DNA of 64,000 bases from Halodesulfovibrio sp. (lineage in GTDB: Bacteria; Desulfobacterota; Desulfovibrionia; Desulfovibrionales; Desulfovibrionaceae). The stretch covers positions 1 to 64,000 of the forward strand of contig NZ_JADMLB010000065.1 of NCBI RefSeq assembly GCF_015482765.1, read 5' to 3'. Position 1 is the first letter of the stretch. Each line of letters begins with the position of its first letter. Positions 1-64,000 of this stretch are shown in pieces. A program made the translations under genes and the position numbers. Under the pieces are notes generated by a model. The model had not been told where the DNA came from. It did no database searches and was given only the letters and a program-made list of their open reading frames with translations.

Positions 1-11
1 TAAAGAAAATT

Positions 12-86
12 TGGCTGGGCTACAAGGACTCGAACCTTGATTAACGGAGCCAGAACCCGTCGTCCTGCCAATTGAACGATAGCCCA
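12..86 (-). tRNA. tRNA-Gln (anticodon CUG)
   Basis: Read on the minus strand the segment folds as a complete cloverleaf. The 7-bp acceptor stem is TGGGCTA/TAGCCCA, the anticodon stem is ACGGG/TCCGT around the loop TTCTGGC (anticodon CTG), and the T-arm CAAGG/CCTTG encloses TTCGAGT. The discriminator base is G and the 3' CCA is encoded. The anticodon predicts glutamine at CAG codons. It lies at the window edge, so any tRNA neighbours would be off the left end. Confidence 0.95.
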
Positions 87-264
87 GCAAGTTGTGAGAG
101 GTGTTTTTATGGAATTTGCTACACCTTGTCAACACTGAAAAATGATTTTTTTATTTTTCCCACTTCTGTTCATTGCACTTACCCTGAATCCACCGTACGA
201 AAGAGGCTGACCGTAGCAGTCTCCCCCTATCCAAACCATCAACCACAAAACAAGTGTGTCGTGC

Positions 265-975
265 ATGGCAATCACAGCTTGCGATACAACGCTTCATACT
301 ATGCTCCAAAATCATACCCAGCTAGACCTTAACAGATCGCAACGAACAGGATGTCCAGAAGTAATTTTCTGCGAAGGAAAAACGTCTGAACACCTTTCTG
401 AAATATTTCATAACATGGTGGAAGCTCACGGCGAATGCTTAGGGACAAGAGCCTCCGAACATCATTATCTCGCTGTAAAAAAAATCATTCCTGATGTCCG
501 TTATGATCCGGTGTCCCGTACGCTCATTTACGACTCGATAAATAAAAAACGCCTTGGCTGTGTTCTCGTTATTAATGCCGGAACATCTGACTATTCAATT
601 GCAGAAGAAGCCGCACAGACTGCCGAGTTTTTGGGTAGTAATGTAATTCGTCATTTCGACTGCGGGATAGCAGGTGTACATAGAGCGTTAAATGCAGCTA
701 AAGACTTTGACAAAGCATCAGCCATTGTTGCTGTTGCAGGCATGGATGGAGCTCTCCCCACGCTTGTTGCCGGCCTTAGTCCGGCACCGGTCATCGCAGT
801 CCCGACAAGTGTAGGTTATGGAACAGGACTAGGGGGTGTCGCAGCCCTGATGACGATGCTCAACGGCTGCGCTCCGGGAATCTCTGTCGTCAACATTGAT
901 AACGGATTCGGTGCGGGGTATCAGGCTCATGTCATCAATAACATGGTTTGTAATCCCTTAAGAAAATCTTTATAA
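265..975 (+). CDS. larB: LarB, nickel-pincer nucleotide cofactor synthase
   Basis: LarB carboxylates and hydrolyses nicotinic acid adenine dinucleotide in the first step of nickel-pincer cofactor synthesis for lactate-racemase-type enzymes. The family is recognised from the start CPEVIFCEGKT and the AIR-carboxylase-like (PurE fold) core, with INAGTSD, GMDGALPTLVAGL, PTSVGYGTGLGG and NIDNGFGAG. The chosen ATG gives 236 aa; a GTG nine bases upstream and an ATG at 301 are alternatives, and none has a clear ribosome site. The N-terminal helix usual in LarB is short. No larC or larE lies beside it, so the cofactor pathway must be completed elsewhere. An imperfect hairpin (1081-1112) follows the gene. 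Confidence 0.88.
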   Translation: MAITACDTTLHTMLQNHTQLDLNRSQRTGCPEVIFCEGKTSEHLSEIFHNMVEAHGECLGTRASEHHYLAVKKIIPDVRYDPVSRTLIYDSINKKRLGCVLVINAGTSDYSIAEEAAQTAEFLGSNVIRHFDCGIAGVHRALNAAKDFDKASAIVAVAGMDGALPTLVAGLSPAPVIAVPTSVGYGTGLGGVAALMTMLNGCAPGISVVNIDNGFGAGYQAHVINNMVCNPLRKSL

Positions 976-1200
976 AGCTCTTACAACAACGCACTGTATT
1001 ATCTTTCTTATGTGGCCAATCATTTTATTAGAATTCTATTAAAAGTTACATAAAAAATGGAACATACTTTGCTTTAATTTTCGACAAGAAAAACCCAACG
1101 TCTTGTTGTCGAACTACCCGTCATACCCGACACATTCAAAATGGCTACAGCAAGAAAAAAGCTAGCATCCCCTTGGAACTAAAGACTGACAGGAATTATT

Positions 1201-2181
1201 ATGCGATTCATTATCCGCGGAGTCAGAACTGAAGATCATCAAGAGCTTTGCAGACTGGCACATCAAGCTCCTTTACTTAGCTTTCAACCATCCCCTGAAC
1301 GCTTGTATAACAGGATTGAAACTAGTCTCAAATCATTCGCCGGCCTACTCCCAGCCGATTCTTCAATATACCAGTTTGTTTGTGAAGATTTGGCTACACA
1401 AAAACTTGCTGGAGCATCAGCACTCTTCGGCTCCTATATTTCTGAAACCCGTCCTCAACATTTTATTGATGTTGTAGATAATGGGGACCAGCAAACGTAC
1501 CAGCGAGGCACTGAAACAACACGGACAAGCGGAGTCGGCGGCCTCATTGTTGATAATCTGTTTCGGAAAACCCATTACAAACTTGCAGCACAATTAAGCC
1601 ACATACGACTGCTTTACGCAGGAATGAAACCTGAACGTTTTACAAACACCTTTGTGGTAGAAGTTTTGGGGAAAATAACAGGCAAAGGCGAATCTCATTT
1701 TTGGAACTGTTTCGGTAAAAAATTTACCGGCATGAATTTCAGCGAAGCCTATAAACGCATTGCTAATAACGATCGTTCCTTTATGGACAAATTTCCTACC
1801 AGCTATGAACTTCCTGCAAGCTGCTCTAGGCTAAAAATAAGTGAAGCCTCAGTTGGAATGTCTTCACGCGGCTCTCAGCACCTTGCAAAACGATTAGGCT
1901 TTTCATTCCAAAACAAAGTAGATCCGGTTGATGGCTCACTATGCTACAAGGCTGATCAAAAAGACCTCATCCCACTGAAGCAAGGAAATTGGCACACCAC
2001 TAAAAAAGGGAGCATAAAAGGCGAAATTCGCCTGCTAGGGACTCTCAAAGACAGTGGAGAATTTTATGGAGCGATTGCACACTGCGGCTTTCAAAACGGC
2101 ATTGCGATTGTACGTGAAAACATCTGCGATGCACTCCACCTTTCCGAAGGCAACTCTATTTTTGTTGCCCCTCATTGCTAA
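1201..2181 (+). CDS. Arginine N-succinyltransferase (AstA) family protein
   Basis: The 326-aa protein matches the AstA/AruG acyl-CoA N-acyltransferase family, which transfers succinyl from succinyl-CoA to arginine or ornithine. Family-like stretches include the N-terminal RGVRTEDHQELCRLA, the middle VVEVLGKITGKGESHFW with FTGMNFSEAY, and a C-terminal region typical of the beta subunit. The ATG follows AGGAA at 5 bases. The other arginine succinyltransferase pathway genes (astB, D, E) are absent here, so the physiological substrate is open; it could be an arginine catabolic enzyme or a standalone acyltransferase. It appears monocistronic, 225 bases after larB. Confidence 0.8.
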   Translation: MRFIIRGVRTEDHQELCRLAHQAPLLSFQPSPERLYNRIETSLKSFAGLLPADSSIYQFVCEDLATQKLAGASALFGSYISETRPQHFIDVVDNGDQQTYQRGTETTRTSGVGGLIVDNLFRKTHYKLAAQLSHIRLLYAGMKPERFTNTFVVEVLGKITGKGESHFWNCFGKKFTGMNFSEAYKRIANNDRSFMDKFPTSYELPASCSRLKISEASVGMSSRGSQHLAKRLGFSFQNKVDPVDGSLCYKADQKDLIPLKQGNWHTTKKGSIKGEIRLLGTLKDSGEFYGAIAHCGFQNGIAIVRENICDALHLSEGNSIFVAPHC

Positions 2182-2516
2182 AAGCGACACTACGCCATGG
2201 AACTAGCACCTGCTAAGCAATTACTTTGTACACAGATTGTCGTTTTACGATAATGTCGAAAAACTCTCTTTACCACAACTCTCTGTAATTACATAAAAAA
2301 AACATGAACACCCCAAAGAATACTCAACATTTTATAGAAAGTTCGTTTACGTGCACCTCTGCTTGCTATATGTAGTAGCAAGATACGGTATGAAATTGCA
2401 TGCAACCTGCTACAATTTATTTACTGCAGGTTCATTTGCTTCAAAAGACGAGGGGAAGTCGAAGCAACAAGGCACATTTCATAGATAAGCACCGTATGCC
2501 TGCAAAGGGAGTTCTA
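2182..2516 (+). promoter_or_regulatory. Intergenic region with dyads upstream of the TetR gene
   Basis: No gene is apparent. The part close to the TetR gene holds three dyads that could be its own operators: CTTGCTA/TAGCAAG (2362-2382), the perfect palindrome TTGCATGCAA (2396-2405), and AACCTGC/GCAGGTT (2404-2432, 15-base spacer). Which of them the repressor binds cannot be decided from sequence. The first half of the region is AT-rich and without recognisable signals. Confidence 0.4.
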
Positions 2517-3131
2517 ATGAAGAAAGATTGGACACCAGAACAAACAGAAAAACGACGGCTCATACTGGATGCAGCCCGCGAACTGTTTTCAAAAGAAGGT
2601 GTAAGCAATGTCTCAATGCGACGCATTGCTGCAAAAGTTAATTACAGTCCGGCTCTTATTTACCGCTACGTAAAAAACAAAGAAGAGCTACTGGATCAAC
2701 TTCGAACTGAAGGTTATCAGATCCTTCTCAACCGCATGGCAAGACTTGAAGTGGACCCCGATCCGATCAAGCATCTTACAGATTTAGCTGTGGAATACAG
2801 CGGATTTGGCGTAGATTACTGGGAATACTATGACCTCATGTTCCACATGCCTATTCAAATCACAGAAGACGGCACTGTTCCGGTTAAAGGATACGAGGCC
2901 GTCCTTGCTATGGTTCGTAACGCAGTAGAACGCGCAATAGATGCCGGACATTTTGAAGGATGCACAGTAGATGACGCTATGATCATGTCATGGTCACAGA
3001 TACACGGCCTACTTAGTCTTTATATCTCCGGCCGCACACCATTCCACATGGGCGAAGATCGTGCAAAAGCATTTCTTCAAGAAATACCTCGCCATTTCCT
3101 CCGCATTGTAGCTACAGGAAAAAAGAATTAG
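2517..3131 (+). CDS. TetR/AcrR-family transcriptional regulator
   Basis: A 204-aa one-component repressor. The N-terminal helix-turn-helix is clear (ILDAARELFSKEGVSNVSMR, followed by KVNYSPALIYRYVKNKEELL), and the C-terminal ligand domain is the variable type. The reading frame is open from 2400, but the ATG at 2517 is preferred because GGGAG sits 5 bases upstream and the HTH starts at the usual distance. Target genes are not evident: the neighbours are an acyltransferase and the DUF4037 pair, so it may regulate itself or a distant locus. Dyads upstream suggest autoregulation. Confidence 0.85.
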   Translation: MKKDWTPEQTEKRRLILDAARELFSKEGVSNVSMRRIAAKVNYSPALIYRYVKNKEELLDQLRTEGYQILLNRMARLEVDPDPIKHLTDLAVEYSGFGVDYWEYYDLMFHMPIQITEDGTVPVKGYEAVLAMVRNAVERAIDAGHFEGCTVDDAMIMSWSQIHGLLSLYISGRTPFHMGEDRAKAFLQEIPRHFLRIVATGKKN

Positions 3132-3180
3132 CGTTTCAAAAAATGCGGTAGGTACAAATTTTACCCCCCGATAAAAAACA

Positions 3181-3208
3181 AAAGGGCTGTCTTAACGGAC
3201 AGCCCTTT
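3181..3208. terminator. Bidirectional terminator between convergent genes
   Basis: Perfect 11-bp stem AAAGGGCTGTC/GACAGCCCTTT with a 6-base loop, A-rich on the left and T-rich on the right, placed between the convergent TetR gene and the DUF4037 gene. Confidence 0.8.
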
Positions 3209-3221
3209 ACGTATTCATTAC

Positions 3222-4175
3222 TTAACTGCACTGAACACCATGCAAGACAGGAAGATTTCGTATTTGCGGGTTCTCAATCTGACTTTGCACCATCTCGGCT
3301 TGAGTCATTAACCATGCCTCATTGCTTCGGCTAAGCCCCTTACGCTGTAATAAGGCCATCATTTCGACACAGACAGCTTCCACAGCGGCCTCTGCATTTC
3401 TATGAACATCTGCCCCCATTGTAAGGTTAAGAGCGAGAACATCGTTAAGCTTGCCGGCAATAAAAGCTCCATCTGGTAAATCCTTCATTCCGCGGAATGC
3501 CCACTTATAAAATGGCATATAGCGACCATGGATAAGGTAAAGAGCAGCGATAGTTGATTCAACAAATCGAGAAACAGCAAGCAAAGAAGCCGCGATATCG
3601 TTTCGTTTCAACATTCGCAGCAGATTATACTGTCCACTCTGAGCCATAACACCGATACGGGCTGCAAGCTTTTTCTTCATCACATCGTCTGGATAAAAAC
3701 TAAGTAACGAATCACGAAACGCTGTGAATTTCCCGGAAGGGTCTGAAAAAACTTCGCCGTTCGTCGCAACCGCTAAAAAATGTTCTGGCACAGTATACCA
3801 CTGTTGCCATGTAGAAAGAGGCTGCCCGCTGTTGATGAACCGACGATAAAAGCCTTCGATCGTAAACAGCCCAACACGCCCATTACGATACTTTGGTGCC
3901 ATTCTGACGGGAAAGCCTTTGTAGGTTGAAGGGAGACGCGCAAACACCGGTTCAAGCAACGGTTCAACCTGTCCGGAAAGAGATTCAGGAGCCCAAACAC
4001 AAATGCCGGCGCCCCAGTCATGATCTTGTGAAAAATCATCATCAAATCCGAAACATTCCGACCCTTCACCAACAAGTCCGACAGCAAGTTTATTTACATA
4101 CTCTGGCAATTCAGTCTGCAGCATAGGCGCCGCAATTTCAGTATAAAAATCTTTGGATAACGCTAATCCCTGCAT
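3222..4175 (-). CDS. DUF4037 protein with nucleotidyltransferase signature
   Basis: The 317-aa protein belongs to the DUF4037 group. Residues 36-54 carry GEGS, an acidic run and DHDW. G38-S39 followed by D51-x-D53 after 11 residues is the GS-x(9-13)-DxD metal/nucleotide signature of the pol-beta nucleotidyltransferase fold. The rest looks helical. It is the second gene of a pair with the DUF4125 gene, 22 bases downstream of it, and its ATG follows GGGGAG. These two families commonly occur together. The substrate (an antibiotic-like small molecule, RNA or protein) is unknown. Enzymatic nucleotidyl transfer is inferred from the motif only. Confidence 0.75.
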   Translation of the reverse strand: MQGLALSKDFYTEIAAPMLQTELPEYVNKLAVGLVGEGSECFGFDDDFSQDHDWGAGICVWAPESLSGQVEPLLEPVFARLPSTYKGFPVRMAPKYRNGRVGLFTIEGFYRRFINSGQPLSTWQQWYTVPEHFLAVATNGEVFSDPSGKFTAFRDSLLSFYPDDVMKKKLAARIGVMAQSGQYNLLRMLKRNDIAASLLAVSRFVESTIAALYLIHGRYMPFYKWAFRGMKDLPDGAFIAGKLNDVLALNLTMGADVHRNAEAAVEAVCVEMMALLQRKGLSRSNEAWLMTQAEMVQSQIENPQIRNLPVLHGVQCS

Positions 4176-4197
4176 GGCTCTCCCCTTGTAGCTATTT

Positions 4198-4773
4198 CTA
4201 ACTCTGATGAATTTTCTCGCGACGACGCGCTTCCAACTCTTCCAAAGTGCCTAACCCCATACGCTGATAAAAATTTGAATAGCGTTTGCGTGCTAAGTTT
4301 TCACCTGTACGCAATGCTTCATCAACACATGCCTGATACAGGTCAAGGCTCCTCTCAGAAAGGGTCTCCATTTCAGCAGGGAAATACATATCAAAACGTG
4401 CTAGTGACTGTGGAAACAGCAGCGGAAATTCCTGTAAAAGCTGCTGCATCCAATCTCTTTCAGTCGCAGTAATTTTACGAACCTTTGCAATATTGGGAGA
4501 CACACAAGGAATAAGATTATCCATACGTGCGTATTTCTCTGTCATAAGGTTGCGCCCAACACGTTCAGCTTCAATAAGATCTTCTTTGTATGAAGCAATA
4601 TACTCATCAGACAAAACAGAAAAAATCATCCAGCGCCACTGACGGAACATATCGGGATTTTCCTGACATGAAGCTGTACCGCCCATGTTTTTTGTATTCA
4701 AAAACATCACAAGTTCACGCTCAATAACATCATGAATTAACTCTTCACGATTCATATTGGTACCCATACCCAT
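4198..4773 (-). CDS. DUF4125 family protein, partner of the DUF4037 gene
   Basis: A 191-aa soluble, largely helical protein of the DUF4125 family, recognised by the conserved arrangement IxxEL, CQENPDMFRQWRWM and SYxEDLxEAxxxGRNLMTEKYARM. The ATG at 4773 follows AGGAAGG. In-frame ATGs at 4767 and 4755 are possible starts. It is the first gene of the two-gene operon with the DUF4037 nucleotidyltransferase-like protein. An R-x4-H sequence (RREKIH) sits at the extreme C-terminus, but I do not see enough to call a HEPN nuclease. Function unknown. Confidence 0.72.
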   Translation of the reverse strand: MGMGTNMNREELIHDVIERELVMFLNTKNMGGTASCQENPDMFRQWRWMIFSVLSDEYIASYKEDLIEAERVGRNLMTEKYARMDNLIPCVSPNIAKVRKITATERDWMQQLLQEFPLLFPQSLARFDMYFPAEMETLSERSLDLYQACVDEALRTGENLARKRYSNFYQRMGLGTLEELEARRREKIHQS

Positions 4774-4940
4774 TTACCTTCCTACTTTTGAAGTGTTCAA
4801 GCAGTAAGCAGAACAGCTACAAGAAACAACATACTAAAAAGTATAGCCAATTCACCTACTAGGAATCTTTACCAATAGATGTACTCCTTGCCGCTCTGTT
4901 TGTGAAGGGGATGTATGAGATTTCCACAATTTTAGGGAAA

Positions 4941-4999
4941 AAACGACTTGAGCCGGTTCTGTTGCTTAGCACACTATGGAAGCAACGAAACCGGCTCAA
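4941..4999 (-). terminator. Long-stem terminator of the islB/tauE operon
   Basis: The arms 4948-4967 and 4980-4999 match at 18 of 20 positions (TTGAGCCGGTT...GTTGCTT), with a 12-base loop. On the minus strand the stem is followed by GTCGTTTTTT, so it is an intrinsic terminator 125 bases beyond the tauE stop. The rest of the 351-base gap (4774-5124) is AT-rich, holds the promoter side of the DUF4125 gene, and shows no other gene. Confidence 0.75.
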
Positions 5000-5124
5000 T
5001 CAAACGGGAATTATGTGTAGCATGTGGAACATGCCCCATAAAATATTATAAATTGGCGATACAAAGTATAAACTTAAAAATATATCTGTAAAAAAACATC
5101 ACGATAGCCTTGCAGCGACCCCAT

Positions 5125-5862
5125 TTATAATAAAATTTGTAATGCATTTCCGGCAATCTTCAGACCAAGGATTGCCATAAGAACAAAGAAAAATTTTCTA
5201 TACGATGCCTCTGAGATAAAAGCAGAAAGATAGATTCCGAGTTTACTTCCAATAACCACTGCCGGAACTGATGCCGCATAGATAGTGAGTGCAAAGGTAT
5301 CGATATTCCCAATAACCACCTGCGTAGACACAATCAACACACCTGTAAGAATAAATCCGGCACTGATAATTGCCTTAACAGCATTTTTAGGACACCCGCA
5401 GTATGCGGTATATACTGCAAGAGGTGGACCGTTAAAGCTGAACGCCATGCCCAGAGAGCTGGACATCACTCCGGCAACATACCCCCATGCAGGGTTAATG
5501 ACTCGTCCTTCTTTCTTCTCAAAAAAAAGACTCCACAGAGCATATCCTGCAACGAATGCTCCCATGCCAAAACGCAGCTGCTGTTCTGGAACAAACTGAA
5601 GAGCATAGGCACTCAAGACAACACCCGGTACTGCACCCATTAAAAGAGTCTTAGTATATCGCCATTCAATATGCTTACGGTAAACCCATCCCGCATGACA
5701 GTTCAATGTCAGCACAATCATTGTTGCACTGGGAACGAGGATAGACACGTCCATAACGTAACTGATGATCGGCATGGCAACCATTGCTGCACCAAAACCG
5801 GCAAGCCCGTTAATAAAGCCGCCGACAAACCACCCCATCGCAATAAAAAGAATGTGTTCCAT
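5125..5862 (-). CDS. TauE/SafE (TSUP) family membrane exporter
   Basis: The 245-aa protein has about eight hydrophobic segments and the two-fold repeat of the TSUP family, with the first half beginning WFVGGFINGLAGFGAAMVAMP and the second with GVMSSSLGMAFSFNGPP. Members export sulfite, sulfoacetate or related organosulfur anions, or take up sulfonates. It is the last gene of the minus-strand isethionate operon, 26 bases after the sigma54 activator, so relief of excess sulfite released by IslA is the simplest role. The substrate is inferred from context. A weak ribosome site precedes the ATG. Confidence 0.85.
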   Translation of the reverse strand: MEHILFIAMGWFVGGFINGLAGFGAAMVAMPIISYVMDVSILVPSATMIVLTLNCHAGWVYRKHIEWRYTKTLLMGAVPGVVLSAYALQFVPEQQLRFGMGAFVAGYALWSLFFEKKEGRVINPAWGYVAGVMSSSLGMAFSFNGPPLAVYTAYCGCPKNAVKAIISAGFILTGVLIVSTQVVIGNIDTFALTIYAASVPAVVIGSKLGIYLSAFISEASYRKFFFVLMAILGLKIAGNALQILL

Positions 5863-5888
5863 CGTGTGTTTGTCCGACGAGTCAGTGC

Positions 5889-7283
5889 TTACTGCTTCAT
5901 CTTTCGGAAAATTGTAGTGCGGTTCACTTTAAGAACTTCAGAAGCCTTGTTCACGGAACCATATGTATCAAGCGCCTGCTGAATAACACGACGTTCAAGC
6001 TCAGCCATAATCTCTTTTAAAGATTTACCGTCGTCCTTGGCATCAAGTTCAACGTTTGGCAGACAGTCCATAGGATGTCGTGAATTAATGGAAGGCGGCA
6101 GATCATTCGCTGAAATTTCAGAATGCTCCAATGTAACCACGAGACTCTGAACAAGGTTTTCAAGTTCACGAATGTTACCCGGCCAGCGGTATTTAAGAAG
6201 CAGCTGCATTGCATCACGCGCACAAGTAATGTCTTTTTTGTACTTCTCGCCATAGATGGAAAGAAAATGCTCAACAAGCCCGGGAATCATTTCAGTACGC
6301 TCTCGCAAAGGCGGGATATCAACAACAGCTACGCGTAAGCGGTAGAATAAGTCACTACGGAAATTCCCCTTACGGACTTCTTCTTCAAGATTACGGTTAG
6401 TTGCAGCAATAATGCGTACATCAACTTTCTTTGCCACAGAAGCGCCAACACGAACAACTTCCTGATCCTGTAATACACGCAACAATTTTGCCTGCATGGA
6501 AAGAGGAAGCTCACCGATTTCATCAAGAAAAACAGTGCCTCGGTTCGCCATTTCGAAATGACCGGGCTTTCCTTTAGATGTAGCACCGGTAAATGCCCCT
6601 GGAGCATACCCGAACAGTTCAGACTCGATCAGGTTTTCTGAGATACTGCCACAGTCCACTTTCAGGAACATCTCATCCCTTCTTGGACTGCTGTCATGAG
6701 CAAGACGGGCAAACCAGTCTTTACCTACACCGGTTTCGCCAAGCAAAAGCATGGTCGCGTCAGTTTCTGCAATACGCTTAATAAGAGAAACGAGTTGCTG
6801 CACCTGTGAATCATAAAACATGTTATCAGGATTATTGTCGGTAGAATCCTGAGACGTCAGGTGAGCAAGCTGTTTTGAGAAAAGGGAGATCTGTTCTTTC
6901 TGTTGTGCAATTTGCTTACGCATTTGCCCAATAAGGGTAATGTCGCGTGCAAGTGTAACAACAAGAACCAAATCGTTATCGTCGTCAAAAACAGGAAAGC
7001 CGCGCAAAACTAGACGCTTGCCTGTTTTGAGCTGCTGAACGACGGTTGCGGGTTTACCGGTTTTTACAATTTCAGGGTTCAAGACCGCATCAAAGATGCC
7101 GCTGTCTTTTAGATACCGGACATCCTTACCACGCAGCTCACCTTCCGTAAGACCGGTAAGGCGTTCATACATGGAGTTAACAAACAGCGTTTTGCCGTCT
7201 TTATCCGTAATATAGATTCCATCATCCAGTACTTCAAATACGTGCCGGACTGAGGCTCCGATTTTATCTAAATAGGTATCCAT
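5889..7283 (-). CDS. Sigma54-dependent activator of the isethionate locus (PAS-AAA+-Fis)
   Basis: The 464-aa enhancer-binding protein has an N-terminal PAS domain (about 10-115) and a coiled linker. The AAA+ domain has Walker A GETGVGKD (182-189), the sigma54-contact loop GAFTGA (219-224) and Walker B VFLDEIGE (241-248). A C-terminal Fis helix-turn-helix follows (NKASEVLKVNRTTIFRKMK). All residues needed for sigma54 activation are present. It lies between islB and the TauE gene, and two sigma54 promoters with clustered dyads occur in the dctP-islA spacer, so it very probably switches both transcripts on. Its PAS domain may sense the substrate or a metabolite. RBS GGGAGAAGGG precedes the ATG. 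Confidence 0.92.
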   Translation of the reverse strand: MDTYLDKIGASVRHVFEVLDDGIYITDKDGKTLFVNSMYERLTGLTEGELRGKDVRYLKDSGIFDAVLNPEIVKTGKPATVVQQLKTGKRLVLRGFPVFDDDNDLVLVVTLARDITLIGQMRKQIAQQKEQISLFSKQLAHLTSQDSTDNNPDNMFYDSQVQQLVSLIKRIAETDATMLLLGETGVGKDWFARLAHDSSPRRDEMFLKVDCGSISENLIESELFGYAPGAFTGATSKGKPGHFEMANRGTVFLDEIGELPLSMQAKLLRVLQDQEVVRVGASVAKKVDVRIIAATNRNLEEEVRKGNFRSDLFYRLRVAVVDIPPLRERTEMIPGLVEHFLSIYGEKYKKDITCARDAMQLLLKYRWPGNIRELENLVQSLVVTLEHSEISANDLPPSINSRHPMDCLPNVELDAKDDGKSLKEIMAELERRVIQQALDTYGSVNKASEVLKVNRTTIFRKMKQ

Positions 7284-7301
7284 ACCCTTCTCCCTGAATA
7301 T

Positions 7302-7336
7302 TATCTATGCAGGCCGCAAAGCAGCCTGCATAGATA
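7302..7336. other. Intercistronic hairpin between islB and the activator gene
   Basis: Perfect 13-bp arms TATCTATGCAGGC/GCCTGCATAGATA with a 9-base loop, in the 96-base gap between the islB stop and the activator start. There is no following T-run, so it is more likely an mRNA-stabilising or processing element, or a partial attenuator, than a full terminator. Confidence 0.6.
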
Positions 7337-7379
7337 GATATTGTAAGACAGGTTTCCCCCGAAGTCGAAGGTACTTTTC

Positions 7380-8306
7380 TTAGCTTGCGTAATTAGGAAC
7401 TTGCTTAGCAATCTCCACAAGCGGGAGGAACACTTCGTTTTCGAGAGCTACATCGCCCATAGGGTACTCACGACCAAGGTTGGTGTATTTTTGAGTACCA
7501 AGGCGGTGGTATGCGAGTAATTCGTACTCTACGTCAAGATCTTTAATGTAATCAACAATCGCCTGAATATCTTCCGGAGTATCGTTAAACCCTGGAATAA
7601 CAGGAGTACGCACGCGGATTTTGAGTTTTGGATGAGCTTCGCGCAGTGCTTTAATATTTTTAAGAATAAGTTCGTTGGTTACACCACAAAATTCTTTGTG
7701 CTTTTCTGGGTTCATGCTCTTGATGTCCATCATCACGAAGTTCAGGTAGTTTCCTGCTTCAACGAGAGTTTCAGTCTGAACATGACCACATGTTTCTACA
7801 GCAGTTTTAATGTAGCGACGTTTTGCTTCTTTAAGCAAGGCAATAGCAAATTTTGGCTGAGCAAAAGGTTCACCGCCGCCAAGGGTAAGGCCGCCGCCGG
7901 AACGAGCGTAGAACATAGCATCTTTTTCTACGGAATCGATGGCTTCTTTAACAGTCATCTCGTCACCGTAGTTAATGAGTGCGCCTGCAGGACAAGCTTC
8001 GGCACACGCCATACAGTTTGTACAGGTATCCCAGTTCACGGCAATTTTATCATCTTCGCCCTGAGTAAGGGAGCCCGCAGTACAAACCTCTGCACAACGC
8101 AGACATTTAGAAAGAGTCAGACACTTACCAGCGTTGTACGCAAGCTGTGGCTTAAATGACTGGGATTCCGGGTTACTACACCACATACAAGAAAGAGGAC
8201 AGCCCTTCAGAAAAACAACAGTACGGATTCCCGGCCCGTCATGTACGGAGTATTTCTGAATATTGAAGACTTGACCAGTTGTGTTTAAAATTTCTTTTTG
8301 AGTCAT
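7380..8306 (-). CDS. islB: IslB, glycyl-radical enzyme activase for isethionate sulfite-lyase
   Basis: The 308-aa radical SAM protein generates the glycyl radical on IslA. The SAM cluster motif CPLSCMWC (C36, C40, C43) is followed by a ferredoxin-like insert with eight cysteines (C62, C68, C71, C75 and C95, C98, C101, C105) for two extra [4Fe-4S] clusters, as in activases of the choline-lyase/IslB type. GGGEPFAQP binds SAM. The gene sits between the TRAP transporter and the sigma54 activator on the strand opposite islA, the usual Desulfovibrio arrangement. It is called iseH in a parallel nomenclature. A short AGGAT ribosome site precedes the ATG. Confidence 0.93.
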   Translation of the reverse strand: MTQKEILNTTGQVFNIQKYSVHDGPGIRTVVFLKGCPLSCMWCSNPESQSFKPQLAYNAGKCLTLSKCLRCAEVCTAGSLTQGEDDKIAVNWDTCTNCMACAEACPAGALINYGDEMTVKEAIDSVEKDAMFYARSGGGLTLGGGEPFAQPKFAIALLKEAKRRYIKTAVETCGHVQTETLVEAGNYLNFVMMDIKSMNPEKHKEFCGVTNELILKNIKALREAHPKLKIRVRTPVIPGFNDTPEDIQAIVDYIKDLDVEYELLAYHRLGTQKYTNLGREYPMGDVALENEVFLPLVEIAKQVPNYAS

Positions 8307-8349
8307 TGCAGTAATCCTGTAATTTAAGCAGTTTGCCTGATTCGGAGAA

Positions 8350-8382
8350 AACGGACGCCCGTATAGGCGAACGGGCGTCCGT
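8350..8382. other. Intercistronic hairpin between TRAP and islB genes
   Basis: A 13-bp perfect stem, AACGGACGCCCGT (8350-8362) with ACGGGCGTCCGTT (8371-8383), and an 8-base loop. On the minus strand it is followed by TTTTC, so it may partly terminate transcription after the TRAP genes and keep islB expression lower than that of the transporter. Confidence 0.65.
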
Positions 8383-8390
8383 TCATTGAG

Positions 8391-10253
8391 TTAGTCTACA
8401 AAAAGCAAAGGAATTGCCGGGCAGTATGTAATAAGCAAGAGAACCGCGATCATCAAGCCTACAAGCGGCAGAGCCACTTTGGAGAGCTTTTCAATTTTAG
8501 CATTCGCAACACCGCTTGCAACGAAGAGGTTAACGCCAACTGGTGGAGTTACGAAGCCAACCGCAAGGTTAACTACCATTACGATACCGAAGTGGACAGG
8601 ATCTACGCCAACCTTCATCACGATAGGGAGAAGGATCGGTGTAAGAATAACGATAGCTGCAAGAGCTTCCATAAAGGTACCAACAATAAGCAGCAGAATG
8701 TTGATAAGGAACAGAATCATCAGCTTGTTGCTGGTGAGGCTCATCATCGCATTCGCAATTGTAGTTGGAACCTGCTCAATGGTCATGATGTTACCGAAAA
8801 TGGTAGCCATGGCCATCAGCACGATTACGATCGCAGAGGTAGAACAAGCTTCCATGAAGCTTGGTACCAGGTTTTTGAAGTTGAGTTCGCGGTAAACGAA
8901 CACACCAACAACCAGACCGTAAAACGCTGCAAGCGCTGCTGCTTCGGTAGGAGTCATGATACCACCGTAAATACCACCAAGGATAATTACAGGAACCATG
9001 AGTGCCCACTTAGCATCCCAAAAAGCACGCATAAAAGTAGATGCGTTACGTTCACGTTGTTCGCCTTTCCAGCCACGTTTTCTTGAGTAAACGTATGCGT
9101 ACAGCATGAGAGCAAGACCGGTGAGAACACCAGGAACAATACCACCCATGAAGAGCTTACCAATGGATACCTGAGCAGATACACCATATACTACAAACGG
9201 GTTAGAAGGCGGAATCATTACGCCAATAGCACCAGATGCTGCAACGATAGCAGCAGCAAAGAGCTTGTCGTAACCACGCTCAACCATCGCCGGAATGGTC
9301 AAAGAACCAATCGCTGCTACGGTCGCAGGACCGGAGCCGGAGATAGCGGCAAAGAACATACAGGTTGCAATAGTAGCCAGAGCCATACCGCCGTAAAGAG
9401 AACCGAGCATTTCATCAGCAAGGTTGAGAAGGCGTTTGGAAAGACCACCAGCACCCATGAACACACCCGCTGCAATAAAGAACGGGATAGCCATAATCGG
9501 GAAACTGTCGATAGAGGTAAATGTGATCTGAGCCACATACTCAATCGGCAGAGTACCTGTTGCGTAAATGGTTGCAGTAGCTGCAAGACCCAATCCAATT
9601 GAGATAGGTACACCAATTACGAGGAAAAGGAGGAAGTAACCGAACAATACAGGAAGAGTGTTCAGATCTTCACTAATAAGTACCGGAGCTGCAATAATTG
9701 CTGTGAACGCAACACCGAGCAATGTATCAAGAAGTCCGCATTCTTTAGCCTGTTTGTACAGGTCCTGAAGCAGACGAATTGCCATAAGAGCAAAGCCGAC
9801 AGGCAAAATGAGGTACGGAATAAAGTAACTCATGTTTGTGGCCGGTGCCACCTGAGGGAACTCGAGGAGCATCTCAAGATGGTTCAAGCCCATGTAAAAC
9901 ACAACTGCAACAAGTACGAGGAAACAGAGGTCTACAACAATCCAACTGATTTGCTGAAGTCGAGTCGGAAGGCGGTCATAAACAATATCAACACGAATAT
10001 TGTTGCGGTTTTTAATTGCTACCGGAATAGCAAGGTATGAAATCCAGATAAAAATGAAACGAGCGAGCTCTTCAGTCCAAATTGCCGCGCTGGCGTCGGA
10101 AGAAAAGTACGCTCCAATGTATCTGTAAAATGTCTGAAAAGTAATAATGAGAATGATGCTGAGCATCCCCGTAAAAAGAAACGGTTTCTCAAAGTTATCG
10201 TCCAACCAGGTAAGGAAGGACTTTTTTTCTGCTGTCTGGGAAAGGGTTGTCAT
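8391..10253 (-). CDS. Fused TRAP transporter small and large membrane subunits (DctQM), isethionate uptake
   Basis: The 620-aa protein fuses the DctQ-like four-helix subunit (about 1-180) with the DctM-like transport subunit (about 185-620). The DctM half shows family segments such as FPIMAIPFFIAAGVFMGAGG, GSGPATVAAIG, IPPSNPFVVYG and TPTEAAALAA. With the periplasmic binding protein encoded just upstream it would import a C2 sulfonate using the sodium gradient. Fused QM proteins of this length are known in the isethionate loci of Desulfovibrio. The ATG follows AGGAG. Substrate is inferred from the neighbouring islA/islB; the family is certain. Confidence 0.92.
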   Translation of the reverse strand: MTTLSQTAEKKSFLTWLDDNFEKPFLFTGMLSIILIITFQTFYRYIGAYFSSDASAAIWTEELARFIFIWISYLAIPVAIKNRNNIRVDIVYDRLPTRLQQISWIVVDLCFLVLVAVVFYMGLNHLEMLLEFPQVAPATNMSYFIPYLILPVGFALMAIRLLQDLYKQAKECGLLDTLLGVAFTAIIAAPVLISEDLNTLPVLFGYFLLFLVIGVPISIGLGLAATATIYATGTLPIEYVAQITFTSIDSFPIMAIPFFIAAGVFMGAGGLSKRLLNLADEMLGSLYGGMALATIATCMFFAAISGSGPATVAAIGSLTIPAMVERGYDKLFAAAIVAASGAIGVMIPPSNPFVVYGVSAQVSIGKLFMGGIVPGVLTGLALMLYAYVYSRKRGWKGEQRERNASTFMRAFWDAKWALMVPVIILGGIYGGIMTPTEAAALAAFYGLVVGVFVYRELNFKNLVPSFMEACSTSAIVIVLMAMATIFGNIMTIEQVPTTIANAMMSLTSNKLMILFLINILLLIVGTFMEALAAIVILTPILLPIVMKVGVDPVHFGIVMVVNLAVGFVTPPVGVNLFVASGVANAKIEKLSKVALPLVGLMIAVLLLITYCPAIPLLFVD

Positions 10254-10317
10254 TGTTTCTCCTAGTGCAGCACCGTCGTAGGGAAAGGGGCAGGCAGCAG
10301 CCCGCCCCTAAACGGAA

Positions 10318-11568
<1,251 letters not shown>

Positions 11569-11671
11569 TTAAAACTGTAAATCAAGCTTACAGCCGCCAT
11601 AAATTGTACTGACTTTCTCTGAAAAAAATACGCCCGTCTGTCTTCTTTTGGGTCAAATTAGCCCCTTCAGA

Positions 11672-11798
11672 GTTGCAAAAATGCTAGTCGCAGGTTTCCA
11701 TTTTGCAACACACATCTTCTTTATTCATTTATATAGGCATATTGACTGTGGCAAAGTGAAATGATGCATTTAAACATCGACAGTTGCATTTTTGCATC
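11672..11798. promoter_or_regulatory. Cluster of four putative activator-binding dyads, dctP side
   Basis: Four 16-bp elements related to GTTGCA-N4-TGCAAC: GTTGCAAAAATGCTAG (11672-11687), GTTTCCATTTTGCAAC (11694-11709), a weaker GATGCATTTAAACATC (11763-11778) and GTTGCATTTTTGCATC (11783-11798). Members of each pair are 22 and 20 bases apart, about two helical turns. They lie 260-390 bases upstream of the dctP sigma54 promoter, a normal enhancer distance. Confidence 0.65.
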
Positions 11799-12201
11799 AA
11801 AAAGACCTTGCTCTAAATTTCCTCGCCAAATCAACAGAATACAACCATTCTTCAATTGCAATCACTTAAAAAAACTACCGTTTATTCCCAAAATGCTCAG
11901 AAACTGTATCAAACAATGCCCTACAAACGCCATTTACGCTCGACATTGTACCTATTTTCACAAAGATATCCGCTTAATTACAATCAGGTATTATTAAACA
12001 CTGGTGCTCTCCCTCTACTAGTCGTCACCATATCTTTCTCCCGTAAGCTCCGCGCCAGAGCACGGATACCACCCACTCTGACTGTTTAACCACTCAAAAA
12101 TAGCTTTTACGCGCTATCATTATATAGGGCACAGTGGCATAAAACACATCTAATAATAATCATACTATTTCGGATAGTTACCGCAAGACGCCTCTCGTCA
12201 T

Positions 12202-12312
12202 GTTGCAACGATGCAAATCCTGAACGAGCGTGGCAATAATGCAACAGGCCATAACATATTGATTTTACAGTCTTCAGAAAATATTTTTACTGAAATGTTG
12301 CAGTTAAGCATC
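12202..12312. promoter_or_regulatory. Cluster of three putative activator-binding dyads, islA side
   Basis: Three copies of the same 16-bp dyad: GTTGCAACGATGCAAA (12202-12217), GTGGCAATAATGCAAC (12230-12245) and GTTGCAGTTAAGCATC (12297-12312). They lie 290-400 bases upstream of the islA sigma54 promoter. Confidence 0.65.
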
Positions 12313-12601
12313 ACTTTTCCTCCTCAAAGAGCACTCTTAGAATTTCACGAGGACCTATCGAAAAGTACAAGAGCTATTTTTCACAAAGCGAATTCCAATT
12401 TCTTAATTTTTTTTACTGACGCTCTGAACAAGACAAAAACCACTTATTGCGAAAACCCCAAACTCCGCTTTATTCAATAGGATTGAGGCAGTGTTTCAAT
12501 TTATTTGAACGTATTTTGGAACCCTTCAATCGACTTTCAGCATGCTTAAAAAGACTTTTTTTGCCCTCTAAACGCACAAAAAAAGCTCTTTCGGCACACA
12601 T

Positions 12602-12617
12602 TGGCATCACCTTTGCT
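12602..12617 (+). promoter_or_regulatory. Sigma54 promoter of islA
   Basis: TGGCATCACCTTTGCT matches TGGCAC-N5-TTGCA with GG (12603-12604) and GC (12615-12616) 12 bases apart. The predicted start near 12628 leaves a leader of about 190 bases before islA. Confidence 0.82.
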
Positions 12618-12817
12618 CTAAGAAAATCACAGGGCGCGATTCACTAAGCAGCTTGCTTTAACGATCACTGAAAAAAGCTGCTGAAGCGCAAGTCCTTATT
12701 AAAAAGAGAATCAAAATTTACTGCTGCTGAGCACACAGCGGCCGCAGCATTTTTAACCCACAGGTACAGCACATTTTATGTGCCACCTATTTTGAACCTA
12801 ATTCACAGGAGTCAGTT

Positions 12818-15298
12818 ATGTCTTGTTGTGTATCACCTCACGAACAGCGTCTGCTCGATAAAATTGAAGGCAAAGAAGATATCTACCGCGCATCCCACCC
12901 GCGTGTATTCAAAATCCTCGAAACCTTCGACAACGTTCGTCCAATGATCGACATTGAACGTGCTAAATACTTCACCGAGTCCATGAAAGAGACCGAAGGT
13001 GAAATGCTCTGCCTGCGTTGGGCAAAAGCAATGAAGCACGTTGCTGAAAACATCACTGTTTACATCGATGACGACAACCTCATTTGTGGTCGTGGTGGTG
13101 TAAAAGGTCGTTACGGTCTGCTCTACCCTGAACTCGACGGTGACTTCCTTGATATCGCAGTTGAAGACCTTCCTAACCGTACAGAGTCTCCTTTCTCTAT
13201 TACTCCTGAAGATGCTAAAGTAGTAGTTGAAGAGATCGCTCCTTACTGGAAAGGTAAAACTTACCACGAAGCTCTCAACAAATCTTTCCCTGAAGAAGTT
13301 CACAAACTTACTTACGATGATCCAGAAGGCCTTGCTTCCCGCTTCATCGTTAACGAAACTTCTTCTTTCCGTTCTTCCATTCAGTGGGTTCATGACTACG
13401 AAAAGGTCCTCAAACGTGGTTTCGGTGGCATTAAAGCAGAAGCTCTCGAAAAAATCGAAGCTCTCGATCCGCTTTCCCCATTCGATAACGTTGAGAAAAA
13501 ACCTTTCCTCGAGTCTATCGTAATCGTATGTGACGCGATCATCACATGGGCACGTCGTCACTCCGAGCTCGCAGCTGAACTCGCTAAGAAAGAATCTGAT
13601 CCAGTTCGTAAAGCTGAACTCGAAAAAATGGCTGAAATTTGTGCTCACGTTCCTGAGCACCCAGCTCGTACTTTCCACGAAGCTGTTCAGTCTCAGTGGT
13701 TCACCCAGATGTTCTCTCGTATCGAGCAGAAAACTGGTACAATCGTATCTAACGGCCGTATGGACCAGTACTTCTACCCTTACTACCAGGCTGACGTAGA
13801 AGCTGGCATCCTTGACGACGACCAGGCTCTCGAACTTCTCGAGTGTCTCTGGGTTGGTATGGCTCAGTTCATCGACCTCTACGTTTCCCCTACCGGCGGC
13901 GCATTCAACGAAGGCTACGCTCACTGGGAAGCAGTAACAATTGGTGGTCAGACTCCAGAAGGTCGCGACGCAACCAACGAACTGACTTACCTCTTCCTTA
14001 AATCAAAACGTGAATTCCCGCTTCACTACCCTGACCTTGCAGCGCGTATTCACTCTCGTTCTCCAGAGCGCTACCTCGCTGACGTTGCTGAAACCATTAA
14101 GGACGGCTCCGGCTTCCCTAAACTCATCAACGACGAAGAAGTAGTACCTCTTTACGTTTCCAAAGGTGCAACCTTTGAAGAAGCTTACGACTACGCTGTT
14201 TCCGGTTGTACCGAAGCACGTATGCCTAACCGCGACACATACACTTCCGGTGGTGCATACATCAACTTCGTAGCAGCTCTCGAAATGGTTCTGCATAACG
14301 GTAAAATGATCAAACACGGCGACGAAGTTCTCGGTCTCGAAACCGGCGATCCTCTCTCCTTTGAAACTTGGGAAGATTTCTTTGCTGCATACGAAAAACA
14401 GCATCATCACTTCCTCAAGACTGCATTCTACCAGCAGTACGTAATTAACAACCTTCGTGCTAAGCACTTTGCACAGCCTCTCGGTTCTGCAATGCATGAC
14501 CTCTGCATGAAACATTGCCTCGACCTGCACACACCGCAGATCCCAGAAGGCATCAACATGGGTTACTTCGAACACATGGGTCTTGGTACTCTCGTAGACT
14601 CCCTCTGCGCTATCAAGAAACTCGTATACGAAGATAAAAAACTCACTTTGAAAGAAGTTATCGAAGCTTGTGACTGCAACTTCGAAGGCAAAGAAGACGT
14701 ACGTCAGCTCCTCATGACCGCTCCTTGCTACGGCAACGACGACGAGTACGCTGATGAACTCGCAAACAAAATTGATGCATTCAACGTTCTTTACGGCCAG
14801 AAATACGCTAAAGAACTCGGCATGCACAACGACGTTCGTTACGTACCATTCACCTCCCACGTACCATTCGGTAAAGTAGTTGGTGCAACCCCTAACGGTC
14901 GTCTTGCTTGGACTGCTCTCTCTGACGGTTCTTCTGCATCTCACGGTGCTGACAAAAACGGTCCTACAGCAGTTCTTCTTTCCAACTACACTTCTAAAAA
15001 CTACGGCCACCGCGATCGCGCTGCTCGTATGCTGAACATCAAGTTCACTCCGAAGTGTGTTGAAGGTGAAGAAGGTACCGAAAAACTCGTTTCCTTCATC
15101 CGTACTTTCTGCGACCTTAAACTCTGGCACGTTCAGTTCAACGTTATCAACAAAGATACCCTGATCGCTGCTCAGAAAGATCCAGAAAAATACCGTAACC
15201 TCATCGTTCGTATCGCAGGCTACTCTGCATACTTCGTAGATCTGTCCCCAGATCTCCAGAACGACCTCATCGCACGTACTGCACACGAATCTGTTTAG
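12818..15298 (+). CDS. islA: IslA, isethionate sulfite-lyase (glycyl radical enzyme)
   Basis: The 826-aa glycyl radical enzyme cleaves the C-S bond of isethionate to acetaldehyde and sulfite. The catalytic cysteine C464 and base E466 lie in SGCTEARM, and the glycyl radical is G801 in RIAGYSAYF. Residues I recall as substrate-binding in Bilophila IslA (R189, Q193, C468, E470, R678, F682, G805) are all found here at a constant offset of four: R185, Q189, C464, E466, R674, F678, G801. This favours IslA over pyruvate formate-lyase, choline lyase or the dihydroxypropanesulfonate enzymes. Codon use is strongly optimised, as for an abundant protein. It starts at an ATG after AGGAG and is monocistronic with its own terminator. 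It is named iseG in other work. Confidence 0.95.
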
Positions 15299-15322
15299 TA
15301 TCGCGCACTAGATGAAATAATG

Positions 15323-15355
15323 AGCCCCGACACGTAAGTGTCGGGGCTTTTTTTT
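15323..15355 (+). terminator. islA terminator
   Basis: AGCCCCGACAC/GTGTCGGGGCT, an 11-bp GC-rich stem with loop GTAA, followed by eight T. A strong intrinsic terminator 25 bases after the islA stop. Confidence 0.95.
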
Positions 15356-15444
15356 ATAGCTATGATCATGGTTTAACATCATGAAATCATTCATATTTTA
15401 AAAACTTGCCTTTCTGTTATATCTACGCAATATACATCATATGC

Positions 15445-15461
15445 CGTAACAAAACGTTACA
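15445..15461. promoter_or_regulatory. Operator-like palindrome upstream of the GAF-type activator
   Basis: CGTAACAAAACGTTACA ends 29 bases before the activator ATG. It matches three other 17-bp elements downstream of the same gene, so it is a candidate autoregulatory site. Confidence 0.6.
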
Positions 15462-15490
15462 CACCTGCCACTGCATATGGGGGAAACATA

Positions 15491-17551
15491 ATGCACTCAA
15501 ATCAACCACACGGAACCATTCCGTTAGCCAGTGAACGCTTTGTAAGCTCGCAGGTTAATGCCCGTCGTCATGAACAGATTATCCAAGAATCTCATGCCCG
15601 TTCACGTGCGATGGGAATAGATCCAAACCAAACAGCTTCCCCCGAAAAATATAAACTCTCTCCAGAGATGCTCCGCCAGCGTATAAAAGACAGTCAGCCA
15701 TTCTATGATCTTGTAACCACACAAATGTCGACCCTGTACCGAATTCTCAAAGGCTCAGGTTTTTGTATGGCTGTTTCTGATGCAGATGGATATGTCCTCC
15801 ATACGTTGGGCGATGCCCAGTTAATGGAGCACTACAAAATGGGTAACTGCATGCCGGGTTACTTATGGACAGAAGAAGCAGTAGGTACTTGCGGTATCGG
15901 TGTTGTTCTTAAGGAAGGAATTTCTATCCAAATTTCCGGAAAAGAAATGTTTTGTAAACGTGCACATCACATCACAAACTCTGCCACGCCAGTACACGAT
16001 AACAACGGCAACCTTATCGGTGTAATCGCTCTAAGCGGACTTGCTAGTGCGGTACACGTGCATACCCTTGGAATGGTAATTCTCACAGCAAAGGCTATCC
16101 GCTCACAAATTGGTGAAATAGAAAAAGCCAGAGAAGTCGCTATTCGAAATACATATATGTCTGCCCTTATGGAATCTGACCAACGAGGCATCATCGCTCT
16201 TAACGAAGTAGGCGATATTGTGCAGATAAACAAAAAGGCCAATGCATTGCTCGGGTTGGATCAAAATGCTTCTTCTGGCGCATCTCTTATGAATCCTGAT
16301 TCAGAAATCGGTCTTAATATTTCAGCTCTTACACGCACACGTACAAACTGGAAACAAATGCTCCGCACTAAACGCGGTTTTACCGAACGAGAGGTAACAT
16401 TTGTACGTGGTGATTCTCGCTTTCCTCTAGTTTGTACACTCGACCCAATTACGATGCCTGACGGTGAAAGTGCCGGCGGTATCCTTCTGGTCATGGAGCA
16501 CGACAGAATGCTCCAGCTTGCAAACGAAATGGCAGGCACACAGGCACGCTTTACATTCGATTCTATTATCGGTTCCAGTATAGCCCTTGAAGAAGCTAAA
16601 AAAGTTGCTCATGCAGCAGCACGAGGAAACGCTTCTGTGCTTCTGCACGGGGAAACCGGCACCGGTAAGGAGCTCTTTGCACAAGCCATCCACAATGCCA
16701 GCCCTCGGCGCAATAAACCTTTTGTTGTCATCAACTGTGGTGCTATCCCAAACGAATTACTTGAAAGTGAACTTTTTGGATATGTAGAAGGCGCTTTTAC
16801 TGGAGCTCGTAAAGGCGGTCGTCCAGGTAAGTTTGAACTTGCCGACGGCGGAACCCTCTTTCTTGATGAAATCGGCGATATGCCTCTCGACATGCAGGTT
16901 AAAATCCTTCGTGCACTTCAATCAGGTGAAGTAAACCGTGTAGGCGACATGCAACCTATCAAAGTTGATCTTCGCATTATCGCCGCAACAAACGTTGATC
17001 TGGATATGGCAATTGAACGCGGTACCTTCCGTGAAGATCTTTTCTATCGAGTCAGCACACTGAATATCACAATCCCGCCTCTTCGAGATCGCGGAGCAGA
17101 TGTATTATCTCTGGCGGAAACGTTCCTGCACCGAATCCGCCCTCGTCTGGGCAAACCAGAACTTGAATACAGCCAACCGGCTCTTCAAGCTCTGGTTAAC
17201 GCATCATGGCCCGGAAATATCCGACAGTTGGAAAACGCGGTAGAACGTGCAGTAAACATCTGTGAACAAAAAGTAATTCAACCAGACGACCTCGGTCTTG
17301 ATCACACAGATACACGTACAGCCCGTAATTTAGCCTCCGGCAGAGCGCTTTCCAGTGTAAATGAACTCCCTGAAGAGGTTCGAAATTTAAATACTGAGAG
17401 CAAGGCAATGCTTGAGGAAATGGAAGAAGCACTCATTACCCGACTTTTGCAGGAACATCATGGCAATTTAAGTCAAATTGCCCGTGCAATGGGTGTCAGT
17501 CGGCCTACCCTATACAGAAAACTTAAAAAATACGGATTGAATGCTTCGTAG
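15491..17551 (+). CDS. Sigma54-dependent activator, AcoR-like (GAF-PAS-AAA+-Fis)
   Basis: The 686-aa enhancer-binding protein has an AcoR-type N-terminus with a GAF domain (about 70-200), a PAS domain (about 205-330) and an AAA+ module with Walker A GETGTGKE (387-394), GAFTGA (434-439) and Walker [11 protein letters not shown]-terminal Fis HTH is present ([20 protein letters not shown]). The sequence GTCGIGVVL in the GAF domain is typical of AcoR relatives that sense small organic substrates. The ATG follows GGGGG. The gene precedes a symporter with a sigma54 promoter, which is the likely target. The effector is unknown. Confidence 0.92.
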
Positions 17552-17585
17552 TGTAATAAAAGTTTACATGTAATATTTTATTACA
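17552..17585. promoter_or_regulatory. Two tandem 17-bp activator-site palindromes
   Basis: TGTAATAAAAGTTTACA (17552-17568) is directly followed by TGTAATATTTTATTACA (17569-17585), a nearly perfect palindrome. They lie 170-205 bases upstream of the symporter sigma54 promoter, as expected for enhancer sites. Confidence 0.65.
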
Positions 17586-17624
17586 CATTATACACACACT
17601 CAATAACAATTTCGTTATGCACCG

Positions 17625-17653
17625 AAAACAGGGCTCTCCAGCCCTGTTTTTTT
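17625..17653 (+). terminator. Terminator of the GAF-type activator gene
   Basis: AAAACAGGGCT/AGCCCTGTTTT stem with a 4-base loop (CTCC) and a run of seven T. It separates the activator from the symporter transcript. Confidence 0.92.
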
Positions 17654-17671
17654 ATTGAGTAAACAACCAAC

Positions 17672-17688
17672 TGTAATAAAACGTTACA
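17672..17688. promoter_or_regulatory. Activator-site palindrome near the symporter promoter
   Basis: TGTAATAAAACGTTACA, the best copy of the 17-bp element, lies about 70 bases upstream of the sigma54 -24 element. Confidence 0.65.
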
Positions 17689-17756
17689 GACTTTAGATTT
17701 CACTTTATTTACTGATAAAATCAATGAAATCAGAGCAATAACTCATAAAATCTAAG

Positions 17757-17772
17757 TGGTATACTCCTTGCT
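17757..17772 (+). promoter_or_regulatory. Sigma54 promoter of the sodium:solute symporter
   Basis: TGGTATACTCCTTGCT has GG (17758-17759) and GC (17770-17771) 12 bases apart. It is less canonical at -24 (TGGTA rather than TGGCA). Predicted start is near 17783, leaving a 93-base leader. Confidence 0.72.
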
Positions 17773-17875
17773 CATATCAAATGCAGTCTTTGAATAGTGT
17801 GCGACAATAATCTCGCTATTCTGTCATTTGTTGGCGACTTTATGTCGATTAGCGATCAAACAATGAGGAGTATGC

Positions 17876-19324
17876 ATGGGACTTCACTGGTTAGACATGA
17901 TCGTAGTATTTTTATACTTCGGGCTTGTCATATGGATGGGCATCTACACGATGAGTAAGGTCGATAGTTTCGACGATTACGCTGTTGCCGGTCGTAGTGT
18001 GCCAACTGCTATTTTATTTGCTACAATTGCAGCAACACTGTGCGGTGGTGGTGCTACAATTGGTCGTATTGCATTTATGCATAAGACAGGCATCATTGTC
18101 TTTGCCGGTCTTATAGGTGTAGTATTAAACCAGTTCTGGTCCGGCTTTTTCATCGCGGGTAAAGTACGTGAAGCCGGTAAAAACATTTACAGTATTGGTG
18201 ACTTATACGGTCTGTACTATGGTCGTATGGGACGCCTGTTCTCAAGTATCGTAGCATTCTTATTCTGCCTTGCGCTGTTCGGGGTACAGATTCTTGCTAT
18301 GGGTCGAATTCTTCAGACCGCAACCGGTATGGATATTATTCCAGCCGCAATTCTCTCTTCCGTTATCACAGTTGCCTACACATGGTCAGGCGGTATGCTT
18401 GCAGTAGTTCTTACTGACGCAGTTCAGTACGTAGTTCTTGCTGTTGGTATCTCCTTGTGTGGCATTCTCGCCATGAACAACGCAGGCGGTTACGACCATA
18501 TTATGGAAGTACTCCACTCTGCTCCGGAAATGGCAACCAAACTCCAGCTTTTTGCAGACTGGACTCCAATGCAGTTCCTAGGTCTGTTCCTTGCGTTCCT
18601 GCTCGGTGAATTCTGTGCTCCGTACTTTATTCAGCGTTACGCAACAGCAAAATCAGCCAAAGAATCAAAAAAAGGTGTTCTCATCTTTGCAGGTTACTAC
18701 GGCTTCTTCCTCGCAACTACTGCAGGTATCGGACTCGCTTCCCTTGTCCTTCAGCCTAACGTAGAGCCGGGTCTCGCAATGACCAACCTTGTACGCGACA
18801 CCTTGCCTATGGGTCTTGCCGGTATTGTTTTCGGTGCACTTCTCGCTGCCGTAATGTCCACCGGTGACTCATTCATCAACACTGCTGCGGTTATCTACAC
18901 CCGCGATATCTACAATGAATTTGTAAACCCGAATGCTACGCAGGATACCCTGCTGAAACAGTCCCGTTGGGCAACTCTGGTCATCGGCGGCGGTTCCATC
19001 TGTGTTGCTGTTCTCTTCCAGGATGTATTCGGCCTGATGGTCTACGTATTCAAGCTCTGGCCGTCCGCAGTGCTGCCACCACTGCTTATCGCACTGTCAG
19101 GAAAAATCGGAACCATCAAAATCTCCCCGTATGCCGGTGCACCTGCGGTCTTCTTCGGCCTCGCAACCTGCTTTATCTGGGGTGACAAAGTGCTGCACGA
19201 TCCGTTCGGCATTCCGGCGAACCTCGCTGGTATTGTTGCAAACTGTCTGGTGCTGTTTATCGTCCACATGGCTACAAAGAACATTGAGCCTAAGGGTGCA
19301 TTCGTACCGGAAAAACTCCTGTAG
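17876..19324 (+). CDS. Sodium:solute symporter (SSS family)
   Basis: A 482-aa inner-membrane protein with about 13 hydrophobic helices and SSS-family landmarks: DDYAVAGRSVPT near the N-terminus, GFFIAGKVREAG, and the later AAVMSTGDSFIN that contributes to the sodium site. Family members take up proline, pantothenate, carboxylates or amino acids. The ATG follows GAGGAG. It is transcribed behind a sigma54 promoter and followed 8 bases later by a tiny membrane protein. The downstream amine-dehydrogenase and racemase genes suggest an amino or imino acid substrate (inference). Confidence 0.92.
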   Translation: MGLHWLDMIVVFLYFGLVIWMGIYTMSKVDSFDDYAVAGRSVPTAILFATIAATLCGGGATIGRIAFMHKTGIIVFAGLIGVVLNQFWSGFFIAGKVREAGKNIYSIGDLYGLYYGRMGRLFSSIVAFLFCLALFGVQILAMGRILQTATGMDIIPAAILSSVITVAYTWSGGMLAVVLTDAVQYVVLAVGISLCGILAMNNAGGYDHIMEVLHSAPEMATKLQLFADWTPMQFLGLFLAFLLGEFCAPYFIQRYATAKSAKESKKGVLIFAGYYGFFLATTAGIGLASLVLQPNVEPGLAMTNLVRDTLPMGLAGIVFGALLAAVMSTGDSFINTAAVIYTRDIYNEFVNPNATQDTLLKQSRWATLVIGGGSICVAVLFQDVFGLMVYVFKLWPSAVLPPLLIALSGKIGTIKISPYAGAPAVFFGLATCFIWGDKVLHDPFGIPANLAGIVANCLVLFIVHMATKNIEPKGAFVPEKLL

Positions 19325-19332
19325 GAGGATAT

Positions 19333-19449
19333 ATGGAAGTTCTCGTTAAGTACCTTATCTATGCCTCCTTCGCACTCAACATCATTTGCGGCGCATGGGT
19401 TGCCGTAAACGTAATAACCTGGGTGAAAAGCTTAGGCAAAAACGATTAA
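19333..19449 (+). CDS. 38-residue single-helix membrane protein, symporter partner
   Basis: Too short for usual gene-length cutoffs. An ATG preceded by GGAGG opens 38 codons to TAA. The protein starts MEVLVKYLIYAS, has one hydrophobic stretch (about residues 7-30) and a basic tail ending LGKND. It starts 8 bases after the symporter stop. The ideal ribosome site, spacing and membrane character argue for a real gene. Comparable small companions exist for other secondary transporters, such as MetS beside MetP, so a stabilising or regulatory subunit of the symporter is likely. Confidence 0.8.
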   Translation: MEVLVKYLIYASFALNIICGAWVAVNVITWVKSLGKND

Positions 19450-19453
19450 GAAT

Positions 19454-19482
19454 AAAGACCGCCTGCCTAGCGGGCGGTCTTT
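19454..19482 (+). terminator. Terminator or attenuator after the symporter pair
   Basis: AAAGACCGCC/GGCGGTCTTT, a 10-bp stem with a 9-base loop immediately after the small gene. The T-run is short (TTTC), so read-through into the ridA-dehydrogenase genes is possible. Confidence 0.7.
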
Positions 19483-19601
19483 CAACAAATTACCATACCG
19501 TTGAATCACGCAGTCTAGTTACTGAGTTCTGTTTAATCGATTCAACCTGCTGATTATACATAAAGAGATTGCGATTTTTGCTTCAAATTCAGAAGCAAAC
19601 A

Positions 19602-19656
19602 AATGGCACCTGCGTTCTATGAAAATCCTACATAGCGCCGGAACGCAGGCGCCATT
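19602..19656. other. Long imperfect inverted repeat upstream of ridA
   Basis: The arms AATGGCACCTGCGTTC (19602-19617) and GAACGCAGGCGCCATT (19641-19656) pair at 15 of 16 positions. Inside them CTATG/CATAG can extend the fold. No T-run follows, so it is not a plain terminator. It lies 58 bases before the ridA start and may be a leader structure or a DNA-binding site. Confidence 0.6.
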
Positions 19657-19714
19657 ATTCATTGCAGCGTACAGCGCTGACTGTATGCGCTCAGTCAAAA
19701 TAAAGGATCAAACA

Positions 19715-20089
19715 ATGTCTGCAATTACACGACACGGTACTCATCCCCGACTTCCAGTTTCTAACGCAGTAGAAGCAAACGGTTGGCTGTATGTGACCGG
19801 TCAGGTTCCTCGTGATGCAAAAGGCGATCTTCTTGCGGGTAGCATGACAGATCAGGCCCGTTTAACATTTAAAAATCTCGTAAAAGTCGTAACCAACTCC
19901 GGCTATGAAATGAAAGACATAGTGCGCGTTGGCGTCTGGATTGACGATCCACGCGACTTTGCGGAATTCAACAAAGTTTTTGCGGAGTTCTTCGATATTG
20001 AGCATGCACCGGCACGCGTTACTATTCAGGGCACTATGATGTGTGATTGTAAAATCGAAGTGGATGCAATTGCATACAGAGAATCGTAA
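19715..20089 (+). CDS. RidA family reactive-imine deaminase
   Basis: The 124-aa protein of the RidA/YER057c/UK114 family hydrolyses enamines and imines made by PLP or flavin enzymes to 2-oxoacids and ammonia. The family core is present: GWLYVTGQVPRDAKGD, NLVKVVTNSGYEMKDIVRVGVWI and a C-terminal DCKIEVDAIAY. The frame is open from 19619, but the ATG at 19715 after AAGGA gives the standard length. The motif near the end differs from the classic RidA C-R-V-E..A sequence, so it may be an Rid2-7 type. The next genes encode an amine dehydrogenase, whose imine product it would clear. Confidence 0.88.
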   Translation: MSAITRHGTHPRLPVSNAVEANGWLYVTGQVPRDAKGDLLAGSMTDQARLTFKNLVKVVTNSGYEMKDIVRVGVWIDDPRDFAEFNKVFAEFFDIEHAPARVTIQGTMMCDCKIEVDAIAYRES

Positions 20090-20167
20090 ACCACGGGCAG
20101 TCTGCCGACTGTAGAACAGTATCGACATCAACTGCTTCCGTAATCAATTTTCCGTTTACTTATTTTC

Positions 20168-20199
20168 TCCGGATTTCGGAGCTGCACCGCTAATCCGGA
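20168..20199. other. Intercistronic hairpin between ridA and the dehydrogenase
   Basis: TCCGGATT (20168-20175) pairs with AATCCGGA (20192-20199), perfect 8 bp with a 16-base loop and no T-run, in the 171-base ridA-dehydrogenase gap. Confidence 0.5.
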
Positions 20200-20260
20200 T
20201 ACTGCTAAACCATATAGTAAGCAGATACGACGTTACTGCAGGAAAAAAAAGGATCGCATA

Positions 20261-21376
20261 ATGCGACAAAATTTTGATGTGCTCATCGTGGGCGGTGGGG
20301 TTACCGGTGCCGCTGTGGGCTACGGGCTTGCCAAAAAAGGCATCAATGTAGGTGTAGTAGATGCAACACCACCAGTTGATAGAGCCTCCCGAAGCAACAT
20401 GGGACTTATCTGGTGCCAGTCTAAGGCGCTGGGAAACAGAAACTATGTTGAATGGTGCTTCAACTCTTCCAAACTCTTCGGTGATCTTGCCGAAGACCTG
20501 AAGAAAACTTCCGGCATCGACATCGAATACACCGAGTCCGGTGGCATTATCCCCTGCCTCGGTGAAGAAGAATTTACAAAACGCAGTGACTATCTGGAAG
20601 CCCTTCGAAAAGAAGCTGGCGAAGAAGGATACCCGGGTTCCATGATGACTCGTGAAGAGCTTGAAGCAAAGCTCCCGAACATCACCTTCGGCCCGAACGT
20701 TACCGGTGGAACTTGGTGCGCTGAAGACGGTCTTGTGGAACCGTTGAAGCTTATGTTCGCTCTTCGGCACGGAATGGCAAACCTTGGCGGTACACTTATT
20801 TCAGATACGTCTGTAATTGACGTAGAAAAAACTGACTCCGGCTATCTGGTTACAACAGACAAAGGTGAAATTGAATGTACCCGCCTTGTTCTTGCAGGCG
20901 GACTCGGCAACCGTCAACTTGCCGGTAAGTTCGGTGTCACTGTTCCTGTTGTTCCTAACAAAGGACAAGTTTTCCTGACAGAACGTATTCCAGACATTCT
21001 GCCTTCTCCTCTTCTTGGTATCACCCGCACACGCGGCGGCACAGTCATGGTTGGTTTTGAGCACGAATACGTCGGCACAGACACTTCACTTCATTCCGAA
21101 AAATTCTGTCACGTAGCTAAATGGGCCACTGACATCTGGCCTGCACTTGCAGACTTGCGCATCATCCGTACATGGAGCTGTTTGCGCGTATGGCCTAAAG
21201 ACGGCTTCCCGATTTACGACAAAATTCCGGGACACGAAAACGGGTTCATCATCAACGCGCACAGCGCTGTAACCCTTGCTGCCGTACACGTAGCAGAATT
21301 GCCGGACTTTATTATGGGTAACGATATCTGCAACACCGCAGCTAACTTTACGCTTTCACGTTTCGACGAGAAGTAG
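20261..21376 (+). CDS. FAD-dependent amine dehydrogenase, DAO-type subunit (HcnC/beta-like)
   Basis: The 371-aa protein has an N-terminal FAD-binding VLIVGGGVTGAAVGYGLAKK and the DAO fold of glycine oxidase/sarcosine oxidase beta. Together with the next two genes it forms the three-subunit set found in HcnABC, opine oxidase and D-hydroxyproline/L-proline dehydrogenases. In these, the DAO subunit oxidises a C-N bond and passes electrons through the iron-sulfur subunits. The ATG follows AAGGA. The substrate is unknown; amino or imino acids are likely. As the host is an anaerobe, electrons should go to a carrier rather than oxygen. Confidence 0.87.
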   Translation: MRQNFDVLIVGGGVTGAAVGYGLAKKGINVGVVDATPPVDRASRSNMGLIWCQSKALGNRNYVEWCFNSSKLFGDLAEDLKKTSGIDIEYTESGGIIPCLGEEEFTKRSDYLEALRKEAGEEGYPGSMMTREELEAKLPNITFGPNVTGGTWCAEDGLVEPLKLMFALRHGMANLGGTLISDTSVIDVEKTDSGYLVTTDKGEIECTRLVLAGGLGNRQLAGKFGVTVPVVPNKGQVFLTERIPDILPSPLLGITRTRGGTVMVGFEHEYVGTDTSLHSEKFCHVAKWATDIWPALADLRIIRTWSCLRVWPKDGFPIYDKIPGHENGFIINAHSAVTLAAVHVAELPDFIMGNDICNTAANFTLSRFDEK

Positions 21377-21407
21377 CTCGCCGTCGTTTTTATTTGGAGC
21401 TTTTTTC

Positions 21408-21701
21408 ATGTCTACAAACACATCCATTTTGCAGGACACCGTAACCATCTACTTTGAAGATGAACCACTGACTGTCCCTGCTGATATATCTGTAGCTGCT
21501 GCTGTTCTTGGCCCTGGTCATGCCGGACACACCGGTAAAAATCCGGTAAAAGGTGACAACCGTGCACCTGTATGCCTCATGGGCGTTTGCTTTGAATGCA
21601 TGATGGAAATTGACGGCGTGCCTAACCAGCAGTCCTGTCTCGTTACAGTACGGGAAGGGATGAAGGTAAAACGTCAAAATGCCATGAGGGAGAAATACTA
21701 A
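21408..21701 (+). CDS. Small [2Fe-2S] subunit of the amine dehydrogenase (HcnA/gamma-like)
   Basis: The 97-aa ferredoxin-like protein carries CLMGVCFEC (CX4CX2C) followed by a fourth cysteine in QQSCLVTV, the pattern of plant-type [2Fe-2S] clusters in HcnA and sarcosine-oxidase-alpha N-termini. Its stop overlaps the next start by one base (TAATG), so the two are translationally coupled. It would connect the DAO subunit to the large flavoprotein. Confidence 0.88.
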   Translation: MSTNTSILQDTVTIYFEDEPLTVPADISVAAAVLGPGHAGHTGKNPVKGDNRAPVCLMGVCFECMMEIDGVPNQQSCLVTVREGMKVKRQNAMREKY

Positions 21702-23083
21702 TGCAGGAGCAATATGATCTTCTTGTTATCGGCGCAGGGCCTGCCGGTCTGTCTGCAGCCAGTGCAGCCGCTGAAAATGGTTTGGACGTAATCCTCCTTG
21801 ATGAGCAGGAACTCCCCGGCGGTCAAATTTACCGCTCTGTTTCCGGTCGAAACGCGCGTAAAAACTTTCTCTCCAAAGAAGACCGCAAAGACGGTATGGA
21901 ACTGGTGGGTCGCTTCAATAAAAGTGGTGCAGTGTACCTGCCTAAAACAACTGTCTGGGACGCAGAGCCGGGACGTGTTCTTTGCAGCACAGACGGAACT
22001 GCGCGGGAAATTAAAGCCCAGTGCATTGTCGTAGCAACTGGTGCAATGGAACGTCCGGTTCCTTTCTCAGGCTGGACTCTTCCGGGTGTCATGAGCGCAG
22101 GCTCTGCCGATCTTCTTTACAAAAGTGCCGGTTTTGTCCCCCATGGCCCTGTAGTTATAGCAGGTAACGGCCCCCTTATCCCGTTGGTAACAAACCATCT
22201 TGTGGAGCTGGGGGTAGAGGTTGCCGGCGTTCTCGATACAAGTCCTATCCAGAACAAAGCTGTTTCCATGCTGCACATGCCACTCGCTCTTGTTGATGTA
22301 CCTTTCCTTTTGAAAGGGCTCAAAATGGTAGTGAACATGTTCCGTAGCAGAGTTAAACAGTACATGGGCGCAAGCGACATTAAAGCAGAAGGCGACGGCC
22401 AGTTGAATCGAGTGACCTTCACGCACAAAGGAGAAACCAAAACAATCAAGGCTGCCACCCTGCTTGTTCACGAAGGTATGCTCCCGCGGACACACGTATC
22501 ACGTATGCTGAAGCTTGAGCATGCGTGGGATAAAACACAACGCTACTGGTACGCCAAAACAGATCAGTTCGGACGCTCCAGCAGAGATTCAATCTATGTT
22601 GTGGGCGATGGTCAAAAAGTTCACGGCGTCTATGCTGCCGCAGCCAAAGGTGAACTCGCCGGTATTGATGTGGCTCGCCGTCTTCATGTTATCAGCGAAA
22701 GCGCAGCACAACGTCAGATTAAGCCTCTCAAAAAGCGTCTGTATAAAGCGCTTGCTCCCCGTGGTTTTGTCGATGCGTTCTTTGCTCCTAAAAAAGGACT
22801 GTTCGACATTGCAGACGACGTATTAGTATGTCGTTGTGAAGGTGTAACGGCTGGCGACATCAGACAGGCTGTAAAGGAAGGCTGTCACGATGTTAATGAA
22901 ATTAAACTGCGTACCCGCTGTGGAATGGGACCATGCCAAGGTCGCATGTGCGGTGGAGCACTGGCAGAGATCGCTGCTTCAGCACTGGGTAGTGAAGTTC
23001 CGAATGTTGGAGCATTGAACATCCGACCGCCGATCAGACCGATTACTGTTCGTGAATTACGAGACTTTCCCGAGGCACAGTAA
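21701..23083 (+). CDS. FAD/iron-sulfur large subunit of the amine dehydrogenase (HcnB/alpha-like)
   Basis: The 460-aa pyridine-nucleotide-disulfide-oxidoreductase-like flavoprotein begins LLVIGAGPAGLSAASAAAENG and has a second dinucleotide site near VVIAGNGPLIP. The C-terminus has a BFD-like cysteine cluster (VCRCEGVT, then RTRCGMGPCQGRMCGG). This is the alpha subunit of HcnABC/hydroxyproline-dehydrogenase-type complexes. It is coupled to the preceding [2Fe-2S] gene. The complete three-gene set indicates a functional complex; identity of the amine substrate cannot be read from the sequence. Confidence 0.88.
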   Translation: MQEQYDLLVIGAGPAGLSAASAAAENGLDVILLDEQELPGGQIYRSVSGRNARKNFLSKEDRKDGMELVGRFNKSGAVYLPKTTVWDAEPGRVLCSTDGTAREIKAQCIVVATGAMERPVPFSGWTLPGVMSAGSADLLYKSAGFVPHGPVVIAGNGPLIPLVTNHLVELGVEVAGVLDTSPIQNKAVSMLHMPLALVDVPFLLKGLKMVVNMFRSRVKQYMGASDIKAEGDGQLNRVTFTHKGETKTIKAATLLVHEGMLPRTHVSRMLKLEHAWDKTQRYWYAKTDQFGRSSRDSIYVVGDGQKVHGVYAAAAKGELAGIDVARRLHVISESAAQRQIKPLKKRLYKALAPRGFVDAFFAPKKGLFDIADDVLVCRCEGVTAGDIRQAVKEGCHDVNEIKLRTRCGMGPCQGRMCGGALAEIAASALGSEVPNVGALNIRPPIRPITVRELRDFPEAQ

Positions 23084-23217
23084 CTAATTCAGGCGATTCC
23101 GATATTCCACCATATCCCGATGAATACCCGCTCCTCAAGACGACACATTGCCACAACCGGCAGGTATTCATTGTTTATCGGAAAAACCTTTACATAGAAC
23201 TATAGCCAAGGACGCAT

Positions 23218-23277
23218 GGAGTGATTCTTCCGCAAACTCCGGCACGGTTCTGTTAGCGAGTCCGTGCCGGTCACTCC
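23218..23277. other. Two-level hairpin upstream of the racemase gene
   Basis: The inner stem CCGGCACGG/CCGTGCCGG (23239-23247, 23262-23270) lies within an outer stem GGAGTGA/TCACTCC (23218-23224, 23271-23277). There is no T-run. It lies 22 bases before the racemase ATG and may protect or attenuate the message. Confidence 0.55.
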
Positions 23278-23299
23278 TCACACTTTTTTGGAGAAACAT

Positions 23300-24016
23300 A
23301 TGTTAAAAGGCGGCTACTTATACCAAGATATGCCGGTAGGTATTATCTGCCTTGAGTCATCCTTTGCTAAGCCCAAAGGACACTTGCGTAACCATTACAC
23401 ATTCCCGTTTCCAACAGTCCACAAGGTGCTAAAAAACATCGATATCCCACGTCTACTCTTTAATCCGACACCGGATTTAATGCAGCCGTTTATTGATGCA
23501 GCAAAAGAACTGGAAGCCGAAGGCGTAAAAGCTATTACAGGAAGCTGTGGTTTCATGGCACGATTCCAGCCGCAAATAGCAGCTGAAGTCTCTATTCCAG
23601 TACTTGTCTCCAGCCTCGTTCAAGCCCCGATGGTGCGCACCATGCATGGCAAAGATGCCGCCATCGGCATTCTTACAGCAAGTAACAAAGCATTAACTGA
23701 AGCACATTTTGAAGGTGTAGGTTCAGATATTAATGACTTTATTATTAAAGGAATGGAAGGCTACGACTACTTCTGGAACACCATTATCGAAGGCAAAAAC
23801 AACGACATTGACCTCGACCGTATGGAAGCAGAAATCTGCGATGCGGCAGAAGTACTCGTAAAAGAAAACAACCTTGATGCACTCATCCTTGAATGCACTG
23901 ACCTTCCTGCATTCTCTCACGCTGTGCATAAACGAATCGGGCTTCCGGTTTACGACATCAACGCGCTTATTGAATATGCTGCATTTTGTGTCCGCCGCCC
24001 AGATTACCGAAAATAA
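23300..24016 (+). CDS. Aspartate/glutamate/hydantoin racemase family protein
   Basis: The 238-aa protein of the Asp/Glu racemase superfamily has both catalytic cysteines, in ITGSCGFMARF and ILECTDLPAF, so a cofactor-independent two-base racemase is expected. The frame opens at 23264, but the ATG at 23300 follows GGAG and fits the family N-terminus. It follows the amine dehydrogenase operon by 216 bases. A plausible role is interconverting enantiomers so that the dehydrogenase receives the right isomer. Substrate unknown; some members act on hydantoins or maleate. Confidence 0.82.
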   Translation: MLKGGYLYQDMPVGIICLESSFAKPKGHLRNHYTFPFPTVHKVLKNIDIPRLLFNPTPDLMQPFIDAAKELEAEGVKAITGSCGFMARFQPQIAAEVSIPVLVSSLVQAPMVRTMHGKDAAIGILTASNKALTEAHFEGVGSDINDFIIKGMEGYDYFWNTIIEGKNNDIDLDRMEAEICDAAEVLVKENNLDALILECTDLPAFSHAVHKRIGLPVYDINALIEYAAFCVRRPDYRK

Positions 24017-24118
24017 TTTTATTTGTACTGTATTGTAACAGCTTATCCAAAGCCCTTGTTTAACGAATCGTGTCCCCACGAAGGCTCTGTTACTTTGCAA
24101 CAAGCAGTACAAATACTT

Positions 24119-24150
24119 TTAGCCTTACATTGCATACAATGTAAGGCTAA
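24119..24150 (+). terminator. Hairpin after the racemase gene
   Basis: TTAGCCTTACATTG pairs perfectly with CAATGTAAGGCTAA (14 bp, loop CATA). The downstream T-run is poor, so termination is probable but not certain. Confidence 0.6.
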
Positions 24151-24303
24151 TTCATTGCAGTATTCACATATGAATAAATCCAGACTGTATTAATCAGAAT
24201 TGAATACTCTTAAGATATAGTAAAAAAGATGTCTTTATATTCCAAAATGGTACTACAACAGAATCTTTTTAGGGTAGACAACATTTTTGCCATATTCTAA
24301 CAT

Positions 24304-24447
24304 CCTCTCTTATAGAAACCTTCTATGCAGAGAGGTGATTTCAAATAGGGAACCGTGTTCCCTAGGTTAATTCCGGCTGAAATTTGCGACAGAACAAAAA
24401 CGTTACTTTTACCGAATTGCACAGCAAGCGCATAATAGGGTCTGTGC
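24304..24447 (+). promoter_or_regulatory. Structured leader candidate upstream of the NTF2-fold gene
   Basis: Within 144 bases I can draw CCTCTC/GAGAGG (24304-24335) enclosing ATAGAA/TTCTAT, then TAGGGAAC/GTTCCCTA (24346-24364) enclosed by ATTTCA/TGAAAT (24338-24383), and GCACAG/CTGTGC (24419-24447). The layout suggests a folded 5' leader. It does not match a riboswitch class I can recall. The whole gap 24017-24511 otherwise shows only the terminator hairpin. Confidence 0.45.
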
Positions 24448-24511
24448 TTTTCGTTAGCAGCAATTGCCGCCCTTAACGGCATACGTTGTTTCCCTCTGCA
24501 AGGAAAAAGAC

Positions 24512-24889
24512 ATGCAAGCTGAAATCAAAGAAATTATTGAATTTTTAGAGACTTACTTCATTATGCTGTATGAAGGTGATGCAGAAACTATGGAAAAAGT
24601 TTTCCATGAAGGTGCACACATCTCCTTTGTTGATAACGGCGAAGTTACTATCGCAGGCCGCGATGTACTTAAACAGCGCATTGCAAGCCGTACGTCTTCT
24701 AAAGACGCAGGTGTACCACGCGAAGACAACATTCTTTCTATCGATTTTATCAACAAAGACTACGCAATGGTTAAAGTTAACCTTGTAATTGTTGACCGTC
24801 TCTTCACCGACTATCTTTCCCTTATCAAGAACAACGGTGAATGGATTATCGTATCAAAAACTTTCTACTCCGAGCCGATTGCTAAGTAA
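24512..24889 (+). CDS. NTF2-fold (SnoaL/lumazine-binding-like) small protein
   Basis: A 125-aa protein with the cystatin-like alpha+beta NTF2 fold: an N-terminal helix containing FLETYFIMLYEGDAETMEKV, the segment VTIAGRDVLKQRI, and strands ending GEWIIVSKTFYSEP. Such proteins act as small-molecule isomerases, hydrolases or binding proteins. The ATG at 24512 follows AAGGAAAAAG. It is monocistronic, with a long structured leader and a strong terminator. Codon use looks like that of a well expressed gene. No function can be assigned. Confidence 0.8.
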   Translation: MQAEIKEIIEFLETYFIMLYEGDAETMEKVFHEGAHISFVDNGEVTIAGRDVLKQRIASRTSSKDAGVPREDNILSIDFINKDYAMVKVNLVIVDRLFTDYLSLIKNNGEWIIVSKTFYSEPIAK

Positions 24890-24977
24890 GCAAACAGCGA
24901 CGAGTACCCGTTTTAGGCATAAGAGTTTTTAATTCTTATCTGTTCTGTCGCAAAGTTCAGTCGGAATTTGACCAAAG

Positions 24978-25010
24978 AAAAGGTGGAGTAGTTACCTACT
25001 CCACCTTTTT
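24978..25010 (+). terminator. Terminator of the NTF2-fold gene
   Basis: GGTGGAGTAG/CTACTCCACC, a 10-bp stem flanked by A4 and T5, with loop TTAC. It lies between convergent genes and may work both ways. Confidence 0.93.
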
Positions 25011-25060
25011 ATTTAAAAAAATTCCTATACTGTTCTACCGTAACCGCAATTGCCAGACCG

Positions 25061-26224
25061 CTAGTCGCAACAATACATGTCCCATGCGCTTGCTACAATC
25101 AGCGTCGCCAGCACAGCCCGTTCCGGAACTGTCGAAGCAATAAGATATTCATCAACAGAATGCAGCTTACCACCGATTGGCCCTATGCCATCAATAACAG
25201 GGATGCCAGTCTGCGAAATGAAGTTCGCATCTGAACCTCCACCGCACTGAGCACATTGAATCTCAAATCCATGTTCAGTGCCGATCTTTTTAATCATGTC
25301 ATAAAGACCAAGGATTGCGTCGTTTGTATCCATCGAAGGACGCGCAGTAATTGTCCGAACAGTACAAGTGGTGCCGTTGGTGAACGGATTTGCCGCCAAT
25401 TTCTGAACAGCTTTCCATACATTGTCGCCACAATCCTTCTGTGTGTAGCGAAATTCAACAATAGCACGTGCTTTCTCAGCTACGGTATTAGCACCAACAC
25501 CACCCTCTATTTTGCCTACATTGACACTGGTTCCCTCTTCAGGGTTATTCAGCGCTTCACATGCCTGAATCTGATGGGCAAGCTCTACAATAGCACTTGC
25601 TTTGCCGGCACCAACGTTGCCGGCATGGGCTGCTTTACCAGTAACTTCCAGTTCAAAAGTCATACGACCCTTCCTGCCGATAACCAGCTCGCCGCCTTCC
25701 TTAGTAGATTCAAGAACAAAGGCTACATGACTGTTTCTAGCCTCATTCAAAATAAGTTCAGAAGAATTGATTGAGCCGGTTTCTTCATCGGAGTTACAGA
25801 TCATGGCAATGGACATGTTCTGCAATACCCCAAGAGAATCCAATGCCTTCAAAACATAAATACCCTCAACAAGGCCGCATTTCATATCAGCAACACCGGG
25901 GCCGTAAAACGTAGTGTCATCTTGCGTAAACTTGTTGAAACCGAGCTCAGGAGGAAAAACTGTATCCATGTGTCCACACATAAGAATACCTTTCTGCCCC
26001 TTTTTATGAAGCGTTGTTTCAATGACAAGGTTGTCACCAACATCTTCACGCTGCTCACGACGAACATGCAGTCCCATTGCTTCACATTCTTCCTGAATCA
26101 CAGAAGCAACAGCGTCCACACCTTCTTTGTTGCCGGTGTAGCTGTTTATTTCAACAAGCTTTTTAAGCAATGAAACCATCTCTTGTTCATGCTCGGCAAT
26201 AAACGTCTTCACTTCGTTAATCAC
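25061..26224 (-). CDS. M20 family metallopeptidase (carboxypeptidase G2/ArgE-like)
   Basis: The 387-aa cytosolic zinc peptidase has the M20 metal ligands in order: MCGHMDTVF, GVADMKCG, the catalytic glutamates in NSDEETGS, and the late histidine in KLHSVDEYL. The dimerisation domain lies between about residues 180 and 290. The start is GTG at 26224 after AAGGAA. It is divergent from an oligopeptide ABC transporter operon, so hydrolysis of imported peptides or N-acyl amino acids is likely. Confidence 0.9.
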   Translation of the reverse strand: MINEVKTFIAEHEQEMVSLLKKLVEINSYTGNKEGVDAVASVIQEECEAMGLHVRREQREDVGDNLVIETTLHKKGQKGILMCGHMDTVFPPELGFNKFTQDDTTFYGPGVADMKCGLVEGIYVLKALDSLGVLQNMSIAMICNSDEETGSINSSELILNEARNSHVAFVLESTKEGGELVIGRKGRMTFELEVTGKAAHAGNVGAGKASAIVELAHQIQACEALNNPEEGTSVNVGKIEGGVGANTVAEKARAIVEFRYTQKDCGDNVWKAVQKLAANPFTNGTTCTVRTITARPSMDTNDAILGLYDMIKKIGTEHGFEIQCAQCGGGSDANFISQTGIPVIDGIGPIGGKLHSVDEYLIASTVPERAVLATLIVASAWDMYCCD

Positions 26225-26422
26225 GGCTAATTCCTTACTTTTTTGTCAGTTTCAACAAGACAGAATCTACTTTTTGATGTATGCAAAAACAGGCAGGCTC
26301 TTATAGCACATCACAAAAAAAGTGGCGACTTACGCGGTTTTCCAGAGACTCTCTTGATTCTCAAAGTTATTTTTCGTATAGTCGGCCGATTTTGAGTGAG
26401 ACTAACAAGCAAGGAGAGATTT

Positions 26423-27994
26423 ATGCGTAATAAATTTATGGCTCTCGTCACCGTCTGTATGCTGTTGCTCGTGGGCGCTTCCGGCGCTTTCGCACAGACG
26501 CTGACCATCGGCTTGAAAGGTGAACCAACCTCTCTTGACCCGCATTTCCACAATGTAAATGCAAATAACGAACAGGCAATTTACGTTTTTGACAAACTGA
26601 TCCGTCAAGATTCTCGTCAGAAACTCATGCCGGGACTCGCTGTTTCATGGACTCCAGTAAATGACAAACTGTGGGAATTCAAACTTCGTGAAGGCGTAAC
26701 TTTCCACGACGGTTCCCCGTTCACTGCTGAAGACGTGAAATTTACCATCGAGCGTATCCCTACTGTTCCTAACAGCCCGTCTTCCTACACAGGCATGGTA
26801 AATGCCATTAAAAAAATTGAAATTGTAGATCCGCTGACCATCCGTTTCCACACAGATGCTCCAGCACCTCTGCTCCCGCGTAACATGGCTACCTTTAACA
26901 TTATTTCCAAGAAATACGGTGAAGGTGCTACCACTGCCGACTTCAACTCCGGTAAAGCTACCATCGGTACAGGCCCTTACAAGCTTGTTGAATGGAAACG
27001 CGGTGACTCCATTATCTACAAACGTAACGATAACTACTGGGGTGAAAAGCTTCCTTGGGATACTATTATCGCTAAGCCTATCACCAACGACGGTACCCGT
27101 GTTGCTGCACTGAAATCCGGCGACGTTGATCTTATCAACTTTGTTCCACCGGCAGACGTAGCTCACCTTTCAAAAGACGCAAAACTGACTCTTGCTAAGT
27201 CTCCATCTACCCGTCTCATCTACCTGCACCTTGATTCTGACCGTGAGTACACCCCTATGGTGACAGATAACAACGGTAACAAAATCAAGAACCCGCTGAA
27301 AGATGCACGTGTACGTAAAGCTATTTCTAAAGCTATCAACCGTAAAGCGATTGCTGCACGCATCATGGACGGCCTTGCTGTTCCTGCGGCTCAGATGCTT
27401 CCTGACGGTTACGAAGGCACAAGTAAAACACTTAAGCCTGAAGCATACGACCCTAAAGGTGCCAAAGCTCTGCTCGCAGAAGCCGGTTACCCTGAAGGTT
27501 TCAAAATTACCATCCACGGCCCTAATGACCGTTACGTAAACGATGGTGATATCGCACAGGCAATTGCTCAGATGCTGACTAAAGTAGGCATTAAAACTGA
27601 AGTAAACACTATGCCTAAGAGCGTATACTTCGGCAAAGCTTCTGCTCTCGAATTCAGCCTCATGCTCGTTGGCTGGGCTACAGACACAGGTGAGCACTCT
27701 AACTGCCTCAGCGCTCTGCTCCACACATACGATAAAGACAAAGGGTTCGGTTCTGCAAACCGCGGTCGTTACTCCAACCCGAAAGTGGATGCACTTCTTG
27801 AAGAAGCACTCGTTACTGTTGATCCTAAAAAACACAACGAACTTCTTGTAGAAGCTGTTGAGCTCGGTCTCGGTGATGTTGGTATTATTCCTATTCACTA
27901 TCAGGTGAACGTATGGGGCATGAAAAAAGGCCTCAATTACAACGGCCGTACCGATGGCTACACCCTTCCACGTGAAGTGAGTGCTGCAAAGTAG
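26423..27994 (+). CDS. Peptide ABC transporter substrate-binding protein (SBP family 5)
   Basis: A 523-aa periplasmic protein with a Sec signal peptide cut near GAFA|QT and the family 5 signature GEPTSLDPH followed by KLWEFKLREGVTFHDGSPFTAEDVKF. These proteins bind dipeptides, oligopeptides, glutathione or nickel complexes. The ATG at 26423 follows AAGGAGAG. It is the first gene of a five-gene operon, opposite an M20 peptidase, which favours peptides. No lipobox cysteine is present. Confidence 0.92.
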   Translation: MRNKFMALVTVCMLLLVGASGAFAQTLTIGLKGEPTSLDPHFHNVNANNEQAIYVFDKLIRQDSRQKLMPGLAVSWTPVNDKLWEFKLREGVTFHDGSPFTAEDVKFTIERIPTVPNSPSSYTGMVNAIKKIEIVDPLTIRFHTDAPAPLLPRNMATFNIISKKYGEGATTADFNSGKATIGTGPYKLVEWKRGDSIIYKRNDNYWGEKLPWDTIIAKPITNDGTRVAALKSGDVDLINFVPPADVAHLSKDAKLTLAKSPSTRLIYLHLDSDREYTPMVTDNNGNKIKNPLKDARVRKAISKAINRKAIAARIMDGLAVPAAQMLPDGYEGTSKTLKPEAYDPKGAKALLAEAGYPEGFKITIHGPNDRYVNDGDIAQAIAQMLTKVGIKTEVNTMPKSVYFGKASALEFSLMLVGWATDTGEHSNCLSALLHTYDKDKGFGSANRGRYSNPKVDALLEEALVTVDPKKHNELLVEAVELGLGDVGIIPIHYQVNVWGMKKGLNYNGRTDGYTLPREVSAAK

Positions 27995-28132
27995 CACTCT
28001 AGCTTAGCTTGCATCGCGGCTTTTTGCCGCTTCTTACAAGTTACCTTGATTGTTTCAAATCTGAAGGGACGTGCCATCACGTCCCTTCAGCCTGTTTTTA
28101 CCCCTTTGGCTTTTTTGGAGCGTCATCCCTTT

Positions 28133-29107
28133 ATGCTCGCTTTCCTCATACGTCGCATTTCGCAGAGCGCTGTCGTTCTGCTCGTTATGTCCCTGCTGGT
28201 TTTTGTAGGCGTATTCTACATCGGTAACCCTATCGATATTCTGATTGCGCCAGATGCAACACCTGCAGAATACGCTCGTGCTGTACACGAGCTGGGACTG
28301 GATAAACCGCTGTGGGAACAGTACACCATTTTCCTGAAAGGTGCGCTGCACGGCGATTTTGGCAACTCTTTTGTATACAACGAACCTGCGCTTAAGGTTA
28401 TTCTTGATCGCCTTCCTGCTACATTGGAACTTGCCTTCACTGCTATGTTTATCGCTGTAATTTTTGGTATTCCGCTTGGCATGGTTGCCGGCATGAAAGC
28501 AAACCACTGGATAGGCAGAAACATCATGCGTTTCTCTATCCTTGGCTTCAGCCTGCCTACGTTCTGGGTAGGGCTCATGCTTATCATCATATTCTCTGTG
28601 CACTTAAACTGGCTCCCGTCAGGGGGACGCGGTGAAACGGTCATGCTGTTGGGCATACCGGTAAGCTTCCTCACACTTGGCGGTCTGGCACACCTCATAC
28701 TTCCAGCAACCAACCTTGCTTTGTTTAAAACCTCGCTCGCTATCCGACTTACCCGCGCCGGCGTGCAGGAAAACATGCAGATGGATTACGTTAAGTTTGC
28801 CCGCGCAAAAGGGTTATCTGAAACCCGCGTGATCGGGCTGCATGTAATGAAAAACATCATGATTCCGGTTGTTACTGTCCTCGGTATGGAGTTCGGCAGT
28901 CTCATTGCGTTTGCCGTTGTTACCGAAACCATTTTTGCATGGCCGGGAATGGGCAAACTGGTTATCGACTCCATCGGCGTTCTCGACCGCCCGATTATCG
29001 TAGCCTACCTGCTCATCACCGTAACAATGTTCATCATCATTAACCTGATTGTGGACATCCTGTACTCCATTCTTGACCCGCGCGTACGCCTCGGTCAGGA
29101 ACGTTAA
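28133..29107 (+). CDS. Peptide ABC transporter permease, DppB-like
   Basis: The 324-aa inner-membrane permease starts MLAFLIRRISQSAVVLLVMS, the DppB/OppB N-terminus, and has about six helices. The EAA-type coupling loop RAKGLSETRVIGLHVMKN contacts the ATPases. A frame extension to 28046 lacks a ribosome site and would precede the canonical N-terminus. It pairs with the DppC-like gene 16 bases downstream. Confidence 0.92.
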   Translation: MLAFLIRRISQSAVVLLVMSLLVFVGVFYIGNPIDILIAPDATPAEYARAVHELGLDKPLWEQYTIFLKGALHGDFGNSFVYNEPALKVILDRLPATLELAFTAMFIAVIFGIPLGMVAGMKANHWIGRNIMRFSILGFSLPTFWVGLMLIIIFSVHLNWLPSGGRGETVMLLGIPVSFLTLGGLAHLILPATNLALFKTSLAIRLTRAGVQENMQMDYVKFARAKGLSETRVIGLHVMKNIMIPVVTVLGMEFGSLIAFAVVTETIFAWPGMGKLVIDSIGVLDRPIIVAYLLITVTMFIIINLIVDILYSILDPRVRLGQER

Positions 29108-29123
29108 CCGCAAGGACTCTGAT

Positions 29124-30047
29124 ATGGCAGAACACACACAAGAAACTCTTGCTCAGGCTCCGGCGGTTCACGATGAGTCCCTGTTCCTGCAAGCAGTAAA
29201 AGAATTTTTCGAAAACCGCGTAGCGGCAATCGGTCTGGTCATTCTTATTGCCATGATCGCTGTTGCCCTTTTCGCACCGTATATCGCACCGCAAAACCCG
29301 TATGACCTTATGTCTATAGATATTATGGACGGCAAACTGGCTCCGGGTTCCAAATCATTCGATGAATCGGTAACCTACTGGATAGGTACTGACTCTCAAG
29401 GCCGTGATATGCTCAGCTCCATTCTGTACGGACTGCGCATTTCTCTCGGCGTAGGCGTGGTTTCAACCATTATTGCGCTTATTATCGGAGCGATAATCGG
29501 GCTTTGGGCTGCGTATATCGGTGGCAAAACTGACACCGTTATCATGCGTATCGTTGATCTTCAGCTCAGCTTTCCCGCAATCCTTGTAGCACTTATCCTG
29601 TTGGCAATTCTTGGAAAAGGTGTGGATAAAATTATTCTCGCCCTTATCCTTGTACAGTGGGCGTATTATGCTCGAGCTATCCGCTCAAACGTACTTGTTG
29701 AACGCGGCAAAGAATATGTAGAAGCGGCAAAATGCCTTGCATTACCGCAACGCAGAATCATGTTCTCACATGTACTGCCGAACTGTACTCCTGAACTTAT
29801 TGTAATCTCCACCGTTAAAGTAGCGAGTGCCATTGCACTTGAAGCAACTCTTTCATTCCTCGGTCTTGGTATGCCAATCACCGAACCGTCGTTGGGTCTG
29901 CTCATCTCTAACGGATTTAAATACCTGCAAAGCGGGTACTACTGGATCAGCTTCTACCCCGGTGTAGCGCTGCTTGTCCTTATCGTCAGCATCAACCTTG
30001 TTGGTGACAGATTACGTGATGTTTTGAACCCGAGGTTGAAACGATGA
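29124..30047 (+). CDS. Peptide ABC transporter permease, DppC-like
   Basis: The 307-aa permease has the extended DppC N-terminus, GTDSQGRDMLS at the first periplasmic loop and the coupling loop AAKCLALPQRRIMFSHVLPN. ATG at 29124 after AAGGA. Its end overlaps the next ATPase gene by 4 bases (ATGA), which indicates coupled translation within the operon. Confidence 0.92.
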   Translation: MAEHTQETLAQAPAVHDESLFLQAVKEFFENRVAAIGLVILIAMIAVALFAPYIAPQNPYDLMSIDIMDGKLAPGSKSFDESVTYWIGTDSQGRDMLSSILYGLRISLGVGVVSTIIALIIGAIIGLWAAYIGGKTDTVIMRIVDLQLSFPAILVALILLAILGKGVDKIILALILVQWAYYARAIRSNVLVERGKEYVEAAKCLALPQRRIMFSHVLPNCTPELIVISTVKVASAIALEATLSFLGLGMPITEPSLGLLISNGFKYLQSGYYWISFYPGVALLVLIVSINLVGDRLRDVLNPRLKR

Positions 30048-31009
30048 GCACTCCACTTCTTGAAATCAGCAATCTTAAAACACACTTTTTCACCCGCGCA
30101 GGTGTGGCAAAAGCTGTTAACGGCATTTCCCTCACCATTGAAAAAGGTGAAGTCGTCGGTATTGTCGGAGAATCCGGCAGTGGTAAATCAGTTACCGGCT
30201 TTTCAATTATGGGACTTGTTGACGAACCGGGACGCGTTGTCGGCGGTTCCATTAAGTTCAAAGGACGCGAACTGCTCACCCAGTCTGTAGAAGAATGGAG
30301 AAATTTCCGCGGAAACGAAGTCTCCATGATTTTTCAGGACCCTATGATGACCTTAAATCCGGTTCTGCGCATCGACACACAAATGATTGAAGCAGTCCGA
30401 TGTCATGAAAAAGTCAGCAAAGCTGAAGCTCGCAAACGAGCTATCGAAGCACTCGCAATGGTAGGCATTCCGTCTCCGGAAGAACGAGTAAAAGCGTACC
30501 CTCACCAATTTTCCGGTGGGATGCGCCAGCGAGTTGCCATTGCGACAGGACTTTTAAACCGTCCGGATCTCATCATCGCAGATGAACCGACAACAGCACT
30601 TGATGTAACCATTCAAAGCCAGATTCTCTCTGAGATGCAAAAGCTCTGCAAAAAAACAGGGATGTCTTTGATGTGGGTAACGCATGACCTTACCGTTATT
30701 GCAGGTCTCGCGAATCGCGTTGCTGTAATGTACGCAGGGAAGATTATTGAAGAAGGCGCTGTTGAAACCGTACTCGACAAGCCATTGCATCCGTATACAG
30801 AAGGGCTTGTCGGATCTGTACCGAGTCGTAACCACCGCGGCGAACCACTGTATCAGATTCCGGGTATGACCCCCTCACTGATTAATCTTCCAGAAGGCTG
30901 CTCTTTCCGTATGCGTTGTCCTAAAGCATCTGAAAAGTGCCATTGTGAACCGCCTGTAACAGAACTGGAAAACGGACGCCGCGTCCGCTGCTTCCACCCT
31001 AACCTGTAA
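30044..31009 (+). CDS. Peptide ABC transporter ATPase, DppD-like
   Basis: The 321-aa ATPase has Walker A GESGSGKS, signature FSGGMRQR and Walker B DLIIADEP. The C-terminal oligopeptide/dipeptide extension has the cysteine pattern [14 protein letters not shown], typical of the iron-sulfur-like motif in DppD/F. It works as a heterodimer with the next gene product. Confidence 0.93.
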
Positions 31010-31027
31010 CCCGCACTGGAATACATT

Positions 31028-32035
31028 ATGAGCGATACCAATACACCATATCTTCGATGTGAAGGACTAAGCCGTGCTTTCGTGAAAAAGCTCGACTTGG
31101 CAGGACGTATTGCCCGTTCCCTTGGTTCCAAGCTTCGGGAAGAACGGGTACAGGCAGTTGATTCAGTAGACCTTTCAATCATGCCGGGTGAAGTTCTCGG
31201 TCTTGTTGGTGAGTCCGGTTGCGGCAAATCTACGCTTGGTCGTATGCTTTGCGGTATTCTTCCGCGCAGTGAAGGAAAAATCTACTACAAGGGGCAAGAC
31301 ATCGACACCCTGAAGGGTCAAGATCTCAAGGACTACAACGTCAATGTTCAAATGATCTTTCAGGACCCTTTTGCATCCCTTAACCCGCGTAAGCGTGTCA
31401 AAAATATTATCGGAGAGGCTCCGCTTTTCCATAAAATGACGACTGCTTCGGAACTTGATGAATATCTTGCTAAAGTTATGACCCGCTGCGGTCTTGACCC
31501 TTCATACACTCATAGATACCCGCACCAATTCTCAGGCGGACAACGTCAGAGAATCGGTATTGCAAGAGCCATGGCAGTTCAACCTGAGTGTCTTGTATGT
31601 GATGAATCTGTTGCGGCACTGGACGTTTCGATTCAAGCGCAGATCCTCAACCTCTTTATGGAACTCAGAAGCGAACTGAACCTTACCTGTCTTTTCATCA
31701 GTCATGACCTTGGGGTGGTTGAACACATCTCAGATAGAATTGCAGTAATGTATCTTGGTCGCGTAGTGGAGGTTGCTCCAGTTGAGGACATATTCAACGA
31801 TCCTTTCCACCCGTACACAAAAGCATTACTCGACGAAGTTCCTCGTCTGGACAAGCGAGGGGTAGACTTTACTCCTTTGGAAGGTGAAATTCCCTCCCCG
31901 CTTGATCCACCATCCGGCTGTCATTTCCATCCACGCTGCCCTCATGCAATGGATATTTGCAAAAAAGAGGCACCAGTGGACACTGAAATCGCACCGGGAC
32001 GTCGAACCTGCTGTCATCTCGCTACGATGCCATAA
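31028..32035 (+). CDS. Peptide ABC transporter ATPase, DppF-like
   Basis: The 335-aa ATPase has Walker A GESGCGKS, signature FSGGQRQR and Walker B CLVCDESVAALD. The C-terminal extension has CHFHPRCPHAMDICKK. It is the last gene of the operon and is followed by a strong terminator. Together with the preceding genes it makes a complete importer. Confidence 0.93.
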   Translation: MSDTNTPYLRCEGLSRAFVKKLDLAGRIARSLGSKLREERVQAVDSVDLSIMPGEVLGLVGESGCGKSTLGRMLCGILPRSEGKIYYKGQDIDTLKGQDLKDYNVNVQMIFQDPFASLNPRKRVKNIIGEAPLFHKMTTASELDEYLAKVMTRCGLDPSYTHRYPHQFSGGQRQRIGIARAMAVQPECLVCDESVAALDVSIQAQILNLFMELRSELNLTCLFISHDLGVVEHISDRIAVMYLGRVVEVAPVEDIFNDPFHPYTKALLDEVPRLDKRGVDFTPLEGEIPSPLDPPSGCHFHPRCPHAMDICKKEAPVDTEIAPGRRTCCHLATMP

Positions 32036-32079
32036 TCTATAATAAGCTCTGTTTGCTGAATAGCTTTCAAAAAAACAAA

Positions 32080-32109
32080 AAAGGCTCTGTAATAACAGAG
32101 CCTTTTTTT
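32080..32109 (+). terminator. Terminator of the peptide ABC operon
   Basis: AAAGGCTCTGT with ACAGAGCCTTT, loop AATA, followed by a long T-run. Confidence 0.95.
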
Positions 32110-32550
32110 ATTTAAAACAGTCTGCAAAAGCATACAGAATAGTTACTGCATATTTTCACTATTTATCTTTACTTCTACAAAGTATTACTCTCTTATCTTT
32201 TATAAAAAATCGAATTTCTAAAAGACAACCTTATACTTTTTTACATTTAGTTGTTTAATCAAACAGTCTATATATAATCAGTAAAAAGTCACGACATCCC
32301 TCATATATCGTGTTCTAAAGATAGAATTTTTTCTTCTCTTTTTTCATCTAAAGAAATGTAAAATTACGTCTGTTTCATTAAAGCAAACTGAATGTATTCC
32401 GAGAAGAATAGGTAGGCTTAAAACCATACTATGAGCACGGTAATTCATAAGAATATATGCACATTTTTGTAAACTTACCGTCATAGTACATTATTACAGA
32501 CGCCTTAATCTTGTAATGAATACTTATTGCCTCACCATATTGGAGGAACG
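32110..32550 (+). other. AT-rich gap before the chemoreceptor gene
   Basis: About 440 bases without a gene. It is very AT-rich and holds a partial dyad around GTTTAATCAAAC (near 32250). I looked for sigma28 and sigma54 promoters and found none convincing. The chemoreceptor promoter must lie here. Confidence 0.5.
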
Positions 32551-34680
32551 ATGCAGTTCAAGTCTCTAAAAATGAAACTTCTCTTAATCATTTCTGGATG
32601 CTCAATCGTATTCATAGGAGCGTTGTTAGCTGTAACGATTAATTTCACACGTACAGCTGCAATAGAGACCGCTCGAGTCATGACACAAGAAGCGGCAGAA
32701 AAACAAGCCCTGCTCGTTAAACGCGAGTTTGATGAAGGCTTTGCAGTTGCCCGCACTTTGGCAAACACAGTTGAGGGAGTCAGGACATATTCTGACAAAC
32801 CTGACCGAGAACATGTTGCCCGCATTATGCAGGAAATTGCTCAGAAACAGAGCAGACTGTACGGTGTTTGGATGGCAACGGAGCCTATGGCCTTTGACGG
32901 CGAAGACAGCCGTTACCAAAATGACGGTAGATTCAGCGCAGATGACGGCAGATTCATTCCATACTGGAGTAAATCCGACGGTGCTCTGGCACTCGCACCT
33001 TGTACTGACCTTAACGGGGCATGGTACACATACAGTCGGGATACCAGAGAAGAAGCTGCTACCATTGTAACTGAATACACAAGCACTGGTGGTTCTGTGT
33101 ACAGTGTATCCAGTTTATCTGCCCCTGTGATTGTCAACGGTAGCACCATCGGTGTCGTTGGCGTTGATCTTTCAGCAGGCTTCTTAACAAACATTGTAAA
33201 CAACATTGATGCCTTTAAAGGGCAATGCGTAATGACCTTAATTGCCTTTGACGGCAATATTCAGGCAGCTACACGCATGCCAGACCTCTTCGGTAAACCA
33301 TTTGCTTCAGTTGTTGAAGGTGGTGGAACACTGCTTTCAAAAGCTAAACGTGGCGAAGTTGCTGTTAGCGAAACAGACAAAGAGTTACGTGTTCTTGTTC
33401 CAGTTACTTTCGGGAAAGCACAAAAAAACTGGGTAGTTTCTCTGTCAGTGCCAATGGACGTAGTTCTTGCTGAAGCTAATGAAATTACCAAGACCCTCAT
33501 TATCACAGGAATTGCCGGCTTACTTGTAGCACTTGCTGGAATATACTATCTTGTAAGCATGATTTCCCGCCCGATTATCGATACTTCTTCCGTTATTTCA
33601 AAAATAGCTGAAGGCGATCTCACTGTCCGCTGTAATCCTAAAGGACAAGATGAAATTGCTGAAATGCAGAATGCAGTAAATAGTATGGCAGGAACGCTTG
33701 AAAAGAACATGAACGAAATTGAACAGAATATGAAAGAGGTTCAGTTACGTTCAGAAGAAGCTGAAAAGGCGACAGTCCGTGCAGAACAAGCACAGGAAGA
33801 AGCAGCTCAGGCGCACCGCAATGGTCAGCTTGCTGCTGCTGAACAGCTTGAAGTTCTGGTTCAAAACCTGACAAACGTTTCATCTGACCTTTCAACGCAG
33901 GTTCGCACTACGTCAGAAGGTGTAGAACAGCAAGATTCCCGTAACAGTGAAACTGCAACTGCCATGGAAGAAATGAACAGTACAATTCTAGAAGTAGCTC
34001 GAAACGCATCTGAAGCTGCTTCAAGTGTTGAAACTGTATACCACGAAGCACAGTCTGGTCTTGAAGTCGTAGGCAAGTCAGTCTCTACCATTCAAAATGT
34101 GTACACCTTAAGTGAACAGTTGAAGGTCGAAATGGGAGAGCTCGGCGGACAGGTTGAATCTATCAGTGATATCTTAAATGTAATTAGCGACATTGCTGAC
34201 CAGACAAACCTTCTGGCACTTAACGCTGCGATTGAGGCCGCCCGTGCCGGTGATGCTGGCCGCGGATTTGCGGTTGTTGCGGATGAAGTCCGTAAGCTTG
34301 CAGAAAACACAATGGAAGCGACCAGCAAAGTCGGTAATGCAATCCAGACAATTCAATCCGGCACACAGCAGAATATTGACGCCATGACAAACACTGCTAA
34401 TGCTGTTGAAGAAGCCACTAAACTTGTTACAGAGTCCGGTGATGCTTTTGATAGAATTGTTTCTAAGGTAACTCCTGCAACAGATCAGGTTCGAGCCATT
34501 GCCACGGCTGCAGAACAACAGTCTGCTGCAAGTGAGGAAATCACTCAGGCAATCGACGAAATCAGCCATATCTCAACTGTTACAGCAAAAAAAATGCAAG
34601 AGGCAGAACATTCAGTAAATACTCTTTCTGGTGTTTCTGATTCTCTGAAAGATATGATGCACAGCCTGCAACAAGGCTAG
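32551..34680 (+). CDS. Methyl-accepting chemotaxis protein with dCache-type sensor
   Basis: The 709-aa receptor has TM1 (about 9-31), a periplasmic double-Cache-like region (about 35-310, with [16 protein letters not shown] and [15 protein letters not shown]) and TM2 (about 315-337). A HAMP domain, a coiled-coil linker and the signalling hairpin follow, with the tip [20 protein letters not shown]. It should signal to CheA/CheW. The ATG at 32551 follows TTGGAGG. Small molecules such as amino acids are typical dCache ligands; its ligand is unknown. No CheR-binding pentapeptide is visible at the C-terminus. Confidence 0.93.
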
Positions 34681-34690
34681 ACAACACAAT

Positions 34691-34723
34691 AAAAAGCCCC
34701 TGTTTATTAAACAGGGGCTTTTT
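34691..34723 (+). terminator. Terminator of the chemoreceptor gene
   Basis: AAAAGCCCCTGTTT/AAACAGGGGCTTTT, a 14-bp stem with a 3-base loop and flanking A/T runs. Active in both directions in principle. Confidence 0.95.
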
Positions 34724-34864
34724 ATTGTTGTTTTACCCCGTGCAACGGGATCACAAACAACACCTCTCATAGAAACACCACCCTCGAAAGATTCAAGGTT
34801 CAGTTTCAAGCTATACACTTCTCAAAAATTCACTGATCTCACTGAGTACCCCTACCAACCTAAT

Positions 34865-36307
34865 CTAGGTTCGTTGCTCCGCCTGCTCTTTTGCAAGCCG
34901 CCCAATGGTCTCCAACCCAGCTCGCATGTCATCATTCCAGAAGCCTACACACGACAACCGAATAAAGTTTGTGAAACTGTCACTGGTGGAAAAAATCGCA
35001 CCGGGAGCTATGCTAATCTTATGTTTCTTCACATCAAAAAAGAGCTTTGTTCCATCTAACTGTTTAGGAAGTTCCACCCACAACACGCCGCCGCCTTTGG
35101 GCTGTGTAGCGCGTGTACCTTTTGGAAAATACTCCGGTAAATACTGCTGCATAACAGCTCGTTGATTACGAATACATGTTCTTAGCTTGCGCAGATGTCG
35201 GTCATACATACCTTCTTCAAGGTATTTACCAACTGCCAGTTGCGTTGGTGTAGAACAGGAGACATTAGTCGTTGCCTTTATCTCCATTGCTTTTTCCAGT
35301 TTCTTTCCTGGAATCATATACCCCACACGAAAACCGGGGGAAATCGTTTTCGAAAATGAAGAGCAATGGATAATATTCCCAGTCTTGTCGTACGACTTCA
35401 ACGGCAATGGACGACTATCTGTATCGCAGTACAGATCGCCGGAAACATCATCTTCAATAAGCGGAATAGAGTACGATTCGCATAGCTCAACAATTTCCCG
35501 TTTCACCTCATCCGGAATAAGCGCCCCATCAGGATTATTAAAGTTAGGCGCAAGAATACATGCTGCAATATCAAAACGGGAAAAGGCTCTATCTAAATCC
35601 CGTGGAGAAACACCATTCGTCGGACACGATGCAACTTCAATGGCCCGCAATCCGAGATTCTCTAATAGTTGTAGAAAACAAAAATAAGTTGGTGACTGAA
35701 TAACTACATTATCACCAGGTCGAGTTGTTGAACGCAGAGCAAGATACAAAGCTTCCATGGCACCAAATGTGATCAAAACATCATTCGCAGTAACTCTGCT
35801 CCCATGCTCCTGCATTCGCCAGCTGATCTGCTGACGTAATAACGGATTTCCTTGAATAGACTCATATCCCATCACGTCCTGACCATGAGATCGCAACACT
35901 GAATTCATAATTCGAGCCAGCGCCTTATGAGGAAGCAATGAGCTGTCAGCACAAATACAGCCGAATGGCAGCATGTCCTTTTCCCCGACAATTCCCAGTA
36001 CAGTCTGAATCAGTTGAGTTCGGCTCAACTTGCCCATCTGAACATCGTGCTCCGGTGATGCTGGGATAGGTAGATGCGGTACAGTCTGGCGCACATAATA
36101 TCCGGAACGAGGACGAGCCTCGATAATCCCCTTCTTCTCAAGCTCCATATATGCATGCGTTACAGTGGCCAGAGATACATGCATTTTTTGGCTGACGTCA
36201 CGTAAAGACGGTAATTTTTCACCAACACCGAACCGACCTGATTCAATCATATCCAATAAATAATGCTCTAGATTTTGGTATTTAAAATCCTTTGAAACCA
36301 CTTGCAT
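34865..36307 (-). CDS. MocR-type regulator (GntR HTH fused to aminotransferase-like domain)
   Basis: A 480-aa one-component regulator. The N-terminal GntR winged helix (LPSLRDVSQKMHVSLATVTHAYMELEKKGII) is joined to a fold-type I PLP domain with the Schiff-base lysine in SSFSKTISPGFRVGY. MocR proteins use PLP as sensor or cofactor rather than as catalyst. The gene is divergent from azlCD across a 122-base promoter region containing several CTGT/ACAG half-sites, so azlCD is the probable target. Confidence 0.92.
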   Translation of the reverse strand: MQVVSKDFKYQNLEHYLLDMIESGRFGVGEKLPSLRDVSQKMHVSLATVTHAYMELEKKGIIEARPRSGYYVRQTVPHLPIPASPEHDVQMGKLSRTQLIQTVLGIVGEKDMLPFGCICADSSLLPHKALARIMNSVLRSHGQDVMGYESIQGNPLLRQQISWRMQEHGSRVTANDVLITFGAMEALYLALRSTTRPGDNVVIQSPTYFCFLQLLENLGLRAIEVASCPTNGVSPRDLDRAFSRFDIAACILAPNFNNPDGALIPDEVKREIVELCESYSIPLIEDDVSGDLYCDTDSRPLPLKSYDKTGNIIHCSSFSKTISPGFRVGYMIPGKKLEKAMEIKATTNVSCSTPTQLAVGKYLEEGMYDRHLRKLRTCIRNQRAVMQQYLPEYFPKGTRATQPKGGGVLWVELPKQLDGTKLFFDVKKHKISIAPGAIFSTSDSFTNFIRLSCVGFWNDDMRAGLETIGRLAKEQAEQRT

Positions 36308-36429
36308 ATGTACACCTGTCTATTTTTGCTAATCTGTACTTATCGTTTTTTGTAAAAACTGCATCTGTTATGTTGTCAGAATTCATGTTTCAATTCAAGA
36401 AGATTGAAACGCACAGGAAGGAAACTACA

Positions 36430-37167
36430 ATGCCAAGTGAAGTAATTGAAAACACACCCCAAACATCCTGTTATGCAAAAAACAGGACACGCTCAGAGAT
36501 AATGGATGGATTTAAGCAGGCAATACCAATTATTGTCGGCTTTATCCCTGTGGGCTTTACATTCGGCGTTCTGGCAACCAAAAATGGTTTACCGGGACAC
36601 CTTACAGTGCTCATGTCATTTCTAGTTTTGGCAGGCTCCTCGCAGTTCATTGCAATCAGCCTGTTTGCGGCCTCTATGTCGCCAATTACCATTATTGTAA
36701 CAACTTTTATTGTAAACCTGCGACACTTCCTCATGTCCGCGGCAATTGCTCCGCATTTATCAAAAATGCCGATGCTCCGAAAACTCATGTTCAGTTTTCA
36801 ACTAATTGACGAAACCTTTGCTATCCATATGGCGAATATCGATCGAAATAATTTCGGCGAAGCACAAGCCATCACACTGAACTGCATAGCCCATTTCTGC
36901 TGGACAGCTGGTACTGCAATTGGTGTCTGCGGATCGCATCTTATTGCAGATATTAAACCCCTTGGTTTCGACTATGCCCTGCCTGCAATGTTTGTAGTGC
37001 TGCTCATCTGGCAAATAAAATCCAATATGCACGCAATGGTTGCAGCCATTTCTGCATGCACTGCCGTCGGGTTATATCTGGCAGGAGCCCAACAGCTTTG
37101 TGTCATTCTCGCCTCAATTTTCGGAGCAACAGCAGGAGTTGTATTATGCACTATTCGCAAGAAATAA
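36430..37167 (+). CDS. azlC: AzlC, branched-chain amino acid exporter large subunit
   Basis: The 245-aa protein with about five to six helices carries the AzlC features IPIIVGFIPVGFTFGVLA, VLAGSSQF and NLRHFLMSAA. AzlC and AzlD form an exporter for branched-chain amino acids and analogues. The ATG at 36430 follows AGGAAGG; an upstream frame extension is disregarded. It overlaps azlD by 22 bases. Confidence 0.92.
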   Translation: MPSEVIENTPQTSCYAKNRTRSEIMDGFKQAIPIIVGFIPVGFTFGVLATKNGLPGHLTVLMSFLVLAGSSQFIAISLFAASMSPITIIVTTFIVNLRHFLMSAAIAPHLSKMPMLRKLMFSFQLIDETFAIHMANIDRNNFGEAQAITLNCIAHFCWTAGTAIGVCGSHLIADIKPLGFDYALPAMFVVLLIWQIKSNMHAMVAAISACTAVGLYLAGAQQLCVILASIFGATAGVVLCTIRKK

Positions 37168-37481
37168 TTATACTGACGATTATCGGCATGATGGCAGTTA
37201 CGTACATACCGCGCCTGTTGCCCATAGCGCTGTTATCCAAAAAACAGTTTCCAGAGGTTATCACTCAGTGGCTGGCATACGTTCCGGCAGCAATTTTAAG
37301 TGCGCTCTTAGCGCCATCACTTTTCATAAAAGATGGCGAGTTCTCTTTGTCTTTCGACAATATGTACCTTTGGGCAGCCATTCCTGTTTTTTTTGTAGCT
37401 ATTAAAACAAAAAGCTTTTTCGGGACAATCCTTACCGGAATGATTGTTATTGCCGCATGGCGTTACCTGCTGGCCATGTAG
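37146..37481 (+). CDS. azlD: AzlD, branched-chain amino acid exporter small subunit
   Basis: The 111-aa protein with three to four helices shows the AzlD pattern MMAVTYIPRLLPI and WLAYVPAAILSALLAP. The ATG lies inside the azlC end, which implies translational coupling. The two subunits work together in the inner membrane. Confidence 0.92.
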   Translation: MHYSQEIIILTIIGMMAVTYIPRLLPIALLSKKQFPEVITQWLAYVPAAILSALLAPSLFIKDGEFSLSFDNMYLWAAIPVFFVAIKTKSFFGTILTGMIVIAAWRYLLAM

Positions 37482-37611
37482 CCATCTTAACGTTTGTTAT
37501 TTGTTCCATGCGGCATAATTGTAACGACTCATCAAGCATTAGGCTTCCTTCAATTCCATTCGTTCTGACTTGATAGCAATACCTCTTGCCTGACTTATGT
37601 CGTTACAACTT

Positions 37612-37644
37612 AAAGCCTTGCCATCTGATGGCAGGGCTTTTTTT
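37612..37644 (+). terminator. Terminator of azlCD
   Basis: Stem AAAGCC-T-TGCCA / TGGCA-G-GGCTTT with a G-T pair, loop of five, then T-run. The rest of the gap 37482-37868 holds only the TetR promoter region. Confidence 0.88.
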
Positions 37645-37805
37645 GTGACCACTGTCAACCTTCTATATAAACGATCACTTTCTACATATTTTTCACGACA
37701 AACAAATAGACAATAACATTAGTTAGATAAAACACCCTCCATATTTTCCCAAACAACGTGCTTGACTTTATTTTTAGCTTTCCGTTAGGAGTATTACTCA
37801 CAAAG

Positions 37806-37818
37806 TGACTGACGGTCA
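37806..37818. promoter_or_regulatory. TetR-type operator candidate
   Basis: TGACTGACGGTCA, a TGAC...GTCA dyad resembling operators of TetR efflux regulators, located 50 bases before the TetR start and just downstream of TTGACT (37757-37768 region). Probably autoregulatory. Confidence 0.5.
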
Positions 37819-37868
37819 TTTTATGAACATAAATTCATTTTCAAGTAATCTTATAAAGAACACAGACT

Positions 37869-38471
37869 GTGAACGATAAAATAACTAGAAAACAAAGGGC
37901 AGAACAACTGACACGCCATGCAATTCTATCCAGTAGTGTCGTCGTGCTTCAAAAACACGGACTGAAGAATTTCACTATGGATAAAGTTGCAGAAGAGGCA
38001 GAACTCGCAAAGGGTTCTTTGTATAGGTACTTCAAGAATAAGAATGAGCTCATTTTATCTGCAGCCGACCACTGCTTTGAGCCATTATGCGAGGATATTC
38101 GTAAGATTTTTGCAAGTACCATCAGCCCTATTGAAAAACTTGAACAATATGTTGCGGCTTCCTACCGCCATACAGAACAAAATAAAAAACTGTTTTACGA
38201 CATTAAAACAGTTCTCCTCACTCAACTTGAGAAGGAATTTAACGATAGAACATCTGGCTATTGGGAAACAATAGACATAATTTCTCAAACTTTTCAGGAC
38301 GGAATTAACCAAAACTTGCTCCGCCCAATGGATACAAATAAAGTTGCCATATTCTTCATCGACTCCATTGACCGAGCCATGATTCGAAGAATTATTACAA
38401 CAGTTGATGACTCTGCTGAAGATGATGCCCGTGAATTACTCAAGATCTACCTGCACGGGCTGGCACTCTAA
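37869..38471 (+). CDS. TetR/AcrR-family transcriptional regulator
   Basis: The 200-aa protein has a TetR HTH with TMDKVAEEAELAKGSLYRYFKNKNELILSA split over residues 30-60 and a helical ligand domain. The only start that keeps the HTH at its normal position is GTG at 37869, with a weak ribosome site. There is no adjacent efflux or enzyme gene on the same strand. Targets are therefore unknown. Confidence 0.83.
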   Translation: MNDKITRKQRAEQLTRHAILSSSVVVLQKHGLKNFTMDKVAEEAELAKGSLYRYFKNKNELILSAADHCFEPLCEDIRKIFASTISPIEKLEQYVAASYRHTEQNKKLFYDIKTVLLTQLEKEFNDRTSGYWETIDIISQTFQDGINQNLLRPMDTNKVAIFFIDSIDRAMIRRIITTVDDSAEDDARELLKIYLHGLAL

Positions 38472-38634
38472 CAACTGAAACATACATTTCGGTGCGGCAT
38501 GACCACTGCACTGTTTTAGCCTTTGAGTCGAAAAGTAGGACAGTTACCTCTTTTCTCGTATTCACCACTGACCTTGAATACCGTAAGGCTACGGATGACA
38601 CACACTTTATCTTTTACTTTAGTTGGAACTACAC

Positions 38635-39300
38635 ATGAAAAACAGCCCTACTAAACCGATTCGTATTCTTATCGCTGATAATCACGAAATTTTTCGGACT
38701 GGGTTACGCGAAGGTCTCTCCCACAATTCAGATATGCTGATTATTGGAGAAGCTTCAAATGGCGAGGACGCGCTTTCACAAGCAGAACATCTGTTACCTG
38801 ATGTCATTCTTATGAATATTGGAATGCCTGTAATGGACGGAGTTCAAGCGAGTTTAGAAATAAAAAAACGCAACCTCTCCTGTAAAACAATTATCATAAC
38901 CAACAACACTGCCGGCGACACGGTCTTTTCTGCAATCAAGTCTGGTGCCATGGGATACTTGTTAAAAGACATCTCAATCAATGACCTTTCAGACAACATT
39001 CGACGTGTCCAGAATGGAGAACCTGCCTTTACCCCTTCTATCGCCCTTGAAGCATTATCCATAATTGCTTCTCCAGGTGAGCATAAACACACCGAACAAC
39101 ACCCTCTTACCCCAAGAGAAGTTGAAATTCTTCAACTTGTTGCAGAAGGAAAAGGAAACAAAACAATTGCTGACGAACTTACAGTAAGTGAGGCAACCGT
39201 CAGCACACATATGAATAATATTCTCACAAAACTTCACCTTTCTAACAGAGTACAGGCAACTCTCTACGCACTCCGTAAGGGACTTTCCTCACTTAATTAG
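38635..39300 (+). CDS. Orphan NarL/FixJ-type response regulator with non-canonical receiver
   Basis: The 221-aa protein has a receiver domain (about 8-125) and a LuxR/GerE HTH (PLTPREVEILQLVAEGKGNKTIADEL over about 160-205). The residue at the phospho-acceptor position is N61 (ILMNIGMPVMDG) instead of aspartate, and the acidic pair is D15-N16 instead of D-D. K111 (GYLLKD) and T89 are retained. It therefore cannot be phosphorylated in the usual way and is probably constitutive or ligand/protein-controlled. No histidine kinase is adjacent. ATG at 38635 preferred over TTG at 38623. Confidence 0.88.
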   Translation: MKNSPTKPIRILIADNHEIFRTGLREGLSHNSDMLIIGEASNGEDALSQAEHLLPDVILMNIGMPVMDGVQASLEIKKRNLSCKTIIITNNTAGDTVFSAIKSGAMGYLLKDISINDLSDNIRRVQNGEPAFTPSIALEALSIIASPGEHKHTEQHPLTPREVEILQLVAEGKGNKTIADELTVSEATVSTHMNNILTKLHLSNRVQATLYALRKGLSSLN

Positions 39301-39306
39301 TAAAGT

Positions 39307-39348
39307 AAAAAAAGCCCCCGCTTGAAAAATTTCAAGCGGGGGCTTTTT
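39307..39348 (+). terminator. Terminator of the orphan regulator
   Basis: AAAAAGCCCCCGCTTGAAA pairs with TTCAAGCGGGGGCTTTTT around a short loop. Very strong. Confidence 0.95.
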
Positions 39349-39354
39349 GATATC

Positions 39355-39388
39355 CAATAAAAAAGAGGTACCCCGAAGGGTACCTCTT
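39355..39388 (-). terminator. Porin terminator
   Basis: AAGAGGTACCC/GGGTACCTCTT, 11-bp stem, loop of four. On the minus strand it is followed by a T-run. It sits 45 bases after the porin stop. Confidence 0.92.
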
Positions 39389-39432
39389 ATAGTGGCTGTT
39401 AGCTCACTGACTTTGTAAAAAGCACTTCTAAA

Positions 39433-40719
39433 TTAGAAGTTGTATTTTGCGCCGATAGCAGCTTTGAAAACGTCGTCAGTTTTTGGAGCTGCGTCGTCGA
39501 GATCAGTTACTACGTATGCGAGGTCAACGATGAGATCAAGGTTCTCGTACATTGCGTAGGTAGTTACGAAGTCAAATTCGTAAGCTTTGTCATCAGTGGT
39601 CCAGTTTTTGAGATTTGCGCCAGCTGCGAGATCATCGTCGTTGGTACCCTGAATGTAGGTAGCACGTACAGTGTGAGAAACTTTCTCGATGAAGGAAATT
39701 TCAGAAGCCTGAAGGGATACGCCCCATTTACCAACTGCAGAGCCGAAGAGCTCATCAGAAGAGTTAGCAGCAGCACCGAAGCCTACGAGAGTAGTAGGAA
39801 CGAAGTCATTACCGCCAATTACAGGGAAGAGGTTGTCGCCTTTAGCGTTGTCTGCACCAGAACCGTACCATGCGAGGATAGCAGGAACTGCGAAGTCAGT
39901 TGCGTAAGCAGCTTTAGCAGCAAGGAAGAAACCAGCGTCACGGGAATCAACTTTACCGTAGATACCGTCGAAAGTAAGAGTAAGGTTTTCGATTGGAGCA
40001 GATTCAACTGCGATACCGTACCACTGAGCTTCTTTACCTTTACCGTAAACAACATCAGCGCCGTTAGCATCTTTTGCTTTACCGAAGCCAAGATCGGAGT
40101 TGTAGCCATTGTTTGTAAACATGAAGTAAGGAGTTACAGTAACAACATCAAAGTCTGCTGCAACGATAGCACCAAAGAGATCTGCTGTGCCTTCAGCTTT
40201 GTTGTAATCGGTATCAGTTTTAAAAGAAGTAGAAGGACGAGCGAAGAAGGCAGTTACGTCAATGTTATCGAAAGAAGTGCTTGCTACGATTGCAGCAACG
40301 TCATCATCGATGATTGGGGAACCAGCTACAGCGCCTGGAAGTGCGAGACCCTGAATACCAGCACGTACTTTAACAGCAGTGTTAGGTACGAGGAAAGTCA
40401 TGTAAGCACGTTTGGTCTGAACGTTAACACCATCAGCGCCAATCTGGCCACCAGAACCGCCGCCTACTTTGTCGTTTTTGGAACCCCAAGTCTGGTTGAT
40501 TTCGAAGTATACAGTACCGGAGAGGGACTCAGATGCGATGATGTCGATCTGAGAACGGAAACGCTGGGAGAACGCGTTACGGTTGTTATCGTTGTCTACG
40601 TTGTAGTAGTCGTAACCAGCGTAGAGGTAACCAGAAGCCTTGAACTCAGCAGCAGATGCGCCAAAAGCAGCACCAAGCACCATGCATGCAGCAAGTGCGA
40701 GAACGATAATACGTTTCAT
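39433..40719 (-). CDS. Desulfovibrio-type outer membrane homotrimeric porin
   Basis: The 428-aa outer-membrane beta-barrel has a signal peptide cut near GASA|AEF and the start FKASGYLYAGYDYYN typical of the abundant Desulfovibrionaceae porin family. Alternating hydrophobic strands run to a C-terminal aromatic residue (AAIGAKYNF), the outer-membrane assembly signal. Codon use is strongly biased, as for a major envelope protein. It has an AAGGAA ribosome site, a long leader and its own terminator. It forms a general diffusion channel. Confidence 0.92.
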   Translation of the reverse strand: MKRIIVLALAACMVLGAAFGASAAEFKASGYLYAGYDYYNVDNDNNRNAFSQRFRSQIDIIASESLSGTVYFEINQTWGSKNDKVGGGSGGQIGADGVNVQTKRAYMTFLVPNTAVKVRAGIQGLALPGAVAGSPIIDDDVAAIVASTSFDNIDVTAFFARPSTSFKTDTDYNKAEGTADLFGAIVAADFDVVTVTPYFMFTNNGYNSDLGFGKAKDANGADVVYGKGKEAQWYGIAVESAPIENLTLTFDGIYGKVDSRDAGFFLAAKAAYATDFAVPAILAWYGSGADNAKGDNLFPVIGGNDFVPTTLVGFGAAANSSDELFGSAVGKWGVSLQASEISFIEKVSHTVRATYIQGTNDDDLAAGANLKNWTTDDKAYEFDFVTTYAMYENLDLIVDLAYVVTDLDDAAPKTDDVFKAAIGAKYNF

Positions 40720-41519
40720 GATAAATTTTCCTTCTTAAATTCACTAAATTCCAAAGTCAGTGGCTGTACAATTTTTTGTACCCATAGGGACAAAAATAAA
40801 CAGCCGGGATGAAGCTCTTGTTTCAGGGTGGCTTCATACAGATTACTTGCGGCTAACAAGTCTTCTATATGTCCCTGGGGCGAACTTCATATATTGAATG
40901 AGAGTGGCTAACTCTCAGTTCAAGCGAAAGAATTTTATTCCTAGATAAACCTCGTAAAAAGTGTTCAAACTTTTTCATGAGAAGCGTCTACGCAATTATC
41001 TAGAAATTAAATTTGTTTTTCTGCAATAGACCTATACGTGCTTTCATATTTTTACATCAATAAAATTATTGATATAGCAAGTAGCTTTTCTGCATAAAAT
41101 GTACTAGATCGGTCTTTTTTAGCAACAATTTGTCTCCCCTATTCCCTTCCTATTACATATTTTTGTACGGTTTTTCTAAATTCTGTCTAAAGAAAAGCTT
41201 TGATCTACTTTTCACATATTTGTTCTTCACCTAGTACTCAATTAACTACCTAGTTTTTTGGACTACCAGTTATACATAAATTTTTTCGCAACCAGACTAG
41301 ACAAATTACCGCATCATATCGTCCTACTTCCTCACGAGAAGTTACGAACCAACTTCCCTTCTTGATAAGCTACTTTTTATTTTTTACATATACACGAACG
41401 GTGGCTCTATACATTTTTCCCCAGCGTTACGACTTATCTTGTACCTACTGGAGTTACACGGTAAGCAATCGCTTCGTATTACCGCTTTAAAACATTATTC
41501 ACGCCTGACCGGAGCATTT
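40720..41519 (-). promoter_or_regulatory. 800-base spacer with structured porin leader
   Basis: No gene. In the first 200 bases upstream of the porin, the minus strand can form GTACAA/TTGTAC (near 40770), TGAAGC/GCTTCA (near 40815-40840), CTTG/CAAG (near 40850) and GAGAGT/ACTCTC (40899-40915), so the porin mRNA probably has a long folded leader. The remainder, to 41519, is AT-rich and includes the promoter of the Sel1-repeat gene; nothing else is seen. Confidence 0.5.
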
Positions 41520-42638
41520 GTGTTTTCTTCCGTAAAAAAAATATTCTCCAAAGCTTCATTTAACTCGTCCCTCGAACAAGCTCTTGAAGCATACGAACAC
41601 GAAGAGTACGAACTTGCTATTTCCCTATTTGAGTCTTTAGCACGTAATATCACGCCGAAAGCTCTCTACTATCTTGGAACATGTTACTTTTGGGGACTCG
41701 GCACTGAGCAGAACCAAGAAAAAGGATTACGCCTTTTCATCGCTTCTGCTGAACAAGGATTCTGTCTGGCACAAGTCGAACTGGGGGATATATATCGACA
41801 CGGTACCGGCGTAACTGCTGACAGTAAAACGTCTCTACAGTGGTACGAGCGTGCTCAAGCAGCAGGCAATCCGGATGCAACCGCTGAAGTTGCCCGCCAT
41901 TATGAATATGGAGACGGCACAGAACAGTGTATTTCAAAAGCTCTGACACTATATGCAGAGGCAGCTGAAGGCGGAAATGCAATGGCGCAATACTCTCTTG
42001 CCTGCTTCTACAATCAGGGAATTGAAGTTGAGTACGACCCCATTACAGCTTTCTACTGGTTTAAGCGTTCTGCCGACCAAGGCTATGCTGATGCTTACAT
42101 TCATGTAGCAGCAAGCTATGCTCGTGGTGAAGGTGTAGATACGGATCTGAACAAAGCCATTTCCTGGTATGCCAAAGCTGCTGAGCATGGAGATGCTGTT
42201 GCCCAGAATAACATGGGATATTATTACGCAACCGGAACCGGTGTTGTGCAAGACGAAGATAAAGCAACGTTCTGGTATTACCACGCAGCCAAACAGGGAC
42301 ACGCCATAGCGCAATACAACCTTGCCGAACGTTACAGAACAGGCAACGCTGTTGAACAAGATATTGCAGAGGCAGCCTATCTTTATGAACAAGCCGCTCT
42401 GCAGGGGGATAAAGATGCCCAATTCCGCTTGGCCATGTGTTATAAAAACGGTGAAGGATTTTCGACAAACATCGACCAGTTTGTTTACTGGATAGAAAAA
42501 GCCGCTCGCCAAGAACAGCAGGCAGCCATTGAAGAAATTCACCGTTACACATCTGCTGATTCTACACCTCCCCCGAATCCAGAAGGTACACCAGTCCCAG
42601 AGGAATCAATTCAAGATGAGTCATTTCTGATTGAATAA
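41520..42638 (+). CDS. Sel1-like repeat (tetratricopeptide-type) protein
   Basis: The 372-aa protein is built of about eight 36-residue Sel1 repeats with the pattern A..LG..Y..G.GV..D...A..WY..AA..G (e.g. AQVELGDIYRHGTGV, AQYNLAERYRTGNAV), followed by a proline-rich acidic tail. Such proteins scaffold protein-protein contacts. I chose GTG at 41520 because GGAG lies 5 bases upstream. A TTG at 41439 would add 27 residues but lacks a ribosome site. There is no clear signal peptide, so it is likely cytoplasmic. Partner unknown. Confidence 0.85.
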   Translation: MFSSVKKIFSKASFNSSLEQALEAYEHEEYELAISLFESLARNITPKALYYLGTCYFWGLGTEQNQEKGLRLFIASAEQGFCLAQVELGDIYRHGTGVTADSKTSLQWYERAQAAGNPDATAEVARHYEYGDGTEQCISKALTLYAEAAEGGNAMAQYSLACFYNQGIEVEYDPITAFYWFKRSADQGYADAYIHVAASYARGEGVDTDLNKAISWYAKAAEHGDAVAQNNMGYYYATGTGVVQDEDKATFWYYHAAKQGHAIAQYNLAERYRTGNAVEQDIAEAAYLYEQAALQGDKDAQFRLAMCYKNGEGFSTNIDQFVYWIEKAARQEQQAAIEEIHRYTSADSTPPPNPEGTPVPEESIQDESFLIE

Positions 42639-42651
42639 CTTGCAATACCAA

Positions 42652-42690
42652 AAAAAACGTGTGTGGTTCATACAACCACACACGTTTTTT
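42652..42690. terminator. Bidirectional terminator between Sel1 and YhcH genes
   Basis: AAAAAACGTGTGTGGTT/AACCACACACGTTTTTT, 17-bp stem with a 5-base loop, between convergent genes. Confidence 0.96.
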
Positions 42691-42691
42691 A

Positions 42692-43138
42692 TTAAACAGC
42701 CACCTTCACAATTACCTTGTGAATTGATCCTTCTGAAATCAACGGCATATGTGCATCTTCTGGGAAAAAAATAGCAAATGCCCCCGAATGAACCGTGTTC
42801 CAACTTGACGGAACATCATCATAAAAGAAAACATCATCAAATTGCTCCGGCTTCTCACAGCAGGCAGTAAATTCTCCCCGCGGCTTCCACCCCATTGACT
42901 CTGTTCCCTCCAGAACAAATTGAATATCTATATAGTTATCATGCGCTTCAAGCTTTGCATCATCCGCGCTAATTCCCTGTTTATGAACAATTGTTGCAAA
43001 AATCTTCTGTTCATTAATTTCGTACTGCCCATCTGGAAGCTCTGACAAATCTTCACGGCGCAAAAAAGCAAAAGCCTCTGAAAAGTACGGGGATAATATT
43101 CCATACCGTTCAGCTCTTTCTAATACATCGATAATCAT
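42692..43138 (-). CDS. YhcH/YjgK/YiaL (DUF386) family protein
   Basis: A 148-aa cupin-like protein of the YhcH family, recognised by INEQKIFATIVHKQG, HDNYIDIQFVLEGTESMGW and FFPEDAHMP with its metal-binding histidine and acidic residues. Relatives act in sialic acid or sugar acid metabolism (anomerase type) or as beta-galactosidase beta subunits. No sugar genes are nearby, so the substrate is unknown. It is monocistronic and has inverted repeats upstream that may be operators. Confidence 0.85.
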   Translation of the reverse strand: MIIDVLERAERYGILSPYFSEAFAFLRREDLSELPDGQYEINEQKIFATIVHKQGISADDAKLEAHDNYIDIQFVLEGTESMGWKPRGEFTACCEKPEQFDDVFFYDDVPSSWNTVHSGAFAIFFPEDAHMPLISEGSIHKVIVKVAV

Positions 43139-43231
43139 TGTTTTTTCCTCACTGAATAATCAAAACAATAGGCACTCTGCATTATCATTCCCGCGTTTGC
43201 AACAGCCTACCCACAACCTCTTCTCTACCAT

Positions 43232-43328
43232 GTTAAACAAAACCTATGTCTAAAAAGACATAGGCTCCTCAACACGCCACAGTTCAGAGGAAAATGGTAT
43301 GTTTTATTTAACATATCCTTTTGTTTAA
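43232..43328. promoter_or_regulatory. Nested inverted repeats between YhcH and ModE-like genes
   Basis: Three dyads lie in the 341-base divergent spacer 43139-43479: CCTATGTC/GACATAGG (43243-43264), TATGTT/AACATA (43298-43315), and a distant exact pair TTAAACAAAA (43233-43242) / TTTTGTTTAA (43319-43328). They are plausible operators of a regulator of the yhcH promoter. No other gene is present in the spacer. Confidence 0.45.
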
Positions 43329-43479
43329 TTCGTAATTTAACAATCAAACAATTGATTTTACAGATTATAATCATTCTTGTGTCAAACAATGGGTAATTAT
43401 TAAAAAACTTACTCCTTTTGCAATTTGTTATATCCAGTTAGGCATAATAAAAGTTCAACGCTTACCACGGATATACATA

Positions 43480-43878
43480 ATGACATCAGGCGCTCCGACA
43501 ATGCGAATTCATCTCTGGCTGGAAACTTCAGCCGGAGTCCTCATGGGTCAAGGAAGGCTACAACTCCTTGAGTACATAGAACACACCGGCTCACTCAGTG
43601 CTGCTGCCAAAGCACTGGGCATGTCATACAGGGCAGCATGGGGAAAAATCAAAGCGTCAGAAAAAATTCTCGGTGTTAAGCTGTTAGAACAGCAGGCGGG
43701 AAAAGGCTCTTCTGCTCAGCTAAGTACAGCAGCAAGGCATCTTATTTCCTCCTACAAAGATTGGCTGGAAAATGTAGAACAATATGCACTCTCTTCCGCT
43801 GCTGAACACTTCGGCTATGCCCCTGATAAGTATTGGTCGATAAAAGATCTTCCACCTCCGGCAATCACCAAAAAATAA
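43480..43878 (+). CDS. ModE-like DNA-binding protein (winged-helix domain only)
   Basis: The 132-aa protein matches the N-terminal HTH of ModE (GRLQLLEYIEHTGSLSAAAKALGMSYRAAW, about residues 25-55, then KILGVKLLEQQAGKGSSAQLS). The molybdate-binding MOP/TOBE domains are absent and replaced by a short C-terminal segment without recognisable domain. It lies 200 bases upstream of the molybdenum/tungsten formate dehydrogenase operon on the same strand, so it may regulate it. Metal sensing, if any, must use another protein or site. Confidence 0.85.
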   Translation: MTSGAPTMRIHLWLETSAGVLMGQGRLQLLEYIEHTGSLSAAAKALGMSYRAAWGKIKASEKILGVKLLEQQAGKGSSAQLSTAARHLISSYKDWLENVEQYALSSAAEHFGYAPDKYWSIKDLPPPAITKK

Positions 43879-44079
43879 GGAACGTTTTTTCCAATTTGAA
43901 CATGTGCTTTCAATAAGCAAAGCTACATGAACGGGAAAGGTGCGCCCATAGCCGTGCTAAAGTTAACATACTGATTTTATAGATTTATATTGCATAAAAA
44001 TCATACAGCGTGTGAAACTTTTTTCTGAGCATTGTATGGATGCAGTGCAATTTTTTTATTCACTACAGGAGGCCAACGC

Positions 44080-47000
44080 ATGAGTTTTACGCGGCGAGGA
44101 TTCCTTAAGCTCACCGGCGCAGGGGTAGCATGCCTATCCCTTGGTCAGCTGGGCTTTGATTTGACAGAAGCGCAGGCATACGCGACTTCTCTCAAAACAA
44201 AGGGAGCTAAGGAAGTCATCACTATCTGTCCTTTCTGTTCTGTAAGCTGTCACATCATTGCACATGTTCGCGACGGAAAGCTCATCAGTACAGAAGGTGA
44301 TCCGGACTTCCCGGTCAACGAAGGCGCTTTGTGTGCAAAAGGCGCAGCCCTCCTTTCCATGTCCCGCAACGAGCACAGGGCTAAAAAGCCTATGTACCGT
44401 GCTCCGTACAGCGATAAATGGGAAGAAAAAGACTGGGAATGGGTACTCACTAAAATTGCCAAAAGGGTAAAAGAGACCCGCGATAAAGAACTTATTCTGA
44501 AAAATGATAAGGGACAGACGGTCAACCGTCTTGAGTCCATGTTCCTGCTCGGTACATCGCATGCGAGCAACGAAGAATGTGCCCTTATCCATCAAGCTAT
44601 GCGAAGCCTGGGTGTTGTCCACATGGACCACCAGGCACGTATCTGACACAGCGCAACTGTAGCGGCTCTGGGAGAGTCGTTTGGACGCGGTGCTATGACA
44701 AACCACTGGATCGACATCAAGAATGCCGATTCAATCCTGATCATCGGCAGTAATGCCGCTGAACATCACCCTATTTCCTTCAAATGGGTACTACGGGCTA
44801 AAGATGCGGGTGCAACAGTGATGCATGTTGACCCTAAATTTTCCCGTACATCTGCCCGTTCTGATTTCCATGTACCAATCCGCTCAGGTACAGATATCGC
44901 CTTCATGGGCGGTATGATCAACTACGTACTCCAGAACAATAAGTACTTTAAAGACTACGTAGTAGATTACACGAACGCTCCATACATCGTCAGCGACGGT
45001 TTTGAGTTTAAAGACGGTCTCTTCAGTGGATACGATCCTAAGAATCGCACATACGACCAGAGCAGCTGGAAGTTTGATCTTGATTCAGATGGAATCCCTA
45101 AAAAAGATACCTCTCTCAAGCACCCGCGCTGCGTTTTCAATCTGTTGAAAAACCACTTCTCACGTTACTCAATGGATAATGTTTCCTCAGTAACGGGCGT
45201 TTCAAAAGATAATCTGAAAAAAGTGTATGAGGACTTCAGTTCAACAGGAACCGGCACCCGTGCTGGTACCATCATGTACGCTCTGGGCTGGACTCAGCAT
45301 ACAGTAGGCGTACAGAACATCCGTAGTGCTGCAATCCTCCAGCTGCTTCTCGGTAACATCGGCGTTGCAGGCGGCGGTATTAACGCACTGCGTGGTGAAC
45401 CGAACGTACAGGGTTCTACAGACCATACACTCCTCTACCATATCATTCCGGGCTACATGGCAATGCCGAAAGCCGACTGGCAAACCTACGATGAGTACAA
45501 CAAAGCCAACACACCAGTATCCAACGATACCCAGAGTGCTAACTGGTGGCGTCATAAGCCGAAGTACTTCACAAGTCTGCTTAAAGGCTGGTTCGGCGAA
45601 AATGCTACAGCCAAGAACGGATACTGTTACGAACTGCTCCCTAAAATTGAAAAAGGCGCAGATCATTCTTACATGTTCCTGTTCGACCGCATGTACAAAA
45701 ACGAGATCACTGGCGGTTTCATTATCGGCCTGAACCCGATGAACAGTGTACCGAACTCCAACAAAGTTCGTAAGGCACTGGACAATCTGGACTGGCTGGT
45801 TACGCAGGAGCTGCACCATTCTGAAACAACAGACAACTGGCAACGCCCGGGTGTTGATCCTAAGAAGATCAAAACCGAGGTATTCCTGCTGCCGTCTGCT
45901 CACCGTGTAGAAAAAGAAGGCACCGTAACCAACTCCGGTCGCTGGATTGGCTGGCACGACAAAGCAGTAGAGCCGGAAGCAGAAGCACGCTCCTTCGGTG
46001 CAGCCTTTGTACCGCTTATGAATAAAGTACAAGCGCTGTATAAAAAGGAAGGCGGCAAGCTGCCGGAAGCAATCACCTTGCAAAACTGGCCGAAAACATA
46101 CGATGCCGAATACTGGACACGCCTCATTAACGGGCAGTTCACTAAAGACACCGTTGTTAAAGGTAAAAAATACAAAAAAGGCCAGCAGGTTCCGTCCTTC
46201 ACAGCGCTTGGCGACGATGGTTCTACCATGTCCCTTAACTGGCTCTATGCAGGCAGCTACACTGAAGAAGACGGCAACAAAGCAAAACGCCGTAACCCAA
46301 AACAGACTGACATGCAGGCAAACATTGGCCTGTACCCTAACTGGGCATGGTGCTGGCCTGTTAACCGCCGAATTCTGTACAACAGAGCCTCTGTAAATGC
46401 AGACGGTATGCCGCTGAACCCTAAAAAAGCTGTCATCAAATGGGACGGTAAAAAATGGATCGGCGATGTACCAGACGGTGGATGGAAACCAATGTCCAGC
46501 GGCGAAGGCAAACATCCATTTATCATGAGTAAACATGGACACGGCCAAATCTTCGGCCCGGGCAGAAAAGACGGCCCTATCCCTGAGCACTACGAACCGG
46601 TTGAGACTCCTATCGATTCCCATCCGTTCTCAAAACAGCTCAGCAGCCCTGTTTACAAGCGCATTGATAGTGAAATGGATAAGCTCGCTAAACCTGCTGA
46701 TCCGAAATACCCGATCGTGCTCACCACTTACAGCCTCACAGAACACTGGTGCGGCGGCGGTGAAACACGAAATGTACCGAACCTGCTTGAAGCCGAACCT
46801 CAGCTGTATGTTGAGATGAGCCCGGAACTGGCTAAAGAAAAAGGCATTAAAAACGGTGACGGTGTAATTGTAGAAAGTATTCGCGGTAAAGTTGAAGCCA
46901 TCGCGATGGTGACAGTTCGTATGCGCCCTCTCAAAGTAGAAGGCAAAATCGTTCACCTTATCGGTATGCCGTTCTGCTTCGGCTGGACAACTCCAGGAAC

Positions 47001-47121
47001 AGGCGACTCTACGAACAGACTTACTCCTTCAGTAGGTGATCCGAATACAACTATCCCGGAATACAAGGCTAGTTGCGTCAATATCCGTAAAGCAGACAAG
47101 CTTACAGAGATTGTAAGGTAG
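44080..47121 (+). CDS. fdhA: Formate dehydrogenase catalytic subunit FdhA (selenoprotein)
   Basis: The 1013-aa periplasmic subunit oxidises formate or reduces CO2 at a Mo/W-bis-pyranopterin centre. The Tat signal is SFTRRGFLKLTG, followed by a [4Fe-4S] motif CPFCSVSC with a fourth cysteine in ALCAKG. The in-frame TGA at 44644-44646 (residue 189, context ARI-U-HSATV) encodes selenocysteine: the frame continues with full homology on both sides and a hairpin follows. Automatic gene calling would split it into 189- and 808-residue pieces. ATG at 44080 follows ACAGGAGG. It matches the soluble FdhAB of Desulfovibrio. Electrons pass via FdhB to periplasmic cytochromes. Confidence 0.96.
44644..44679 (+). 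promoter_or_regulatory. Selenocysteine codon and SECIS-like hairpin in fdhA
   Basis: UGA at 44644-44646 is followed by a stem CGGCUCU (44663-44669) / AGAGUCG (44673-44679) with one G-U pair and loop GGG. The position shortly downstream of UGA fits bacterial SECIS elements read by SelB. Confidence 0.75.
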
Positions 47122-47167
47122 ATCATCACCTCTGCTGCAAATGCAGTGGAATTAAAGGAGCAAGAAC

Positions 47168-47896
47168 ATGTCAAAAGCCTTTCTTATAGACACCACACGG
47201 TGCACGGCTTGCCGAGGCTGCCAGCTTGCTTGCAAAGAATGGTACGAGCTTCCGGCTAACAAAACCAAACAGGTAGGTACACACCAGAACCCGCCTGATT
47301 TGAATGCAAACAACTACAAACTGGTACGTTTCAGCGAGCATCTGGACGGAGAAACCATCACATGGAACTTCTTTCCGGATCAGTGCCGCCACTGTGTAGA
47401 ACCGCCTTGTCAGGGCGCTGCCGATACAGTGGAAGAAGGTGCCATTATCAAAGATGAAGCCACTGGCGCAGTCATCTTTACAGATAAAATGAAGCAGTTC
47501 TCTGAAGAAGACCTTGAGTACGTCAGAGATTCTTGCCCGTACGATATCCCACGCTGGGATGCAAAAACAAAGCGTCCAGGCAAATGCATGATGTGCATCG
47601 ATAGACTTCAAGCCGGTAAGCTTCCAGCATGCGTGCAAGCATGCCCTACCGGTACTATGAACTTCGGGGACAGAGATGAGATGCTCGCCCTTGCTGAAAA
47701 ACGCCTGGCTGAGGTTAAGAAGGATCATCCTAACGCAATGCTGGCAGATCCAGATGATGTAAGCGTTATCTACCTGCTCGCAGAGGCTCCGGAACGATAC
47801 CACACCCACGTTGTCGCAGAAGCTCCTACACCCACATCCCGTAGACAGCTCTTTGCCTCACTGCGTCCCTCTTTAACTTCAGTATCTAAATCCTAG
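47168..47896 (+). CDS. fdhB: Formate dehydrogenase iron-sulfur subunit FdhB
   Basis: The 242-aa electron-transfer subunit has ferredoxin motifs CTACRGCQLACKEW, CRHCVEPPC and CMMCIDRLQAGKLPACVQACPTG for several [4Fe-4S] clusters. It has no own Tat signal, so it is exported with FdhA. It starts 46 bases after fdhA at an ATG with AAGGAG. No cytochrome or membrane subunit follows, the layout of the soluble FdhAB of sulfate reducers. Confidence 0.95.
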   Translation: MSKAFLIDTTRCTACRGCQLACKEWYELPANKTKQVGTHQNPPDLNANNYKLVRFSEHLDGETITWNFFPDQCRHCVEPPCQGAADTVEEGAIIKDEATGAVIFTDKMKQFSEEDLEYVRDSCPYDIPRWDAKTKRPGKCMMCIDRLQAGKLPACVQACPTGTMNFGDRDEMLALAEKRLAEVKKDHPNAMLADPDDVSVIYLLAEAPERYHTHVVAEAPTPTSRRQLFASLRPSLTSVSKS

Positions 47897-47951
47897 CTAT
47901 TGACCATGGGGGCGGCTGAAAGGCCGTCCCCTATCCGGACAGGAGAACTCC

Positions 47952-48905
47952 ATGCAAACCGTTGCTGCCACCCCGCAAAAGCCACTTTCCACGGGAAAAT
48001 CCCTTTCTGTATCGCAAACTCTGCATGCAGCATGCGAAAGACATCCGGCACTTGCTCCGCTTATTGATCATTTTTCTGCACTCTATACAGCCCGTGCGAA
48101 CTGTATTGAATCTCTTGCCCAGAAACTTGCAGAAGATCCGCACTGCCCTGCTCCGGCTATTCACCCAGAGCGCCTTGAGCAAGGTGTTCCAGTCCTCTCT
48201 GATACTGATATAGAGTGGGCTGCTGCATACTATCCTGAAGTAGAAGCAACTCTGTTTGAATACTTAGAAGCAATCGGTACACTGGAAAAAGCAGTACTCC
48301 AGTTCAAAACTGCCGTTGCAGAATCCAAAATTTCCATTATTCAGCTGCTTCGTGCCGCAGTTGATTCAAATGAATCAGTTTTCAATAAAAACGGTAAAAC
48401 AGCAGAGATAGAACCTGCTATTCTGCTTTTCATTACCCAGCAGGTACTAAGCTGTATCCTCGGAGCCTATGTTACGGTTCACGCAAAACCGCTCTCTGAA
48501 ATCTTCTGGCGTGAAGCATACTGCCCTGTCTGCGGCTCATTCCCCGATATGAGTATTCTTCAGCGTCCTGATGCCGATCAGTCAGAATTTCTGGCAGGTG
48601 GCGGTGGCAAAAAAATGATGCACTGCTCCTGCTGTTCTCATCAGTGGCACTTCCGTCGTGGAACCTGTCCAGCATGCAGTAATGATGAAGCAGGAGCCAT
48701 TCACTATTTCCATATTGAAGAACAAAGCGGCGAACGCGTTGAGTACTGCACAAAGTGCAACACCTATCTTAACAACATTGACTTGCGTAACTCAACAGCA
48801 ACCCCTGATTTTACCGTAGCTCCGCTCACCCTCATTCATCTGGATATGAAAGCTGCCCAAAAAAAACTTAAGCCACTTGTTCATACCCTTTGGAACACCT
48901 TTTAG
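47952..48905 (+). CDS. fdhE: FdhE-like formate dehydrogenase accessory protein
   Basis: The 317-aa cytosolic rubredoxin-like protein has four CxxC sites: CPVCGSFPDMSIL, CSCCSHQW, CPACSND and CTKCNTYL. FdhE proteins take part in maturation of periplasmic formate dehydrogenases. It starts after AGGAG, between fdhB and fdhD, as in other formate dehydrogenase operons. Sequence outside the cysteine region is divergent. Confidence 0.9.
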   Translation: MQTVAATPQKPLSTGKSLSVSQTLHAACERHPALAPLIDHFSALYTARANCIESLAQKLAEDPHCPAPAIHPERLEQGVPVLSDTDIEWAAAYYPEVEATLFEYLEAIGTLEKAVLQFKTAVAESKISIIQLLRAAVDSNESVFNKNGKTAEIEPAILLFITQQVLSCILGAYVTVHAKPLSEIFWREAYCPVCGSFPDMSILQRPDADQSEFLAGGGGKKMMHCSCCSHQWHFRRGTCPACSNDEAGAIHYFHIEEQSGERVEYCTKCNTYLNNIDLRNSTATPDFTVAPLTLIHLDMKAAQKKLKPLVHTLWNTF

Positions 48906-48921
48906 TTGAGCAGGTTTCCCT

Positions 48922-49806
48922 ATGTCGAAAAAACTATCCATTGAACAAAGCAACGAGTCGACGGTGCAACAAATGTTGACCCGTACTATTTTGCGATACC
49001 GTGAACAAAGGGTACATCCCTCTAATGATCAGATTCTTGTTGAGTTTCCCCTTCTCATAACTCTGAACTCGGTTCCGATAGCGACACTCGAATGCACGCC
49101 GGAAAACGAAGTTGCTCTTGCGCTCGGCTTCTGCATCACAGAGCAACTTATTTCCAGCACGGAACACGTAACGCTCAAACACCACACCCGATCTCAAGAA
49201 AAGGCAGAGGTTGCTTTGACTATCGAAGGCGGTAAAGAGCGCGTGTACCAAATTTTACGCCACAAAGGTGTGCGCGTAAGCAGCTCCTGCTACGGAAGCG
49301 GCTCTCATGGAAGACTCTCCACATTCCCACAGGTGGGTAAAGACTTCACCCTTAACCCAACGCAAATTCACGCCCTGCAAAAAGAATCTGAAGCCTGTCA
49401 GGATCTTTTCAGTAACACAGGCGCAACACACTTCTGCGCCTTGTACAATAGAGACCTCTCACTCATTGCCTACAGTGAAGATGTAGGGCGGCATAATGCA
49501 CTGGATAAATCAATAGGGCAGACCATGCAGTCCGGTTCAATCGACGATATCCGTCTCATTCTGCTCTCTTCACGAGTAAGCCATGAAATGCTGCGTAAAT
49601 CAGCTGCGGTAAACGCGCAGGTCATTGCCGGATTCTCCGCAGTTACGAGTTCCGCTATCCAATTGGCAGAAAAGACTAACAGAACTCTGCTGGGCTTTGT
49701 GCGCAATGGCCGTATGAATATTTACTCTCATAGTGAACGACTCGGATTCACTTCTCCGACAACGCACGTTCCACTTGAAGCTACTGCTGTAAACTACGTT
49801 CTGTAA
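48922..49806 (+). CDS. fdhD: FdhD, sulfurtransferase for formate dehydrogenase (CxxS variant)
   Basis: The 294-aa protein transfers sulfur from the IscS desulfurase to the molybdenum cofactor of FDH. Family landmarks are EFPLLITLN, ALGFCITEQLIS, EDVGRHNALDK and SSRVSHEMLRKSA. The usual CxxC pair near residue 121 is here C123-Y-G-S126: the first cysteine is kept and the second is serine. It lies in the operon directly after fdhE (16 bases). Function is probable given the context and conserved remainder. Confidence 0.92.
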   Translation: MSKKLSIEQSNESTVQQMLTRTILRYREQRVHPSNDQILVEFPLLITLNSVPIATLECTPENEVALALGFCITEQLISSTEHVTLKHHTRSQEKAEVALTIEGGKERVYQILRHKGVRVSSSCYGSGSHGRLSTFPQVGKDFTLNPTQIHALQKESEACQDLFSNTGATHFCALYNRDLSLIAYSEDVGRHNALDKSIGQTMQSGSIDDIRLILLSSRVSHEMLRKSAAVNAQVIAGFSAVTSSAIQLAEKTNRTLLGFVRNGRMNIYSHSERLGFTSPTTHVPLEATAVNYVL

Positions 49807-49840
49807 CCCTTCCCCAACGTATTGATTATTGGAGAAAACA

Positions 49841-51514
49841 ATGTCCCAAGCTTGCGACCTTCAATCTGCTTTTAAAAACATAGGTGATCACACCTTTGAT
49901 GAATTTATAGACATGGCCACCCTCTTTCACAACTATCCTGCACCGGGTCTGCTCATCGGTGGTTACATGGTTGAAGAGGCTCGAAAACATATGCCGGAAG
50001 GCACACTGTACGAAGCTATTTCAGAAACAACATGGTGTCTTCCGGATGCCATCCAGATGCTGACTCCATGTACAATCGGTAACGGCTGGATGAATGTTCT
50101 GAACCTCGGACGCTACGCTATGAGCCTGTATGACAAATTTACCGGTGAAGGAGTCCGTGTCTGGCTCGATATAAATAAGATTCCTAAAGACTCAGAAATT
50201 CTTGTCTGGCTTATGAAAGAGAAACCGAAACAAGAACAGGATTCAGATAAGCTACGGAAAGAAATCGGCTGCTACGGCGCAGACATTCTCTCTACTATAC
50301 CGATCACTGTCCCTAAGCCCAAACTCATTAAAAGAAGCAAAGGGAGCATCATCCCGTGTTCTTCTTGTGGGGAACCATACCCTTCTGCACACGGCGCACT
50401 CTGCCGCGCCTGTCAGGGAGAATCCCCATATGCCGGTGACACTACTCTTTCAGTTCCAAACGACATCGTCTTTCCGGTTCCTGAAGCAGTCAAAGTCGTT
50501 CCTGCAGACTCAGCAATGGGCAAAGATGCCGTGCACGACATGACAAGCATTGTACCGGGAACTAGCAAGGGAGCAGCATTCAAACGTGGTGATACGTTTG
50601 GTGCCGGCGATTTATGTCGCCTGCAACAGATGGGTAAAAACAATGTGTACGTAACAGAAAATGAGATTGGCAAAGAATGGGTACATGAAGATGACTGTGC
50701 CAATGCGTTTGCTACTGCCATGTGCGGCACAGGCGTAACCCCGAAAGACGCCCCGCATGAGGGTAAAGTAACACTTGTTTCAGAACTGGATGGGCTGTTG
50801 CGCGTCAATACAGATGCCATGAAACGTTTTAACATGTGTTCCGGTGTGATGGCAGCATCCAGAAACGGCAATACAATTGTTCGTAAAGGAACAGAGATTG
50901 CCGGAACCCGCGCTATCCCGCTTTACTTGCAACGTCTTCAGTTCCAGCAGGCGCTCCAGACATTACAGGAAACACCACTCTTTGAAGTCCGTCCTCTCAT
51001 GAAAGCACGCGCGGGTGTCCTGATAACCGGAGACGAAGTATTCAACGGTGTCATTGAAGATAAATTTCATGACATCATCCATAAAAAATTGCTTGGATTA
51101 GGTGGCGACATTCAGCGTTCCATCATCGTGCCGGATGACAAAACCGCTATCAGCGAAGCAGCTCAGGAACTTGTTCAGGCAGGCTGTAACATCATCATAA
51201 CAACTGCGGGTCTTTCTGTTGATCCAGATGACGTTACCCGCATGGGGCTATTGGAAGCCGGAGCCCACAATCTCCTTTACGGCGCACCAATACTTCCGGG
51301 AGCAATGACCCTCGTTGGAAAAATCGGCTCTATCCCGCTCCTCGGCGTTCCTGCATGCGCCCTGTTCTTTAAAAACACCAGCCTTGATCTGATCCTTCCG
51401 CGACTACTCGCTGGAGTACAGGTTACTCGAGAAGAGCTTGCCTCTATGGGTGAAGGCAGTATGTGCCTTAACTGCGCCAACTGCTCATTCCCTAAATGCC
51501 CTTTTGGAAAATAA
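49841..51514 (+). CDS. FmdE / zinc ribbon / MoCF fusion protein, molybdoenzyme maturation
   Basis: The 557-aa protein has an N-terminal FmdE-like domain (about 5-160, HNYPAPGLLIGGYMVEEA, TPCTIGNGW) and a zinc ribbon (CSSCGEPYPSAHGALCRAC). A C-terminal molybdopterin-binding MoCF domain related to MoeA/MogA follows (LITGDEVFNG and TTAGLSVDPDDVT). The tail has a cysteine cluster, MCLNCANCSFPKCPFGK. The ATG at 49841 follows GGAG. Being last in the fdh operon, it probably handles or inserts the Mo/W cofactor for FdhA. The fusion is known in Desulfovibrio-type genomes, but its activity is not established. Confidence 0.85.
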   Translation: MSQACDLQSAFKNIGDHTFDEFIDMATLFHNYPAPGLLIGGYMVEEARKHMPEGTLYEAISETTWCLPDAIQMLTPCTIGNGWMNVLNLGRYAMSLYDKFTGEGVRVWLDINKIPKDSEILVWLMKEKPKQEQDSDKLRKEIGCYGADILSTIPITVPKPKLIKRSKGSIIPCSSCGEPYPSAHGALCRACQGESPYAGDTTLSVPNDIVFPVPEAVKVVPADSAMGKDAVHDMTSIVPGTSKGAAFKRGDTFGAGDLCRLQQMGKNNVYVTENEIGKEWVHEDDCANAFATAMCGTGVTPKDAPHEGKVTLVSELDGLLRVNTDAMKRFNMCSGVMAASRNGNTIVRKGTEIAGTRAIPLYLQRLQFQQALQTLQETPLFEVRPLMKARAGVLITGDEVFNGVIEDKFHDIIHKKLLGLGGDIQRSIIVPDDKTAISEAAQELVQAGCNIIITTAGLSVDPDDVTRMGLLEAGAHNLLYGAPILPGAMTLVGKIGSIPLLGVPACALFFKNTSLDLILPRLLAGVQVTREELASMGEGSMCLNCANCSFPKCPFGK

Positions 51515-51582
51515 TTCAATCATACCGAGCTAAGCATATCGTAAGGCAAGGTGTTCGAACGGCATATCGAAACCCTACCCGC

Positions 51583-51610
51583 GTAAGGGGGCTCTATCGA
51601 GTCCCCTTAC
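51583..51610 (+). terminator. Hairpin after the formate dehydrogenase operon
   Basis: GTAAGGGG/CCCCTTAC, 8-bp stem with a 12-base loop, no T-run after it. It may end the fdh transcript with the help of Rho or belong to a larger folded RNA (51520-51630). Confidence 0.5.
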
Positions 51611-51782
51611 TGCTGCCTGATAATTTCCATTCGTTCATAATTACATTTTATTTTAAAAGCATACAAAAAACCCTTCTCTTTAACGATATATTAACACCCT
51701 CCTTGCTATTTTTCTTTCAGAACATGGTTGGACACTACGCCAACACGCCAACCATGCCTTCGTTTTCAGACCCTGAAAAAAC

Positions 51783-53234
51783 ATGAAAAATATGCAAAAA
51801 AATATTTCTACCTATCTGCTCATTGTAGGGCTTCTCTGCTTCTCAGCCAGTCTCGTCACGGGCTGCGCTTCGCGTATTGATATTCCGGCTCGTCAAAAAA
51901 AGCTCGCACAACAATTTCCTTCATCATGGAATGAATCGATTACGACCATCGGAACAGCTGCTCATCTGGAAGAGCTGACAACTAATCCGGAATTAAAAAA
52001 GCTTATTCTTGAAGCACTTAAAGAAAACCCGAACCTGCTTGCTACAGCATACAAGTTAAAAGCCTCCGGCTTACTGCTGAGTGTCAGTTCTTCAGCCTAT
52101 CTGCCATCCCTCTCGCTGGAAGGTTCCGGTACACGCAGCAATGCTATAGGGAAAGAGGCAGATTCATATTCTACCGCTGCGAAAATTCAGTGGGAAATAG
52201 ACCTTTGGGGAAAACTGGCTGATCTCTATGAAGCCGACAAACTGGGGGTTGCAGCAAAAGCAGAAGACTATATTGCAGCGCGCAACGCTCTTATTGCACG
52301 GGTAATAACAGCATGGGTTGAACTCTCTTCACAATATCAGGCCGTTTCCATTCAACATAAACGCGTAACGGCTCTTCAAAATACTCAAGATATCGTTCTC
52401 GATAGATACAACATCGGCTTGGGAAAATCTGAAGACCTTGCAACCGCCAAAGCAAACACAGAAGCCGCACGTCAGGTACTTTTAGAAAACATGCTCGTAT
52501 TATCCAAAAAACGACGAACACTTGAGTTACTCACAGGGAAATACCCTTCAGGACGTATACACGGAGAGACAACGTTACCAATCATACAGACACCCGTGGT
52601 CGCAGTTCCTCTGTCTGTGTTAACCGGAAGACCCGATATCAAGGCTGCATGGCTGCGTGTTCAACAGGCAGACACCACTGTCAGCGCAGCAAACAAAGCA
52701 TTTCTTCCAAGCATAAACCTGACTGCTGATCTCGGTTACTCTTCAAACGGATTCACAGCCATAGGAACGGGGCCTTCCGTATGGAATGCCATCAGCACAA
52801 TAAGTCAGCCGGTGTTTCAAGGTGGAAAGCTTGTAGACACAGCTAAAGCCCGTTCAGAGGAAAGTAAGGCAGCTTGGGAAGAATATAGAGAAACGGTTTT
52901 GAAGGCTGCTCAAGAAGTAGAAAATGCTCTTGAAAACGAGCAAAGCCTTACTTCACAAGAACACTATCTCCTGTCTTCTCTTAAATATGCAACAGAAAGC
53001 CGTATCAACTATGAACAGCAATACAATGAAGGACTTACAGATATTTTAAACCTGCTTACAGCTAAAAACAACGAGCTGAACACAGAAGCACAACTGCTTG
53101 CAATACGGACATCACGCCTGACAAACCGCATATCTCTTGCACTTGCTGCCGGATTGAACAGCGTTCAAGAATCTGCGGAAAAAAGCGCTTCATCTGTAAG
53201 ACACAACATAAAGGAACCTGCTCATGCGCAATAA
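51783..53234 (+). CDS. Outer-membrane efflux lipoprotein (TolC/NodT family)
   Basis: The 483-aa protein has a lipobox LVTGC near residue 29 (signal peptide II) and the OEP architecture of two repeated coiled-coil hairpins: the first half around SYLPSLSLEGSG, the second around AFLPSINLTADLGYSS. It forms the outer-membrane channel of the RND pump encoded by the next two genes. It overlaps the adaptor by 11 bases. The ATG lacks a clear ribosome site; a second ATG 9 bases on is possible. Confidence 0.92.
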   Translation: MKNMQKNISTYLLIVGLLCFSASLVTGCASRIDIPARQKKLAQQFPSSWNESITTIGTAAHLEELTTNPELKKLILEALKENPNLLATAYKLKASGLLLSVSSSAYLPSLSLEGSGTRSNAIGKEADSYSTAAKIQWEIDLWGKLADLYEADKLGVAAKAEDYIAARNALIARVITAWVELSSQYQAVSIQHKRVTALQNTQDIVLDRYNIGLGKSEDLATAKANTEAARQVLLENMLVLSKKRRTLELLTGKYPSGRIHGETTLPIIQTPVVAVPLSVLTGRPDIKAAWLRVQQADTTVSAANKAFLPSINLTADLGYSSNGFTAIGTGPSVWNAISTISQPVFQGGKLVDTAKARSEESKAAWEEYRETVLKAAQEVENALENEQSLTSQEHYLLSSLKYATESRINYEQQYNEGLTDILNLLTAKNNELNTEAQLLAIRTSRLTNRISLALAAGLNSVQESAEKSASSVRHNIKEPAHAQ

Positions 53235-54387
53235 TTCCCTAAATATTCTCGTCGGCGCAATCATTCTCACAAGCACTATTGCGGCCTGCTTCTGGCTTGT
53301 TTTTACTCCGGTTGAAGCAACAATTACTGAAGAAAAAAGCGTACCTCACCCAGTTTCAGTCATTCAAGTTCGCCCACAGCAACACACTGCAACTATTACT
53401 GCTTACGGACAGGTTGCACCTTACAGAAAAACAAACATTGTTTCTGCCATCTCAGGACGACTGGTTCAACGAAGTGACGTATTCGACAAAGGAATGCGAG
53501 TAGTAAAAGGTGACCTGTTAGCAACTGTAGAAGACGTTGCATACCGATCAGCTGTATCTCAACAAAAACAAGAGCTTGCAAACGCAAAGCTCGCCTTGAT
53601 GCAAGAAGAACGACGGGCTTCTCAAGCCAAAAAAGACTGGGAACGAATGGGAAATAAATCTGCTCCGTCTTCTGCTCTTGTCCTGCATACACCCCAGTTA
53701 GATGCTGCAAAAGCGCGCGTACATGCTGCAAAAGCGTCACTGGCAAAAGCTGAAAACGACTTGCGTAATACTAAAATAACTGCACCGTATGATGCTGCAG
53801 TTATTTCAAGAAATGTTGCTATTGGTTCATATGTTTCAGAAGGAACTGTTGTCGGAACTATTTTTGGTACGGATCTGTTGGAAGTGCAATTGCCGTTAAC
53901 AGAAAAGCAGTTCTCTTTACTTCCTATTCCTCCAGAACATCAGAATTCAGTCTGGAAAGAACTTCCAGTGAAGCTTTCATCCGTCACAACCCCTGAAGAG
54001 ACATGGGAAGGTAAGCTGGCAGCCGTTGATTTGCAGATAACAAAGGCTACACGACAGCGTATTGCTATTATCAGAATTTCGCATCCTCTAACGAAAGTAC
54101 ATCCGTTACTCCCCGGTACTTTTGTTAAAGCTGAGATATCTGGTGTTTCTCTAGAGAATATCTATGCTTTACCTGAAAGTTCTTTAACACAACAAGGAGC
54201 GGTGTGGACAATAGACAGCGAAAGCACTCTGAAGAAAGTACAAGCAGATATTAAATTTCGCTATCAGGGAATGCTCTACGCACGTTTACCGAATACATCT
54301 CCACTGAACATTGTGGTGAAACCACTGGGAAGTTACCTAGTTGGAACCGAGGTTACTCCAGTCTCCGCCGAGGTTGCCCATGAGTAA
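53224..54387 (+). CDS. RND efflux periplasmic adaptor (membrane fusion protein)
   Basis: The 387-aa protein is anchored by an N-terminal helix (about 7-28) and has the MFP layout of barrel-sandwich lipoyl halves, coiled-coil hairpin (about 100-190) and beta-barrel (PLTEKQFSLLPI onwards). The lipoyl half-motifs are VAPYRKTNIVSAISGRLV and ITAPYDAAVISRNVAIGSYV. It bridges the RND permease and the outer-membrane channel. It overlaps both neighbours. Confidence 0.92.
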   Translation: MRNNSLNILVGAIILTSTIAACFWLVFTPVEATITEEKSVPHPVSVIQVRPQQHTATITAYGQVAPYRKTNIVSAISGRLVQRSDVFDKGMRVVKGDLLATVEDVAYRSAVSQQKQELANAKLALMQEERRASQAKKDWERMGNKSAPSSALVLHTPQLDAAKARVHAAKASLAKAENDLRNTKITAPYDAAVISRNVAIGSYVSEGTVVGTIFGTDLLEVQLPLTEKQFSLLPIPPEHQNSVWKELPVKLSSVTTPEETWEGKLAAVDLQITKATRQRIAIIRISHPLTKVHPLLPGTFVKAEISGVSLENIYALPESSLTQQGAVWTIDSESTLKKVQADIKFRYQGMLYARLPNTSPLNIVVKPLGSYLVGTEVTPVSAEVAHE

Positions 54388-57300
54388 AAAGCATTCATCC
54401 GGCGTGATTGCATGGTTTGTTCACAACCCAGTAGCTGCAAACCTGCTTGTTCTCCTTATTCTTGTTGGCGGCTGTGTTGTAGGGTTCAATCGGCCAAAAC
54501 AGGCATTCCCGCCTTTTCCTCCAAAACTAGTTACCATTTCAGTAGACTACAACAGCAGTTCAGCAGAGTCCGTTGAGAAAGGTATTACTATTAAGCTTGA
54601 AGAAGCATTAAACGATATCAACGGGATTCGTCGTATAACAAGCAGCTCAACCCGCAGTAACGCAACAGTTATGGTTGAGAAAAAAACAGATTACTCCCTT
54701 GCAACGCTCATGCGCGATATAAAAAGTAAGGTAGATGCCATTGCAACGCTACCAGCAAGAGCTGAACGCCCAGTAATATCACAAGAAGAATGGAATGATC
54801 ACATTGTGTACATCCATCTCTTTGGAGATGCACAGCAGGAAACGTTACAAACTCTTGCAGATACCGTTCGCCGTAAACTGCTCGCGAAACCGAACATCAA
54901 CAAGGTCAATTATCTGGGCAGACGCGCCAAAGAAATTTCCATAGAAATTCAAGAAGGCATGTTGCAAGCAACCGGATTAACATTGCAGGATATTTCCCGG
55001 CGAATTCAAAATGAATCTGTTATCGATTCAGGCGGCGAACTAAAAACAGACTTTTCAACCATCACATTACGAGCTGACAATCAGGCGTATAGCGAACAAG
55101 ACTTCCGCGCTATCCCATTGCGTACAGAATCTGACGGTTCCATTATCCGGCTTGGAGACGTGGCAACCGTTCGCGAAACATTTGAAGAAGAAACCATCCT
55201 CAACAGAATCCAAGGTAAGCCCGCAATAGGGCTCCTTCTCGTGGAATCTGGCGGCAACGATACATCTGCAGCCTCTAACGATGCGCAACAGGTCGTCGAC
55301 GCTGTGCAGCAGGAAAATATTCTCCCGCATAATGTCTCCATCACCATGTGGAACGATCAGAGCAAGTTTATCGACAGCAGGGTCTCCCTGCTTCTTTCGA
55401 ACGGCATAATGGGGATGCTCCTCATCATTGTTGTGCTTGCACTTTTCCTGAACTTGCGTCTTGCGGTCTGGGTTTCTTTCGGTGTTCCGGTCTCCATTGC
55501 CGGAGCCTTGCTCCTTATGGGCAACAATGCATTTAACTTTTCTATCAACGAACTCACGTCGTTCGGCTTTATCGTCGCATTAGGTATTCTGGTCGACGAT
55601 GCCATCGTTATCGGCGAAAATATTTTCACAACCCGACAAGAAATAAGCGATCCAACAACAGCTACAATTAAGGGGGCTTCAGAAGTCGCAACACCTGCGA
55701 CTTTCGGTGTGCTGACAACAGTCGCTGCCTTTCTCCCTTTAGCCTTCATTAAAGGCGAATTTGGAGATATCTTCGGGCAATTTGCTATCGTCGTAATCTG
55801 CTGTCTGCTTTTTTCCTTACTGGAATCTAAATTTATCCTGCCATCACATCTGGCACAAACGTCCTTGGAGCCATCGCAGTCAAAAATCACAAAGCCGCTC
55901 AGAGCAGCACAACAAAAACTCACTCTGGGATTAGAGAAGATTAAGACTGACTACTACACGCCATGCATGCTTCGAATTCTCAAAGCACCAGGACTTACCT
56001 TACTCAGTTTTGCCTGTCTGCTCCTTCTGCTCATTGCCCTGATGTTCAGTGGACGTATCCGAACAGTCTTCTTTCCAAACATTACAGGCAGCGTTATCAC
56101 TGCAACATTTACGATGGATCAAGAAGCTGGAAAACGCCTCACAGTACAAAATGCAATCAAAGTAGAAAAAGCATTATATGCTGCAAGTGATGAACTTCAA
56201 TCGGAATATAACCTTCCTGAAGCTCCGGTAAAAATAGCACAAACGGACATCACCGGTTCCGCAGATTTTTACGTTACAGCTGAACTTAACTTGAAAGAAG
56301 ACAGCACCGTTTCAACAGAAAAATTAATCAGCACATGGCAAAAAAAAGTTGGTGCGCTTGAAGGCGTTGATACTACAAACTTTAATGCTAACACCACTTC
56401 CATGAAAAATATCGATATCGAACTTATCGGTGCCACACCTGAAGTGCTTTCAATCGCAACAAACGCTGTAATCAACAAATTGAAAACATATTCCGGAGTG
56501 TACAACGTTAGAGACAACGTAAAATCAGGACAGCCGGAACTTCGCCTCACAATCAAGCCGGAAGCACGCAGTCTAGGTATAACGTTAAGTGAGTTAGTCT
56601 CACAGCTCCAAGGCGGGTTTCAGGGGTATGAAGCTCAACGTTTCCAGCAAGGTCAGGATGATGTAAAAGTTCTGGTTCGCTACCCTGCTACAGAAAGACA
56701 ATATTTTGAAGACCTGCGCCGCACACGAATTCGTACTGCGTCTGGCGCCCTTCTGCCCTTGGAAGTAGTTGCCGATATTACCGCAGGCTATGGACCGTTA
56801 GAAATTAACAGAGCAAACGGAGGAAGAGTCGCTAATGTTTTTGCGTCAACAAATAAAGATATCACCTCTCCGTCAACGGTTCTGGAAAACTTAGAGGCAA
56901 CATTTTTCCCAGAACTTCGCGCTCAATACCCTGATGTAAAAATTAATCTTTCGGGTGAGGCTTTAGAGGAAGCTGAAGCAACAGGTTCAATGTGGCATGC
57001 ATTTTTTATTACCTTACTCATGATCTATGCCCTTATTGCCATCCCGTTACAATCATACACGAAACCTCTTATCATTATGTCTGCAATCCCCTTCGGCTTT
57101 ATTGGTGCCATAGGCGGACATATGATACTTGGATATCCAATAAGTATGTTATCACTTTTCGGAGTGCTCGCACTCTGCGGAGTTGTAGTGAATGACAGCC
57201 TGTTACTGGTTACAGAATACACAGCGCAACGTGAAAAAGGGCTGTCTATTGACTCAGCACTTATTACAGCAGCTTGTAAACGCATGCGCTCTATCATTTT

Positions 57301-57532
57301 AACATCTGTAACCACATTTATCGGGCTTGTACCGCTTCTTCTGGAAACATCAGAACAGGCGCAGTATCTCATCCCGGCTGCAATATCCATGGCATATGGC
57401 ATTCTGTTTGCCACAGCCATCACGTTACTGCTTATTCCGGCGCTGTTACGCTTCTCACACAATATGCACGAAGCCATCAGCAACTGGAGATGCTCTGTTT
57501 CCAAAAATACAGAACAGATTATTCATGAATAA
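54380..57532 (+). CDS. RND family efflux permease
   Basis: A 1050-aa inner-membrane pump with 12 helices and two large periplasmic loops. The proton-relay aspartates lie in TM4 (LGILVDDAIVIGENIF, equivalent to AcrB D407-D408), which places it in the HAE drug-efflux group rather than the metal group. The start at 54380 lies inside the end of the adaptor gene (8-base overlap). With its neighbours it forms a complete tripartite system, controlled by the two-component genes that follow. Substrate unknown. Confidence 0.93.
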   Translation: MSKKHSSGVIAWFVHNPVAANLLVLLILVGGCVVGFNRPKQAFPPFPPKLVTISVDYNSSSAESVEKGITIKLEEALNDINGIRRITSSSTRSNATVMVEKKTDYSLATLMRDIKSKVDAIATLPARAERPVISQEEWNDHIVYIHLFGDAQQETLQTLADTVRRKLLAKPNINKVNYLGRRAKEISIEIQEGMLQATGLTLQDISRRIQNESVIDSGGELKTDFSTITLRADNQAYSEQDFRAIPLRTESDGSIIRLGDVATVRETFEEETILNRIQGKPAIGLLLVESGGNDTSAASNDAQQVVDAVQQENILPHNVSITMWNDQSKFIDSRVSLLLSNGIMGMLLIIVVLALFLNLRLAVWVSFGVPVSIAGALLLMGNNAFNFSINELTSFGFIVALGILVDDAIVIGENIFTTRQEISDPTTATIKGASEVATPATFGVLTTVAAFLPLAFIKGEFGDIFGQFAIVVICCLLFSLLESKFILPSHLAQTSLEPSQSKITKPLRAAQQKLTLGLEKIKTDYYTPCMLRILKAPGLTLLSFACLLLLLIALMFSGRIRTVFFPNITGSVITATFTMDQEAGKRLTVQNAIKVEKALYAASDELQSEYNLPEAPVKIAQTDITGSADFYVTAELNLKEDSTVSTEKLISTWQKKVGALEGVDTTNFNANTTSMKNIDIELIGATPEVLSIATNAVINKLKTYSGVYNVRDNVKSGQPELRLTIKPEARSLGITLSELVSQLQGGFQGYEAQRFQQGQDDVKVLVRYPATERQYFEDLRRTRIRTASGALLPLEVVADITAGYGPLEINRANGGRVANVFASTNKDITSPSTVLENLEATFFPELRAQYPDVKINLSGEALEEAEATGSMWHAFFITLLMIYALIAIPLQSYTKPLIIMSAIPFGFIGAIGGHMILGYPISMLSLFGVLALCGVVVNDSLLLVTEYTAQREKGLSIDSALITAACKRMRSIILTSVTTFIGLVPLLLETSEQAQYLIPAAISMAYGILFATAITLLLIPALLRFSHNMHEAISNWRCSVSKNTEQIIHE

Positions 57533-57603
57533 AATCTGTTATAGTAATAAACAGCAAACCGTATATTCGTTTGCTCTACATATCAATTGCCTTAGAGGAG
57601 GTT

Positions 57604-58293
57604 ATGATGAACCTGCACGTATTACTTGTTGAAGATGATTATGATCTGGCAGCCTCGCTCGTGGAGTACTTTGAGCTGGAACATATTACCTGCGACCACG
57701 CTTCTAACGGAGTTCACGGCTTGGAACTCACGACACAAAACGAATACGATGTTATCCTGCTCGATATCATGATGCCGCGAATGGATGGGCTGACATTGTG
57801 CAACGCTCTGCGTAAAGAAGGGGTGGATACTCCGGTACTTATGCTGACCGCACGAGATACGCTTGATGACAAAATTGCAGGCTTCAATGTAGGTACAGAC
57901 GACTATCTGGTAAAACCATTTGCTCTCAAAGAAATGCTTATTCGTGTGCGTGCCCTTGCAAAACGCAGAAGCAGCCAGCCAAGAAAATATGTTGTGGAAG
58001 ATCTGGAGTTAGATACTGATACCGTGACTGCAAAACGTAAAGGCAAGACCTTGGTACTTACCCCTACGGAATGGAAACTTCTTCTGGAGCTTGCACGCAA
58101 CAGCCCGAATGTTGTGTCACGCGACCAGCTCATGCGCACGGTTTGGGGAGACGAAGCACCGGAAAGCAACACCTTAAAGGTGCATATGCACAAACTCCGT
58201 CAAAAAGTTGATAAGCCTTTCTCCAACGCATTAATTAAAACACTACCTCGTCACGGTTTTGTATTGAGATACGACGATGAGAAAAACGCGTAG
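57604..58293 (+). CDS. OmpR-family response regulator
   Basis: The 229-aa protein has a receiver with D-D (VEDDYDLA), phospho-acceptor aspartate in ILLDIMMPRMDG and the conserved lysine (LVKPF). A C-terminal winged helix follows (LTPTEWKLLLELARNSPNVVSR, then TLKVHMHKLRQKV). RBS GAGGAGG precedes the tandem ATG-ATG. It is 71 bases after the RND permease and overlaps the kinase gene by 17 bases. It probably controls the efflux operon. Confidence 0.94.
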   Translation: MMNLHVLLVEDDYDLAASLVEYFELEHITCDHASNGVHGLELTTQNEYDVILLDIMMPRMDGLTLCNALRKEGVDTPVLMLTARDTLDDKIAGFNVGTDDYLVKPFALKEMLIRVRALAKRRSSQPRKYVVEDLELDTDTVTAKRKGKTLVLTPTEWKLLLELARNSPNVVSRDQLMRTVWGDEAPESNTLKVHMHKLRQKVDKPFSNALIKTLPRHGFVLRYDDEKNA

Positions 58294-59569
58294 CCTAAAA
58301 CGAACCATTATCTATACAGTGCTTTTTCTGGGGACAGTTTTAGTTCTCGGATACACAACGCTGTTGCTTGATTTTGGAGAAAGAGGCTTGGATTTAGCCA
58401 TTGAGGTTCGGCTGGATATGGAAAAACGCGCGTATTCAGAAAAATACGCTCAAAATCCGAACACACCACTTCCATCTTATACAAATTTTAAAACGTACTT
58501 GAACTATTCATCGCTCCCGCAGGACATACGAGACACAATACCTCAGGAAGAAATGTCCTCTCGACAGATGACAACCTACGATCCGCTAGATCAGGACATC
58601 ATTCAATTCATTTATCCTTGGCAACGTCCAGACGACAAATGGGTGTTTTTTGTGTTTACGGTCTGGCTTGATGAAGACACCGAAAGGGTTTTGCAAGATC
58701 TTGATGTCATGTTTTCGCTTATCGGCGAAGTAGGGTTAACAGTTCTCACCATCATTGTTGTTCTCATTCTCGGCTTGCTGCATCATATCTCACGAGCCAT
58801 TAATGAACTGCGTGACTGGGCAAACGGGCTACAGCTTAAAACGTTGGATCAGCAACGAAGAATGTTTAAGTATAGAGAGTTAGATCAGCTTGCAGATTTA
58901 ATTTATAACAACACCAAACGAATAGCGAAGAGCATTGAGCGTGAACAACGCTTTCTTGAACACGCAAGCCACGAATTACGGACACCAATAGCTATTCTCC
59001 AGAATAACCTTGAGCTTCTTGAATACAAGGGGCTGGATAAGGATCCACGTTTTGCGGCGTCGTTCGCACGAATGTCAACGTCAGTTCATAACATGCACCA
59101 CCTGACAACAACATTGTTGTGGGCAAGCAGAAAAGAAACCAACCCACCACAAGTCTCCAATGTGCAGCTGAAAACTTTGATTGAGGAATTAATTACTGAA
59201 AACACGTATCTGCTGAATAACAAATCGGTTCAAGTTAATACAATGCTCTCAAATGAGGTCATTACAGCCTCAAGACACGTACTTCGTATCATTTTGGGCA
59301 ACATTATACGTAATGCCTTCCAACATACACATGAAGGTGAAATCAGTATTCATAATACAGCAGACACGTTTGTCGTCTTCAACACAAAAACTGCAGACCA
59401 TGAAGAATCCAAGACTGACAGCTATGGTCTAGGCATCATGCTCATTGAACGACTGGTAACGAAAATGGGATGGGATATCATCTTCGATAATTCTGAAGAC
59501 TTCTTCTCGGTTACCCTTCAGATGGATTCCACAACTATGGGTACCACAGCAGACGACTCCAAAACATAA
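58277..59569 (+). CDS. Sensor histidine kinase
   Basis: The 430-aa kinase has two helices (about 10-30 and 155-175) bounding a 125-residue periplasmic sensor. The HisKA box is HASHELRTPIAILQNN, and the HATPase has N-box NIIRNAFQH and the G-box-like GLGIMLIERL. It phosphorylates the overlapping OmpR-type regulator. The stimulus is unknown and may be a pump substrate or envelope stress. Confidence 0.93.
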   Translation: MRKTRSLKRTIIYTVLFLGTVLVLGYTTLLLDFGERGLDLAIEVRLDMEKRAYSEKYAQNPNTPLPSYTNFKTYLNYSSLPQDIRDTIPQEEMSSRQMTTYDPLDQDIIQFIYPWQRPDDKWVFFVFTVWLDEDTERVLQDLDVMFSLIGEVGLTVLTIIVVLILGLLHHISRAINELRDWANGLQLKTLDQQRRMFKYRELDQLADLIYNNTKRIAKSIEREQRFLEHASHELRTPIAILQNNLELLEYKGLDKDPRFAASFARMSTSVHNMHHLTTTLLWASRKETNPPQVSNVQLKTLIEELITENTYLLNNKSVQVNTMLSNEVITASRHVLRIILGNIIRNAFQHTHEGEISIHNTADTFVVFNTKTADHEESKTDSYGLGIMLIERLVTKMGWDIIFDNSEDFFSVTLQMDSTTMGTTADDSKT

Positions 59570-59607
59570 CCTCTCCCATCCCTCTTCCTTAACTGTGCAG
59601 CAAAGGA

Positions 59608-59640
59608 AAAATGCCCCTACGAATGTCGCAGGGGCATTTT
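59608..59640 (+). terminator. Terminator of the efflux/two-component operon
   Basis: AAAATGCCCCT/AGGGGCATTTT, an 11-bp stem with an 11-base loop, 40 bases after the kinase stop. Confidence 0.88.
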
Positions 59641-59786
59641 CTAACATGCAAAACAGAACATACCTAAATCATAAAGAATTTACAGATTCTATTTCCCTAT
59701 TTTTTAGTCAGGTTAAAAATGCGGGTAAGTAGACTTTATATGCTTTTTCTTTTGAAATACGTATTCTGAAAAATTAAGACTATTTT

Positions 59787-59801
59787 AAAAGTCTGACTTT
59801 T
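59787..59801. promoter_or_regulatory. Second copy of the FadR-type operator, downstream of the regulator
   Basis: AAAAGTCTGACTTTT, a 15-bp perfect palindrome around one base. It matches the 13-bp core in the promoter of the oxidoreductase gene about 1 kb away. It lies 48 bases beyond the stop of the regulator gene. Confidence 0.6.
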
Positions 59802-59848
59802 TAAAAAACCTTGCATTCCAAACAGTCGCTCCTCATCAAGCCCAAAAA

Positions 59849-60586
59849 TTAGCTTAACCTCGCATCACGAATCAGTTTTTCCTGAGACCCCATGGCGGAC
59901 TTCATCCCAGAAACATGTACGTACATTTTTTCGAATGCTAACTGAGGGTTACGAGCAGAAAGTGCATTAAGAATATCTCCATGCGCAGAATCGTCGTGCA
60001 CATACGGCAACGATTCATCCATCATTCCGGTAAACATACGCGTAAAACTCATAAAACTGCGAATAGAAATATCGTAAAAAGGGTTTCCGCTCAGCTGCCC
60101 GATTAAAATATGGAACTCAACGTTATGATCAACCCGTTTACGCCTGTCCTTCTCATTCATCACCAGTTCATTTAGATCAGTAAGCCGCTGCAGATCTATT
60201 GCAGACACCCGCAAAGCCGCAAGACGCGCAGCTTCAGGCTCAATAAGAAGGCGTGCCGAAAGAAGATCATCAACCTTCATTTTTCCCATAAGAACAAGGT
60301 CACTGAACAATGCCCCCATGGCGCTGGACTCAAGAATGTTTTTTACAAATGTCCCACCATTCTTGCCACGTTTTGACTCAAGATACCCCTGTGTTTTTAG
60401 AATACCAAGTGCTTCACGTATCATTGCCCGACTTACACCAAAACGCTGTGCCAGCATCTCTTCTTTAGGGAGCACATCGCCCGGAACATACTGTTGCAGT
60501 AAGATTTCTCTCTTCAGCGTTGCGACCACATCCTCACAACGACTGCTCGAACGTAAAGAATCTGTTTTAGTAGTATGTTGAGGCAT
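59849..60586 (-). CDS. FadR-subfamily GntR regulator (FCD domain)
   Basis: The 245-aa repressor has an N-terminal GntR winged helix (VLPKEEMLAQRFGVSRAMIREALGIL) and a helical FCD ligand domain with aspartate/histidine residues (D at RKRVDHNVEFHILIG and H in DDSAHGDIL) suitable for binding a metal and an organic acid. ATG at 60586 follows AGGAG; a TTG just before it is ignored. It is divergent from the indolepyruvate oxidoreductase gene, whose promoter contains the palindrome AAAGTCTGACTTT. It probably senses an aryl- or branched-chain oxoacid product. Confidence 0.9.
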   Translation of the reverse strand: MPQHTTKTDSLRSSSRCEDVVATLKREILLQQYVPGDVLPKEEMLAQRFGVSRAMIREALGILKTQGYLESKRGKNGGTFVKNILESSAMGALFSDLVLMGKMKVDDLLSARLLIEPEAARLAALRVSAIDLQRLTDLNELVMNEKDRRKRVDHNVEFHILIGQLSGNPFYDISIRSFMSFTRMFTGMMDESLPYVHDDSAHGDILNALSARNPQLAFEKMYVHVSGMKSAMGSQEKLIRDARLS

Positions 60587-60911
60587 CAATCACTCCTGTC
60601 AAAATTTTCATTATTTATGACAAATACCGCAAAAAACTGACAGTGTCGATTTCTATTGTCAGTCTTTTAGGTCGTTTTTTGTAGCATTTCTCGCCCCAAT
60701 TACATGCATTTATGCAAAAAAGCTGCTCATTAGAGTATCGAAATTCACAATTTTAGAAAAAAGCTCTTTATAAATAAGGAAATAGAGACACATCTTTTTC
60801 ACAAAACCCCATTGACATAAAGTCTGACTTTTAATAACTCCTGAAAAAACAACGTCACAGATAGTTGTAACGACTTTTCGAGAGACACGCCCATTTCAAG
60901 GAGAATTAACG
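60587..60911. promoter_or_regulatory. Divergent promoter region with FadR-type operator
   Basis: TTGACA (60812-60817) is a good -35 for the oxidoreductase gene. The palindrome AAAGTCTGACTTT (60819-60831) fills the space up to a weak -10 near 60833-60840, a classic repressor position. Near the regulator's own start an inverted pair ACTGACA/TGTCAGT (60636-60642, 60657-60663) and other GTCA/TGAC half-sites may serve autoregulation. No gene in the spacer. Confidence 0.65.
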
Positions 60912-63410
60912 ATGAATCCAGTTAAGAAACTTTGTACGCAAGAGGCAGGCGAAGCCGCCGTTCTGCAGGGCAATATGGCCTTTGCAGTTGGCTGTGTACG
61001 CTCCGGCATCCACGCTGTAGACGGATACCCCGGCACTCCCAGTACTGAAGTTATCGATAAAGGACTCAGTCACGTTCAGGACATGATCTCTGTCGGCTGG
61101 TCTGTAAGTGAAGCCACTGCCGTTTCCGTAGGTTATGGCCACTCTCTTGCAGGACAGGACTGTGTTGTCACCATGAAAATCCCGGGTCTTTTTCAAGCAG
61201 GCGACCCATTCAGCAGCTCGGCATTTTTCAACGACGAACGAGGTGCACTCGTTTACTACCTTGCCTCTGACTTTACCCCAAGCTCAACACAGCATCTCGT
61301 TGACCCCCGCCCGTTTATTAAAAGCTGTTTTGTCCCTATGTTCGAGCCGCGCAATCATCAGGAAATGCATGAAGCATCCCAAATTGCAGCAGATATCAGC
61401 CGCAAATTTAAAACTCCTGTAGTCATTCTTGCCAACGGAACCCTGTGCCACAGCGAAGGTCTCGTTCACCTTTCACAGACTGCTACACGGAACCGCGTTG
61501 AACTCGAAGTTCCTCTCAAAAAGTTCAACACACTTCCCGTTGTTGCCCGCGGAAACTACAACACAGTAGTCACAGAACGTATTCCGGCTCTTACAGAGAT
61601 GGTAGAAAATTCTCCATTAAACAAATGGGAAAAAGGCTCCGGCAAAATCGGTGTCATTACCTACGGAATTAACGAAATGATGGTGAAAGAAGTTAAGCAG
61701 TCTCTAGGAGAAGATATCGACATTCTCTCTCTGGGATTCACCTACCCGCTTCCAATGAACCTTATTCGCAAATTCCATGACTCCATAGACGGCAACGTCT
61801 ACGTCATTGAAGACGGCTACCGCTTTGTACAGGAAGAGTTAGAGCGCAACGGGCTCACCGTCCACGGCAAAAGCGCAACTGAAACTATTACTGAATGGAA
61901 TCCGGCTCAGGTTGCGGGTCTTCTCAATCTATCCCTTGAATCTCCCGCTTCAACTGAGATTGCCCCCCTGAGCCGCCCTCCTATGATCTGTGCCGGTTGT
62001 CCGTATCGTCTTTTTGGTGAAACTGTCCGCCACATGAAAAAGAAAGGTAAAATTGAAGCCTGCTTCGGTGATATCGGCTGCAACACACTTCTCTATTTCA
62101 TGGACGCAGTGGACACCAACGTAGCAATGGGCACTGGTGAATCAAACCGCGCCGGATACGTTCTTGCGAATCCCGAAAAGGCTTCAAAATGTATCAGCCT
62201 GCTGGGTGACGGCACAGAATGCCACAGCGGAATGGACAGCACACGAAACACCATTTTCCGCCACATTCCGGGTGTAAAAGTAGTGCTGGATAACAATTGG
62301 ACTGCCATGACAGGCGGCCAACCCGGCCCTACATCTCCGGTTAACCTTGCAGGACAAAACAACACATTCAATCTCCAGTCCTCACTGGCAGCACACGGTG
62401 CTAACGTTGTGGAAGTCAGCGGATACGACCGCAAAGGTATCCGGAAAGCTCTGACAGAAGCGCTGGCGAATGCGGAAAAAGATATTTTCACAACCCTTGT
62501 TGTAACCGGTATCTGTATCCGGAAAATGCCTAAATCCTCCTACGGAACCCGCCTCACAGTAGATGCTGACATCTGTAAGCGCTGTGGGCTCTGTCAAATC
62601 TGTCCGGGGATTCAAGCAGACAAAGACGGCCTTCCATCCTTTAACAACTTATGTACAGGCTGTGTCAGCCAACCGGCTGCCTGTGCTCAGATGTGTCCGG
62701 TAAAAGCAATCAGCATTGCAGAACCGGAACAGAAAAGCGAAACCACCCGCGTATCCCTTCCAGAAGCACCAGAAACCATCACTGCACCTCAAGCTGGGTC
62801 ATTCCCCCTGCCGGAGCGTCTTGCACTGGCAATCCGCGGAGTAGGCGGACAAGGCAACCTCTTCTTTGGTCGTGTCCTTACTCAACTCGCCTTCCTTGCA
62901 GGTTATGGTGATACCAACGTTGTGAAGGGTGAAACACACGGCATGGCTCAAATGGGCGGCCCTGTTATATCCACCTTCAGCTGCGGCAATGTCTGCTCAC
63001 CGGTCCTTTTACCCGGTACAGCAGACTGCCTTGTAAGTATGGAGCAAAGCGAAATCTTACGTCAGGGATTCGTGGATATGTTGAAACCGGGTGGTACCGT
63101 ATTGCTGGCAAAAACACAGGTTCTTCCATACGGCGTCACAGAAGACGCCTATCCGGAACATGAAAAAATTATGCAGACGCTGGCCAACTACAACGTCGTA
63201 GAAATTGACGTACTCGAACAAGCGCTGAATCTCGGCGATCCAAGCGGACGAATCGCGAACGTTGTCATGATGGGTGCATTAAGCACGTTAGCTCCTTTCA
63301 ACGAATTCCCGAAAGAGCTCTGGTGGCAGGCATTGAAAAATGTAAGCCCGAAACCGGCAATTTGGACTGCGAACCACGCGGCATTCAACGCAGGACGTGC
63401 ATTATTCTAA
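60912..63410 (+). CDS. Fused indolepyruvate:ferredoxin oxidoreductase (IorA-IorB)
   Basis: The 832-aa enzyme oxidatively decarboxylates aryl-2-oxoacids such as indolepyruvate and phenylpyruvate to acyl-CoA, reducing ferredoxin. Order: pyrimidine-binding domain (GYPGTPSTEV, GVWS-like VGWSVSEATA), TPP-binding domain (GDGTECHSG, then LDNNWTAMTGGQPG), and ferredoxin-type cysteines (CKRCGLCQICPG, CTGCVSQPAACAQMCP). The C-terminal gamma/beta part is RGVGGQGNLFFGRVL. In archaea A and B are separate; the fusion occurs in several bacteria. ATG after AAGGAG. It is followed by an ADP-forming acyl-CoA synthetase gene. Confidence 0.93.
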   Translation: MNPVKKLCTQEAGEAAVLQGNMAFAVGCVRSGIHAVDGYPGTPSTEVIDKGLSHVQDMISVGWSVSEATAVSVGYGHSLAGQDCVVTMKIPGLFQAGDPFSSSAFFNDERGALVYYLASDFTPSSTQHLVDPRPFIKSCFVPMFEPRNHQEMHEASQIAADISRKFKTPVVILANGTLCHSEGLVHLSQTATRNRVELEVPLKKFNTLPVVARGNYNTVVTERIPALTEMVENSPLNKWEKGSGKIGVITYGINEMMVKEVKQSLGEDIDILSLGFTYPLPMNLIRKFHDSIDGNVYVIEDGYRFVQEELERNGLTVHGKSATETITEWNPAQVAGLLNLSLESPASTEIAPLSRPPMICAGCPYRLFGETVRHMKKKGKIEACFGDIGCNTLLYFMDAVDTNVAMGTGESNRAGYVLANPEKASKCISLLGDGTECHSGMDSTRNTIFRHIPGVKVVLDNNWTAMTGGQPGPTSPVNLAGQNNTFNLQSSLAAHGANVVEVSGYDRKGIRKALTEALANAEKDIFTTLVVTGICIRKMPKSSYGTRLTVDADICKRCGLCQICPGIQADKDGLPSFNNLCTGCVSQPAACAQMCPVKAISIAEPEQKSETTRVSLPEAPETITAPQAGSFPLPERLALAIRGVGGQGNLFFGRVLTQLAFLAGYGDTNVVKGETHGMAQMGGPVISTFSCGNVCSPVLLPGTADCLVSMEQSEILRQGFVDMLKPGGTVLLAKTQVLPYGVTEDAYPEHEKIMQTLANYNVVEIDVLEQALNLGDPSGRIANVVMMGALSTLAPFNEFPKELWWQALKNVSPKPAIWTANHAAFNAGRALF

Positions 63411-63415
63411 AAAAA

Positions 63416-63444
63416 TTAGCGGGGGAATCCACCTCCCCCGCTAA
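63416..63444. other. Intercistronic hairpin between oxidoreductase and CoA-ligase genes
   Basis: TTAGCGGGGGA/TCCCCCGCTAA, a perfect 11-bp stem with a 7-base loop right after the stop. No T-run follows, so it is probably a partial terminator or a 3'-end-protecting element. Confidence 0.65.
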
Positions 63445-63493
63445 GAACTTCCATCGAACGAACAGTTGAGAATCAGAAGGCAAGGAATACCTC

Positions 63494-64000
63494 ATGGACC
63501 TACAGACAGACCTTTCCATAGATTTTGACGCCATCAGCGCTCTTTTCAAAGCAGCGCAAGACGAAGAACGTTCATATCTCTTTGAATATGAAGTCTACAA
63601 TTTACTTTCACGCTCAGGCGCAGAAACTCCCCCAAAATCAATCCTCATCCCGCAGGGTGCAAAAGTTTCTGATGAAGCACTCACCGCCATGCCGGGAGAA
63701 AAAATTGTTTTAAAAATTGTTTCTCCTACCATCATTCATAAAACAGAAGTTGGCGGCGTACGTATCGTAGCAAAAGAACCGGATAAAATTCGCTCTGCGG
63801 TTCGCCGCATGTTATATGAAGTACCCGAAAACTACGCCAATATGATCAATCTTGATCCTTCTCACGCACCGGAAGCATACAAGGGGCTGACTGGCGAAGC
63901 ACTCCTTACGGCTATTCGCAGAGACGTAAAAGGTGTGCTTATGGTGCAGTTCATGCCGCCGGACTCCAGTGCATTCGGTAATGAGCTCATCGTAGGGCTT
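63494..64000 (+). CDS. Acyl-CoA synthetase (ADP-forming), ATP-grasp region, partial
   Basis: Open from an ATG (after AAGGA) to the window end, at least 169 residues. The N-terminus resembles the ATP-grasp (beta-type) domain of ADP-forming acetyl-CoA synthetases: VLKIVSPTIIHKTEVGGVR is the conserved strand-helix with the K-S/T-GGV pattern. Beside the indolepyruvate oxidoreductase it would convert arylacetyl-CoA to arylacetate with ATP formation. The gene continues beyond the window, so full length and any alpha domain are unknown. Confidence 0.85.
   Translation, partial: MDLQTDLSIDFDAISALFKAAQDEERSYLFEYEVYNLLSRSGAETPPKSILIPQGAKVSDEALTAMPGEKIVLKIVSPTIIHKTEVGGVRIVAKEPDKIRSAVRRMLYEVPENYANMINLDPSHAPEAYKGLTGEALLTAIRRDVKGVLMVQFMPPDSSAFGNELIVGL

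Follow-up and report, generated by a model that had tools for sequence, protein, structure and literature searches.

Upstream activating sequences of the NtrC/NifA type are paired palindromes, set a few hundred bases ahead of the -24/-12 promoters that they serve. The dyads described here have a similar layout but are built on the half-site GTTGCA, and their proposed activator, termed EBP_A, has a one-component PAS input.

A system of related composition is known from the Desulfovibrionales. Kazakov et al. 2015 (PMC4641369) present DVU2827, then called a pyruvate formate-lyase regulator, as the one-component activator of DVU2820 and DVU2822-2825, with sites predicted upstream of the operon in five Desulfovibrionales before the enzyme was known to cleave isethionate. 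The Halodesulfovibrio locus resembles the DVU2827 regulon in that a one-component sigma54 activator is encoded in a sigma54-dependent operon together with a TRAP transporter, a glycyl-radical enzyme and the activase of that enzyme. It differs in that the enzyme is IslA and not one labelled pyruvate formate-lyase, in that the activator carries GAFTGA instead of GAFSGA, and in the presence of two divergent promoters with seven sites. DVU2827 is the apparent D. vulgaris counterpart of EBP_A, for which we infer orthology; relatives of EBP_A with about 48-65% identity adjoin islA in further genera, Nitratidesulfovibrio and Bilophila among them. The DVU2827 motif is likely the same as the dyad, and the dyad was probably already found in 2015. 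The original prediction knew of no description of the motif. A text search of the literature for the motif returned no paper, but an equivalent regulon had been predicted for DVU2827.

In B. wadsworthia (PMC8667426, PMC6386719), a gene for a PAS-domain regulator likewise lies beside islB, and the genes for taurine-to-isethionate conversion and for isethionate cleavage form two clusters, as they do in Halodesulfovibrio. Unlike in B. wadsworthia, no microcompartment genes were recognised beside islA in the Halodesulfovibrio stretch, where uptake is by DctP/DctMQ. A Bilophila islA locus in our sample has two dyads and an EBP_A orthologue.

The isethionate locus and its two promoters

The window analysed is a 64-kb stretch from a Halodesulfovibrio sp., the closest named islA locus being that of H. 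spirochaetisodalis (97% identical). A minus-strand operon of the order dctP-dctMQ-islB-activator-tauE diverges from islA across a spacer of 1489 bp, with the dctP start at 11328 (-) and the islA start at 12818 (+). Coordinates of all features are given in Table 1.

Table 1. Features of the isethionate locus and of related loci in the same genome; plain coordinates refer to the 64-kb window.
Feature	Position	Strand	Remarks
Dyad 1, GTTGCAAAAATGCTAG	11672..11687		kept in 4/5 congeneric loci; lost in G009
Dyad 2, GTTTCCATTTTGCAAC	11694..11709		kept in 5/5
Dyad 3, GATGCATTTAAACATC	11763..11778		degenerate: 4 mismatches here, 1-3 in four aligned congeneric genomes
Dyad 4, GTTGCATTTTTGCATC	11783..11798		1 mismatch in all five genomes
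Dyad 5, GTTGCAACGATGCAAA	12202..12217		nearly invariant
Dyad 6, GTGGCAATAATGCAAC	12230..12245		at most 2 mismatches
Dyad 7, GTTGCAGTTAAGCATC	12297..12312		at most 2 mismatches
Sigma54 -24/-12 promoter of dctP-dctMQ-islB-activator-tauE, TTGGCATTGGTATTGCT	11398..11414	-	one base off TTGGCACN5TTGCT
Sigma54 -24/-12 promoter of islA, TTGGCATCACCTTTGCT	12601..12617	+	one base off TTGGCACN5TTGCT
Highly conserved block separating the proposed enhancer from the islA promoter	12469..12512		0.98 identity
islA mRNA leader, conserved hairpins	12628..12817	+	predicted structure, sequence conservation
islA, isethionate sulfite-lyase	12818..15298	+	similarity to solved IslA-type enzymes
EBP_B, second sigma54 activator	15491..17551	+	rejected as dyad binder
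dctP, isethionate-binding TRAP protein	10318..11328	-	solved isethionate-binding DctP 8t9t, E 6e-151
dctMQ, fused TRAP permease	8391..10253	-
islB, glycyl-radical activase	7380..8306	-
EBP_A, PAS-AAA(GAFTGA)-Fis one-component sigma54 activator, proposed dyad binder	5889..7283	-	conserved with islA
Membrane protein resembling TauE, encoded at the end of the operon	5125..5862	-	name from the authors' reading; no NCBIfam match
Candidate sigma54-promoted small RNA	L031 7335-7105 (G000:C16 about 59100-59335)	-	three upstream dyads
ald1 (alanine dehydrogenase), two upstream dyads	L032 6870-7215 (G000:C53)
Taurine-to-isethionate operon: amino-acid permease, sarD, class-III aminotransferase, ald2	L183 3628-10990 (G000:C25)

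The glycyl-radical enzyme encoded by islA scores 1566 bits against 5ymr, which we take to be D. vulgaris IslA, and 1438 against B. wadsworthia IslA (7kq3), compared with 1233 against 6lon, presumably the sulfopropanediol dehydratase HpsG; its sequence is thus nearer to proven IslA than to HpsG. The protein also exceeds the cut-off of NCBIfam NF048011 ("sulfopropanediol dehydratase", the HpsG model). Since it scores higher against 5ymr and 7kq3 than against 6lon, and DctP matches 8t9t, that name is too broad for the window IslA. The label alone cannot separate IslA from HpsG. Isethionate is the right substrate, judged by similarity: the nearest solved structures are IslA-type enzymes for IslA and an isethionate-binding DctP for DctP.

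A canonical -24/-12 element had been predicted to face each operon, and both were found. The GG/GC core of the dct promoter is kept in all five aligned genomes, and the islA promoter is invariant across them. Setting GG at -24 places the predicted transcription starts at 11387 (-) and 12628 (+). The four dyads of the left cluster are then about 285-411 bp upstream of the dct start so predicted, and the three of the right cluster about 316-426 bp upstream of that of islA. Because these distances are similar, each promoter appears to have its own cluster; the symmetry suggests this arrangement, and either cluster could reach both promoters by looping.

Six copies of the consensus GTTGCA-N4-TGCAAC with no more than two mismatches in 12 positions are found in the spacer (dyads 1, 2 and 4 to 7). 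The claimed total of seven, and likewise the claimed 20-bp spacing, is reached with the weak dyad 3, which is better matched in relatives. The whole window contains 10 matches at two mismatches, against 4.4 +/- 2.0 in shuffled sequence, and 6 of the 10 fall within the 641-bp region that spans the two clusters, where about 0.04 would be expected by chance. Successive dyads are spaced by 22, 69 and 20 bp in the left cluster and by 28 and 67 bp in the right; across 80 islA loci, dyads are most often 18-21 or 52-54 bp apart. Binding on similar faces of the helix, as originally suggested, fits the two close left pairs (20 and 22 bp) and not the 28-bp pair. Strict same-face phasing within the clusters was rejected, since 28, 67 and 69 bp are not whole helical turns.

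Four spacer blocks outside the dyads (11437-11456, 11572-11617, 12371-12390 and 12469-12512) are as conserved as the dyads themselves. The blocks at 11437 and 12371 include TTTGTGA / TCACAAA-like halves, and 12469-12512 is placed where a DNA-bending protein might bind. In the islA leader, a sequence-invariant GC hairpin precedes a T run (12718-12755), and near the ribosome-binding site there is another hairpin, which shows partial covariation. The leader is a possible attenuator; comparison with Rfam gave no credible family.

Conservation of the dyads and the activator proposed to bind them

When five congeneric spacers were aligned, identity was 0.85 in the dyad half-sites, compared with 0.58 in their four central bases and 0.46 in the remaining spacer. 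In 1160 circular shifts, an identity of 0.85 was reached in the true register only. Loss of dyad 1 is limited to G009, where the dctP-dctMQ genes are also absent beside islA; this locus has islA, islB and EBP_A. Dyads of the form GTYGCA-N4-TGCRAC recur in the spacers of other genera, which otherwise share little. Desulfovibrionales, Desulfobacterales and Bacillota all have the dyad in the neighbourhood of islA or dctP, together with an EBP_A orthologue. In Desulfosediminicola and Nitratidesulfovibrio (dct genes precede islA), and in Bacillota, the dyads are located at the promoter near dctP or EBP_A.

A wider sample comprised 80 named islA loci, which are related to each other, so that the counts are not independent. 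Within 1500 bp upstream of islA there were 1.33 dyads per locus where EBP_A was in view and 0.91 where it was not, compared with 0.02 in shuffles; for the loci bearing EBP_A the excess is about 50-fold. A two-by-two test of EBP_A presence and absence over the 80 loci is blurred by short contigs, and control palindromes were therefore relied on. A pair of dyads within 200 bp occurs at 27 of the 46 EBP_A-bearing loci, as against none for each of six control palindromes. Five of these 46 loci have no dyad at one mismatch in the stretch examined. Dyads also occur at two loci that extend over 3.5 kb to each side and have no EBP_A in view, and the activator may sit elsewhere in those genomes. In Alphaproteobacteria and planctomycetes, the stretch examined around islA has no EBP_A and no dyad pair, several of these contigs being short. 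As a separate observation, islA is present in Telmatospirillum and in planctomycete bins, EBP_A not being seen in the stretch examined. Desulfosediminicola flagellatus has two islA copies (L061, L063), both 87-88% identical to the window islA, which suggests transfer between lineages.

We propose that the seven dyads are, with high probability, the upstream activating sequence (enhancer) of EBP_A, acting on both divergent promoters. As in sigma54 enhancers, several palindromic sites lie upstream of the promoters and are conserved together with the activator, the -24/-12 promoters face the regulated operons, and an activator with a sigma54-interaction domain, GAFTGA loop and Fis helix-turn-helix is encoded with its targets. 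Of the local sigma54 activators, the one that shares the conservation of the dyads is that encoded with the transporter, for which the original prediction noted an intact GAFTGA loop. Its recognition helix is nearly invariant across orthologues (V[ND]R[TS]T[IVL]FRK). A search with its C-terminal domain at E 1e-4 found no other match among the proteins of its own genome, and matches were confined to the six congeneric genomes that have an islA. The prediction stood to fail if the dyads were unconserved in relatives with the same activator, and there they are conserved. Its reading of the sites as the enhancer of the isethionate genes is supported by this joint conservation and by the fit of IslA and DctP to isethionate.

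EBP_A dimers would bind GTTGCA-N4-TGCAAC through the Fis-type helix-turn-helix, and the AAA+ ring would then, through looping of the DNA, activate the sigma54-RNA polymerase of both divergent promoters. Because EBP_A is encoded within the dct operon, the circuit is expected to be positively autoregulated. The inducer, which the PAS domain would sense, may be isethionate or a product.

A competitor for the dyads is EBP_B, which is encoded just downstream of islA, adjoins it in four of five genomes and carries both GAFTGA and a Fis domain. However, its N-terminal part has no match in the complete genome of G004, the spacer of which retains the dyads and both promoters, and islA loci sampled from other genera retain dyads while none was found to have EBP_B. 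The likelier target of EBP_B is the next operon, which is preceded by a weak sigma54-like site (17756). EBP_B is thus very unlikely to bind the dyads, and was rejected on account of its absence from G004. TGCA-type palindromes can serve several regulator families, and the dyads might instead serve as operators for some unrelated repressor or nucleoid protein which is conserved here by coincidence, a reading to which the ald1 dyads lend something, as they adjoin a promoter not resembling sigma54. It is nevertheless improbable, given that the dyads lie 300-400 bp upstream of sigma54 promoters in fixed multiplicity and co-distribute with EBP_A across phyla. The spacer is A+T-rich, and lone one-mismatch matches occur elsewhere in the genome, as they do for a reversed control, which would fit a chance or neutrally inherited sequence. 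Yet dyad conservation far exceeds the spacer background, the dyads recur in unrelated spacers, and the control palindromes give no pairs; a chance or neutral origin is refuted by these observations and has almost no probability left.

Proposed wider regulon and the taurine branch

The regulon of EBP_A was read from pattern matches and from selected genome stretches. A one-mismatch search of the genome of the window returned 20 distinct places and the reversed control 15, and most lone matches are therefore noise. Dyad clusters elsewhere in the genome occur at two places, a small-RNA cassette and ald1.

At the cassette, three dyads are followed by a sigma54 promoter, TTGGCATCACAGTTGCT, and by non-coding sequence with a terminator-like hairpin of 15 bp at its end. 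The predicted RNA folds far better than shuffles (z -5.5) and its sequence is strongly conserved, with slight covariation support; it matches no Rfam family. A candidate small RNA is thus indicated by a sigma54 promoter, activator sites, a conserved and structured non-coding sequence, and a terminator-like hairpin. The five Halodesulfovibrio genomes that have this islA module all carry the cassette, which was absent from 194 other genomes of the family. In G001, which has neither islA nor EBP_A, the cassette is missing and its flanking genes are adjacent in an otherwise collinear locus. A one-gene tree puts G001 within the same six-genome group, its exact place unsettled, and a separate loss or gain appears likely. 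Unpaired CU-rich stretches of the RNA, for example UUCACCUCC, could pair with ribosome-binding sites. EBP_A probably also drives this unlinked cassette in Halodesulfovibrio. We consider it somewhat more likely than not that the wider regulon includes an undescribed small RNA of about 200-230 nt, by which isethionate respiration would gain a post-transcriptional arm.

The two dyads upstream of ald1 are 129-130 bp apart; both are kept in four of five genomes and one of them in G004. No sigma54 promoter was recognised at ald1 in any of the five, and ald1 is therefore less certain as a target of EBP_A. The corresponding regions of G003, G005 and G006 yielded no dyads; G002 is unreadable there, and G001 has no close ald1.

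The taurine-to-isethionate operon has its own sigma54 promoter, a perfect one, and a PAS activator gene (GAFSGA) diverges from the operon. Its sarD product, sulfoacetaldehyde reductase, is above the NCBIfam cut-off, and the class-III aminotransferase is probably Tpa. No dyads were found upstream of this operon in the genome of the window. In Bilophila, the clusters for taurine-to-isethionate conversion and for isethionate cleavage are reported to be induced independently (PMC8667426). The dyad-free taurine operon is likely to reflect the cis-acting basis of this independence, if the arrangement is shared.

Significance for isethionate respiration

The finding is not wholly new, being preceded by the DVU2827 regulon prediction of Kazakov et al. 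2015 (PMC4641369). What is new is the reassignment to isethionate, the conservation across phyla, the taurine operon without dyads, and the ald1 and small-RNA targets. In the literature searched, no paper was found that names the transcriptional switch of isethionate cleavage. Cleavage of isethionate gives sulfite, which is turned into hydrogen sulfide both in marine sediments and, in the gut, by Bilophila and Desulfovibrio. With a defined site and activator, conserved from Halodesulfovibrio to Bilophila and Desulfosporosinus, the switch becomes directly testable. The pairing of dyad and activator corrects the older pyruvate formate-lyase label, and the motif can be used to find the remainder of the regulon.
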